Below, piece by piece: positions 1 through 64,000 of a DNA stretch of 64,000 nucleotides. The DNA lies in assembly GCA_964017185.1 (NCBI GenBank), contig OZ024877.1, positions 7,604,006 through 7,668,005 on the forward strand, given 5' to 3'. Under the pieces are notes generated by a model. The model saw nothing but the letters and a program-made list of their open reading frames with translations, was not told the origin of the DNA and searched no databases. The stretch is from Rugalucina vietnamica (lineage: Eukaryota; Mollusca; Bivalvia; Lucinida; Lucinidae). The position numbers and the translations under genes are program-made. Numbering within the stretch: position 1 is the first letter of the stretch; every line of letters begins with the position of its first letter.

Positions 1-253
1 GTAAACAAGAACTAAAAATTTATCTTTGCTAGCCAAATGACACTTGGACAGGGCTGGTTTTCCCATATTACGGACCCAAAAATGTAGATCGCAATTATTT
101 CGTATTATTTCCTATTCAGACAAATTAAAAGTGACTCTAGGGACGAAACAGTCGTTATCCGCCTAAAACGAGCAGCAAGCCTTCCACGAAACAAAAGGGA
201 AGTAAGCATGTATTATTTTGTCAAGTGTGTCCTATTCACTTTTTGCATAAAAT

Positions 254-475
254 GAGCCGCCCCATGGGAAAACCAACAATCTACATAGACGAAAACAAAG
301 ATGCAGTTTTCCGCGAAGCTGATCAGCGCCTTTGTTTTCGCTTCTCGGATAGTACATTTCCTCCTCTACCTAACTACAAAATTTCAAGCTTCTAGCCTGC
401 TTCTGTAGCTGTACAGGCCGGTTTGTGTCAGATCTGTTCAGAAACCACGTTGTTGGTTTTCCCACGAGGTGGCTC
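254..475 (+). mobile_element. MITE-A copy A1
   Basis: Family definition: ends GAGCCGCC and GGCGGCTC extend into imperfect inverted repeats of about 30 bp (…GGGAAAACCAACAAT). Near one end lies a hairpin whose arms read cagcttcgcggt/accgcgaagctg. The rest is unique DNA with no transposase. This copy is flanked by aaat on both sides. The left arm of its hairpin is largely deleted. Confidence 0.9.
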
Positions 476-642
476 AAATAATAGAATCAAAGCTAGAATA
501 ATATCCAAGCGTTCAAATAAAAAATGTTGGTACTATATATAAGGTCAAGGTTATCTGCGAGTAGTGTCTCCATGCCATGGACGTAAGGTATTGATTTTAA
601 TTAGCTTGTCTGACAGGTTATTATTATTTGTTTCAACCACAT

Positions 643-875
643 GAGCCTGTGCGTGAGAAAACCAACAATTTGGGTTCCGACCAGGCCCGACACAAACCGG
701 GCTGTACAGAGACAGAAGATGGTTAGAGGCTGGAAATTTTGGATTTAGAAAGTAGAGGAATTGTACTATTTGTGTAGCGAAAACAAAGGTGCTGATCAGC
801 TTCCCAGTTACTGCAAAGCTGATCTGCGATTTGCTTTCGCCTATGCAGATTGTTGGTTTTCCCAAGCCGTGGCTC
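643..875 (-). mobile_element. MITE-A copy A2 (GAGCCTGTGC subfamily)
   Basis: Begins gagcctgtgcgtgagaaaac and ends in gtggctc, with a 4-bp flanking duplication acat. The terminus differs from the main GAGCCGCC type and is shared with the copies at 31592 and 51122, which marks a subfamily. Confidence 0.88.
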
Positions 876-1056
876 ACATGACATAATTGGCTGAAATTAT
901 TTAGATAATTAGACATAATGAGTCTCGGGCTAAGATTTCTAATAAATGAGAAAAATTAAACGAAATCGAGCCCTCCGTCGGTGACATACCTTCCGCCCAT
1001 TCTTTTCTTTTTAGAATCAAATGGCGTGACCAATTTTCACATCCTGATTACTATTT

Positions 1057-1290
1057 GAGCCGCCACGTGGGAAAACCAACAATCTGCATGGGCGAAAACA
1101 AAGACGCAGATCAGCTTCGCGGTAACCGCGAAGCTGATCAGCGACTTTGTTTTCGCTACTCGGATAGTACAATTCCTCCTCTACTTAACTCCAAAATTTC
1201 AAGCTTCTAGCTCTTTTCTGTGCTTGTACAGGCCGGTTTGTGTCCGACCTGTTCGGAAACCACATTGTTGGTTTTCCCACGAGGCGGCTC
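1057..1290 (+). mobile_element. MITE-A copy A3, near-consensus
   Basis: Full length at 234 bp, with intact hairpin (about 1111-1142) and both termini. TSD is attt (1053-1056 and 1291-1294). It is one of the best reference copies in the window. Confidence 0.93.
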
Positions 1291-2844
1291 ATTTGAGGGT
1301 GACACCACCAGTCAATAAAATTTCGAGTCCAACCAGGTTTTACTCCAATCTGTCAGCTCGGCTATATTTTCAAAACTAGATAGATGATTTGCCCTGTACT
1401 AAAAATTGGAAGGATACTCTCTCCCACTCCCCCACCCCACCACCACCATGCACACACATACACCCCTTTATTCTTCGTAAATGTTTAGACCATGTTTTAT
1501 TAAGGCGTTGCTCATTAAGCAAAATTTAGATATAGTGATAAATTTTATGTGAAAGTTGTTTTAAATTTGAATAGATGGTATAGAAATTCATATTAAGCAT
1601 GCACCCAAGAAAAACAAATTGGGTCAAAATTTGCATTTTTTTAGTTTTATCCATGTATTCTCGCTACATGCTAAGTAAAAGGGAACTAAAAGTAACTTTT
1701 GTTGCATTTTTTTCCATTTGAGACCTACAGGCAGATCTCCTCTCTGGGATTTACAGGGGTTAATATAGTCATTAATGGTGCTAATGAAAGCTGACTGTCA
1801 CCAGCAAATTTTGTCAAGTGGCTGACTGTCAGTTGTCAATTCCTTTCCTATTCTTTGATTCACCTTAAATCGCCTTCAAAACTTCCTTTCTTTTAGAGGA
1901 TAGTCAAATTTCAGCGTACATTACATTTCTAAATTAGAATCAAGTTTAATTTATACATATCACCTGACGATGAATTGAGAATGTTTATTAATGTGTGAAA
2001 TGGAAATTTAATGATGAACATTACCGTAAGACATTAAATAGTTTTAGTATCTTGTTTTTAATATCAGCTGCAGAAAGCGTGACCCTGTATTATTGTACCC
2101 GAAATGAGTTATTCTTTATGCAGCGTTTTTTATTTTAATGAGGCCACTGATAGGGAAACTGAATTGGCTTAATATTTATATCAATTAGACCTTGAAAACA
2201 GAAAATCATACTTTAAAATATGGTTTAACCATACCATATTTAATCAGCATCCCGATGGCATTTCATATATTAAACTTTGACCATACAGTAAAAGTACTAC
2301 ATGATTGTACTGTTTGACAGTCTGTACTTCAAACAAGCCAAATTTCAAGCCCTGAAACCCATCATCCTGTATTCTGGACTGTGCTCCCTACATCTTACGA
2401 AAAACCCAGTATCGATGGAATGGTTCTCCACCATTGTCATAATATAAGCATTCAAAGCATGTAGAACAAAAGGTACTGAAAAATGGCTTCATTAAAAATA
2501 ATCATTGCTATTTTTGGTCTCTTTTTTAGTATTGTTTAGGCAGAAATTGAAATGCCAAAAAACAATACCGATAGCTAAATAATAATTTCTTTTTCATTGT
2601 TTTCAAAATTTTGCTTCAAAGTTCAATGCAACCTTAATTTTCTATGGCATTGTCTTAACTTTCCGTATCTAGTTATCCTTAATTACTATAGAATATTTTC
2701 GAAACCTACAATTGTCTGCCATCTTGAAAATTAGTTCAAAATTTTGAAAGACAATGAGTATAATTTGCTTCTACTGTTTCAAGTGAATTTTGTTCTTTGT
2801 CTATATCTCTGACGATGTTTGAATTCTGTCACTAATTATAATGT
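1291..2844. other. No element recognised
   Basis: AT-rich intron sequence. A short C/CA-rich patch (about 1426-1466) is the only compositional feature. No ORF of interest. Confidence 0.5.
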
Positions 2845-3080
2845 GAACCACCATGCAAGAAAACCGGTCTTCAGGACTTCCGACCAGGTTCGACACAAAC
2901 CGAGCTGTACAAGCACAGAAGCTGGCTAGAGACTGAAAATTTTTGGATTTGGAAAGTAGAGTAATTGTACTATCCGGATAGCAAAAACAAAGGCACTGAT
3001 CAGCTTCGCAATTACTGCGAAGCTGATATGCACCTTTGTTTTTGCATATGCAAAATATTGGGTTCCTCATGACGTGGCCT
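2845..3080 (-). mobile_element. MITE-A copy A4, diverged
   Basis: Termini have decayed (gaaccacc … ggcct). The hairpin (about 2997-3030) is present with mismatches. No clean TSD remains, so it is an older insertion. It carries the accggtcttc type terminal sequence. Confidence 0.85.
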
Positions 3081-4031
3081 AATGATAATGTGCATTATTC
3101 TATCCGCTCGTTTTGAATGCTTTTAACTTAATTAGGACAATTAGTTAGAAATGGCAGCACTGTACAACATAGCAAAAGATTGCTATCGGGACAAAACAAA
3201 AATTACAAATCTGATGGGTCGAAAATGCTCATTTTCTATTAATTCATGACAAGTGAAAGTACTCCAAAACACAGTTCCGATCCAGATATTTGCAAAACCT
3301 CTTGCACTGTTTCTCACACCCAAACACTGCTTTTGAGTGTCCAAGGACATTAATGTCTGATATGAAAGCTGTATGAAGACACACCTAGGACTATACTAAA
3401 AGCTTATATGATAATCAAACCATATAATTTTCAACATTTTCGCCAAAAGAAGCCTGTAGCCACACGACTAATGTTCTAGGGAGAAAAAAGTCATATTAAT
3501 CTAAGAAACTGACAGATATTTCTTGATCAATATGGCGGTCATTAATTTACAAGAAAATCTTCTATAGCAATTAAGGAAATGAATTTTGTCTGCTGGTAAT
3601 GATACTGTCGGCTTCTGTCGTTCTTGCTTTTAAAAAACTGAAAGACAAAATTTCTAGTCTGTCTGTAAAAATAAGGCATGTCCTTAACAATTAGTGTCCT
3701 CTGGTTGACATTCCGTAATTAGAGGGCATTGTTCCCTTTATTCAATTTCTTTGAGGTACACTCTGACTGGGTAATATGTCTGATCAAAAATTATTCATTT
3801 AGTTATTCCAAATGTGGTGCCGAGGCCTAGAGTGAACTGTGGATCCTTTTAAGTCTTAAGAATAGCTATGACATCTTCTGACGCAAGGGGTGATGTGTTT
3901 CAGTACAAGTTCTCAAACCTGATCAACTATTATTGCGTTCCCATGATGCCCCCCAAAAATTAGTCATAGGATATTGTTCTCGCTCAAATGAAATTGGCAA
4001 TACTCATCAATGTACAATAGGAATGTATTTT
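3081..4031. other. No element recognised
   Basis: AT-rich with no repeats matching other parts of the window and no coding signal. Confidence 0.5.
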
Positions 4032-4321
4032 TTTCAACCAGGCCCAGAGGTTATAAAACTTTTTTCATGCTCAGCTCAGCTGAGACTTAAATTTATCCTG
4101 CTCATAAATGTTAAAATGCCAACAATTGTTGGCATAAATGTTAAAATGCCAACAATTTTTGCATTTTAACATTTATTAGCAGGATAAATTACAGGATTTG
4201 GTGATCTAAACCTGAAATGTTGATTTATTTTGGCTATTTCAGTATTTATGAGCACTTTAAATTTCCAGCTCAGCTGAGCTGAGCATGAAAAAAGTTTTAT
4301 AACCTTGGGCCCAGATTGAAA
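4032..4321. mobile_element. MITE-C copy 1 (ggttataaaac ends)
   Basis: Inverted ends of about 45 bp: ccagaggttataaaactttt and aaaagttttataaccttggg, extended by tttcaacc/attgaaa and by ctcagctcagctgag. The centre holds a duplicated aaatgccaacaatt motif. No ORF. Confidence 0.87.
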
Positions 4322-4744
4322 GATAGTCCAAAACATATTCTTCAAAACATATTCTTTTGTAATTGTTTAAACAATTGCTCCAAAAAATCTAGTTCCATGT
4401 TCTGTGATGCTGTCATTTCGATGAGCAATATAGATCTAACACGCCAGAAAGCCATTATTTTACATTATATCACTCATTTATTCGTCTGGATTCAACTCTC
4501 GAGGGATTTCTTAAAATCTTTTGTTCCATTAAAATATCGGGATCCAAAATGATGCAAAGTATTTTCCCCCGTTTTATTACGATAACTTTGGTAGATATTG
4601 TATATATTTATGCTCCAATCATGTGAATATGGCATTATTTTGATTTCCAAAAGCAATTCACTGTTACGTAATATGGTTGTGGATTAAACTTTTTGAAAAT
4701 GATTTATTGTTTAAATGTTGCTTCAAAAGGGCCAAACATTATAT

Positions 4745-4975
4745 GAGCCGCAATGCGAGAAAACCTTTGAAAGTTTCGACCCGGCCCGACACAAACTGAC
4801 CTGTACAGTCCCAGAAGAAAGTTAGATGTTAGAAATTTTGGACATAAGTAGGGGAGGAATTGTACTTCACATGTAGCGAAAACAAAGGCCCTGATCAGCT
4901 TTGCAGTTACTGCCAAGCTGATCTGTGCCTTTGTTTTCGCATAGGCAAAAATCTGGTTTACTCATGACATGGCTC
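4745..4975 (-). mobile_element. MITE-A copy A5
   Basis: TSD is atat on both sides. The hairpin uses the variant loop agttact. The terminus adjoining the hairpin reads aaatctgg, as in the copies whose hairpin-side end is not the usual caacaatctg. Confidence 0.88.
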
Positions 4976-5040
4976 ATATAAGTCTGCAAGGTCTCCTGAC
5001 ATTTATATTTTCAGTGCTTACTTACACGTTTACAATTGCA

Positions 5041-5461
5041 CTTCAACCTCATTATAACCTGCCTCACTTAAATGCAGTTTTCAATATAACACACGGCCCC
5101 TGTGGCCGAGCAGTTAAGAGCACTGTTTCTTAATCACTCGATCATCTCACCGCTGTGTCTGGTGTGGATTCGAGCCCCGCACTGGCCACATATGAGACAA
5201 GCCAAGTCCTGCTTGCGTGTTTGTCAGGTGGTTTTTCTCGGGGTTCTCCCGTTTTATGCCCCACCTACAGATTGGCCCGTCTCATATGAGCTGAAATAAT
5301 CTTGAAAGGGATGTAAAACTGAAACAAATAAATATAACACAACAATGTCAACTGGCTTCCTACATCATTTTGATATAAATAAATAACTTCATCATATATT
5401 CACCTATAACAGGGTCTGCTTTTCTTTGAAGCTCAAAAATAGTGTTATAATGAGGTTGAAC
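5041..5461. mobile_element. Candidate TIR element containing a SINE
   Basis: Positions 5041-5058 (cttcaacctcattataac) are the inverse of 5444-5461 with one mismatch. The 237-bp SINE at 5094 lies between them, so the original element would have been about 170 bp. No TSD was resolved. Confidence 0.6.
5094..5330 (+). mobile_element. tRNA-derived SINE, full length
   Basis: The head carries a pol III A box (tggccgagcagttaagagc) and B box (ggattcgagcccc). A shared body (ggtggtttttctcggggttc, gtctcatatgagctgaaa) and the tail cttgaaagggatgtaaaact follow, ending in an A-rich stretch. The TSD is 11 bp, aatataacaca (5083-5093 and 5331-5341). Confidence 0.92.
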
Positions 5462-5549
5462 TGAGGTTGAGGTCTCCACCTGACCTGAACTGCCTCTTTA
5501 AAAACCTGGGCACCGACCATGACAGAGCACCCCAATACTAGAACCACAT

Positions 5550-5786
5550 GAGCCGCGACGCAAGAAAACCGGAATTTTGCCTATGCGAAAACAAAGACGC
5601 AGATCAGCTGTGCAGTAACTGCACAGCTGATCAGCGCCTTTGTTTTCACTGATCGGACTGTACAATTCCTCTTCTACTTAAATGCAAAATGTCAAGATTC
5701 TAGCTTTTGTCTGTGACTGTATATAGGCCGGTTTGTGTCGGACCTGGTCGGAAACCCTGAAGACCAGTTTTCTCTAGTCGCAGCTC
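5550..5786 (+). mobile_element. MITE-A copy A6 (GCGACGC subfamily)
   Basis: TSD is acat. The hairpin is the variant cagctgtgcagt/actgcacagctg, in which both arms carry matching changes relative to the common cttcgcgg arms. It shares this variant with the copy at 6519. Confidence 0.9.
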
Positions 5787-5986
5787 ACATGTAAGCTAAA
5801 CTATAAGCCTCCCTTAAAACTCCATGTATAAACAAGAAACAAAACAAAAAAATAAAATCAAACACACTTACATAAATGTAGAATACAATCATGTATTTTT
5901 TCACACACCAAACAGATGTGCAACTTATTCTTTGGTTTTTACTTTTATCCATTATCAGCTAACTAGTCTATAAAAGGCAATATAAT

Positions 5987-6192
5987 GAGCCCAGTTGTGG
6001 GAAAATATGTTCAGTGTTTCCGACAAGGTTTGACGCAATCCAGGCTGTGTGACCACAAAAGGTGGCTGGAAGCTAGAAATATTGTACTTAGAAAGAAGAG
6101 GGATTGTACTATCCTTGTCGCAAAAACAAAGGCGCCAATCTTTGCTTTTGTTTTCGCGTACGCAAAAAACAGGTTTTCACATAAAGTGCCTC
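5987..6192 (-). mobile_element. MITE-A copy A7, hairpin lost, between 17-bp direct repeats
   Basis: The body is diverged but recognisable. Most of the hairpin is missing. The copy is bracketed by an exact 17-bp direct repeat, ctataaaaggcaatata, at 5968-5984 and 6193-6209, instead of the usual 4 bp. Confidence 0.8.
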
Positions 6193-6518
6193 CTATAAAA
6201 GGCAATATATGATACGAGCTGTGCAATTCATAAAGAGGCTTTTGCTTTCTAAGATAATTAGAATTGTGCCTATGATAAGCATTAGCTGCTGTTTTAAGAG
6301 TTTACTACTTAATTTCTGTAAAACGGAATTTAAAAAAAGTAACTCAAAACTTGGTGCCCAGTGAATTCAAAAAATCTGTTTTGTCAGAAAAGCCGAGACT
6401 TACAATGTAGGACTCCATATAATTTTTCAATATGATCCAGACAGTAATCTATATTGATTCATAAAACAATACAGCCGCTGCCTCTAAGTGTTAAAGATGG
6501 TTGGCCCAAGACAAATGA

Positions 6519-6742
6519 AACCGGTTTTCTAAATATGCGAAAACAAAGACGCAGATCAGCTGTGCAGTAACTGCACAGCTGATCAGCGACATTGTTTTGG
6601 CTACACAGACAGTAAACTACCTCTTCTACTTAGATAAAAAATTTCAAGCTTCTAGCCTCCTTCTATGAGCATACAGGCCGGTTTGTGTCGGACCTGGTCT
6701 GAAACCCTCAAGCTTAAAAATTCTCGCGTCGGGGCTCAATTG
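6519..6742 (+). mobile_element. MITE-A copy A8 between imperfect 28-bp direct repeats
   Basis: The left terminus is eroded to gaaaccgg; the right ends ggggctc at 6737. The hairpin is of the cagctgtgcag type. Positions 6491-6518 and 6743-6770 form a direct repeat matching at 24 of 28 positions. Confidence 0.8.
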
Positions 6743-6927
6743 TTAAAGATGGCTGGTCAAAGACACATGAAGCAATCAATAATAATTAATATCTAAGGCT
6801 GCAAGAGAAAGAAAACATGTTACAGACATAATCAAATAAACAGTCGACTTGACAATTACGGATCAGCAAAAGGAAAATTAACTCATAAAAATCAATAGCG
6901 CAGTTATACGCTGGATATATATTATAT

Positions 6928-7165
6928 AAACCGCCGCATGGGAAAACCCAAAATTTGCATATGCGAAAACAAAGGCGCAGATCAGATTTGCAGTAACTGC
7001 GAAGCTGATCAGCGCCTTTGTTTTCGCTACACGGATAGTACAGTTCCCCTACTTTCTAAATCCAAAATTTCCAGCCTCTAGCCATCTTCTGTGACTGTAC
7101 AGCCCGGTTTGTGTCGGCGGACCTGGTCGGAAACCCAAATTGTTGGTTTTCTCACTCACAGTCTC
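6928..7165 (+). mobile_element. MITE-A copy A9
   Basis: TSD is at least atat; the flanks share nine bases (atattatat) at 6919-6927 and 7166-7174. Termini are aaaccgcc … gtctc, and a near-intact hairpin lies at about 6978-7012. Confidence 0.88.
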
Positions 7166-7314
7166 ATATTATATTATTGACTTTGGGTTAATGTTTCTGC
7201 AAAAGATAATGGAATTTCTGGAAGGTCTCTGATCCGTCAGACTCTTGTTCATTGTCACGTCATTGTCTACTGTGCTGACCACTGTCATCATTGTAGAAGT
7301 TTTATTTTCTATAT

Positions 7315-7595
7315 CATTTACGAAAACTTGCCCATGCAATAAACAGAGATTTTTTTAGCTTTAAAAATTGAAAATTTTTAGCTGAAAAAATTTTGATATT
7401 TTTCTTATTTTTGCTCAAAACATAGATTGTGGGTACACGTTAGAACCGCCTCTCTGAGGCGGTTCTAACGAGTACCCACAATCTATGTTTTGGAGCAAAA
7501 ATAAGAAAAATAGGTATACCCCTGCATACCCCAGTTTTGCTATGTAAAAAATGGGTTTAAGGGGGTAGTCATTGCACGGACATGTTTTCCTGATG
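7315..7595 (+). mobile_element. MITE-B copy B1
   Basis: Family definition: imperfect ends cgaaaacttgcccatgcaat and attgcacggacatgttttcc…gatg. In the centre is a long palindrome in which gcaaaaataagaaaaat, acatagattgtgggta and gttagaaccgcctc pair with their complements. No ORF of note. Possible 7-bp duplication tcattta at 7314-7320 and 7596-7602 if the element starts at 7321; other copies do not confirm a TSD length. Confidence 0.88.
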
Positions 7596-7602
7596 TCATT
7601 TA

Positions 7603-8733
7603 ATGTTCATTGTTCTTTTATTTCAAAAGAATTAGAGTGAGGGAACTTTACAGAAATAAGCATATATAAACATATGTATTTCAGACCAGGGGGCAATTAC
7701 ACAAGAAAGGAATTAATTAAATTAATAACAACTGTATCTAAAAAAAATAATTGAAAACAACTGATTACTTCAGATTTTGAAATATAAGTAATTAAATTAC
7801 ACTTTGATGCCTAAAACCAGTCAAAATTTATATAACAATTGTAATCAGATGTAACTAGAATGTAATCATGATTACATCATTTTTCAAATGTAATCAAATT
7901 ATGTGTAATCATAAAATACTGATTACTTCTTATTATGACTACAGATTACGAATATCCCAGGTCTGATGTATATACAAATGACATCCACAAGAATTTTCTC
8001 TTTTAACTTACTTTTTTTTTTTGTAATTCCTCAGTTGACTTTGTTACTTCCCTTTGCAGGCTCTTCGATGAGTGTATATTTTATGCAGTGTTAATAATGT
8101 AAGAACAAAGACAACCCAGTAAGATAAGGTTCATTATAGAAATTTTCCTAATTTCCATAAAAAGAATTCATATATTCTTCTTTTGTATAGTAATTAACTA
8201 AGCCAGACACATCTATTGATTTTCGGCAATCTAACAAGAGTTTCAATCCCACCTGCTATTATTAAAATCTTTTTTCTCTCGCTTCTTTGTCTATAAATGA
8301 TAGGCTTTAATTTTGTGACAGGACTCCAGAGAATACCCTCTTTTGGGCAGAATAATTTCAAGACATTTTCTTTTTTGTTTCTAAATGAAACTCAAGTTGC
8401 AACTCCCAGTAGCCAAGTTACTGCTTATATGTTTAAACTCGATACTGAATATCTATGTACCCAGAAATAAATACAAAATCATCTTCGAAAGTAACATTTA
8501 TCATAACTTCTACTGGTGCCTTATTAAACCTACATGGAAAATGAAAGGAAAAGAAAATTAGCTTCATTTATTTCAACCTTATAAGTGAAAAGTTAAATTA
8601 GTTTTGGTGACATAGTAAGCAGGTAGACCAAGTGACCAAGACAGACTTTGCAGAATGATATTATTATATTGGCATCAAAAAGAGACTCCTCTGCTTAATC
8701 CAGGAGACACTACAAGTCTCTAACACCCATGGA
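7603..8733. other. No element recognised
   Basis: Contains several spaced aattaca/tgtaatc motifs (7700-7960), perhaps a decayed simple repeat. Nothing coding. Confidence 0.45.
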
Positions 8734-9110
8734 TCACTCAGAGTATTTGCAATAAGGACAACTCCCCAAACTTTGTAATATGGATAACTCAAAAGTATTT
8801 GTAATAAGGACAACTCCAAGTATTTTATTTAAGTTAGCCCGAAATATAATTAGGACAACTCCAAAATATTTGTAATAATGCCAATAAAAAGTATTTGAAC
8901 TAAGAATAATTCCAAATATGTGTAGTTGTAATAAGGACAACTCGAAGTATTTGAAACAAGGACAGCTCAAAGTGTTTGTAATAACTACACCTCTAAGTAT
9001 TTATAACTAGAAAAACTCCAAATATTTTAAATAAAGACAACTCCATCAGACCCTCTTAATTTGCAATTTAATAATAAGCACAAATGCAAACTTTTCTTAA
9101 TAAGGACAAC
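8734..9110 (+). repeat. Degenerate minisatellite, about 26-bp unit
   Basis: The unit resembles aagtatttgtaataaggaca followed by actcc, repeated about 14 times with indels. A 78-codon minus-strand ORF in it is a by-product. Confidence 0.75.
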
Positions 9111-9544
9111 TCCATGTTTTGTAGCAAGGATGGGCATGATAGGTTAATGACATCACTGGGTCACAATAATTCCATCCTTAAAATGATCTATTTGCAAAGA
9201 GCAAGATCATTTAAAAGGGTGATCCATTTCTGTGATAGAAAACATCAGTATATATGATTTATTGGGCATTGTAATTATGAAACAGAGAATTAATTCCAAG
9301 ATTTGGATGATTCAAAGGATTCCTAAGAAACTAATCTATCATTAGAATGCTCAGGCGACATTGCAGAAAACCTGGTTTTTCCATGTATGCAAAAAAGTGC
9401 AGTAATGAGGAAGATGACCTGGGTCTTTATTTTCATCACATGGATGCTGACAATATATCCATCTATATCCTTATATGCAATTTCAAGCCTCCAGCAATTG
9501 TTTGAAGCCTGGAAGACAGGTTTTGGTTGTGTCATGTCTCATAT

Positions 9545-9779
9545 GAGCCGCGACGCGAGAAAACCGGTCTTCGAGGTTTCCGACCAGGTCCGACACAAAC
9601 CGGGCTGTACAAGCTCAGAAAAGAGCTAGAAGCTTGAAATTTCGGATTTAAGTAGAAGAGGAATTGTACTATCCGAGTAGCGAAAACAAAGGCGCTGATC
9701 AGCTTCGCGGTTACCGCGAAGCTGATCTGCGCCTTTGTTTTCGCATAGGCAAAAATCCGGTTTTGTCATGATGCGGCTC
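9545..9779 (-). mobile_element. MITE-A copy A10
   Basis: Clean full-length copy of the gcgacgcgagaaaaccggtc subfamily. The hairpin is perfect (about 9694-9727) and TSD is atat. A 3' scrap of another copy may lie at about 9825-9875. Confidence 0.92.
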
Positions 9780-9957
9780 ATATTTTCTGGCATTATAACC
9801 AGAATAATCATTTTCTCCTTTAAAGCAAGAAAACCTGTCTTTCGAGTAATCAACCAGGTCCCTTGTAGAGCCTGAATGATAAACACTAGCAAAACCTCAA
9901 AGCCTGCATATTTTCTGATGGCAAGAATGTCGAAAAATTCTTAAATAACTCAAATGG

Positions 9958-11605
9958 CACATCAAGCAGATTGTGCATTATGCTTAATTCATATCTGCCA
10001 TCTGCATAATGCTGACATTCATATCTGCCATCTGCATTATGCTGACATTTATATCTGTCATATGCATTAAGCTGACATTCATAACTGCCAATTGCATTAT
10101 GCTTACATTCATATCTGCCATCTGCATAATGCTGACATTCATGTCAGCTACAAAACACTGTCACATCAAGCAGATTGTGCATTATGCTGACATTCATATC
10201 ATCCATATCTGTCATATGCATTATGCTGACATTCATAATTGCCATCAGCATTATCTACCATCTGCATAAGGATGACATTAGTATCTGTCATATGCATAAT
10301 GTTGACATTCATATCTGTCATAATTATGCTGGCATTCATATCTGCCATCTGCATAATGCTGACATCCATATCTGTCATATACTTTATGCTGACATTCATA
10401 TCTGCCATCTGCATAATGCTGACACTCATACCTGTCATATACATTATGCTGACATTCATAACTGCCATCTGCATAATGCTGACATTAATATCTGTCATCT
10501 ACATAATGCTGACATGCATATCTGTCATCTGCATAATGCTGACATGCATATCTGTCATCTGCATAATGCTGACATTCATATCTGTCATCTGCACAATGCT
10601 GACATTCATATCTGTCATATGCCATCTGCATTATCTGCCATCTGCATAACACTGACATTTATATCTGTCATATGCATTATGCTGACATTCATAACTGCCA
10701 TCTGCATAATGCTAACCTTCATATCTGCCATCTACATAATGCTGACATTCATATGTCATCTGCATAATGCTGACATTAATATCTGCCATCTGCATTGTGC
10801 TGACATGCATAACTGCCACCTGTATAATGATGACATCCATATGACCATATCTGCCATCTGCATAATGCTGACATTAAAATCTGTTATCTGCATAATGCTA
10901 ACATTCATATCTGCCATTTACATTATGCTGACATTCTTAACTGCCATCTGCATAATGCTGACATTCATGTCATCTACAAAAAGCTGTCACATCAAGCAGA
11001 TTGTGCATTATGCTGACATTCATATATGTCATATGCATAATGCTGCCATTCATAACTGCCACCTGCATTATGCTGACATTCATATCTGTCATATGCATAA
11101 TGCTGACATTCATATCTACCATCTGCATAATGCTGACATTCATAACTACCATCTGCATAATGCTGACATGCATATCTGCGACATGCATAATGTTGGCATT
11201 CATAACTGCCATCTGTATTATGCTGACATTGATATCTGTCATATGCATAATGCTGACATTCATAACTGCCATCTGCATAATGCTGACATGCATATCTGCG
11301 ACAAGCATAATGTTGGTATTCATAACTGTCATCTACATTATGCTGACATGCATACCTGCCACCTACATAATACTGACATTCTTTTCTGCCATCTGCATAA
11401 TGCTGACATGCATATCTGTCATCTGCATATATATTTGCTATTATTAAAATCTGCCATCTGCAAATTACTGACATTCATATCTGCTATGTGAATAATGCTG
11501 ACATTCATATTTGTCATATGCATGATGCTGACATGCATATCTGCCATCTGCATAATGTTGACATTCATTTCTGCCATCTGCATTATGCTCACATTCAAAT
11601 GGATC
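9958..11605 (+). repeat. 1.65-kb minisatellite with 30-bp unit
   Basis: The unit is cataatgctgacattcatat followed by ctgccatctg, roughly 50 copies with point changes. A second marker, cacatcaagcagattgtgca, occurs at 9958, 10162 and 10988, and the last two share their preceding sequence as well, indicating a higher-order duplication of 826 bp. Because the unit is a multiple of three, several frames stay open. Confidence 0.93.
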
Positions 11606-13645
11606 AACAATCTGTTAAAGGGAAGCTACCCATAAATTCAGTGACAATATAGAAAGTAACTGCATCCAACAAAAAAATTCTACAATTTAAATTATGAAAA
11701 AAAAACAACAACTGTCTACATAACTAATAAAGCAGGCTGATCAAACAGCACAGACTGATCAACTCTGCGTAGATAGCAGGCTTTATTTCTAAAGAATTTC
11801 AAAACTATACATGTATAAGACACTCACCTATACACAAGATCCTTTCACAATTTTCACCGAAGTTCATTAACAGATAAGACTGTCTCTCAAAACTGGTTTA
11901 ATTTCCCTAAAAATAGCTGCTCCGTCTCTTGATTTGAAACCTTACACAACTATCAAGATAATTGTGTTCACGATTTTCAATTTAAGTATCAACAATGACA
12001 AAAAGTCCTAGATTTTGATTAAGTGTTTTAACATTCAGGCATTCTTTTATCAAATCTTTATTGACATTAAGTCTTCGTCTGCTTTGTTTATCCACTTTCC
12101 ACTCAGTCGCTAATAATCCTTTCTAATATTCGAGCTTATACAAACAAGTTTTATGAGAAAAAGCAAGGTTTTAGCCAATTAAAATGAATGATGATTATTG
12201 GCTTTATGTTTTTACTTTAGAGAGATATCAAGCATAAACAATATTGCTAAAACACAACCATTATAATCACATGCCAAACGAAACGTTTTTTCATATTTAA
12301 GCCAATTATCTGCTTTCGAATTTCATGAGTTGATTTTTATCTTTATGCTACACTCTTAATCAAGCGCCTACATGTATATCTGTATAAATTCATCAAAACA
12401 CATCCTTTCATTTACGATGAATGCTTTCAATTTTACACCTGTGTTTAGCCAAACTGTGTTTTTCAACTAATATAAATCATACAATCGTTATCAGTCAATA
12501 GCATAAAACTTCATAAAACCTATTAACAAAAAGTTGCATAACCTAGAGTACACCTAATCTCCCCTCTTGTTTGATGAGAGAACATTTCTATAACATTCTA
12601 ACACAATTAAACTGGTCATTCAAACAATGGCCAAAATTCTCAAATTGGAGTAATTTTCTTAACACCCCCAGGTAGCTTTGGTTGGTCAGGTATTGTCTTG
12701 CTGTAATTCAGGATTGAAATTACACAATTGTGCCCCAGGCCAGCTTTGGCAGTTTGTCTCTTACAAATTTATTTGCCAATTTACTAATTAAAGTGTATGG
12801 TAAATATCCCATAATTCTTTACAACAATAGCCGGTTTCCTGTCCATTGTTTCCATTAAATAGAAGGTTGCCTAATCCTAGCCATGACCCTCAGTGTGACA
12901 AAACTACCCAGGAGCTATTTTATTCAGAAAACAAAAGATGGCAGTCATCAGCAAATCTTATTTAAACATTTCGCTAAAATGACCATAATTATTTTAGTAG
13001 GTCAGCCACTAGAAATGACCATTTGAAACCGAAAAAACACTCAAAACTTAAGCCGGTTTAATGAGCAACTGTTTGAGATCAGAGAAAAGATAGGTGGGGC
13101 ACTTGCGTTTTGTTGTAAAGCAATTTTCCTTGTTTCTGTATGGCTGTGGGGAGGATGCTCATTGGAACCATCTCAAACAGGTCATAATACACAACCACAA
13201 CATATTTGTAGGGCTGGAGAAACTCGTATCTATATCGCACAATGCAGTTTCTCGGTCAGACCGCACAAAATCTCAAAAGGGTAACATTTTCCTATACCTT
13301 TTCAGCAATCTCTCAGCTCATTCACAATGTCCCCACAATCAAGGCCGTGATAAACTTGATACCCAAACATATGCAGCTGCTTACAGCAATGTGGCAATAT
13401 GACACCCAGCTCATGTTACGACCTTTCACCCCTCTAATTAGGCTAAATGTGAACAACTTTTTAGGTGACAGGAAATTGAATATGTCGGTAATCTGCCTAT
13501 CAGTAATTATAACCTACAGGAATGGTTGCAAGCACTATTTTGTCCTCCTTAGTAGATAATAATTGTGGGACCATACCTAATGTGCCTCACACACAACGTT
13601 GGGTTTCCACAGTTCATCAAATATGAAGGATTATGTAAATTGCAT
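11606..13645. other. No element recognised
   Basis: Unique-looking sequence. Two overlapping ORFs of about 100 codons (13094-13402, 13242-13559) lack family features and splice context. Confidence 0.5.
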
Positions 13646-13653
13646 CTATTATC

Positions 13654-14264
13654 GGGTCCGTGACACTTCGCCGAAAACCACTTTGCCGAAAAGACACTTC
13701 GCCGATGCGACACTTTGCCGAATGCGACACTTCGCCGAAATATTGCCGAAATTCGGCAAAAATGTCGAAAAAGATGTTTTTAAGAGTATTTCATACAATG
13801 TGATTTTTTATAACTTTTACTTGAATCCACAGCATTATAACGATTTTAACAATTAAATTTGTATAAATCTATAAAAAGAGGCATTCTAAATTCTTAAGTA
13901 ATTAAGAAATGATTAGGTACATCAATGACCAATTATGGCGATCAACTAATTAATATATGACCAATTCAAAACATGGCGATAAACCTAATAAATTAATCAT
14001 ATTATAATTGACATGAGCATATTTTACTTCATAAATAAACAAACAAGGTAAAACAAACATAAAACTTAATTATAAGGAACTTATAAAGACAATTAAGGCT
14101 CATCTACTAACGTTAATTTCCCTCAAGCATGACTCATTGTTAACCATTTAAAACTTTCGGCGAAGTGTCGCACCTGTGAAGATTTCGGCATGGATGTCAG
14201 CATTGTGTCGTTTCGGCGAAATGTCTTTTCGGCGAAGTGGTTTTCGGCAAAGTGTCGTGCACCG
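13654..14264. mobile_element. hAT-like MITE with 8-bp TSD
   Basis: The ends gggtccgtgacacttcgccg and cggcaaagtgtcgtgcaccg are inverted repeats, each followed inward by further gccgaaa/ttcggc motifs spaced about 18 bp apart. An exact 8-bp duplication ctattatc lies at 13646-13653 and 14265-14272. The interior is AT-rich with no transposase. The 8-bp TSD is typical of hAT; assignment is inference. Confidence 0.88.
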
Positions 14265-14272
14265 CTATTATC

Positions 14273-15333
14273 TTGCTCTGAAAAAGGTCTTTCCATTTCC
14301 AGCCAGTTTGTAGACCAAATGAGAGAAAATGGTTAAGACAACAGACTTATGGACCAGGAGTAGACCAAAAGGAACATTGGACTTAATGGTAGACCAAATG
14401 AAGTACATGTAAATGTAGATGAATGACTAGAAGAAAATGAAACCAAAGAAAATCAACTTAAAACATGCACAAAAGTGCATCCAACAATATGCAAGAAAAC
14501 AATGTTTTGTTTGCTGCAACACGAATCAAGATCTAATTTGGCAGGTGAAAACGATGCGCTCCTTTGTCTCATTTTGAAGTTGACACAATTAAAACTCGAA
14601 CAGGTAGTTTATGTATACAATTCATTGCTTTTGCAAATGAAAATAAAGAGCAAGGGCAAGGATGGGTTGAATTCCTTTGTTAACATACCTCATTAAATTG
14701 CATTAAATGAAAGAAAAAACTGCTGTCTCACATTAAATTAACATCATTAACATTTCAAAAAACTTTTTTATCTTGCTACATTGAAATTGTATCAAAAAGA
14801 ATGCAGCAAAAATTAAAATATATTATGAGCTCTTATTTCAGTAAAATCATTCACAGCCACTCAATAATTTCCTGCAGCATTGTCTGCAAATGAAACAACA
14901 GTATGGTATGACAACTCTTATTAGAAACAACTTTTCTATATCTGCAACTGCAAGTCCAATCAAATATAGCTAGTCCAGATTCTGCTATACATCACCCATG
15001 TGAGGACTTCGAATAGGAAACATGCAGCAAAAGTTTGAAAGGCCTGAATAAAAATTATTACCACAATGTAATTTTTTTCTCTTCATAAATTTTGCTTTAA
15101 GTAGACTTTGAGACTGTAAGTCATTAATTGGCAATTAACATTTTAACTAATGTTTCATCACTATAAACTTTCCCTTTTACTATGAATCATACATTTTTAA
15201 GTTTGTGGTAATCTTTCATTTTGTGTTAATTTTCAAAATACACTAATGACTATTTTTTTAAAGCTTCTTTTTTCAGTTTTTCATATAATTCTATCCACAT
15301 TCATTATAACAACCATCTCATTCATCAACATAT
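14273..15333. other. No element recognised
   Basis: Short agtagaccaaa repeats near 14310-14400; otherwise nothing. Confidence 0.45.
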
Positions 15334-15553
15334 GAGCCACTGCATCAGAAAATTAACAATCTGCATATGCAATAACAAAGGTGCAGACCAGCTTCACGGC
15401 ATCTGTGAAGCTGATCCGCTACACGCATAGTACAATTTCCCTTCTTTCTAAATCCAAAATTTCCAGTCTCTAGCCATCTTCTGTGGTTGTACAGCTGGAT
15501 TTGTGTCAGACCTGGTCGTAAACCACATTGTTGGTTTTCTCATGATGCAGCAC
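15334..15553 (+). mobile_element. MITE-A copy A11, diverged
   Basis: Left end is gagccact; right end is decayed to gcagcac. The hairpin is imperfect (cagcttcacgg/ctgtgaagctg). The flanks atat/tatt no longer match exactly. Confidence 0.82.
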
Positions 15554-16078
15554 TATTATTATAACTTTTTCTTCATGCATTCAATTTTCTCTAAAATTTG
15601 AGATTTTGTAAAATTGATAGATCATTCATTAAATAAAAATACTGCCTTCAACCGACCAATGTGTACAATGGTCAAATCTGATGCCTGTCAATACTCACTC
15701 CAAGCCTAACAGTACTTATCTTTGGTACAGCCGAAAAGGCTAGTTTGATTGTCATACCTTGTAAAAGCTACCGGTAAGAAGACAAATTCTCTTTTGACGA
15801 TGCTCAAATAGCCACATCTGATGACACCTGAGAGAGGAAGATTATTTGAATTCTTTTTTTTTTAAATAATGTGCAACGGTTGGCTGGTCTTAATGTTACT
15901 CATTATACGGGTGAAATTAATGATGTTTTTCAAGGTGGAACAAAATGAATTTTAATTTGCATGTATAGCGTTGTTTATGTGACCTGCATCTGTGTTGGAA
16001 TTTGAATTTCGGTCCATTAAATTCTTGACAGGTTTAATGAAAAGTATGAATCTCAATTACCTTAACTATCAAATATTT

Positions 16079-16312
16079 GAGCTGCCTCATGGGAAAACCA
16101 ACAATCTGCATAGGCGAAAACAAAGACGCAGATCAGCTTCGCAGTAACCGCGAAGCTGATCAGCGCCTTTGTTTTCGCTACTCGGATAGTACAATTTCTC
16201 CTCTACTTAACTCCAAAAATTCAAGCTTCTAGCCTGCTTCTGTAGCTGTACAGGCCGGTTTGTGTCGGACCTGGTCGGGAACCACATTGTTGGTTTTCCC
16301 ACGAGGCGGCTC
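16079..16312 (+). mobile_element. MITE-A copy A12
   Basis: Full length with TSD attt. It lies 150 bp from an oppositely oriented copy (16463-16696), so the two together could form a large inverted repeat. Confidence 0.92.
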
Positions 16313-16462
16313 ATTTAAAGAATAATTTTGGGATGGGTATGCCATGGCAAACAGTGCAAAGGCAAATATACTTAACACTGATTCTGCTATGAAGTCCAAA
16401 AGCGCAGTAGGTGGTGGTGGGGAAAGCAAAATTTGGAAACCAATAATACATGTACAAGATAT

Positions 16463-16696
16463 GAGCCGCCTCGTGGGAAAACCAACAATGTGGTTCCCGA
16501 ACAGGTCCGACACAAACCAACCTGTACATGCACAGAAAAGAGCTAGAAGCTTGAAATTTTGGATTTAAGTAGAAGAAGAATTGTACTATCCGAGTAGCGA
16601 AAACAAAGGCGCTGATCAGCTTCGCGGTTACCGCGAAGCTGATCTGCGTCTTTGTTTTCGCCTATGCAGATTGTTGGTTTTCCCACTAGGCGGCTC
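16463..16696 (-). mobile_element. MITE-A copy A13
   Basis: Full length with a perfect hairpin at about 16612-16645 and TSD atat. It is in inverse orientation to A12. Confidence 0.92.
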
Positions 16697-17214
16697 ATAT
16701 GTATTAAAACATTTAAAAGTGCCAAAGTCCAAAAAAATACAGCCTTCTATCAAAGACTACAAAATACAACAATAATTAATTTAAAAAACAATATGCCACT
16801 GAAATGATCCTATCTGATATGGGTATCATATTGCGTGTGTCTTGACATGCTTCCTGTACAACTGACACCATTTGTTTCTTGTTCTCTCACCTAATCAGTG
16901 ATTTCTTTCAATTTGTTAACAATTAGCTAATCTTCATCTAAAATCCTTTATTTTTAAATCAGCTTATCGCCAAAGGTTGAAAACTTTAAACAATGAGCTA
17001 TCCCCTAATCTCCGGTTTTAAACAATGAGATATCCGCTAATCTTGGTTTTGTTTTACATGAGTTTATGACAGACAGCTAAGTTATCTTTTGTTTTGTAAC
17101 ATTACCTTATTTAGAAATTAGATTAAAATTAATCTGAAAGATTACATGTGGTTGTTTTTTTTGGCTTTCTCTTGGTTTTCGTGCCAGCATGATATGGGGG
17201 AATGCATCAGAAAT

Positions 17215-17935
17215 ACCTGCAACTGCATTAGACTATGTAATAGACTAAAAGTATTGCTGTAACTGTAACAGTATTGCAGCATTAAGTACAGCTGTAACTG
17301 CATCAGATTTTGCAACAGTATTGCAGCTTCAAATACAGCTGTAACTGCAACAGCATTGCAGCATTAAGTACAGCTGTAACTGCATCAGATTATGCAACAG
17401 TTTTAACTGTAACAGTATTGCAACATTAAGTATCAAGTATAGCTGTAACTGTAACTGTATTACAACATTAAGTACAGCTGTAAAACTGCATTAGATTATT
17501 GCAGCTTCAAGTATATCTGTAATTGCTACAGTATTGCAACATTAAGTAAAGCTGTAACTGCATCAGATTATGTAACAGTACTACATCATCAAGTATAGCT
17601 GTAACTGTAACATATTATAGCTGTAAGTACAGTTGTAACTGCATTATATTATGTAACAGTATTGCACCTTCAAGTATATCTGTAACTGTTACAGTATTGC
17701 AGCATTTTATACAGGTGCAACTGCATTAGATTATGCGTAACAGTATTGCAGCTTCAAGTATAATCTGTAACTGTTACAGTATTGCAGCATTTTATACAGC
17801 TATAACTGCATTAGATTATGTAACAGTATTGCAGCTTCAAGTATATCTGTAATTGCTACAGTATTGCAGCATTAAGTACAGCTGTAACTACACCATACTA
17901 TGCAACAGTACTGCATCATCTAAAGCAGCTTCGTC
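17215..17935 (+). repeat. Composite minisatellite, about 83-bp unit
   Basis: Built from two related halves: one with cattaagtacagctgtaact and gcatcagattatgcaacag, the other with cttcaagtatatctgtaact. The string gtaacagtattgcag recurs throughout. Copies toward the right end are more diverged. Confidence 0.8.
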
Positions 17936-19080
17936 TTTAGATCAAGTAGTGGGGTACATATCAATAAAGTTATTTCTGGAAAAGAGAAGAATACATTATA
18001 CTTATGACATGGATTTTAGCAATCAAGAAACTGAGATACTAAACTAAATGCCATATAAGTATTATTTTAATTAGATAGGAAATTGGATAAAAGAACATTT
18101 ATACTCTTTCAGAGAGAGAAATGAATTCATAAAATGGTAATTTAAGCTTTTTTGAGGACACTTTTGATAACCAGCGTTTTTCAAGGAGAAAAAGACATTT
18201 GTCTATGTAGTTCTTAAAACCATATAACTGTGTATACAATAGCTAATGTTCCTTATTATTCAATCTCATATTTAAGTTAGAACAAAATCTTGTATGGAAG
18301 AAATGAGATCGTTGTCGAAATAATGAACACCTTTTCAATAAATCATCGGGTAAATGGGAACCACTTTCGGCAGAACAAATAATGAATTTTATCCATGGAA
18401 CAATTATAATTTTTCATTCAATTTGTATAAACTATAAAAATTTAAAATTTGCCTATTGATTATGGACCTACAAGGAACAAACAATTCAACAGCTTTTGTT
18501 TAGATAGCGTCTAAAAGTGGAAATTAAACAGGATTGCCTTTGCCCAAATTTCTATTGAATTCAAAGTCGCTTAATTTATCTTCTAATATTGAAATCTAAA
18601 GAAGCATTATCTTGAAGAGAAACGAACAAAGAGTCCCTTGTCCTTGTATATATAGCTGATTACAAACTTAATAATAAATTGTGGCGAACAAAAGATCTCA
18701 TTCTATAATGTTTTCATATACTTTTTCTTCTAATGCCATTAAAAGGCATACCGAAATTGCACAATTAGTGGGGGCTAACAATCTATAGTCTTGTCAAAGG
18801 CATTCAATTTTCAGTCTTAGCGACAAGTTTAATAATAATTAGGAGTCACGCCATCTATATTTCTCGTTCATACAAGCAATCATCATTTCCATACTCTCTT
18901 CTTAACATACATTTCTAGCTTCATCATTTTCATGGTGGTTGTGCACTTTGAGTTTTCAATCTGTGTACTTGTTTACACAAAACCAAAACTTAAAAGTACT
19001 GAGGATGCTTGTAAGATTGTGATATCGTACAGCATCAATCCGCACTGTTTTGTCTATATCTAGCCATCTAGAAGGATAAT
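17936..19080. other. No element recognised
   Basis: AT-rich; no repeat or coding signal seen. Confidence 0.45.
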
Positions 19081-19179
19081 CATGTTCCAATGGGCCATGC
19101 TCATTATGTTACAATGGGCCTGCTCATTATGTTCCAATGGGCCATGCTCAATATGTTCCAATGGGCCATGCTCATTATG
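19081..19179 (+). repeat. Four-copy 24-bp tandem repeat
   Basis: The unit gttccaatgggccatgctca followed by ttat occurs four times with small changes. Confidence 0.85.
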
Positions 19180-19306
19180 AAAGTTGGTCTTGTTGTGTGC
19201 GTAATAGGTATACTTAACATTAATTGTGTCTGATTTTGGTACACCAAAAGCACAAAAACTGGATAAATCACCTCTGACACCATGTGACAAAAACAGTTTT
19301 CAACCA

Positions 19307-19534
19307 GGTCCAGAGGTTATAAAACTTTTTTCATGCTCAACTCAGCTGAGACTGAAATTTATGCTGCTCATAAATGTTAAAATGCCAACAATTGTTGGCA
19401 TTTCAACCTTTATTAGTAGCATACATTTCTAGTTTTGATTTTCCACTAATTTTGACTATTTTAACACTAATGAGCAATTGAAATTTCATGCTCAGCTAAG
19501 CTGAGCTTGAAAAAAGTTTTATAACCTTGGGGCC
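19307..19534. mobile_element. MITE-C copy 2
   Basis: Same ends as the copy at 4032 (ggtccagaggttataaaac … gttttataaccttggggcc). It has one rather than two central aatgccaacaatt blocks and is about 60 bp shorter. Confidence 0.87.
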
Positions 19535-21859
19535 AAGTCTGTGATAAATAAAGGCTGCAATGCTACTTTATATTGGGCTATCAAGGCTTCAAGAGCATGC
19601 AATATTTGTGCAAAAAAGATGACTTTCCACCTGTTAAGCTCAAACTTGTTGACTGTGATTTTCATTTTGTCAGTTTAATACAGCATCAAATGCGCACATC
19701 ATTTTTTTTCCTAGGAGGGTGATGGAAATATCAGAAATTCAAGAACCTACAATAGTTGCTAAATCATCAATGAAAAATTTCTAATTACCATTTTCACAAC
19801 TCAAATATATCATTGTTAGCTGTCAGGATATCAATAATAGCACACTTTATTATATCACCCAGGGGAAACAATCCTGCGAGAATCGTCACAAAACAATCTG
19901 CCTGCTTTTCTGGCATAATGCAAAAACAAAGATGCAGTTAAGTAATAGCATTTTAACAGCCACATTATTTTTTTTGTTTTCCATACATAGATTATTTGTT
20001 AAAATGTATTTATGTGGTTAAATGTCCCAGTTAACCACTTTTCAGTCATGTTGCGATGAAGCCACCACTTTCTTGATATTGTGGAGAGTTTATGTGTATT
20101 GCTGAAGGGCCGAAATCTGATATTCTCAAGTCTCCTTTGGTTTTGAAGCTATATTCTTCACTGACCTTGTCAGAACAGTATTTTTTTTTCGCAATGCAGC
20201 TCTAAATATCTGAAGCATATACAGTTTTCCAATGTTTGGAAAGCCTACACTTGTTACACGGAGGTGTATGTAATTACGAAAGCTAATTGCTGGTCTTAAA
20301 ATGCTAATCAAAAGTCTCAGCATAAAAATGTCAATAGCACTTAAGAAAGTAAAACAAACTTTATGACCCCCCAATTAATCACGAAATATCAATAATGCAT
20401 AAGAGTCATACAATATTTGCGAAAGAAAACCCACAACTTAAGCTTCTTAATTTTCTCAAGATAAAAGAAATTGTACATGTAAATTAAAAGGCTTACATCT
20501 GTTAAATTCAATGACATATGGTGTTATTTTGCTTAAAATAAGATAGAAGCGCGTTAAAACACCAATAAGAAAAGACGTCTGCTAAAATCAATTTGACCCG
20601 ATTTCTATTCAGCAGATGAAAATGAGACTGGTATACTATATATAGTACCTGTACCAAAATGTCCTCCGCCATTATTCCTCGCCGTCACTTGATATATTTC
20701 CTCTTTACACCAGTTTAATTAAATGTCACCTTCTTCAGTTCCAACCAAATGGCAGCAGACGACAACATGTAGATGTTTAGTCAATCAGCATACGGTAAAA
20801 AGAGAGTAAAATCAAGTGCAGCCATCTAGGCCGATATATCTTGACAGAACAGTACGCCATATTACACACAAACTAGCAGACGACTTATCTGATAGCCAAT
20901 TATGACATTGTGTACTGCGCTACTTATAGATGAAATTACCGCAGCTGGGCACGCTGAAGAAACAAATATGTTCGAAAAATGAGAAAAAACAATAGAAAGT
21001 TGACACGGAAAGCTGGAGTTACAAAAACTAACATCTGTTAAAAATAACAAATATCAAGTAACAATATGTCCTCTTACCATTAATTCCAGCGTAAGCCAAT
21101 ACATGACCCGTCATTCCGACCTCACCCAGTCTTCATTACCAAATCGAGTCACTTTCTTATTTTAATTTCCTATACTAGAGTGACAATAAAATCCATACAT
21201 CAAATACCAATAGAAATTTGGTGTAGTCTCCCAATCAGCTATTGTTACTACTATAGAAGACGAGGGTCACCGTAGGGTATATAATTTCAATTAAGAGAGA
21301 GCGCTGTTGTTTATTAAGCATATACACAAATATTAGTGCTTAATACAGTAAAGTAATATAAAAACGGGTATAAATGAAAATGCAAATGAGGCATTCATAC
21401 CCATCAAGATATAAAAAGAAATGAATCTTAAGTGAGGAAAAAAACTTTACAATTTAAGATAAAAACGTGAAATGACTCACAAGCGTTCATTCATTACAAT
21501 ATCTAAATAAAATATGTGATCACCTCCGAACAATTAGGATTAGAATATGAATAGATAAAAGCTGATTTCAACCTCAGGCCATAAAGGTAGAAAGTTAGAC
21601 AAAAAGCTACACCTGGTTGTCATTGGCAACACATTCTTTTCTTTAAATCGGATCTTCCTTAATAGGCAGATAAAATGAATCTAATTTATCAAGCAGAGAT
21701 TTTTGATGAGGGTATAAATGGTTGAAAATTAAAAGTCAACACAATGGTTACAATGAAAATGAAGACAGCTAAATTGCTATGTTTCTACACGACCCCCTCC
21801 GTTTATATGTTTCAGAATGTGACTTCCATAAACTTAATTAAAGTTTAGGACAGTTTCAC
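19535..21859. other. No element recognised
   Basis: A possible scrap of MITE-A (about 19890-19940: cacaaaacaatctgc, aatgcaaaaacaaagatgca). The rest appears unique. Two minus-strand ORFs of 62-82 codons carry no recognisable features. Confidence 0.45.
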
Positions 21860-22960
21860 TTGCATTCTTGCAAATGACAGAAGATGAAAAATGTTGAACA
21901 TAACCGTAGCAGCATTTACATTCACAATTATGTTTAACATGGGCTGTGTTCCATCAATATGCTTTTATCTTTTACAAAACTTCAAACTCGATTCAAAGTA
22001 TTATGCACACTCACTCGCATTCTGTTATGTCTTGAAACTCTTCTTCACTTGCATTCTATCACACATTATAACATGTTTCCTCTTGCATTCTTTTGATTCT
22101 GTCAACTCATGCAAAACCTTCTTCACCTGCATTGTGCTCAACTTTGCATCATGCATTCTCTTGCATTCTTACATTGTCACCTCTTTCAAATGTTTCTTCA
22201 CTTGCATCTTGTCACACTTTGCAGAAAGTTTCTCTCATATTCTTCAGTTCTGTCAATTAAATTATTCACTGCATTCCGTTGTATGTTTCAATATGTTTTC
22301 TCTTGCATTCTTACATCCTGTCATCTCTTGCAAACTCATTTTCACTTGCATTCTATCATACTTTGCAACATGCATCATGTTCATCATTCTTGTCTCTTCA
22401 CTTGCATTCTATCATGCTTTCATTTGCATTTTGCGAGCAAACTCTTCTCCAATTGCACATTTTGCTATGTTTCTTCTTACATTCTGTAATCCATTGCAAC
22501 ATGCTAGTACATGTATTTCTTTTGCATTCTTAAATTCTGTTATGTCTTGTAACAAAACTCTTCTTTGCTTGCATATCATCTCTTGCGAAATTCTCTTCAC
22601 TTTCGTTCTGTGACTCTTTGCAACAAGTTTTCTCTTTAAAACATAAATTCTGTAATCTTAATGCAAACCTTTCTTTGCTTGCATTCTGTTGCACTTTGCA
22701 ACAAGTTTCTCTTGCAAACATAAATTCCATCACGTTTTGCAAACTTTTCTTCGCTTGCATTCTGTTACACTTTGCAACAGGTTTTCTCTCTCAAAGATAA
22801 ATTCTATTATCTTTTGCAAACCTTTCCTCCCTTGCATTCTGTTGCACTTTTCAAGATGCTTTATCTTACATTCTTACTGTCTGTGTCATCTTCTACAAAC
22901 TATTGTTCCCTTGCATTCTATCATACATGCTTTTTCTTGCATTTTATAATTCTATTGTTT
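21860..22960 (+). repeat. Degenerate 38/76-bp minisatellite
   Basis: Recurrent ttcttcacttgcattct, cactttgcaacatgttt and ctcttgcattcttac motifs are spaced by about 38 and 76 bp. The array is long and poorly conserved. A 240-codon plus-strand ORF (Cys/Phe/Leu-rich) runs through it and shows no protein family features. Confidence 0.78.
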
Positions 22961-23586
22961 CATCCGAACAGCAGCTCCGTTGCATGGCATGATGTCTTTC
23001 ACTCATCTAAATTTTTGTCCTATCTTAGTATCAAAAATTAATCAAAGGGAAATAATTATTGTTCAACTCAAAATGTATAGTCTTGGCTGTTCATACCAGG
23101 TTGAATTCATAAAGTGTTATATTGCTTTTTTCCATCATGCATTGTGTTTTTACAACAAAAAATGTATTTGAAACATCCCAAATAACTATCATTATCATTG
23201 AAAGCAGTCTTTATGATATCTATATTGTGAACGCCTCTCATTTCAATCAAGTTGCAGCTATTATTGATACATGTAAAGCTTATAAACATTGATCAATCTT
23301 TTCCAAGAATCAAGACAACAGTGCCATTGTCTTCAAAGACGGATCTTTACGTCTATTTCATTAAGAATCGTCCTGGCGTCTCCACGCATCAAAACAACAG
23401 TGTTTACATTATAAGCCTCGGCATTAGAAATCATTACTGAAAACTGCTGCTTCGCCATAAAGGATGCGGCCAAGGCTGTGAACAAACACAGAGATGATCA
23501 GATTGTGCAGATGCTTAAGCAGGTCTGCATCTTTGCTGTTTGAACAAATGTTAATATGGCTTCTTTTCTATGGACAAAGCTCATAT

Positions 23587-23821
23587 GAGCCGCAACACAA
23601 GAAAACCGGTCTTTGGGTTTTCCGACCAGGTCCGGCACAAACCGGCCTGTACAGTCACTGAAGCAGGCTAGAAGCTTGAAATTTCGGATTTAAGAACAAG
23701 AGAAATTGTACTATCAATGTAGCGAAAACAAAGGCGCTGATCAGCTTCGCAGTTACTGCGAAGCTGATCTGCGCCTTTGTTTTCGCCTATGCAGATTGTT
23801 GGTTTTCCCATGCGGCAGCTC
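23587..23821 (-). mobile_element. MITE-A copy A14
   Basis: Full length with TSD atat. One terminus is the accggtcttt type and the other the caacaatctgc type, so it is a mosaic of two subfamily ends. Confidence 0.92.
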
Positions 23822-23825
23822 ATAT

Positions 23826-26075
23826 AAAAGCAAACTGATACAAAATGTACATAATTTGCAAAATAAACACTGAAAAACTGCGATCTCAAACAAGAAACAC
23901 AATCACTCATTTTGTCTTTTGTTGCACATCAATGTCTGGCATTAAAACACTACAATTTGTGTTCGAGACCAAAGGTCGACGATGTATGATTAATAATTTG
24001 AAATATATTTGCTTAATAACAATTTATACAAAATATAAATTGCACTGAAAGTTTTAAAACTTTAAAGTTGGAACATATTATATATTGACTGCTAAAATGA
24101 TAAAATTTTCAAACATCATGCTCATTTACAGACTGCCTGACTAATTTGTGCACTGGGTCTTCTTCACAAGCATCAAACAGTTTTTCTCACCCTGGGTATT
24201 ACCATACTAATTCATTGATTTTTCATTTTCATCAAATCTTTTCTTGTTCTTATTCTCCAAGTAAATAAAGCCAATCTTTATCCAAACTTTCCCAAACAAG
24301 AGCCTCTTCCTTTGTATTGAAATTGAATAAATTAATCATATGGGGGACAATTATCGACAATTATCGCTTAATAGAATCGAGCTTGAACCCTGGGAACTAT
24401 CATTAGCATTATTTTCGAAAGTTTACTTTTCACGTTTGGACAAAGACCGTGTTGCTAGATAAATAATGTTAAATAACAGAGCTTCCTCTCAGTCCCTTTG
24501 ATTTGCCTCATCCAGGGGTTTGTCTAATGTTGAAGAATGTGGTTTCAAAACTTTTAAAGAAAATTAAGATTTATACATTTTACATTTTCATTAAAATGAA
24601 AGAACTGAAAATGGTTCCTTGTCCTTTAATCTGAAATTCCAAGATTACAGTTTGGAGAAGTTTTCTCTAATAGAAACAATAATGAGTTTGAAATCAGGAG
24701 CATCACCATGAAAACCCTGTTGAAGAGTCTTCAACTAGGTAAGATTGACAATGGCATTCAAAAATTAGATGAGACAATGTTTAAAATCATATATTTAAGT
24801 TGTAGGGAATGCTGAAAGTGCCGATGAGATGATGCCGAAAATTGTAACCCTGTAGATCATAATATCAAGGCAACAGCAGGTTGTCTCAAACAGAGGCTCA
24901 AACTTCCAGGATTCTGGTCTTTTAATTCCAAGGTAATCTACACCAAAAATTCCAATAAAGTTTCAATGAAGGATAAAATCTAATAATTCTTGAAATTAGC
25001 CAGTATCTGATCCTTGATACATGAAGACCCTGGTCATATTTTAAATCTAATCTGTTTCTTTGTATTAATTACTGAAGGCAATTGGCCATTCCACGATCAT
25101 TTTACTTAAATTCTAAACTTTATTCCAGAAAAAAATACATGTTTGACAAAATGGCTCAAGTTGTGATCATTTAAATGTAGAAGATAAAATTTCCTCATGT
25201 TTATTAAAACTAAAAATGCATGTTATCATGTCATCCCTTGCATTTGTCCTTGGTTCTTTAAGAACTGCTTTGCAACAAGTTACTTTACTTAGTGTTGTGT
25301 GGATAGCACAGGCTGATCAGCAAGTCTGTGTCACAGACTGAACTACAACTTATGTTTTAAAGCCATATTTGAAGCCCATAAGTGTACTAGCTTCAATGAG
25401 GTAAGAGAGTGAACAACAAAAACAAAAGTACTTGTCAGAGTTGTCCCTCTTTGGTCATAATGCTCATTGATGGCACAGAAAGTATATAAATAATCTAGAG
25501 GCAGCATTCAAACAGCAGATTGCGCAGCCTGATCTTCATGCTAAACGTGAAAGTTCAACATTCCCTTTGCTTTATATAAACCTTTGCAAACTGTTTGTAT
25601 CAAAACTTTTGCATATACTTACTCAAAACGAGAATTGCAAACGGTGCTTAGCGAAGCCTATACATGAAAGGGTAACTACCTCCATGCCTCATGCATTGAT
25701 ACAGCCCAAATTAACCTGGGTATGACAAACATGTATTTTACAATAACCCCCAGATTAGGAGCACACAAATCTTCATAAAATTTTTAACAGTAAAAAGTGG
25801 TGACCAGGATTTGGTACAATCAGAACCCTAATAATCCCAGTGATAAGAAAAAACCCTGATTAAAAAAGCTGATTTTTATGTTTTAATCAAGCCCTGCTGT
25901 AGACTAGTTTGCGTCATTAAAGACAAAAACGGAGCCATTACATTGTCTACAGACAGTGATTTTTACCTATCCTTCATATATTCTTTAATTTTGCTTACTT
26001 TTATGTTTTCAATTAATACTTTTATTGCACGTCAAGTTTCAGATTGGAAGGATTTTCATCATTTTCTTCAAAATG
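23826..26075. other. No element recognised
   Basis: Longest stretch free of recognised repeats in the intron. A candidate place to look for conserved non-coding enhancers of the ZFHX gene, but nothing can be shown from this sequence alone. Confidence 0.45.
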
Positions 26076-26079
26076 AAAT

Positions 26080-26269
26080 GAGCCGCCTCATGGGAAAACC
26101 AACAATCTGCATAGTATTAGCGCCTTTGTTTTCGCTACTCGGATAGTACAATTCCTCCTCTACTTAACTCCAAAATTTCAAGCTTCTAGCCTGCTTCTGT
26201 AGCTGTACAGGCCAGTTTGTGTCAGACCTGTTCAGAAACCACATTGTCAGTTTTCCCACAAGGCGGCAC
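26080..26269 (+). mobile_element. MITE-A copy A15 lacking the hairpin
   Basis: Both termini and the TSD aaat are intact. A block of about 45 bp comprising the whole hairpin is missing, leaving ctgcatagtattagcgcc at the junction. Confidence 0.9.
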
Positions 26270-26613
26270 AAATAATTTAACAACAATGAGAGAGTCACAT
26301 TCTTCAATTACTTCAGCCATTCATTAATGCTTATGACACACTAGAAATTACTGTAAGTTCAGAAAGTTTCGCATGACTTTTATTTCGCGATTTTTCTATT
26401 TCCGAATTAATGGTTTCAGGAATCTATACTCTTGCAGTCTATAAAGCTTATAGTAACTATTTATAAGAAAGAACTTTGAAGATCTTGACTATTAGTGAAA
26501 ATCAAGCTCTTGCAAACATTTCCAAATTTACAGTAACTAACAAAACTTTTGTTATTAAGCTATATCAAAAGAAGGCTTGGCATTCCCAGTATGACATAAA
26601 TGGCAACAAATAT

Positions 26614-26847
26614 CTGCCGCCTCGTGGGAAAAACAACAATGTGGTTTTCAAACAGGTCCGACACAAACCGGCCTGTACAAGCACAGAAGATAGCTAGAAG
26701 CTTGAAATTTCGGATTTAAGTAGAAGAGGAATTGTACTATCCGAGTAGCGAAAACAAAGACGCTGATCAGCTTCGCGGTCACCGCGAAGCTGATCTGCGT
26801 CTTTGTTTTCGCATATGCAGATTGTTGGTTTTCCCATGAGGCGGCTC
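26614..26847 (-). mobile_element. MITE-A copy A16
   Basis: The first two bases are changed (ctgccgcc for gagccgcc), but TSD atat is retained. Near-perfect hairpin with loop ggtcacc. It is inverted relative to A15, 345 bp away. Confidence 0.9.
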
Positions 26848-26851
26848 ATAT

Positions 26852-28474
26852 CTGCCAGTAGAGGTAACAAAGGCATCAATAAGCTGACCTGTGCCTTTTG
26901 GTTTGCAAAGCTGCTGTTCACATGTGAATGAATCCTTTAGAGTATTTACACATCAAAAAGATTATTGACAGCCCATGCATGACGTGCAGAGATAGAAATA
27001 CCAATCAAGTTCCTCAAACACTAGAAATGAGCAACAATTCATTATCAAAAGTCATAAATATGGCTTATCGATTTGAAAAAACTCTTATGATTTACAATTT
27101 TATATCATACAGGCAGAAATTTGGGACACGCTAGCGATGTTTAATCAGCTATCTTTGTCTAGGTCGAGATCAAATTATTGTAAATTCTCACTTCTGGGAC
27201 ATCAATAATTTCTGTAGCATTTTATGAATTACGCAACAATTGATTATATATATCAGTAAAATTATGACTTCCTGGTAAATTATTATTACTAGCACACCAT
27301 ACAAGCTAAGTCTGACTGTTAATAGCCTAACCGAAAATTTAGCCAGTCAATACTAAGTCTTTTATATAATAAATTCTTTAACACCAGAAACCACCTATAA
27401 CTATATGGTGATTGAAAGATGGATCAGCAATGACCTCTTCGCTGTCTGTTGCTTCCCAATCTATTCAGCTTCCAGTCACCCCCCACTCCATTTTGTCACA
27501 TGAATGTGTGATAATGCATTAATCTATGCAGGAAGAATCAGATATAGGGTGGCGAACAGAGACAGGAATACAATCCAGTGAAATACACTGAGGCAGACGG
27601 AAAGCAAACGTGACATACTGGGCACTAAAATTTCATTGAAAGTGCAGATTTCTCATAAACTCAGTTCAAGTAAGAACAACTCTATCACCATTATCATTTT
27701 TATTATGTGGCCTTCTGTTAATCAGGCACACAGCCAAATCTCAAATCAAGAAAGCTTTTTGGAAAATCAATTTTCCAGATAAGTTTGTTTCTGTTTAGGA
27801 AGTGAGATTTTATCAAATTAATGATCAAACCAGAGGCAGACATGTGAAAAACTGTTGAAAAAACTGCTACTTGATGATAAACAATCAGCTAGATATTGTT
27901 AATAGAACATTTATGCGTACCATACGAGTTCTAAATTTTTGGATGATTAAACTTTTGTTAGAATCACCCTAAGAAGTGAAATGCTTCCAAAAGATGCTGA
28001 CCTGATGAAAAATATGTTAAATTTAGTTTGGGTTTAACACCCCACCAACAGCTAAGGTCATAATAGATGACAGGACCTTAGTTTCATCTGAGATGAGAAA
28101 CTGGGATCTCGAACCTGTGATCTCTAATCCACAAGGCCATCCTGATGAAACTGCTGGTTCTTTAACTGCAACAAGATAATTCTAGCGGCAAATAATAAAG
28201 GGAGGAAACTAGAACAGTAGCATTCTTCAAATCAATGGTCCAAGGGAGGCAACTCAAAATTATTCCAAATAATATACACCCTCAGAACAAGACACCACAA
28301 GAGCAGGCTGAAACTGACTATATACTTAAACCATTTTTTCACACGGCATAGGCTGATTAATCCAAAAGAGAAAAAAAAAATCCAAAAAGCATTATAAGAA
28401 GCAGCAGACTAGCAGAAGAAATTTCAACAAAGATACAACAGATAACAATAGTAATGATGATGTTTTAATGATGT
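26852..28474. other. Mostly unique; one possible decayed SINE
   Basis: About 28020-28140 (tttgggtttaacaccccacc … gaacctgtgatctctaatcc) resembles the tail and head of a decayed tRNA-derived SINE on the minus strand. The remainder shows nothing. Confidence 0.4.
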
Positions 28475-28708
28475 GAGCCGTCTCGTGGAAAAACCAACAA
28501 TGTGGTTTCCGAACAGGTCTGACACACACCGGCCTGTACAGTCACAGAAAAGAGCTAGAAGCTTGAAATTTCAGATTTAAGTAGAAGAGGAATTGTACTA
28601 TCCGAGGAGCGAAAACAAAGGCACTGATCAGCTTCGCGGTTACCGCGAAGCTGATCTGCGTCTTTGTTTTCGCCTAGGCAGATTGTTGGTTTTCCCATGA
28701 GGCGGCTG
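28475..28708 (-). mobile_element. MITE-A copy A17
   Basis: Full length with an intact hairpin. The flanks atgt/atat and the right-end base (ggctg) are each one mutation away from the family pattern. Confidence 0.9.
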
Positions 28709-28712
28709 ATAT

Positions 28713-29919
28713 AGATATGAATGAAAATATATCTCACAGCTTCCTCAGGTGATAATAATGAATATAAAAAAATTATCTGATGCTATTATCATAATGTGAG
28801 AAAGAACTCTTTAAGAGAAAGCAGCCCCACATGCTTACCGTCAAAAAGGCAAAACATGATTCAGTGTCATTCACTAATGTGCATAAAGCATTTAGACTGC
28901 AACAGAACCATTTCAAACTTCCTTTTTCAGTTACAGGGGTACATGCACATTATACATACAATGTAATAGTCTGAGTATTTGAAAACAAATCAGAAAATAC
29001 ACATAAAATATTCTGACAACATACACCAAAGTTCAGAAATCATTTTTTCAAAATAGATGCTAAATATCAAAATATGCTAAGATTCTAGCGACTGCAGTGT
29101 TATGTTGAGTGTCACTTAAATTGAATTATGCTTATGCTGTCATTTCTTTCGAGAAAGCAGACTTACGATCTATACATAATTTCATGTTTTGAATATATCA
29201 AATTGTATCTTGCCGTAAAACGCATCTTAATATGTTATTCATTGCCGCTGAAGTACAGAGAAGTAAAAACAAAATATTATAGTCGGCATCAGAATTTTAA
29301 TAATGGAATAAAGTTCCATCTGCAATCTACATTCAAAGAATTATATGTCAATTAAGGTGCTTGCCTAAAACGGTCTGTAATGCTTCTGCTATATAATCAC
29401 TTGTCTGCTATGTAAGTTTTGACAATAACTGCTTCATTTCCATGGCAACCAAACTTTATTTGGTAAGTAGAAATAAAAAAAGAAATTCTAATAACACTAG
29501 AATTGGTTTTTTGATAATGTCTGTCCCAAATATTTGATGCCTTCTTTATGGGGGAAATAAAACGATAAACGAGCCACGCGTTAATAAAGACAATTTAATG
29601 AAACATACTAGCGGTCTGTGCAGACCAAGAAAAATGACACCCAGAAGCGTAGTGGAATGATCAATGAATAATGCATTATTTTGAATTTCAAACATATTTG
29701 TCCCATCTACAAAGAGAGGCACACTATCGCTTGGTGCAAACGGCATAAAGCAGACTTTGTCAAGATGTGATATATATTAAATTCAGTCTAGATATTTGCA
29801 TATAGACAAAAGCATGTGATTTGGGAATTATTGCGGTGTTTCAAAGATTTAAATATTGATTCAGTCAGAACAACAGCCATGGTGCTTATTTGACAATAAT
29901 TGAAAAATATTTTTTGTCG
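28713..29919. other. No element recognised
   Basis: AT-rich with small ORFs lacking features. Confidence 0.45.
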
Positions 29920-30010
29920 AGATCCACGAAAACATAAGTTGTGGGTATTTGTTGGGAGTGCCTCAATGAGACACATCTAATGAGTACCCACACCTTATGT
30001 TTTCACGAAG
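29920..30010. repeat. Hairpin related to the MITE-B core
   Basis: Sequence cgaaaacataagttgtgggt pairs with gagtacccacaccttatgtt across about 30 bp. Motif order and the gtgggta/tacccac elements match MITE-B, but the flanking arms are absent. Confidence 0.6.
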
Positions 30011-30452
30011 AATTAGCGAAATAATATTAGTTCAAGTAAAGTACAGGTCTTGTCTGTTTTTCAGTTCTGTCCCATTTTACAAGCACCAGACATGTCAGAT
30101 TTAGCAAAATTTTAGTCAGCTTCGTTAATTTCAAGCGCCATTCTGTCCATACTATTTTTGCTCAGACTTTCGAAGCTCAGACAAAGAATTACCAATTATG
30201 AGATTACGTGCTTTTATGTTTTGAAATGAAACGAGGAAGAATTTAAATTTTTTACAGATAAGTTGTCAAGACACTCATTTAAATTTGAGAAGAAAAAATG
30301 AAATTAATTCTAATTTTTTCATATGTCTGTCTGTCTAAAATGAATTGGACTGATTTTTAATATTTCTGAAAGCTCAAAAAACTTAGATTTCAATTTTGAA
30401 ATCACTTTTATTTGGCTCTTGAATAGCCCCCTCATTGCACTTGTTTGCCTGC

Positions 30453-30717
30453 CATCAGGAAAACATGTCCGTGTAATGTATACCCCCTTGAACCCCACTT
30501 TTATATAGCAAAACTGGGGTATGCAGGGGTATACCTATTTTTCTTATTTTTGCTCTAAAACATAGATTGTGGGTACTCGTTAGAACCGCCTCAGCGTGTA
30601 CCCACAATCTATGTTTTGAGCAAAAATAAGAAAAATATCAAAAAATTTCAGCTGAAAATTTTCAATTTTTAAAACTCAAAAAATCTCTATGTATTGCACG
30701 GGCAAGTTTTCGTAATG
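30453..30717 (-). mobile_element. MITE-B copy B2
   Basis: Ends are catcaggaaaacatgtccgt and gcaagttttcgtaatg. The cruciform core has lost part of one gaggcgg arm (cgcctcagcgtgtaccc). Confidence 0.88.
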
Positions 30718-30943
30718 TTAGCCATGGAAAGATTCCACCAAACAAGAGACAGACATTTTCTCTTACTCAAACACATTGGGACATTGTCAAATGGTACATA
30801 AATGTCACAGAACATGGTGACTGATCAAGAACTTCACTGCCTACTGGACTGGACAGAACCAGAAAGCCAACTTGGGATGCTGATATGCAGCATACAAATT
30901 ACATGAAATGTTGATTTCAATATATCATAACTTTACCTTTCTT

Positions 30944-31172
30944 CATCATGAAAACATGTACGTGTAATGTATAACCCCTTGAACCCCACTTTTATATAGC
31001 AAAAATGGGGTATGCAGGGGTATACCTATTTTTCTTATTTTTGCTCCAAAACATACATTGTGGGTGCACATTAGAACCGCCTCGCTGAGTACCCACAATC
31101 TATGTCTTGAAGCAAAAATAAGAAAGGTAGGGTTCAAGGGGGTATACATTACATGGACATGTCTTCATGATG
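30944..31172. mobile_element. MITE-B copy B3, symmetric variant
   Basis: Both ends are of the catcatgaaaacatgt type and the subterminal sequence (accccctt…gaacc) appears on both sides. The AT-rich arm ending gggcaag is absent. The element is close to one large inverted repeat. Confidence 0.8.
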
Positions 31173-31591
31173 TATCTTAGCTGTGCATCTTTTGTCTCTC
31201 CATGGCGCTTTCTTCTCCAGCTCTAGAAATTTTTGTGACATGTGATGCAACTTACCTTCACATCATAACACATTTAAACAAAAAATATGGGGAGCAGAAA
31301 CTAGTCCCATATCTGTTTAAACACCCTAAATGACATGCATAAAGATAAATGAAAACAAATATAAAGATGCAGACATGGCACATCAATCCTAACTGTACAG
31401 AAGTGCAGTATTGTCTAAACCTTTGATGGTGCCATATGTCTAAGAAAACTAATCAGGATGGCTATGGATCTAATTTTTTCTGCAGACCATATTATGCCAG
31501 ATATCCAATGTCAACTGTCTACTTTTATCTAGCTCTCAATGCTCATCTTGTCACCACTAACTGACAACTACAGTAGTGATCTGAGAAAAAT

Positions 31592-31823
31592 GAGCCTGTG
31601 CGCGAGAAAACCAACAATTTGGGTTCCCATCAGGTCCGACACAAACCGGCTTGTACAATCACAGAAGCAGGCTAGAAGCTTGAAATTTTGGATGAAGAAG
31701 ATGAGGGATTGTACTATCCGAATAGCGAAAACAAAGGCACTGATCAGCTTTGCAATTACTATGAAGCTGATCTTTGCCTTTGTTTTCGCCCAGGCAAAAT
31801 CCGGTTTTTTCATGGCGCGGCTC
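31592..31823 (-). mobile_element. MITE-A copy A18 (GAGCCTGTGC subfamily)
   Basis: Begins gagcctgtgcgcgagaaaac and ends gcgcggctc, close to the ZFHX splice donor (207 bp downstream of the exon in gene orientation). The flanks do not match. Confidence 0.88.
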
Positions 31824-32029
31824 ATTTTATCCATGCATATCCACAATCAGTGTCTGCATACAATCGCAAAACTTTTAACCATACATTATGGTTTGCTTAC
31901 AGGTTTTATTATGTGGCTTCTTTTTTCTGCTCCTATCAGAAGACACAAGTTGTGGTTTATAGCTGAAATAGTGTTGTGTAGGTCATAAACAATAGTTTCT
32001 TAAACCAGTCATGTGACATGATCATGTGA

Positions 32030-32036
32030 TCTTACC
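32030..32036 (-). other. Splice donor of the ZFHX exon
   Basis: On the minus strand the sequence reads GAAG|GTAAGA, with the intron starting at 32035. It is a strong consensus donor. It leaves the reading frame in phase 1 and coincides with the end of recognisable family similarity. Confidence 0.85.
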
Positions 32037-35000
32037 TTCATCATCAAACTTGAGGTTGCTAGGGTCTTCAATCTCCTTGACAACGAAGATATCGCCAATG
32101 TCGATCTCCATCTGTCCAGTCTCCTTCATCTCAATCTGTTTGAGGCTTTCATTGTGTAGATGCTGCATAGAGTGCACATGCTGCATCAGACCCAGCTTCG
32201 ACCGTGCATTGAACTTGCAGAGTACGCAGTGGTAGTACTTCTCTGTCGGACCAAGCTTGGACTCCTGCATTTGTAGATGGCGGAACAACTGGGAACTAGC
32301 TTCATGGCGGGGGTTGCCGGTGTGGATCTGAAGTTTGTTTATGCTGTTTGTGTAGTAGTCACAAGCATTGCACCGAACCTGAATAGGATTACTGACGTTC
32401 AAGTATTTCAGGCGCCATTCATTATTATCGCCACCCTCTTTTATATGATTGACTAGCTGAAGTCTTTGCAAGTGTTTATCAGTTTTACAATGAAGCTGAA
32501 AGTTGGCTTTTAGGTTTGTTTTGTACGAACACAGATTGCAGACGTATGTCCCAGTAGCAATGACGATATGCTCACTTTCATTCTGTTTTGTTCTGTCCTG
32601 TTGAAGGTGCTGAAGAAGATTTTCTAACGAGTCTGACCCGTACACACTGCATACACAACATTGGAATAATTTCGCAACATCACGAAGCTCTCCCTCATTG
32701 GCCCCTAAACCAACCCCATTTTCTTTACTCAAGTCCATTGGGGCTTCCCCAAACCCTGTTGGAATCCCTCCCATCATTAGAGATCCATCATATGGAAAGG
32801 TGACCCCACCGGGGATAGGTCCACCGAGTCCCAGGAATGACGGGTCCTGCTGCAACATGACTAACTGGTTCATCTGGTGCAGCTGCATGTCCCTCTGCAT
32901 GTGCTTCATGTTCTGCTGCAGGACCATCATGTTGTGGGTGTGTTTTTCACTTGTCATGTGAATTCGCAGATTTCTTGCCACATTAGTTTCATAGTTACAA
33001 ACATCACATCGCCAGGTTGGTTTTGGCTTTGCTTTCTTCAGGCTATCATTGATAGCCTGCTGTTGTTGTTGCTGTTGTTGTTGTTGTTGTTGTTGTGATT
33101 GTTGCAGCAACTGTTGATGAGGTGGCGTTTTTGTCGGAGGTTGTTGTGGCGTCTGAGGTGGTTGCGGGGTCGGAGTCGGCGGTTGGGAATGCTGGGCAAG
33201 CTGAGTGTGTGGCGGATGTTGCTGTTGATGCACTTTCATTTCCCCACCCCCATTAGCAAGATCCTGCACATTATTCAAATGTTTGTCTGACTGCATGTGA
33301 ATACTGAGATTTCCTTTCGTCGTCGTTGAATAATTACAGACTTCACACCGATATGGTTTATATCCACACGAGTAACTCTCCCCGCGCGCTAACCGTGGGT
33401 GTGATTGGTTCGTTAAACAGTACATACACTTTTGGTCACCTTCAGGATGTTTTTCCTTCATATGGATTTCTAATGTTTCCTGATATTTGTAATGCCAGTT
33501 GCATTTGGGACATTTCAATGTCTTGCATGAGTTTCGCGAATGCATCATGGTCATGTGACCACCAAGGGACTGAGACGAACTAAGAATCATGTCGCAGTTC
33601 GGACATTCTACTCCAGCCGCGCGTCCGTGAGGATGCTCTTCACAACCTCCGAAGAAATTTGGTCGAGTCATCATTGGTGATGGTAAATGAGGTGCGTAGG
33701 ATTTTGAGGAATATGTTGCACTGGTTGTTAACAGTTCATCTTGCATAAACCCTGACGTATGATTCATAAATAAACTCGAGGATGAGTTTGAATCTTCCGG
33801 TATATCAAGACCTAGTTTCTTTTTATCGGTAACTGAGACACTAGTTTCGGGTTTGACATAGTTCAATGTCTTGTGCTGCAGAGCATGTAGCAAAGCAGCA
33901 GCAGGAGAATCACTGTCTTTTCTATTCTCAACACTTAATGTATCTGGTCCTTTAGAGTTAGGTTCCTTGAAGGATTCAGAGTAAGCTCCCTTGAATGAGT
34001 CTGAAAGTTTTGGTTTCGTGTTGACCCAACTAACATTGGTAGATTCCTTTAATGTCAACTGACTATCAGTTGCACTATCAGTCGGAGACTCATCTGAGAA
34101 TGATCTAATCTGATCTAAACCTGAGGACATGGGTTTGCCTGATGATTTGATTGGCTCCAGGAAAGACATCAGAGGTTCTTTCTCCTTACCGATTCCTTGA
34201 ATTATGGCTGAAGAATTCTTCTGGGACATTATTTCCTGCTCCTCTGGAGAAAGAACCATTGAATGTTCATTTATGGCATGTGAGGTGAAAGACTTTGCAA
34301 AACCAAAGGACAGTTTACATATAAAACACATCAGAATAGGTTTGGTAGGGACTGAAGTCACAATTGATGATTTTAACGACGGTGAAAACACAGAAGCTGA
34401 GGTAGATGATATATCTGCATGAGATGATGGTGATTTCATATCTGCCGCTGAATCAGAGGTGTCTGGCGTGCCTTTAGATGGTGTGGACAATGAAGATGAT
34501 GGACTGATTTTCTGAGACTTAAGATCATATACCCGATAGCTGTGCATGATAGGAGTTTGCTGTTTCTGAGGTAACATATACATAGAGTTCATGAAAGAAT
34601 TTGGATTTTTAGGTACAAAGAAAGCATTGTCTATCTGTGGTATAGGTTTTTCAATGAGTTCATCATGTTTTCCTTTCCTGTCTATAATCAAACCTTCTTT
34701 TTGAGGTATATCAATGATAGATTCAAGCTCACTGTCTGAATCTCCTTCTATGATGTAAGCTGAACCATCAGGATTGTAGACAATTTTACCATCAAAACTT
34801 TCAACATCACTTGACTGATTATCACCAGTCTTGTTCAACACAGTACCTGAGTCATGCATACTCTCTATACTCTTATTCCCAGCACAAGAATGGTCCATAT
34901 AATCCTGCAATGTTCGGAATTCAGCATCACAATTACCACATTCTACCGGCTCATCATTACTGTCAGAAAAATCATCAAATTCCCTTTCAATTGCAGTCTT

Positions 35001-35498
35001 GGACTGTCCTTCAGTTTTTTCTTTCACCCTTTCATTCATTCTGACTTGTGTTTGTGGGAAACTATATCCTCTAGCGTCAGTTTTATCTACATTGTCCTCT
35101 TTTTCATCATTATCATTACCATTATTATCATCATCACTAGTCCCATCATCATTCCCTGATTCCGAGTCCACACCATCCATTTCATTCAGTTCATAGCCTG
35201 ATCCTACACCAGAGTTAAAGCAAGTCTGTAGTTTATTCTGCTCATTTGATCCCGCTACATGGTTGGTATTACTGTACACGGAATTTGCGTAGGAGACGTT
35301 ATTGAACACTGAGGTGAAGTTACGACTAGCATTGAACGGGTACATGTAAGCTGAAGCAGGCTCGTTGTTTTCCACAAATAAATTTCTTCCTTTCTGGACT
35401 GGGTTTTCGGCGACCCCGAAGGGTTTTGATGACTCGAGTGCCATTGTGGCGGCGATACCATTATTCAGTGGTACTGTCAGAGAGGGTGGGATGTCCAT
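32036..35498 (-). CDS. ZFHX3: ZFHX3/ZFHX4-type zinc-finger homeobox transcription factor, first coding exon (partial, N-terminal 1154 aa)
   Basis: Nuclear DNA-binding regulator of the ATBF1/zfh-2 family, which acts in neuronal and muscle differentiation. Seen here: an acidic Asp/Asn-rich stretch (residues 113-136); zinc fingers at about 187-205 (C187, C190, H203, C205), 391-412, 632-653, 663-684, 718-740, 831-853, 947-964 (degenerate), 987-1009, 1043-1065 and 1091-1113; a Pro/Gln-rich linker (755-800) with 13 consecutive Gln (802-814); and PMDLS (920-924), a match to the CtBP-binding PxDLS motif. Family signatures include IIQGIGKEKEPLMSFLEP after finger 2, SLGGHMTMMHSRNSCKTLKC (645-664) and PRLARGESYSCGYKP. 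The ATG is fixed by an in-frame TAA 10 codons upstream in the same exon. The exon ends after the first base of codon 1155 at a GTAAG donor. Open reading continues only four codons into the intron. The homeodomains typical of the family (total usually over 3000 aa) are not in this exon. Co-orthologous to vertebrate ZFHX3 and ZFHX4; the two cannot be separated here. Confidence 0.95.
33059..33105 (-). repeat. CAA/CAG trinucleotide tract in the ZFHX exon
   Basis: Encodes the uninterrupted run of 13 Gln (residues 802-814) and neighbouring Gln. Codon use is mainly CAA with interspersed CAG, which normally makes such tracts less prone to slippage. Confidence 0.85.
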
Positions 35499-35518
35499 GA
35501 CCTGACTGGCTCCATCAT
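35477..35518 (-). promoter_or_regulatory. Upstream ORF overlapping the ZFHX start codon
   Basis: A 13-codon ORF starts at ATG 35518-35516 (a second in-frame ATG follows directly) and ends at TGA 35479-35477, 20 nt inside the main CDS in another frame. A shorter uORF (ATG at 35536, six codons) precedes it and ends just before it. Overlapping uORFs often reduce initiation at the main ATG; that role here is inference. Confidence 0.5.
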
Positions 35519-35547
35519 AATACTCTGGTTACCATGGAAATCAACAC
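35499..35547 (-). other. ZFHX3: 5'UTR part of the ZFHX coding exon
   Basis: These 49 nt lie between the splice acceptor and the start ATG. In the main frame they contain TGA and TAA, so translation cannot begin upstream in this exon. They also hold two out-of-frame upstream ATG groups. An upstream non-coding or short exon is implied by the acceptor but was not found. Confidence 0.75.
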
Positions 35548-35573
35548 CTGAAAAATACAGAAAAGTGTGTTAG
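35548..35573 (-). other. Splice acceptor with branch-point-like CTAAC
   Basis: Read on the minus strand, CTAAC (35573-35569) is followed by a pyrimidine-rich run and TTTTTCAG, with the AG at 35549-35548. The branch A is about 22 nt from the AG, a normal spacing. This marks the 5' boundary of the ZFHX exon at 35547. Confidence 0.8.
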
Positions 35574-36386
35574 TTGAATAACGCTTAATCACACTAATGT
35601 GCCAATGTATTTTAGACTGCAATGAGCACAAGTTTTATATTGTAAATATGTGGACAAGAAAAACAAACTTTTTTCTACGTCAATAATGAGTACTCATGAT
35701 TGGTACCCAAAAGCGATTTTGAAGCCACTTTTTTCAATGGAAAATTGTCCAAACTGACAACCATAAAAATTGCAAAAATTGCAGTTGCAGTACTGAATAG
35801 ATGAGCATACACCAATTCATTACTGCAAATAGAGATGAGTTGTTATATTCCCTGATTTTACTATGATGCCTAGCTATATATATAGGTAAAGGGTTGCTTT
35901 AGCCTTAGTGCACTTTCAGATTTGCTTCCTGCGTTACGGTAACAGTCACGACAAAATAAATAAGAATCCTGCAACTAGCTACATACATATCTGTTTAAAT
36001 GATAGAAAGACTGTCATTTTCCTCATCTCTAGCAATATTCTGGATGACACAGGTGGTCTGATACATACTTTAATGAAATGATCCCTTCTAATGTTTCATG
36101 TACAACTGAGCTCCCAAAAAATCTTAATTATAAAGATTCTGATATTGTACATTATTAAAGACAATATGTTTTTAAAGGCTTTAATACAATGAGTTGTTTT
36201 TTGTTTCATTGAAAATACGAAATAAAAAGTATAGATATGAAAGAAATATTTCTATGGTAATAAATTAAAATGGATTTAGTTTTTCATAAACTTATTTCCT
36301 ACCTCAACCTACACAGAACTGCCTTGCAGCAAGAAAAGTATAGCGCCTTTGAAATTACACAAACGGAGCTACAGGAATTTCTCATA
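35548..36386 (-). other. Intron immediately upstream of the ZFHX exon
   Basis: Apart from the acceptor signals no feature was recognised. The first repeat met is MITE-B copy B4. Confidence 0.6.
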
Positions 36387-36656
36387 CATCAGGAAAACAT
36401 TTTCTCATACCCCCTGAACCCCACTTTTATACAGCAAAACTGGGGTATGCAGGGGTATACCTATTTTTCTTATTTTTAATCCAAAACATAGATTGTGGGT
36501 ACTCGTTAGAACCGCCTCGCTGAGGCGGTTCTAACTTGTACCCACAATCAATGTTTTGAGCAAACATACTAAAAACATCAAAATTTTTCTGATGAAATTT
36601 TCAATTTTTACACATTAAAAAATCTCTGTATATTGCATGGGCAAGTTTTCGTAATG
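36387..36656 (-). mobile_element. MITE-B copy B4
   Basis: Full length. The core palindrome is nearly perfect (gaaccgcctcgctgaggcgg). It lies about 840 bp upstream of the ZFHX exon in gene orientation. Confidence 0.9.
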
Positions 36657-36753
36657 CAAGACATACGAGCAAACATTGATAGTATCACCGACTCACAGAA
36701 TGACATCTTATTTAATACGCCAACAACCGGCATTCATGACCAAAATCACATAT

Positions 36754-36968
36754 GAGCAGCCACATGAGAAAACCAACAATGTGGTTTCTGAAAAGGTCCG
36801 GCACAAATCAAGGTGTACAAGCACAGAAGATGGCTAGAGGCTGGAAATTTTAGATTTAGAAAGAAGAGGACTTGTACTATCAGTGTAGTGAAAACAAAGG
36901 CGCTGATCAGCTTCAGTTACTGACTGCGAAGTAATCTGCAGATTTTTGGTTTTCTTATGCGGTGGCTC
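36754..36968 (-). mobile_element. MITE-A copy A19, damaged hairpin
   Basis: TSD is atat. The hairpin is partly deleted and scrambled (cagcttcagttactgactgcgaag). Confidence 0.87.
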
Positions 36969-37081
36969 ATATTTGTTTTCTATATGTTGGCTTTTTTTCT
37001 AATCTCACTACTAATTAAATAGTTGTCTTATAAGACCAGTCCCTTCGGCGTTATTGTCTGCTTAATAAAACGAAAGAAAAT

Positions 37082-37315
37082 GAGCCACATCATGAGAAAA
37101 CCAACATTTTGCATATGCAAAAGCAAAGACGCAGATCAGCTTCGCAGTAACTGCTAAGCTGATCAGCGCCTTTGTTTTCACTAAAGGGATAGCACAATTA
37201 TTCTTCTTTCTAAATCCAAAATTTCCAGCCTCTAGCCTGCTTCTGTGACTGTACAGGCTGGTTTGTGTTGGGACTGGTCAGAAACCACAATGTTGGTTTT
37301 CTCGTGTTGCTGCTC
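37082..37315 (+). mobile_element. MITE-A copy A20
   Basis: Full length with TSD aaat. The hairpin carries one arm mismatch. Confidence 0.9.
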
Positions 37316-38085
37316 AAATGAAGACTGATCAATTTTGAACAGCTTCTTCGCTTCAGATTTAGGAACCGTCTGCAAAATAATTGAGCCGGGAACCGGAAAA
37401 TGCAACATGTTATAAACACCAACAAGCCGGCCTGGACATAGCAAGAAATACTGCACAGTCTAGTGACTTTGACTTGAGCTGCGAATGCCGGGACCAATGT
37501 CACTTAAAAGACGTAATCATTAGCAGACAGTCAGATTATCCAATCAAATGTTTCGAAAAAATAACCATTTTGCACTGTCAAGCCCAAGGTTGGTCGCAAA
37601 ATAATTAGTTTTCAGTTCAAAGTATATGACCAAGATACCCGAGACGGAACTTATATTGAAATTTTACTTAAAATGGAATTGTCTAATATAAAACAGAAAG
37701 ACCATTGGCTCTGTACATGCCGTGATCACGTAACAGGTCCAATAGCTTGAGCATGACATTTGCGAAAGTAAAACAGCAATGGCCAGAAACATGCACATTC
37801 AGAACCAAAATCCTTATCCACTTCACCGTAGATTTGTTTGTTTGTTGTTTAACGACAAATCAACCCTGATAGGTCATTTGCATCATCCATAGTAAAATGC
37901 ATAATAACACCATCGAAAAATACCTAAAAAGGTAAATACATGAAAAAGAGGTAATGGTAAAGTAAGAAGCTCTTTCCCAAAATGTTGCCATCCAGCCAAC
38001 AACACCAAATACTGGTATTATCTGCACAAACATAGGGCGCTAATTAAGAACCTTTTTTAAAAGATAAGCAAGATGCAAACAGTGA

Positions 38086-38134
38086 GTGTCGGACCTGGTC
38101 GAAAACCCTGAAAACATTTTCTCATGACACAGCT
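38086..38134 (+). mobile_element. MITE-A 3' fragment
   Basis: Only the right end survives: gtgtcggacctggtc, then ttttctcatgacacagct. Confidence 0.65.
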
Positions 38135-38473
38135 AATTTTTATCAAAAATATATCTGTATCACCTAAAAATAATTGATTTTAAAATTAACAAAGTATGAG
38201 AAAAAGTTTCAACCTCAACAACTGAAATCTCTACATCCAAAGACACAACTATACATGTATTCTATGAACAAGACTAACCAGCTTCTACACCCACTAATTT
38301 CACCAATCTGTCATTCAAGGATGATAATCATGGTACAAATTTCTTTATAGATTCAAACTTGATAAAACTGTACACATCTAGACCCTGGGGACAAAATTAG
38401 CAACCAAAAACTGAGAAAGTATTATCAATACCTAGACAATTGTCATAGACCTGAGGTGTGATCACCGAATAAT

Positions 38474-38528
38474 GCAGGGGTTACACGGGGTGAATTATAG
38501 TTGGTTTTCATGGTGTTTTTCATAGTTA

Positions 38529-38564
<36 letters not shown>

Positions 38565-39258
38565 TATGTGTGCGTTATGTCCCACTTAATAGCTTTGGTC
38601 TCATTATGACCAAACCTCAATTAAAGAGTCTCTTCAGAAAGACAGGAGGAGCAGCTCAGGCTCATACTTGAGTTGAGACCCCTAGGCAAATTGCTTAACT
38701 ATTGTGCTATACAAGTATAAGCGTTTTCAAAACGCTTGCAATCTCTCAGCTCTAGTTTCACTGTATGACCATGTATAAACACACAGCGACAAACACAGGC
38801 CGAAAAGACTTGGTTCAACTTGAGCTTTCATACCCAGGCCGGCATGCCATATTTAGTGTGACACAATCGGAGATGCCTTGTTCATACGACCGGAAGTCGG
38901 TGGTCGATTAACAACAAGATTCCAACCCTGTTCAATTATATATGCGCTCTTGCCATGGCGAGATCGCGATAACCTACATAGGCATTGCATCACTGTAGAC
39001 AACAGATTATGTGGTGTCGCCTTACGATTGATATTAATTATTTGTATTATAAAAATATGAGCAATGTTAAGGGAACTGCAAATTTTAGTTTTTGAAATAC
39101 GAGTGATGCCCAGAAATATTGAAATAACAGTTTGCAAGGCAATCCAAAAGATTTTTGTTATGCAAAAACAAAATGGGGTTAAACCCCCAAAAACTTATTT
39201 TCACACAACCTGGGACAAAAAAAATGACCATCTAAATTGATTGCATTGTAACCCCTGT
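38474..39258. mobile_element. 785-bp inserted segment with short TIR and 20-bp direct repeats
   Basis: The ends caggggttaca (38475-38485) and tgtaacccctg (39247-39257) are exact inverse copies. The segment is bracketed by an exact 20-bp direct repeat, aggtgtgatcaccgaataat, at 38454-38473 and 39259-39278. Inside is a run of 30 A (38533-38562). No convincing ORF. The family is not recognised. Confidence 0.75.
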
Positions 39259-39897
39259 AGGTGTGATCACCGAATAATAGAGAATTAGTAGCTCCACTCC
39301 AATAATACTGGTGACACTTTGAAAAAGTGACAGTTTTTAACGACTTTCTACAACTGACAAAGACTGACCACTCAGTTTGACCAACGTAATTAGCAGAGAG
39401 GAATGTAGTCGCCATAGCGACGATAATTACCCGGCAATTGAATTAGAAATTTATGTGATGTAATTAGAAGTATTTCATGTTAATTGCGGCCAATATAAGG
39501 CCAAGTTTGAAAAGGAAGGACCGACTAATTGTGTTCTCACAAAAGTACTTCACGATTCATTTGATCTGATATAATTGGATTTTCTCTAACCTTTAAGACG
39601 CGTAATTAGTATATAGACGTAGATCAGAAAAAATAACATCTTGGAGCGAGACTAACTATGGTTGTTTTTCTAGATGGTTATTTTAATTTGCAAACCCATA
39701 AGCCGTGTAATGTGTACTTTTGTGTGTTAAACCAGCCATGTGAACATTTTTAAATGATAAGTCAAAGAAAATTTATTTATGTGGGCCTATCCAAAATTGT
39801 AAGTATTTGCCCCATTTTGCTCCAGTAAAATGCTCTCTCAAAAAGTCAAAAAGACTATCTGTTGGTTTTCACTTCCTTTCTTTATCCATTTTCTCAT

Positions 39898-40368
39898 TAA
39901 TAGAGAGGTTGAGAAAATGAACTTGTAACTTGTACGTGTACGTGTAGAACAGTTTTATCCCCAAACTTCGTCATTTATTACAAGTTCAAAATACTCGCTA
40001 CACGTTGAGAATCAGTTAGGCTGTGAATGAAATAAATTTGCGACTTGTAAGTTTTCTTTATATGTTTCCATCGATATAGGTCAGGTAGGTCCAAGCAGAA
40101 ACCCTTTTCAAAAGAGGGCACATCGGAGCCATAAAATTAACTCATCATCGTTGTCTAAAAGTCCGGCTAACAATCAATCATCCATATTTACTTTCATATA
40201 TCAACACATGTATAAACAATAAAAATTCAGCTGTATATACTTTATGAAATCTACACGTACACGTTCGATTTTCTCAAACGATTTTACACTCAAAACGATC
40301 GTGTACGGGTAAATAAAGCTACAAGTACATGTACACGTTACAAGTTTATTTTCTCAACCTCTCTATTA
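39898..40368. mobile_element. MITE-like element with 50-bp inverted ends
   Basis: The left arm 39898-39947 (tagagaggttgagaaaatga, acttgtaacttgtacgtg) pairs with the right arm 40319-40368. The AT-rich centre has further acgtacacgt motifs. TSD not resolved. Confidence 0.8.
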
Positions 40369-40370
40369 TT

Positions 40371-40563
40371 TGTTTTGAGGTTTAACGTCGCAGTCAACAA
40401 TTTTTCAGTCATGTCGGGACAGTCACCCCTTCCTGGGATTTAACCAGTACTGCAGGGAGTTAATGTATCTTGCTCAAGGACACAACACGGTGCCACTATT
40501 GGGGATCAAACTCAGGACCTCTTGATTCGGAGTCTGATGCTCTAGCACTGCATTACCATGACC
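40371..40563 (-). mobile_element. Second tRNA-derived SINE family
   Basis: On the minus strand the head reads ggtaatgcagtgctagagca then tcagactccgaatcaagagg and gagtttgatcccc, which resembles a tRNA-Arg with A and B boxes. The tail is ttgactgcgacgttaaacct. It abuts the MITE ending at 40368. A decayed relative may lie at about 55270-55440 and another at about 28020-28140. Confidence 0.75.
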
Positions 40564-40682
40564 ATTTTTCAGTAAAAAGCCAAAATGAAAATACTGCAGA
40601 AACTATGGTAACGGAAACAATTTTCCATTTTCCCAATTAGTTTGTTCATCTCAATTTTGTTTTTTGTCTGAAGTTAAAAAAT

Positions 40683-40916
40683 GAGCCGCCTCATGGGAAA
40701 ACCAACAATCTGCATAGGCGAAAACAAAGACGCAGATCAGCTTCGCGGTAACCGCGAAGCTGATCAGCGCCTTTGTTTTCGCTGATCGGATAGTACAATT
40801 CCTCTTCTACTTAAATCTGAAATTTCAAGCTTCTAGCTCTTTTCTGTGCTTGTACAGACCGGTTTGTGTCGGACCTGTTCGGAAACCACATTGTTGGTTT
40901 TCCCACAAGGCGGCTC
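40683..40916 (+). mobile_element. MITE-A copy A22
   Basis: Full length and near consensus, with a perfect hairpin (about 40737-40770). Flanks are aaat/aatt. Confidence 0.92.
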
Positions 40917-41027
40917 AATTAATGAAGATGTAGTATTACATGTAGGACAATTAACTAATTAAGGTCATATTTTTATTGTCTAAAACAAGTTAAATATGCC
41001 CAACAACCATTAAATTAAAACTTTTTT

Positions 41028-41259
41028 GAGCCATTTCATGAGAAAATCTGATGTTTGCCAATGCGAAAACAAAGGCGCAGATCAGCTGTGCAGTAACTGT
41101 ATATATTTGTTGTTTTTTTTTCACTACACAGACAATATAATTCCTCTACTTCTTATAGCCAAAATTTGAAGCTTCTAGCCTTTTTCTGAGTCTGTACAGG
41201 CCGGTTTGTGTCAGACCTGGTCGGAAATCTCAAATACTGGTTTTCTTGTATCACAGCTC
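41028..41259 (+). mobile_element. MITE-A copy A23, right hairpin arm lost
   Basis: Flanked by tttt on both sides. After cagctgtgcagtaactg the second hairpin arm is replaced by a T-rich stretch. Confidence 0.85.
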
Positions 41260-41842
41260 TTTTCATCATGGCCATGTATCTTAATTATGCTAATTAATCT
41301 TAATCAATTAACAAAAACATAGAATTTAATTTCTACTGTGTTCACTGATTTAGCAATTAAAATTTCTTTTTTAGCAATTTGCCTCCCTATCGGAGCACTA
41401 TGTAACCCTATAAAAACGCCAGAAATCATTTTAATTGCATTTAATTGAATCCTATACATGTATTGTGAAATATAAGGAATTAACATCATTTTCTTTGAAT
41501 CTACACAAAAGCAGTAGTTTGCTGTTTACTGTATGGATGTTGGTGAATGTTTGAGCCTCAGCCTTTTGACAGACAACCAACTGTTAGCATAGTTTTGAAG
41601 AATCATCTGTAGTGAGTGGCATATAAAGCCACTGTATCATAAGAAATCTTACAGTAATGCTTATTTTAAAGCGTCATTTTTTTTTTTCAAATGTGGCAAG
41701 TTAAATACATGATAGGCTCAAAATTCAGACAACAAACCAAAATATTTAAACAAACAGCAAATTCATTTTTTTCTCTCTCTTTTCTGTTTATCAATTTATT
41801 GAGAATACCTTCAGCTTATCTTTCATTCACAACTGCTTACCT

Positions 41843-42252
41843 GAGTTGTGACATGAGAAAACACATTTTGGGGGGATTCTGGCCAGGTCCGACACAAACC
41901 GGCTGGTTTATGCGCGGATCCAGAGGGGAGGACCGGGGGTCCGGACCCCCCCCCCTGGAATTTGAAAATTTTACCTAAAAAAAGGTAATTTCGGGATTTT
42001 TGGGGGGTTGGACCCCCCCTCGTCTGTGACCAAAAATTACCATTTTCGTTGGACCCCCTCTCATGAAAATTTCTGGATCCGCGCATGTGGTACAGTCACA
42101 GAAGAAATCTAGAAGCTTGAAATTTTTGATTTAATAAAAAGTGGAATTGCACTATCTGCATACTGATGATCAGTTATGTAATTATTGTACAGCTGATTCA
42201 CATCTTTGTTTTTCGCATGTGCAAAAAAGCTGTTTTTCTCATGACAGGGCTT
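41843..42252 (-). mobile_element. MITE-A copy A24, interrupted
   Basis: Outer copy with TSD acct (41839-41842 and 42253-42256). It is split by a second transposon at 41909-42086. Body motifs ggccaggtccgacacaaacc and cagtcacagaag lie on either side of the insertion. Confidence 0.85.
41909..42086. mobile_element. GC-rich MITE nested in MITE-A copy A24
   Basis: The insertion has inverted ends atgcgcggatccaga / tctggatccgcgcat (one mismatch) and contains runs of C and G. Possible TSD is tggt. The order of events is clear: A24 first, then this element. No ORF. Confidence 0.8.
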
Positions 42253-42888
42253 ACCTGTAATTCATCTACCTGACTGTCAATCATACAGGTGTTTAATTTC
42301 TAGTTATCTCCCTTATACTGATTTCTAAATCGAAACCATTGGGAGCAATTTTTTCCCAAACAAGTATTGGCTTTTTTTCAGAAGCTAGAGAAAATTTAGA
42401 AAAGTTTTAACTTTGGCCATTTTTTTCTGAAATTGGACATGGGTGTTATCAAATAATGCATCTTTTATGCATTTCAAGGGAAATACTTCCAGCATGCATA
42501 CTGACAAGTATATAGACTTTAAATAGATTAATATTACCAAGTTGGCAGTAATATAACAAGCATGTAACGTAAAATGCAGACTATGGATGCACATGCTGGT
42601 CTGCGCCTTCATCAAATCACATTTTCTGATATATTTCCACTAATTGCTTGTAAAATCTTTGGCCTTGACTCTTGTCACTGCAATCAAGTTGTTTTGACAT
42701 ACCCCTAATTGCTAATTACTGTCTTTTAACTTATCAATCAGAATTAAGAGAGATTTATAAATCCATTAAAAGCATTAGACCAAGTAAATTGGCGTTCACA
42801 GACAGAAAAAAAAGTGATGCTAATTTTTTTTTTAAGAATTAACGCTAGTCATCAAAAGGGAGGGAATGATATGACTGCCATGGGCAAA

Positions 42889-43158
42889 CATAACGAAAAC
42901 TTGCCCATGCAATAAACAGAGATTTTGAGCTTTAAAAATTTTCAGCTGAAAATATTCAATATTTTTCTTATTTTTGCTCAAAACATAGATCGTGGGTACA
43001 TGTTAGAACCGCCTCGTCGAGGCGGTTCTAACAAGTACCCACAATCTATGTTTTGGAGCAAAAGTAAGAAAAATAGGTACACCCGTGCATACCCCAGTTT
43101 TGCTATAAGAAAGTGGGGTTTAAGGGGGTATACATTACACTGATATGTTTTCCTGATG
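42889..43158 (+). mobile_element. MITE-B copy B5
   Basis: Full length from cataacgaaaacttgccc to gttttcctgatg. The core loop is cgtcga. Confidence 0.9.
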
Positions 43159-43465
43159 AATAGTTCAGAACCTTGTTCGAGTGCCCCTCCAAAAATAGAC
43201 TGTGAGGGTCTTAGTTTTAACCATGCAATTGATATTAGGCTACTGGTTCAACAATTACACCATTACATATATTTTGAAAAGTTTAAAAATTTAGGATTTA
43301 TATTGTAATTTTTTCTTTCAAAAAATGTCTCACAATTTACCATTTTTATGTGTATTTCATTAGAGGAAATTAAAGAAATAAACTAAGCATTGTGATGTAA
43401 TATTTGAAAAAAAGGTGTTTTGTCTGTTTTTTGTGGTTGTAAATTGAGTACTCGCCATGTAATAT

Positions 43466-43701
43466 GAGCCGTGTTATGTGAAAACCAACAATGTGGTTTC
43501 TGAACAGGTCTGACACAATCTAGCTGAACAAGCACAAAAGACAGCTGTAGGCTGAAAATTTTGGATTTCGAAAGTAGAGGAATTGTACTATCCGTGTAGC
43601 GAAAACAAAGGTGATGATTGGCTTCGCAATTACTGCAAAGCTGATCTGTGCCCTTGTTTTTCGCATATGCTATACATGTTGGTTTTCTCATGATGCGGCT
43701 C
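43466..43701 (-). mobile_element. MITE-A copy A25
   Basis: TSD is atat. A 24-bp scrap of a second copy's terminus (gagccgtgtcataggaaaacc, 43733-43756) lies just beyond it. Confidence 0.88.
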
Positions 43702-43933
43702 ATATTTTATCTAGTATACCTATATGGTATATGAGCCGTGTCATAGGAAAACCTCTTGTAAGCTTGGCAGTCCAACTAGATCAAGATCTGTCTTTACACT
43801 TTAAACCTAGCAATCAAAGAAAGTGCTTGAAGTTGCAAGATGATCAGGGTCTTTGATGTTAAAATATTTATAAATGTTCAAATTGGTTCATTTTCAAAAT
43901 AAAGCTCAAAGAAGACGATGGTCTGGCATTATA

Positions 43934-44157
43934 AGAGAAAACCGGATTTTTGCCTATGCGAAAACAAAGGCGCAGATCAGCTTCGCAGTAACTGCGAAGC
44001 TGTTCAGCGCCTTTGTTTTCGCCACTCGGATAGTACAATTCCTCTTCTTCCTAAATCCGAAATTTCAAGCTTCTAGCCATCTTCTGTGACTGTACAGCCC
44101 GGTTTGTGTCGGACCTGGTCGGAAACACCGAAGACCGGTTTTCTCGCGTCGCGGCTC
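43934..44157 (+). mobile_element. MITE-A copy A26, left end truncated
   Basis: Starts inside the left terminus (agagaaaaccgg) and ends in a full gcgtcgcggctc. The hairpin is intact apart from one arm mismatch. Confidence 0.87.
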
Positions 44158-44349
44158 ATAAATGATTTTCTGGGTTTAAAGTCTGCACACCTGTGCCTTG
44201 AATTATGAATGTTAATATCAAATCAACATAGCAGCAGACTTCAGAAAAGATAGACAAAGGGATGAATAGAATAAAAAATTCTTGATACTTTCTCTATAAG
44301 CATGAAAACAAGTATGTATGCAATTTACCTAAAAGAATTGAAACAGATA

Positions 44350-44540
44350 TTTTTTTTTTCAAATTCAGTTTTACGCCCCTTTCAAGATTATTTCAGCTCA
44401 TATGAGATGGGCCAATCAGTAGGTGGGGCAAAAACGGAAGAACCCCGAGAAAAAACACCTGGCACATCCACAAGCAGAACTTGGTTTGTCTCACTTGTGG
44501 CCAGTGCAGGGCTCAAACCCACACCAGACACAACAGTACC
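44350..44540 (-). mobile_element. SINE of the same family, 5' truncated
   Basis: From a T-run (poly-A tail on the other strand) through ttttacgcccctttcaagat to the B-box region (gggctcaaacccacacc). The A box is missing. Confidence 0.87.
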
Positions 44541-44739
44541 CACAATAGTTTTGCAAAATCATGTAACAATTATTATCAAAAATGAACCTTACATCATACA
44601 GAAGTACATGTATAGTAATGAGAAATACGCACTGTTTGTCAATAGTAAACCGATATTGTGTGAAAACAAAAGAAATGGCCATACCAAGTACATACCACCT
44701 ATATAAGAGATAGGACAATTCCTCCTCACAAGACCAAGT

Positions 44740-45050
44740 GAGCCGCCACATCAGAATACCAACAATTTGCATATGCGAAAACAAAGACACAGATCAGCTT
44801 CACAGTAACTGCGAAGCTGATCATCACCTTTGTTTTAGCTACCGTAAGGATAGTGCAATTCTTCCACTTTCTAAATCAGAAATTTCCAGCCGCTAGTTGT
44901 CTTCTGTTGCTGTACAGCCCGGTTTGTGTCGGACCTGGTTGGAAACCCAAATTGTTGGTTTTCTCACACGAACGCTCAAATTGTAATCATTTTCTGTGGC
45001 GGCGTACCTGGTTGGAGACCCCAAACACAGCTTTTCTCTTAACGCTGCTC
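44740..45050 (+). mobile_element. MITE-A copy A27 plus a partial second right end
   Basis: The main copy covers 44740-44977. A second right-end fragment follows at about 44995-45050 (acctggttggagacccc … aacgctgctc). The two right ends are in direct orientation. Confidence 0.8.
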
Positions 45051-45692
45051 AATTGCGAAATGATGAAAAACCTACATACAAGATATATTAAGTAAGAATC
45101 CAAAATTTTTCAATTCAGTTGAACATCACTTTCAGCAACCCAACACAATTATTCACACTGAATCAAAACTACAAATCGTCAATTTGAGAAAATTAAACAG
45201 TCCTTTCATGCGTAAAACAATATGAGACTCATCATAACAAATCCTGTTTTGAGCATATGCCCGGATCATTAGCGAAGATCAGCCTAGATCTGCTCAGTGT
45301 GATCCTTGTTTCCTTGTTAACTTCCCAAACGGTAACCTCACATAAGTTTCAATTCATCGAAATTTGAGCTTCACGCTTTGAAGTATTGCTGTAGGCCAGT
45401 TAGAGTCTTACATGTTGCGAAACCTCAGCGACAGATTTACACCCGACGGACCTCATTTAAGGAGAAGCCTCCGAAATTGGACAGGATCATTTTTCACTGA
45501 CAGTCAAAGTTGCTACCAAGTCATGCGATTTAAATCTTCTTTGTAAACTTTAATTATATTTTCGTTAAAATGTGTTTGTGGTGAAAAGCAATAAAAGTTT
45601 CGGAACAGCTTGGCTGATTACGCTATCAATGATAATAACTGTCATCGGAATGGTGGAACGACAATGACGAACCCTCCGAAGACTAGCCATAT

Positions 45693-45944
45693 CATCAGGA
45701 AAACATGTCTGTGCAATGTATACCACTTAAACCCCACTTTTATATAGTAAAACTGGGGTATACCAATTTTTCTTATTTTTGCTCCAAAACATAGATTGTG
45801 GGTACTCGTTAGAACTGCCTCTGTGAGGCGGTTCTACCCACAATCTAGGTTTTGAGCAAAAATAAGAAACATGTCAAAATTTTCCTACTGAAAATTTTCA
45901 TTTTCACAAAAAAAAATTCTGTATACGGGCGTGTTTTCATGATG
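45693..45944 (-). mobile_element. MITE-B copy B6
   Basis: Left end catcaggaaaacatgtct. The core lost part of one arm. The right end is gtgttttcatgatg rather than the usual gttttcgtaatg. A separate right-end fragment of the family lies at 46000-46061. Confidence 0.85.
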
Positions 45945-45999
45945 TGATGGAATTACACGGAGCTTATTGTTGTTGTCATGCCTTCAATGTTTTTAATGG

Positions 46000-46061
46000 A
46001 ATTTTCAATTTTTACAGCTGAAAATAATTCTGTATATGACATGGGCAAGTTTTTGTAATGC
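46000..46061 (-). mobile_element. MITE-B right-end fragment
   Basis: Contains ttttcaatttttacagctga and gacatgggcaagtttttgta. It probably belonged to B6 or to a copy fused to it. Confidence 0.7.
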
Positions 46062-46333
46062 GAAAGAGCACCTATACCTGATAAAGGGAAGTCCAAGAAA
46101 TCTTCTGTGATATTGGACAAAGATTGCTCTACCAGTTGGAACCAAGGCTTCTTTCCCCTTTCACCAATTGGGCGATCTTTTCAGTTGGAATGGATGGACC
46201 AAGTTAGATCAGGAGTAGTCTACCAGTTAGCCCAAGCATCTCAGTTGTGGAGAAGATACATCATACTGCAAGAGAGAAAAATTAAAATATCATCACCATT
46301 TTCATATTGCTCAACCACCATCTTATTAAAATG

Positions 46334-46500
46334 ACCATTTTTGCATTATAGGCTGGTTCCCAGCTTAGGAATAACAATCAATATTGAAAATACAGGTAAC
46401 CAAAACCACCCTGACTTTGAGGTCAGGGTGGTTTTGGTTACCTGTATTTCCAATATTAATTTTTAGTCAGCTGGAAACCAGCCGATAATGCAAAAATGGT
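46334..46500. repeat. 167-bp near-perfect hairpin
   Basis: The arms begin accatttttgcattataggc and meet at a 5-base loop (tttga) flanked by ccaccctgac/gtcagggtgg. Only a few mismatches occur near the base of the stem. No TSD is evident. It is a foldback MITE or a transcribed hairpin. Confidence 0.85.
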
Positions 46501-46658
46501 GAATAACTACAGGTTTTAAAATCGTTCTTTGACCACTTTGGGCAGCAGCAGCTGGCTCAGTGGTAAAGCTTGAGACACTGGAGCAAGGCTAGCAGATCTG
46601 AAACCTTTGCTGCCATGTTTTGTCACCATGCATGACATTTTCACCACCCTATATAAAT

Positions 46659-46892
46659 GAGCCGCCTCGTGGAAAAACCAACAATGTGGTTTCCGACCAG
46701 GTCCGACACAAACCAGCCTGTACAAGCACAGAAGCAAGCTAGAAGCTTGAAATTTCAGATTTAAGTAGAAGAAGAATAGTACTATCCATGTAGCGAAAAC
46801 AAAGGCGCTGATCAGCTTCGCGGTTACCGCGAAGCTGATCTGCGTCTTTGTTTTCGCCTATGCAGATTGTTGGTTTTCCCATGGGATGGCTC
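46659..46892 (-). mobile_element. MITE-A copy A28
   Basis: Full length with a perfect hairpin and TSD aaat. Confidence 0.92.
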
Positions 46893-47042
46893 AAATAAAG
46901 TGGTGGCTCCATCACATGTTGCCTGAAAACATCAAGTACAAGCAAACAAAAAAATCTTTCATCAATTGACCATACTTTATGTCAGCACAGCTCCTCTAAT
47001 GAGAAAACTATAGTTTTACTTTTAACTACAAAGCTCAAAATT

Positions 47043-47298
47043 GGCGGCCCCCGTGGCCGAGTGGTTAAGGTCGCTGACTTCAGTGCTCTTGATCATTCGA
47101 TCATCACACCGATGTGGGTTCGCGCCTCACATGGGGCACGAATTCATATGTGAGACAAGCAATGTTCTGCTTGCGGGTGTGTTAGGTGGTTTTTCTCCGG
47201 GTACTCCGGTTTTCGCCCCACCTACCGATTGATTCGTCTCGATATGAGTGAAAAAGCTTGAAAGGGACGTAAAACTGAATAAAAAAAAAAAAAAAAAA
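47043..47298 (+). mobile_element. SINE, youngest-looking copy
   Basis: A box tggccgagtggttaagg and B box gggttcgcgcctc. Tail is aaagggacgtaaaactg followed by about 20 A. Perfect 13-bp TSD aaagctcaaaatt at 47030-47042 and 47299-47311. Confidence 0.93.
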
Positions 47299-47749
47299 AA
47301 AGCTCAAAATTACAAGGAAATAAGAACCTCATCTATTCCATGATCAAGCTAGCATTCCCCTCCACAATCAAATTCAGTACTTAAGGATGGAACACTAATG
47401 TCTTTTAAGCATAGTTAATAAAGCATTAAATTATATTTACATTTAGATATGTTTGTTAGCCAACTTAGGACCCTAACATCAAGATAAATATGGCAATTAG
47501 CTTCTCTCAAGCCTTAATTTCTCTCCAAATTTCTTCCTTATATGGAAACATCAAGAGAAACATTGTGTGGCATCAAAAAGATAAGTGTGATACCATAAAA
47601 CACACATATCATCCCCAGAATATGTATGGGAATTGGCTATAGGGGCAATGTGTTGTGGTGCTTTGGGAAATGGCAAAAAAGGTGCATTGGGAAATGGAAA
47701 GAACCACATTCTGTTGCCTGAAATTTTGTTGTTTACATGGGATTGCATT

Positions 47750-48375
47750 ATACTGTTTATATTGTATTGTTTACATGAGATCACAATATTGTGTTGTTTA
47801 CATTATACTGTTTATATACATGAGACCACATTGTGCTGTTTACATGAGATCACAATGTGCTGTTTACATAAGATCACATTGTGCTGTTTACATGAGATCA
47901 CAATGTGCTGTTTACAAGATCACATTGTGCTGTTTACGAGATCACATTGTGTTGTTTACATGAGATCACAATGTGCTGTTTACATGAGATCACAATGTGC
48001 TGTTTACATGAGATCACAATGTGCTGTTTACATGAGATCATATTGTGCTGTTTACATGAGATCACATTGTGCTGTTTACATGATATCATATCATATTGTT
48101 TATATGAGATTGCATTGCATTGTAAAACATGAGATCATATTGTGCAGCTAAGATGAGATCATATTATACTGTTTACATGAGATCACATTATGCTGTTTAC
48201 ACAATATCATACTGTGTTGTTTAATAAACAATACAGTATGATATTGTGTAAACAGCATATTGTGATCTCATGTAAACAGTATAATTTTATGCAAGACTGC
48301 ATTGTATTGTTTACATGAGAGCACATGATATTCTTTTTATGATATAACATTATGCTGTTTACATCAGATCATATT
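47750..48375 (+). repeat. 24-bp minisatellite with an internal inversion
   Basis: The unit tgtttacatgagatcacatt followed by gtgc is repeated about 20 times. The array turns around at about 48224, so units at 48225-48285 are inverted. Confidence 0.9.
48164..48285. repeat. 122-bp palindrome inside the 24-bp array
   Basis: The left arm attatactgtttacatgaga … atcatactgtgttgttta is mirrored by the right arm ending ctcatgtaaacagtataat, centred at 48224/48225. Almost no spacer and few mismatches. Confidence 0.85.
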
Positions 48376-48652
48376 GTGATGTGAAATTGTATAAAACCAC
48401 CAATATTTAGATCAATAACAGGAAAATCAACCTTAACTTCACATTGTGCTTGTTTGAGATCACTTAGGAACTGCTTCACTTGGGTTGCAGAATTTCAGAG
48501 TTCTAAACATAACATCCGAGTCTTTAGACAGCCCGACATCTGCTGCAGGTCCACCTATTCAGGAGCCCCCCATGGAAAGGAAGAAAATTCCACAAAATTT
48601 CCATACTATTCAGACTGTAATTAAAGTGAAGAATATCTAAATGACTACAATT

Positions 48653-48875
48653 GAGCCACATCACAAGAAAACCAACAATCTGCATATGCAAAAACAAAGG
48701 GGCAGACCAGCTTTGCGGTGATTAGCGCCTTTGTTTTTGCTACTAGGATAGTACAATTCCTCTACTTTCTAAATCCAAAAATTTCCAGTCCCTAACCATC
48801 TTCTGTGCTTGTACAGCTCTGTTTGTGTCGGACCTTTTCGGAAACCACATTGTTGGTTTTCTCATGGCGCGGCTC
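48653..48875 (+). mobile_element. MITE-A copy A29 between 20-bp direct repeats
   Basis: Both termini are present (gagccaca … gcggctc); the hairpin is reduced. The flanks 48633-48652 and 48876-48895 are identical at 19 of 20 positions (atatctaaatgact…aatt). Confidence 0.88.
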
Positions 48876-49081
48876 ATATCTAAATGACTCCAATTACTAT
48901 TCCAAAAAGATAAAGCTCTCATTAGGCTTTTTGGTGCATTCATTTAGTCTGGCTCTTTAATTTACAAATATTTTAATTGGATGCAATATCGACAAAATTC
49001 ACAAGACAAAATCTGCTCATGCGTAGGTCAGTCTGGAAATTCATGCAGTGCAGTAGCACCAGTATCTCTTCCTTGCTTTCA

Positions 49082-49343
49082 CGTCAGGAAAACATGTCTG
49101 TGTAATATATGCCCCCTCATACCCCACTTGTATATATAGCAAAACTGGGGTATGCAAGGGTATACCTATTTTTCTTATTTTTGCTCCAAAACATAGATTG
49201 TGGGTACTCGTTAGAACCGCCTCTGCGAGGCGGTTCTAACGTGTACCAACAATCTGTGTTTTGAGCAAAAATAAGAAAAATATAAAAAAAATTCAGCTGA
49301 AAATTTTTAAAGCTCAAACAATTTTAGGCAAGGTTTCGTTATG
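49082..49343 (-). mobile_element. MITE-B copy B7
   Basis: Full length. The right end has decayed to caaggtttcgttatg. The core palindrome is intact. Confidence 0.88.
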
Positions 49344-49846
49344 AGAGTGAAAAATCAGAAATCTTTGAAGCATTGGTTATCAGTTTAGGTGACGTAAGTC
49401 TGTCTGTACGTCTTTACCGTTCGGAACCCCCAAAACTGTTAAAAGGCCATCGTAAATGCAAATTCCGATCGAATTTCCTCTTCTGTTTCGATGTTTGTAT
49501 CTACTGCAATTATCATTTTGCAACAATCAACAAGTTTTAAGCTTAAACATCATATATTTTACTGCATTCTTGAAGGTGCATATGTTGGCTTTGTCACGGT
49601 GGCCATAACAATTAGCGGAAGAAACCAGAAAATGCAAAAAAAAGCACCAAGCATTAATGGGTGACCAATACCTTGCCACATGCACTGGCAGGTTTTGAAC
49701 CTTGACTGCAGAGGTGACAACCACTGCTGTTTAAGCCAAGGACAAACATACAACCCCGGAGCAGTACGTATAAACACACGGAATGTCACCCTATGTATGT
49801 ACAGCTTCTTCATTCAATGACACTACTCAGTTTACGTAGACATTAT

Positions 49847-50038
49847 GAGCCATGTCATGAGAAAACCAGATTTTTGCCGATGCGAAAACAAAGGTGCAGA
49901 TCAGCGCCTTTGTTTTCGCTACAAAGATAGTAAAATACCTGTTTTTCTTAAATCCGAAATTTCATGCTTCTAGCCTTCTTCTTCGACTGTACAGGCCAGT
50001 TTGTGTCGGACCCGTTCTGACATCCCGAAGACCGGCTC
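49847..50038 (+). mobile_element. MITE-A copy A30, hairpin collapsed, right end trimmed
   Basis: The hairpin is cut to gcagatcagcgcc, as expected from a deletion between arms. The right terminus runs from cccgaagaccgg directly into ctc, skipping about 15 bp. Confidence 0.85.
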
Positions 50039-51121
50039 ATCTGATCAGTCGCAGACAAAGTAACAATAGCTTGAAATCCTCCTGTGTCGCTGAAATCACC
50101 TTTAAATGAACAATTTAACTCTCAGCCGTAATGAGAAATATCGGCAGTATTTTAAATGGGCGAAAAGGAAATACATTATCGTGTCTGGGGCTTTAATTAC
50201 TTCATTTTCAAAGGTCTAACGTTAATTAAACCTGATCAATTCAGGTTAATTAAAGAAACTTACATACGAAAATGTGTCTTTTGTTAGATAGATGGGCCAA
50301 AGAACAGACTAGTACAAGCCATTTAGCTTCAATTTTTTAGATGTTTTGGAATTCTTTTTTACATATCCTTTCGGTAGAGTTGGCGGTGGGGGTAGGGGGT
50401 AGAATCATCAATCAAAGCTAATGATTTATCATCTAAATAACCTTTTCCCATATATACTTTCATGAAATCTGAATTCAATCATCGATTGCAAAGAAGTTCT
50501 ATTTAAGGATACAGAGTTATCTTCCTTTGACCATCTCAGATTCTGAAAATCTGAAATCCAGATTCCCCCTCCCCTCCCTAACATACTTTACTTTAACGTT
50601 AGGTGTAAATGATGTTACTCCTGTACGGGATGAAATTAATTCTATGAAAATGTAGATTTATCAACTTGTTTTTTGTGTATAAAATGTAGATTTTTTTGAC
50701 AGAAAATATAGAATACCCAGTAACCCTTTGTGGTTCTGCTTCCTTAATTAAGGTTTGTTGCAATGTTAAAGAATTTCCCAAACTATTGAGCCCCAGCTTG
50801 CAAACCAGAAGCATCCTGGTGACAACGTATAATTAAGCCCATATAAAGCAAGCAAAAACACCACAAAGATTCACTTCCACTTCAGATACTCGTTGAAACG
50901 TTAAGTATGTGAAATATTACCCTTTTCGGTTGATGAGGGTTTCAATTAAAACAACATTAAAATGATTCCAATTTGAAATTCAAGTTTACGATCCCAGCCT
51001 CCGTTTTTGTTTGTTGCGGATTTTCGAAACTGTAAGGAGTAATTATTGGTTGTGGTTTACAGAGGTCATGATTTCGGGCAATATTTAATGAAAAATTTGT
51101 ATGGTTCTGTTGATAAAACAA

Positions 51122-51345
51122 GAGCCTGTGCATGAGAAAACCAACAATTTGAGTTTCTGACCAGGTTCGACACAAACCAGGCTGTACAGTCACAGAATAA
51201 AGTTAGAAGCTTGAAACTTTGGATATAAGTAGAAGAGGGATTGTACTATCCGTGTGGCGAAAACAAGGGAGCTGATCAGCTGTGCAGTTACTGTCTTTGT
51301 TTTATAGGCATATGCAAATTGTTGGTTTTCTCATACAAAGGCTCA
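51122..51345 (-). mobile_element. MITE-A copy A31 (GAGCCTGTGC subfamily)
   Basis: Begins gagcctgtgcatgagaaaac. One hairpin arm is deleted (cagctgtgcagttactgtctttg). Confidence 0.87.
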
Positions 51346-51376
51346 GAAGTTGTTGCTCCCATACCCTGCATCTAGT

Positions 51377-51587
51377 CATTACGAATACATGTCCAGATTT
51401 TTTAGGCTGTAATAATTGAAAATTTTCAGTAGAAAATTTGTGATATTTTTCCTTATTTTTCCTCAAAACATAGATTGTGGGAACACGTTAGAAGCCGAGG
51501 CGGTTCTAATGAGTACCCACAATCTATGTTTCGGAGCAAAAATAAGAAAAATAGGTATACCCTTGCATGTCCCTGTTTTGCTATATA
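51377..51587 (+). mobile_element. MITE-B copy B8, left part
   Basis: The left end is changed (cattacgaatacatgtcc) and the core is present. The copy stops at gctatata, where the 1.8-kb element begins; its right part resumes at 53405. Confidence 0.88.
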
Positions 51588-53404
51588 CCAGAGGACCAAT
51601 GGTCCTATAAACGCTCACCTGAGAACTGGGATATGTGACTTAAGTTGACCTTGCCATAAAATGGGTCAAGGTCATCCAAGGGTCATGATTTATATATACT
51701 TTATAAAGCTCTATTGCCTGATGCTTCATGCCAAGTTTCAAAATCATAGGCCTTCTGGTTCTGGAGAAAAAGATTTTTAAAGGTTTTTGCTATTTATAGC
51801 CATGGCAGCCATCTTGGTCATGTGACCTTGACCTTTTATATAAATTTTCATTCCCTCTTCCTAACAATGCTCCACTTAAAGTTTGGCTTTTATTGGTATA
51901 GCGGTTTCAGAGAAGTAGATGTTTGAATATTATGGTCATATACATGTATATAGCCCCAGGGCAGGGGCAGACAACCTCCTGGGGTCAAATTTTTTCCATA
52001 AACATAAATTTTCTGTCCATTTGCATACTCCCATTTAATTCCATTTTACTATTTTTTCCCATTCGAATGCATTAGTGAACTAAGTTGACCTTGCTGTAAA
52101 ATAGGTCAACGTCATCCCAGGATCATGATTTATACAAACTTTGTAGAGCTCCATTGCCTGCTGCTTCATGCCAAGTTTCAAAATCATAGGCCTTCCGGTG
52201 CTGGAGAAGAAGATTTTCAAAGGTTTTTGCTATTTATGGCCATGGCGGCCATCTTGGTCATGTGACCTTGACCATTTATACAAACTTTCATTCCCTCTTT
52301 CTAAGGATGCTCCACATAAAGTTTGGCTTTGATTGGCCAAGCGGTTTCAGAGAAGAAGATGTTTGAATATTATGGTCATATACATGTATAAAGCCCCAGG
52401 GCAGGGGCAGACAACCCCCTGGGCCCAAAATATTTTCATAAACATAAATTTTCTGTCCATTTGCTCATTCCTAGCAAGTTTTCTGCCATTAAATGAAATT
52501 TTCCTATTTTTCCCATTCAAATGCATGGGTGACCTAAGTTGACCTTCCCGTAAAAAAAGGTCAAGGTCATCCCATGGTCATGATTTATATAAACTTTGTA
52601 GAGCTCCATTGCCTGATGCTTCACACCAAGTTTCAAAATCATTGGCCTTCTGGTTCTGGAGAAGAAGATTTTTAAAGGTTTTTTTTCTATTTATAGCCAT
52701 GGCAGCCATCTTGGTCATGTGACCTTGACCATTTATATAAACTTTCTTTCCCCCTTCCCAAGGATGCTCCATATGAAGTTTGGCTTTGATTGGCCAAGCG
52801 GTTTCAGGGGAGAAGATGTTTCATTATTATGGAAATATACATGTATATAGCCACGGGGCAGGGGCAGACAACCCCCTAGGGGCTAAAATTTTCCATTAAT
52901 ATTAATCTTCTGTCCATTTGCCTATTCCCAGTATGTTTTACCCATTAAATAGCATTTTACCATTTTTTTCCCATTCAAATGCATTGGCGACCTAAGTTGA
53001 CCTTGCCGTAAAATAGGTCACGGTCATCCTAGGGTCATGATTTATATAAACTATAATGGGCCCGCGTCCCCGATGCTACATACCAAGTTTCGTGGAAATC
53101 GGCCCACTGGTTCTGGAGGAGAAGATTTTTAAAGGTTTTTGCTATTTATAGCCATGGCGGCCATCTTGGTCATGTGACCTGGACCATTTATATAAACTTC
53201 CGTTCCCTCTTCCTAAGGATGCTCCACATGAAGTTTGGCTTTGATTGGCCAAGCGGTTTCAGAGGAGAAGATCTTTGAAATTGTGGACGACGGACGACGG
53301 ACAACGGACGGACGGACAACGGACGGACGGACAAACGACGACGGACGGACGCCGGAGCATGGGTATACTATAAGCTCACCTGTGAGACTTCGGCTCAGGT
53401 GAGC
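51588..53404 (+). mobile_element. 1.8-kb non-coding element with four tandem units, nested in MITE-B
   Basis: Begins with a hairpin (aggaccaatggtcct) followed by cgctcacctgag; ends with ctcaggtgagc. Those two motifs form an inverted terminal match, and TA flanks both sides (51586-51587, 53405-53406). Inside are four copies of a 440-458 bp unit starting at gttgacctt (51644, 52084, 52538, 52996), then a gacgga-type simple repeat (about 53285-53355). No transposase ORF. The TA duplication points to a Tc1/mariner-type mover, which is inference. Confidence 0.85.
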
Positions 53405-53456
53405 TAAAAAGTGGGGTTTAAAGGGGTATATTTTTCACGGCCATGTTTTCCTGATG
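53405..53456 (+). mobile_element. MITE-B copy B8, right part
   Basis: Resumes with taaaaagtggggtttaaa and ends gttttcctgatg, as expected for the segment following gctata in intact copies. Confidence 0.88.
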
Positions 53457-53527
53457 CGCCAAATCAGGTGCTCTGACAGTATTCAACAAGGTCTTTCTAA
53501 TTACCATGTTTTAAGATGAAAGCAAAT

Positions 53528-53748
53528 GAGCCGCCTCTTGGGAAAACCAACAATGTGGTTTTCGAACAGGTCTGACACAAACCGGTCTGTGCAGTAACAG
53601 ATACAGGCTAGAAGCTTGAAATTTTGGATTTAAGAAGAAGAGGGAGTGTACTATCCATGTAGCGAAAACAAAGGCGTGATCAGCTTCGCGGTTACCGCGA
53701 TCTTTGTTTTCGCATATGCAGATTGTTGGTTTTCTCATGAGGCGGCTC
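53528..53748 (-). mobile_element. MITE-A copy A32
   Basis: TSD is aaat. The hairpin's right arm is shortened (ggttaccgcgatctttg). Confidence 0.9.
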
Positions 53749-54307
53749 AAATGTGAATAAGACAAAAGTAGCAACTCTCATCCAAAACCTAATCCCTCCC
53801 TTTTGTTTGGAATCTTTATTGAATAGTTTTTAAGCTCTTCAAATTGAAGTTTTAGACAGGAAGTCACATCTGGGTGAGAAATTATTTGCAAGACTCCATT
53901 ATTTGAGCGAAATAAAATCCTAATAAATTGTCAGCTTTGTTGTTAATCCCACAAAATATGTTTAATTGGTCTGGTTTGCAAAATTAAATTTAGCAAAATT
54001 TATGCAGGTACACCATAAGCAGCAGCCATAATGAGGGGCAATAACTCTTGATTATATGAAGAGCTGAATCAGTCATTTTTCAAACAGACTACTTGAACAT
54101 GCATGTTAAAAGCCATCCAATTCTGTTAGAGATTCATTTTGTTAAAATCTGGTCTGTCAACGTCCATCCTTCACTACTGGATCTGTCAAAACTGCACTGT
54201 GGTCACATATGCAAGCTTGCTAAAGTTCCTTGTCTATTTCTAACAAAGGATGCAAGTGTAAAATGGTAAGAACAAAAAGTTGTGATTGCATTCTCACTAC
54301 TGACAAT

Positions 54308-54758
54308 CACATGGTATTGTTTACATACAAACGGATAAATGATTGGGTGACACACACTACAATGAGAACGAAGTTGAGGTTAGATTTTCGAGTTTTCTCC
54401 TACAGCGTTTCTTCTACTGACTGATAGATAGGTGCAGTCAATACAGAAATTGAACATTTATTGAAAGAAAGTAACATAAGAAATCCTGGTTATTTCGTTT
54501 TCGCAAACACTTCAATGTTACTGTTTGGGAAGTACTATATGTTTAATGGGCAGAAGTGTTTGCGAAAAAGAAATATCCTGGATTCCTTATTCAATAAAAG
54601 CTCAATTTCTGCATTGACTGCGCCTATCTATCAGTCAATAGAATAAACGTGAAACGAATAAATATGAGAAAACTTGAATTTCTCATCTCAACTTTGTACA
54701 GAATTTCATTGTGTGTCACCCGATCATTTATCGGTTTGTATGTATACAATACCACGTG
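54308..54758. repeat. Long foldback element, 206-bp arms
   Basis: The left arm 54308-54513 and right arm 54553-54758 are inverse copies at roughly 80% identity, with a 39-bp loop. Paired landmarks are catacaaacggataaatgat/atcatttatcggtttgtatg, ctgactgatagataggtgca, and tttcgcaaacacttc/gaagtgtttgcgaaa. Short ORFs on both strands are by-products of symmetry. Confidence 0.87.
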
Positions 54759-55587
54759 TTGCTCAGATTCTGATATCCATCCCTTCTCTACCCAACTAAT
54801 ATGAAATAGGCACACCTAATGGGCAACCAACCAATCTATCAGGATACCGCACGCTTGAATTCATGATTTTTGTGTGTACATTGTTTGTTTTTGTTTTTGT
54901 TGCTTAACTAAATGAACAACTTTGGTCAATGGCCATATCTGTGCATCAAATTTCCTTTTGTAAACATAACTTAGATACCTTTACTTACAAAAACGTATGG
55001 CTCTCATCATTGAACTGTATGCAAAATGGACTTTCAAACTGGTTTACGTGACCAGATTACGGATATGCATCATATGCACCAGAAGTTTTCAACAAGGCAT
55101 CAATAAATGTATTATTAAATAACCGGTCTGCAATTCTATAGCTTTTCTGTTCCAAGACACTTATAGATCTCTTAAAAAGTTGTAAATTGAGCCTATACGC
55201 CACCAGGCCTCCCATTTATTTTACTTCCCATTTTAAATCCGTCATCAGTGTTCACAGAAGCCATGTTTCAGTTTTGTTTGCATTCAGGCTGAACAGTACA
55301 GTCAACCATTTTTCATTATTACAAGACAGGCCACATTTTTTGGATACTTGATGGTTACAAAAGCGTTGTTCAACAACACATCCTAGTACTTATGTCTTAG
55401 AAGCAGGATTTGAACTACAACCTTTCTATCGAGCTAAGCTACATGTACAAGTACATGTATGTCAACATAATGGAAATGATTTTGGGTTAAATATCTGGCA
55501 CAGAGTCACATGTACAAACTGTATATAAACACAGCAAGTATATGGGTGTGTAGAATTTATTCTTTTAAAATGTAACATTTATAATTT

Positions 55588-55814
55588 GAGCCACATGAGA
55601 AAAACAGGATTTTTGCAAATGTGAAAACAAAGCCGCAGATCAGCTGAGTAGTAACTGTACATCTGATTAGCGCCCTTGTTTTCCCTACACATATAGTACA
55701 AGCTCTTTTCTACTTAAACTTTCTAGCTTCTTTCCTTTTCCTGTGACTCAACAGACCGGTTTGTGTAAGACCTGGTCGGAAACCCTGAAGACCAATTTTC
55801 TGGTGTCATGGCTC
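55588..55814 (+). mobile_element. MITE-A copy A33, old
   Basis: TSD attt is retained although the body is strongly diverged. The hairpin is barely paired. Confidence 0.83.
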
Positions 55815-56848
55815 ATTTAATAGTCTATTACATTTCTGAAATATTTTATTTAACAGAACTCCGCAAGATGGGGAGTCCCAGAATTGAATCTAAATCGGTC
55901 CATAATGTTTATGCTGACTGGGCATAAATTTCTCTGGTAATGTGTTAACAATGTTCCAGTTTCCATGGTCAATGATGCATCTGACACTGGTCAATACTGT
56001 ATTCCCACTTCAAAGATCAAACCGTAAATAAATCTGAAACAGATTTAAACACCTCTAATAAATTACATGAAACCTTATCAAGGAAAACGCATCAACTTCT
56101 ATAAGAGTAAAGTGCCTATAAATTCAATCTATATTCATAATAATTAATTCTGTAAAAGATTTCATATTTTAGCAATTAAGATGGATATTCCAAAACTTTA
56201 TACTTATGATTAAGTTTTAATCATAGATGTATAAGTACACAGTTATTAGATGCATATTTGCTTGACTTAATGTTTTACATTCGTAGACAATTGCTGTGTT
56301 ATTAGGATGGTCAGATATAACAGAAATTAATGCTCCTCCTGGTCCAAAGGTCACAGTCCAGGACAGCACCATGAATATCTACAGTTGCTGAAAATAATAA
56401 TATCAACTTTAAGTCTTATTATGATCTACATATTGAATTTCTACATCAAGTTTGCTTATCCTAGTTACTTTACTTCAGTTTTGTGTTCATAAGGACAAGC
56501 AACAGGTGAAAGAATGTTTGTGTTCATTGTAGTTTGGCATTTTATAAACCTGTTTTTCAAAATTTCCTGATTTTGGCTTAAATTGAAAAATTCCCTGACT
56601 GATGTCAAAAATCCCTGACAATTCCTTGGCTTTGAAAAAAGTGATTTCTCTCTAACTTTTTCCCTGACCATGGACACCCTGAATAAGTATTTGCAAGAAA
56701 GACAGAAACTTTATTTGTCTTACCCAAGGCTAATTTAGAACACCTCAATGACCATGGATTCATGACCACACTGCTGGTTTTTTACCTGAAAATAAAACAG
56801 TGTACATGTATACAGTTCAAAGAAACAGTAAAACTTATTCAAATGAAA

Positions 56849-57086
56849 GTGTTTTTTTTTTTTTTTTTTTTTTCTAATTCAATTTAACGTCCCTTTCAAG
56901 ATTATTTCAGCTCATATGAGACGGGCCAATCAATAGGTGGTGCGAAAACGGGAGAACCGCTAGAAAAACCACCTGGCACACCCGCAAGCAGAACTTGGCT
57001 TGTCTCACATGTGGCCAGAGCGGGACTCGAACCCACACCAGACACAGCGGTGAAATGATCGAGTGATTAAGAAACACGGAGCCACC
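56849..57086 (-). mobile_element. SINE with deleted head segment
   Basis: Has about 22 T, then the tail and body. The B box is intact (gggactcgaacccacacc), but the A-box region is shortened (aagaaacacggagccacc). The TSD is 10 bp, tcaaatgaaa (56839-56848 and 57087-57096). Confidence 0.9.
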
Positions 57087-57209
57087 TCAAATGAAATTGA
57101 CCATAGTGTGTCAGTCTGTCAGACAATAGAGTATTGGCAGAACAATTTCACATGAAAAGCGGTTCATATCATCTTTTCAACTTTTTTTTCCATTTATACT
57201 GCTCATAAT

Positions 57210-57395
57210 CATTCCTTTGTCTCACCACTGTGTCCAGTGTATGTGGGTTCAAGGCCCCTTTGTCTTGGGTAGTGTGCTTATGGGTGTACAAAGTATTTTG
57301 TCTTAGAGTACTTCAGTTTTCGCCCCGCCTACTGATATGCCCATCTCATATGAGCTGAAAGAATCTTGTAACTTGTAAGGGCGTAAAAAGTAGGT
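57210..57395 (+). mobile_element. SINE, diverged and 5' truncated
   Basis: Retains tgtgggttcaaggcccc (B box), ttttcgccccgcctactgat, catctcatatgagctgaaag and a degraded tail. Confidence 0.8.
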
Positions 57396-57820
57396 TTAGA
57401 AAAAGAGAACAAGTTTCACTATCCATGATGTTCTTGAACATTTATGAATTAATTAAGTTCAGACAGGCAAGCTCTTTGACCAAGTGGTAGGGGTCTCCAA
57501 TTTCCTGGGATCAATACTATTGTAAAAGTTCTGGGATGTTATGCAATATTTGGATTATTTGCAAGATACTCTTACAATATTCATGAGACATAAATTTGTA
57601 AAAGTGCCTCAATCTCACTTCATTCACAATAAGTTTGTTAAGTTTGTTTTGTCACAAGATAGACAAAAATAATTACCCAATTATTTTCAAAACTTGAAAC
57701 AGTTTTGCATCAATTGCCTTGGTAGAGACGTTTGCAAAAGTGTCATAGAAGCCAGGCATACTTTTGATTTACTAATATTTGCATTTGATTGTGTAACCAG
57801 AACTTTGAAATATTGGGGGT

Positions 57821-57897
57821 GGCCCTAGTGGCCGAGTGGTTAAGAGCGCTGATATTTTATTACCGCACTTAACCATTCAAGCATCTGTGTGGGTTTG
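57821..57897 (+). mobile_element. SINE head fragment
   Basis: Contains ggccctagtggccgagtggt (A box) and tgtgtgggtttgaag, then an A-rich run that leads straight into MITE-B copy B9. The body and tail are lost. Confidence 0.75.
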
Positions 57898-57934
57898 AAG
57901 AAAAAAGAAAAAAAAAAAAGGAAAAGAAAATTGT

Positions 57935-58163
57935 CAGCTTTAAAAATTGAAAATTTCATCAGAAAAGCTTTGATATTTTTCTTATTTTTGCTAGATTGTG
58001 GGTACACACTGGAACGCCTCACCGAAGCGGTTCTAACGAGTACCCACAATCTATGTTTGGGAGCAAAACTAAGAAAAATACGTATGCCCCTGCATTCCCC
58101 AGTTTTTCTATATAAAAGTGGGGTATGAGGGGGTATACTTTTCATGGACATGTTTTCCTGATG
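57935..58163 (+). mobile_element. MITE-B copy B9, left end missing
   Basis: Starts within the AT-rich arm (cagctttaaaaattgaaaat) directly after an A-rich run. The core is damaged; the right end gttttcctgatg is intact. Confidence 0.82.
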
Positions 58164-58340
58164 ATTAATTTAGTATACAATAGGCAGATTTAAAACCAAG
58201 ACTTTTAACTGTCGTTGTTTAAAAATCACTCCGAATCTATCAGAAATGATACAGGGTCAGTGGTGCGGCTTGTTGGCAAACTGTCTTATCTTGATTGTTT
58301 ACAGTATTGCTGCGTATTGAATTTGGACTGGTTTAGCCCT

Positions 58341-58970
58341 GTCTCACTGGAATGCGACAACTGGAGACTATTTCGCGACAAAGACTGACAATATAAACAC
58401 AACTTTCACCGTTTCACGTTGCAGTCTCATTGAACAGACATTTATGCGACAAATTCGCAAATTTCGGTCTAATTTTGAAAATAAATCTTGCGACTGTCAT
58501 GCAATAGTCGCACGACTTTCCCGGGAATGTAGCTTATTTTCATTTTAATTCGTACGACAGTTGCACAACATTCGTGCGAGTGCTGCACGACATTCGTACG
58601 AATGTCGCTTAGTTTTATTTTCTCGCCAGATAGTTGTGAGGTTTTTCGCATTTTTCATAAGACTGTCGCGCAACCATCGTGAGACACTCGCAGGACATTG
58701 TTACGAGTGTCACGAAAATTTGGCGTTGTAAATTTGCCAAAATTTCGCGGCGACAGGTTCGCGACACTTGCACGACTGTTGCATGACATTCTTGCGAAAT
58801 ATTTTGGAACAACTTTAAAAAATTTGCATAAAATTTTAAAACATGTTTAAAACCTTCGGGACCAGTTGGCGACAAGCGCACGACACATGAATATTCTCAC
58901 GACACTCGTGCGACACTCGCACAAATGTAGTGCGAAAGTCCACGACAAAATTTGCATGCCAGTGAGATAC
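58341..58970. mobile_element. Candidate TIR element rich in cgac motifs
   Basis: The ends gtctcactggaatgc and gcatgccagtgagatac are inverse with mismatches. The interior is full of cgac/gtcg steps (for example cacgacattcgtacgaatgt, 58587-58606) that can pair locally. No TSD and no ORF of note. Confidence 0.6.
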
Positions 58971-59890
58971 TTAGTAACTAGCTTTTCTCGTATCAGATCT
59001 TTTTTCGATGTCGGCGATGGACAATCTACAGATGTAAAACAAAACCGGCTCAAATTTTACTGAATCCAACCTAATTAGGACCTTTCCAATTAATGTTTGT
59101 AAGCATAAGATTTACTTCACGTATCCTTTGAGAACCACTAGATGATCGATCACTGGTCCTTGATCGATCACTTGTCGTCTTACGCTACCCCACCCACTGG
59201 TGGCGGTGGTTCGGATTGTTTTTAATCTGTTAAATTTACACCTTAAAGACTATAAATATTTTGTTGACGATGTTTAACATGTGCAATCGCCAATGTCCAC
59301 CTACTCGCAGTAAACAAGGTGCAGATTCAAATAATCATAGAGGAAACCGAATCAGGTAGTGAAATTTCGAGTCCTTCTTCGCTTGACAAAGTTATCTTTG
59401 AGACAACTAAACACCGAAGTGCTAATCAGCGGTACCAAGTAATGTCATACCGGTTCAGGCTGTTAAACAGGGCTTAACATTGGCTAAGTCAGCATGAATG
59501 AATTAGTTTCAATGAACCATTTCCATGCATTTCAGAAGCATATCTCATTTCAACTGCCTCCCGCCATCCAACTAGCAAAGAACGATTTCTGTTGCTATGC
59601 AACAATTACGGTGAGAATGAACCACAGCTTGTACAGGAAAAATAATGATAAAACGAAAGTAAAGAAAAACAGGTTTTGCATTTCAAACGCAGTTTCGAGC
59701 GTTTGTATGTTCTTGTGTAATTTTATTTTCAACTATCACAAGTCTAGCATATTTTTATTTGTAAGATTAAATGGTTTCGCTTGGCGGAATTCGACTGCGG
59801 TAAAAATTTCCGGAAGTTGAATGACTCACAAAAATCGACGTCTTCATACTGCAAAACAGAATAGAACAGAACAGAACTTCTAATCGTAAA

Positions 59891-59945
59891 GCAACCAACA
59901 CCTCGTTGTTGTCGCTGCGCGACAACAACTCGGTTGGTTGGTTGC
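59891..59945. repeat. Short GC-rich palindrome
   Basis: Sequence gcaaccaacacctcgttgtt, then gtcgctgcgcgac, pairs with aacaactcggttggttggtt. Arms are about 25 bp. It may be the residue of a collapsed foldback element. Confidence 0.6.
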
Positions 59946-60333
59946 TATCATCAACACTTAATGTTCTAATATTCCTATCTGGTCAAATTCAGCACACAGA
60001 TTTGTCTCCCTTACACCACAATATAATCCAAAAACTAAATCCTTTACCTCTTTCAGCTATCTATCACAAGACTTTCATCACACCTGATATATCATACCAT
60101 GCAGGAAAAAAATCTAAATCGTTTAATATATTAAAATTCCAAAGCATTCCTTGTAGTACTACAAGTAATCATACTTTAAAACACAATTACCCTTCTACAT
60201 CTTTACACATCTAAATACAACTGAACAAAGCTACACTTGCTTCAGAATCTGACCAAACAAATTTCTATCAAGCCATTAATTAGGCAGTGAGTCAGAGAGA
60301 AAAACTAATTAATCTGGGCAGGCAATTATAATT

Positions 60334-60554
60334 GAGCCACCTCGTGGGAAAACCAACAATGTGGTTTCCGAACAGGTCCGACACAAACTGGGCTGTACAG
60401 TCACAGAAAAGAGCTAGAAGCTTGAAATTTTGGATTTAAGTAGAAGAGGAATTGTACTATCCGGGTAGCGAAAACAAAGGCGCTGATCAGCTTCGCGGTT
60501 ATCGCGAAGCTGATCTGCGCCTTTGTTTTCGCCTATGCAGATTGTTGGTGGCTC
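60334..60554 (-). mobile_element. MITE-A copy A34, right end trimmed
   Basis: The left part is near consensus. The right terminus is shortened (attgttggtggctc). The flanks share attataatt at 60325-60333 and 60556-60564. Confidence 0.87.
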
Positions 60555-61359
60555 TATTATAATTAGACAAAGAGCAGAAGAGCTCATTAACCAGTTTCAA
60601 TTTCCAGTCCAACTGCTAGAAATACACAAATTAATAGGATTTAGGAATTAATGAAACTTTCAGCTTTCAATTTTTTTTTGTCTTCTGATGCTGCATGTAC
60701 ATGCACACAATGTCTATAATACATGTATGAAGATTTTTATTGTTGCCACAACATTAGAAAATTGGTAGGCTGGCTGGATTCTCATGTTTCGAATTACGTC
60801 ACAAAAAACAGCTTAAGTTCCAAGTCTTGTGTTAGTATAGTTCGGGTTAAAGATTTAGGTCCCTTGGAACTTTTAAACATTTGGCACAACAAAGTTAGTC
60901 TCATCAGAGGCAAGTGGCTTAATCACTAGATTTTGAGCTTGATCTGTTCAGAAAGCCATTGAAAGAACTATTTCTAAAATTTAATGTTACCTTTTGATGG
61001 TCATCGACTGCGGGAATGGTCTTTGGCTATTCAATCTTCAATCTATTCACCACTTTCAGGACTACTGGACTGGTCTAGAGGTTCTGGATGCTGGACCTGC
61101 AATGAGACAAATACAACATCATTTGAGTAATGTCAAGAGGTCATCTGGCTTGCTGCTTAGTGCTTATGTTGGTGCTGGTGGCACCCATTTTTACATCCCA
61201 CACAACAGCAAAGGTCATTTAAAGATGTGACCTCTGTTTAAAGTTTCATCTGAAGCTTGGGATCAAACTCCTGTCCTCTGGTTACGCATGTAAGTGGCTT
61301 TTATTCTAGGTTGCGTACTCACAACGTAAGACTTTCATGTTACCACCAATCAGATGTTA

Positions 61360-61811
61360 TGCACCAGTCATTTGTATCCCCGGCCCACGTAGGGCAGGGG
61401 ATAGCGGTGCTCAGCGGGGCTAAAGTGCCAGGTTTTAACCTATGATAAGTCGCGGTAGTGCCAGGGATGTACCAGGTTTTTAAATTCCCGCCAATATATT
61501 AGGTCACATTAATTCAAATTAAATATTAATTCTTTTTTTAACATTTGATTATTTGTAAGGTCCTTTTTTAATTTGCAAATGTACCTGTACATTTGCATGC
61601 ATAAATTCAAGCCCCTCTCATATTTCAGTTTCATCAGAACAACTCCCAGCTCTTGTTCCACATTATTGTCATCTGCGGGCTTTTAGCAGGAATTTTACCA
61701 CAAATCTGACCCCGCAGTGCCGGGCTTTTACCAGGACTTTAAAAATTGAAAAGTTAAAGGCCCCGCTATTCCCCGGCCCTAGGGGAGCCGAAGACACAAA
61801 TGACTGGTGCA
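61360..61811. mobile_element. Harbinger-like MITE with TTA TSD
   Basis: The ends tgcaccagtcatttgtatcc and gacacaaatgactggtgca extend into GC-rich inverted arms of about 55 bp (cccggccc…gataGcgg). TTA flanks both sides (61357-61359, 61812-61814), the TSD type of PIF/Harbinger. A 62-codon ORF covering the left end is a shadow. Confidence 0.82.
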
Positions 61812-62097
61812 TTATATTTAAGCAAAATTGTTAAGCCTGAAATATTCAAAATTGATTTCAAAATCATCTGTTTTCCTCCTTTTCTTTTAACATTTTGCAC
61901 TGAAATTTGATTTTGAAGATAAATCACAAACAGTCAACTAATTTACTTAGATTTTTTTCTTCAAGTCTGCGGAGGTTAATCAAATTAGTCGTCAGAAGAC
62001 ATATTCAGACTGTTTCTGAAAATGAGGCATTCTTCAATCTTTACTGTCACGAAAAGCAGCTTGTGACATTCAGGATCCAAATTTCATTGTCGTTTTG

Positions 62098-62355
62098 GAT
62101 ATTAGGATAACATTTCCGTGTAATATATACCCCATTATACTCCACTTTTATATAGCAAAACTGGGGTACACAAGGATATACCTATTTTTCTTATTTTAGC
62201 TCCAAAATATAGATTGTGGGTTCCCGTTAGAACCGCCTTGCCGAGGCGGTTCTAATGTGTACCCACAATGTATCTTTTGAGCAAAAATAAGAAAATCCAA
62301 TTTTTTCAACTTAGGAAAAATCTGTATTATCACATGGGAATGTTATAGTAACATG
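62098..62355 (-). mobile_element. MITE-B copy B10, diverged ends
   Basis: Left end is tattaggataacatttccgt; the core is intact (gccttgccgaggcggttcta). The right end is eroded (gttatagtaacatg). Confidence 0.82.
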
Positions 62356-62382
62356 TTATTGGAGTTTCATACTCAATGGCTT

Positions 62383-62418
62383 GAAATACCAAAGACAGGT
62401 TTTCTCATGTTGCGACTC
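62383..62418 (+). mobile_element. MITE-A terminal scrap
   Basis: Only a right-terminus fragment survives (caggttttctcatgttgcga, then ctc). Confidence 0.5.
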
Positions 62419-63014
62419 ATGTTATTTTCAGAGCAGCATAATCAAGCAGTTAACTTTAATATTTATTAACTCCCCTTGCAAAATAGCTTATTTCCCTTCA
62501 TTTCTCTTAGTACTATGCTCCATCATTTCAACAGGTTGCATTGAAGTGATTAAATATGCATCTTCAAAATGTGACATGCGTTTTTAAAAACTTGTAACGA
62601 AATCAACAGGTGATCATTATTTTTATTTCCAATTGATTATGTTATATCATACACAATTTCTCACTCATATTACAAAACGTTTATTACATTACAAATGTAA
62701 ACTTACAAAAAGAATTATACCAAGCAAAATAAACTGTCAAATAATTTGAATTCGCTTTTCATCCTATTAAGTTTACATGAAATAATATCGCTAATTTGGA
62801 CAATTTTGAACCTAATAGATACTCCTTTTAAATGTTATTAAAATAATATAATTTGGCAATAAATAACAATATATTTAAAGAAATATTGCGATAGCTCAAA
62901 TTTTTGACGCCCAATTTTAAAAAAATGGTGTGTCTTCCTCAAACAAACAGCACTAAATGACATATCATATAACATCTCTTCAAGTGTGCATGTCCTATAT
63001 ACATGTACTTGCAT

Positions 63015-63257
63015 CATCATGATAACATGTCCGCATAATGTATACCCCTTATACCCCACTTTTATATAGCAAAATTGAGCTACGCAGGGGTATACCTATT
63101 TTTCTTATTTTTGCTCTTTTACATAGATTGTGGGTACACGTTAGAACCGCCTCACCGAGCAAAAATAAGAAAAATATCAAAATTTTTTCAACTGACAATT
63201 TTCATTTTTTACAACTTTAAAAATCTCTGTATATTGCATGGGCATGTTTTCATAATG
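63015..63257 (-). mobile_element. MITE-B copy B11, half core
   Basis: Ends catcatgataacatgtccg and gggcatgttttcataatg are present. After cgcctcaccga the second half of the palindrome is deleted, back to gcaaaaataag. Confidence 0.85.
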
Positions 63258-63363
63258 TATTGTCGATGCAAAATATCTGATGATACGTTTTTTTAGTTAT
63301 TTCACCAAGAAAGTAACATTCTGTATACCTTTGAATTCCTACCAATCAAAAGATAAACAAGAG

Positions 63364-64000
63364 GACCAATGGTCCTGTAAACGCTCACCTGAGAACTGGG
63401 ATATGCAACCTAAGCTGACCTTGCCGTAAAATAGGTCAAGGCCATCCAAGGGTCATGATTTATACAAACTTTGTAGAGCTGTATTCATTGATGCTTCAGG
63501 CCAAGTTTCAAAGGCCTTCTGGTTCTGAAGAAGAAGATCTATAATGGTTTTTGCTATTTATAGCCATGGCAGACATCTTGGTCATGTGACCTTGACCATT
63601 TATATAACCTTCATTCTCTCTTCCTAAGAATACTCACCAAAACTTTTGGCTTTGATTAGCCAAACGGTTTCAGAGAAAAAGATCTTTGAATATTATGGTA
63701 ATATACATGTATATTGGCCCGGGGTGGGGGCAGACTTGCCCCTGGGGTCCTTTTTTTTCAGAATCATAAATATTCAGTCCATTTGCCCATTTCCATAAAG
63801 TTTTTCCTGTCAAATGACATTTTGAAAATTTTCCCCATTAAAATGCATGGGCGACCTATGTTGACCTTGCCGTAAAATAGGTCAAGGTCATCCCAGGGTC
63901 ATGATGTATATAAACTTTGTAGAGCTCCTCCCCCTGATGCTTCATGCCAGGTTTCAAAATCATAGGCCTTCTGGTTCTGGAGAAGAAGATTTTTTAAAGG
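63364..64000 (+). mobile_element. Second copy of the tandem-unit element, cut by window end
   Basis: Same start (agaggaccaatggtcctg, cgctcacctgag) and same internal unit. A second unit begins near 63858 (gttgaccttgcc). It runs off the right edge. Confidence 0.88.

Follow-up and report, generated by a model that had tools for sequence, protein, structure and literature searches.

How does a segment with short terminal inverted repeats come to lie between two exact copies of a 20-bp sequence? This question is raised by a locus in the genome of the lucinid bivalve Rugalucina vietnamica, which we studied within a window of 64,000 nucleotides (contig OZ024877.1, positions 7,604,006 to 7,668,005 of the forward strand; positions given below without a contig name are those of the window). 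The 20-bp sequence AGGTGTGATCACCGAATAAT is present at 38454-38473 and again, on the same strand and 100% identical, at 39259-39278, with 785 bp between the two copies, just as a first-pass annotation had recorded. That annotation also described the ends of the 785-bp segment as 11-bp inverse copies of each other: the pair is indeed exact, with CAGGGGTTACA at 38475-38485 (plus strand) and its inverted match at 39247-39257 (minus strand, reading TGTAACCCCTG on the plus strand), but it lies one base inside the segment, separated from the direct repeats by two unlike spacers, a G at 38474 on the left and a T at 39258 on the right. If one indel is allowed the direct repeat extends outward as CCTG(-/T)AGGTG; the bases outside the left 20-mer copy are CCTG, and the right inverted repeat also ends in CCTG, followed by the spacer T. 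The 20-mer further contains a near-palindrome, to which the earlier reading had drawn attention; it is real, but its 4-bp arms (GGTG/CACC around TGAT) are short and we give it no weight.

To gauge the combination of direct and inverted repeats we used 200 dinucleotide shuffles of the window, in which direct repeats flanking a 9-bp inverted pair at a distance of up to 2 bases reached at most 11 bp. The real window contains other such combinations of equal or greater length, namely one of 21 bp in a tandem array and one each of 40 bp and 30 bp, the last two being composed of motifs found repeatedly in the window. What sets the locus apart from them is that its 20-mer is unique in the genome: in the 1.09 Gb searched (47 contigs) it has exactly two exact copies, both at the locus, and the next best match has 2 mismatches. 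With up to 3 mismatches allowed it was found at 27 places, the locus pair included, versus 18 for a reversed control. The presence of only two exact copies rules out an origin of the 20-mer from a dispersed repeat and is as expected of a duplicated target. Elsewhere the window holds a 55-bp exact repeat with palindromic parts (5582-5636 and 6534-6588), whose motifs recur in the window, and large tandem arrays at 9974-11597, 47817-48223 and 51635-53287, with periods of 30/60, 24 and 440 bp, respectively.

The insert can be divided into a left end (38475-38532), in which agreement with the terminal motif discussed below is limited to the first 11 bases, a run of 30 A (38533-38562), an internal stretch (38563-38710), a nested high-copy repeat (38711-38967) and a right internal part (38968-39246) that leads into the right inverted repeat. 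Similarity searches of the genome with 38454-38534, 38563-38715 and 38968-39278 recovered no other copies of the insert, each of the three queries matching this locus alone; such searches pass over low-complexity and very frequent words and would overlook distant copies, which is evident from the right-end relatives that a degenerate pattern later found. No transposase match was obtained in the 6 of 26 open frames scanned, where the search for a coding remnant gave a single viral match far below the cut-off (E 0.05), an absence that is expected of a non-autonomous element. A structured RNA was rejected because 38300-39450 gave no Rfam match up to an E-value of 1, and a tRNA-derived SINE because no tRNA was found in the window (ARAGORN, bacterial code). 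On the minus strand, 32022-35528 is a long open frame that we take as an exon; it scores 60.7 bits against PF24056, a zinc-finger model of ZFHX3 type, and has the insert about 3 kb upstream of it.

The run of 30 A had been noted at first pass as a retroposon-like trait. The run itself is real, but it begins 47 bases inward of the left inverted repeat, away from either end of the insert, and an internal run of this kind is ruled out as a retroposon tail. Retroposons generated by target-primed reverse transcription carry a 3'-end tail next to the target duplication and are not known to have terminal inverted repeats, and a target duplication of 20 bp is within their range. The present insert has inverted repeats and lacks a tail at either end, and we reject it as a retroposon of this ordinary form. 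A retroposon with inverted ends that arose by chance would be in keeping with the A run and with the length of the duplication; nevertheless, given the internal position of that run, the missing tails and a right end that fits a terminal motif starting exactly at the inverted repeat, we regard such an origin as scarcely credible.

The nested segment at 38711-38967 (minus strand) is a repeat of its own. A first look at the genome gave 870 candidates for it, and among the best 40 that were scored 39 were other places, with 83-86% identity. At 16 of the 19 loci fetched it is contained within a longer shared repeat; its limits were set by three solo copies (L004-L006), and its length is about 257-270 bp. 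Its minus-strand sequence opens with CGCGATCTC, the other six aligned rows with TGCGATCTC, and near its 3' end the 5' motif recurs in inverted form, followed by a hairpin (-7.2 kcal/mol) and then by ATACTTGT. We take this layout to resemble that of Helentron-derived short elements and accordingly call the repeat Helentron/HINE-like, a name based on structure alone.

With regard to the affinities of the insert as a whole, both of its ends begin with the CA(G)GGG of hAT-type terminal inverted repeats, in the form of CAGGGGTTACA; this start is presumably a mark of hAT elements other than Tip100 as well. Tip100, a hAT element, is described with the 11-bp repeat CAGGGGCGGAG (PMC12511174), and 8-bp duplications are given for published hAT elements (PMC12511174, PMC10368747). 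The P element, with 31-bp terminal repeats and an 8-bp duplication (PMC7776569), is ruled out by the exact 11-bp inverted repeat and the 20-bp direct repeat of the locus. In titles and abstract beginnings of the literature we recognised no element that combines inverted ends with a 20-bp duplication. Casposons, which employ a Cas1 integrase, produce duplications of 14-15 bp. The genome itself encodes hAT transposase domains at at least 116 places (199 candidates, of which the best 150 were scored), and in the 3' flanks of 8 of these 116 loci the best agreement with TGTAACCCCTG shows 3-4 mismatches of 11 in each case.

The exact 11-mer is not enriched in the genome, with 215 places versus 416 for the reversed control. 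Among the first 100 of these 215 places no facing pairs within 10 kb were seen by eye, and none of the 20 places fetched has a partner end together with a 6-10 bp repeat; at one place the 11-mer has a 5-bp repeat and, 5.3 kb away, a partner differing at 3 positions, a weak candidate that we take as chance. The right-end 21-mer, with up to 3 mismatches, is found at 13 places (itself included) versus 7 for the control, a difference that is weak when taken alone. However, two of the four places fetched out of the 12 others match on past the searched bases, and a pattern built from these two and the window picked up two further places, one of them an end of the C14 element described below, and none in the control. 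A degenerate pattern written from six ends is found at 83 places in the genome versus 0 in the reversed control, and by hand count the 83 are made up of the 6 used in writing the pattern, 63 members of a near-identical subfamily and 14 others. The genome search with the termini that had been proposed at first pass yields no close copies, but places the right end within a diverged terminal motif.

This motif is represented in the insert by a 33-bp right terminus of the form CAGGGG...TGGTCA (39225-39257, minus strand), which shares 23-27 of its 33 bases with each of five others in ungapped comparison. The relatives on contigs C17, C1, C14 and C10 begin at the same C as the window terminus and their outer flanks are unrelated by eye; the terminus is thus at 39257, and the T at 39258 is outside the element. 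Agreement of the left end with the motif stops after 11 bases, and its positions 12-33 rank 16,503 of 127,934 against the profile. The second end of the C14 element scores higher than any 33-mer in the window apart from the right end of the insert itself, in a test that is not fully independent, since this second end was unused in prior searches but its partner end is in the profile. In the commonest form of the motif (63 of the 83 places) the only facing pair read sits 11.3 kb apart within a longer inverted repeat, so that this subfamily may not represent element ends. The pair in question (L089/L090, at C15:43038735-43038765 and 43050035-43050065) has outer flanks that are mutual reverse complements, for which reason the form was set aside as evidence on duplication length; the arrangement may reflect a large foldback-like element or else an inverted duplication.

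Duplication length could be read at other elements of this genome. The 401-bp element at C14:32084916-32085316 has the 5-bp direct repeat CTAAT directly at both ends, and these ends agree mutually at 25 of 33 bases. It is like the window insert in that its ends are 23/33 and 26/33 identical to the window right end, and unlike it in that its own repeat is 5 bp and the match past the right terminus is only short and weak. A copy at C15:36427760-36428220 is 89.6% identical over 402 bp and has the same 5-bp repeat; as the outer flanks are shared, the two copies count as one insertion event. In the sequence fetched around the relatives on C17, C1 and C10 we found no second end flanked by a credible duplication. 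The second case is a 3,129-bp element at C5:61964222-61967350 (L075, L083) with a hAT dimerisation domain and a 708-aa open frame, whose ends are CAGTGGCGTAGC and CAGGGGCGTAGC, i.e. CAG(T/G)GGCGTAGC, and whose flanks carry the 5-bp repeat ACGTA. Its two ends share 11 of their first 12 bases, but only 15 when 30 are compared. Here a hAT-domain element has a 5-bp target duplication where the usual hAT length is 8 bp.

Both Tip100 and the C5 element thus resemble the window insert in having short terminal inverted repeats that start with CAGGGG. They differ from it in their duplications, of 8 bp and 5 bp respectively, which touch the ends of the element, whereas the insert has 20 bp and one-base spacers; further, no coding sequence was found in the insert (6 of 26 open frames scanned). 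At the first pass the insert had been said to fit no family, and copies with another duplication length were to count against its being a new kind of element. The former claim is weakened by the CAGGGG ends, by the occurrence of the right-end motif at dozens of places and by the 5-bp duplication of the C14 relative. As to the latter, other lengths do occur, in thin numbers: two independent insertions (the C14/C15 element and the C5 element), of 5 bp each and not close copies of the insert. On these two insertions, the 20-bp repeat is unlikely to be an ordinary product of such an element. A duplication of 8 bp (in this genome also 5 bp) touching the termini is not seen at the locus, and we therefore regard the insert as working like a hAT-type element without filing it as a member. 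From its sequence features we read 38475-39257 (783 bp) as a probable single-copy, non-autonomous, hAT-like element with a nested high-copy repeat. The view that it is non-autonomous is retained from the first-pass annotation, while the hAT-type ends speak against an undescribed kind. In short, we see a transposon-like insert that is ordinary in kind, single-copy as far as searched, and unusual in its scar.

What, then, produced the scar? One explanation would be a hAT-like transposon lineage with an integrase that makes duplications of about 20 bp by way of a 20-bp stagger. The intact 11-bp termini and the exact repeat would agree with such a lineage, as would a left end that past its first 11 bases does not resemble the 5-bp relatives, and the similarity search found no close copies for comparison. 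It is nonetheless very unlikely, since the one relative with both ends read, that on C14, has 5 bp, and one-base spacers are not expected from direct strand transfer.

The 5-bp repeats at the C14 and C5 elements imply that a canonical insertion at the locus should have given a short repeat without spacers. There is no 5- or 8-bp repeat at the ends of the insert, the adjoining five bases being TAATG on the left and TAGGT on the right, and the nearest 8-mers at the two junctions match at 7/8 only with one side offset by 14 bases. That offset match is the starting point of the main rival to the explanation we prefer, in which a normal short duplication (TAATG/TAATA or GAATAATG/GAATAATA) was made first, and a later break at the right junction was mended with filler copied from the left flank, adding a T and 13-16 bases in register. 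It would explain why 8 bases at the left end recur, with one mismatch, 14 bases past the right end, and it fits the 5-bp length at the C14 and C5 elements; in rice, filler is reported in 58 of 94 putative transposon excisions, with a mean of 13 bp (PMC4423477). On the other hand it requires a substitution in one copy of the duplication, an extra T and copying that happened to end in register, and its mirror image, with the filler on the left, fits equally well, so that the data do not single one out. We consider it somewhat unlikely, though a serious contender.

The lack of a short repeat at the termini bears likewise on the possibility that the 20-mer was tandemly duplicated before the element arrived, the element landing between the two copies with no duplication of its own. 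Short tandem duplications are the commonest short insertions in the human genome (PMC8355091), and on this view the spacers G and T would mark where the two copies originally met. But a canonical insertion would have added a short repeat at the termini, where none is present, and the element would have had to land exactly at the junction; this course of events appears distinctly improbable.

Our preferred explanation, held tentatively and at slightly less than an even chance, is that the insert entered by end joining of an excised element into a break with overhangs of about 20 nt, which were filled in. A linear excised copy would have been joined into a break whose ends carried complementary overhangs of about 20 nt, with end joining taking the place of the normal integration step. 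Fill-in of both overhangs would give the 20-bp repeat, and fill-in of a one-base overhang on each excised end would give the unlike spacers G and T. Excision by the hAT transposase Hermes cuts one base outside the element. Of the suggestions made at first pass, repair of a widely staggered break thus survives in part, as the leading explanation for the 20-bp repeat. What we observed directly are the repeats and spacers, the uniqueness of the target, the right-end motif and the 5-bp duplications elsewhere; that the segment inserted at all, that it had first been excised and that a staggered break took it up by end joining are inferred, and we consider the mechanism plausible. Weighing against it are the limited agreement of the left end with the motif, the lack of enrichment of the exact 11-mer, the doubtful standing of 63 of the 83 motif places, a further 6 of which had served in writing the pattern, and the basis of the 5-bp length in two insertions. 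The more specific proposition that a hAT-type element is preserved here as a fossil of its excised state, the spacers being overhangs of the donor flank that the transposase left behind and the repeat a filled-in break, is possible but doubtful; the one-base spacers could also be ordinary substitutions or indels.

If capture of an excised element is the true explanation, long "target duplications" at elements with terminal inverted repeats need not imply a new transposase. They could instead record the capture of excised elements at staggered breaks, with the spacers preserving a reaction intermediate, and this would call for caution in classing elements by duplication lengths taken from single insertions. 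Among known systems, fill-in at staggered breaks is described as a source of short duplications (PMC8355091), and of 38 cases of excised hobo elements joined by the host, 15 had kept both ends intact, 8 of these with one extra base and 3 with none (PMC2803484). The hobo and Hermes episomes differ from our proposal in being circles and in that their reported reintegrations are canonical, at 8-bp target sites; they are like it in that the host's repair machinery joined excised elements whose ends were intact, frequently adding a single base (PMC2803484).
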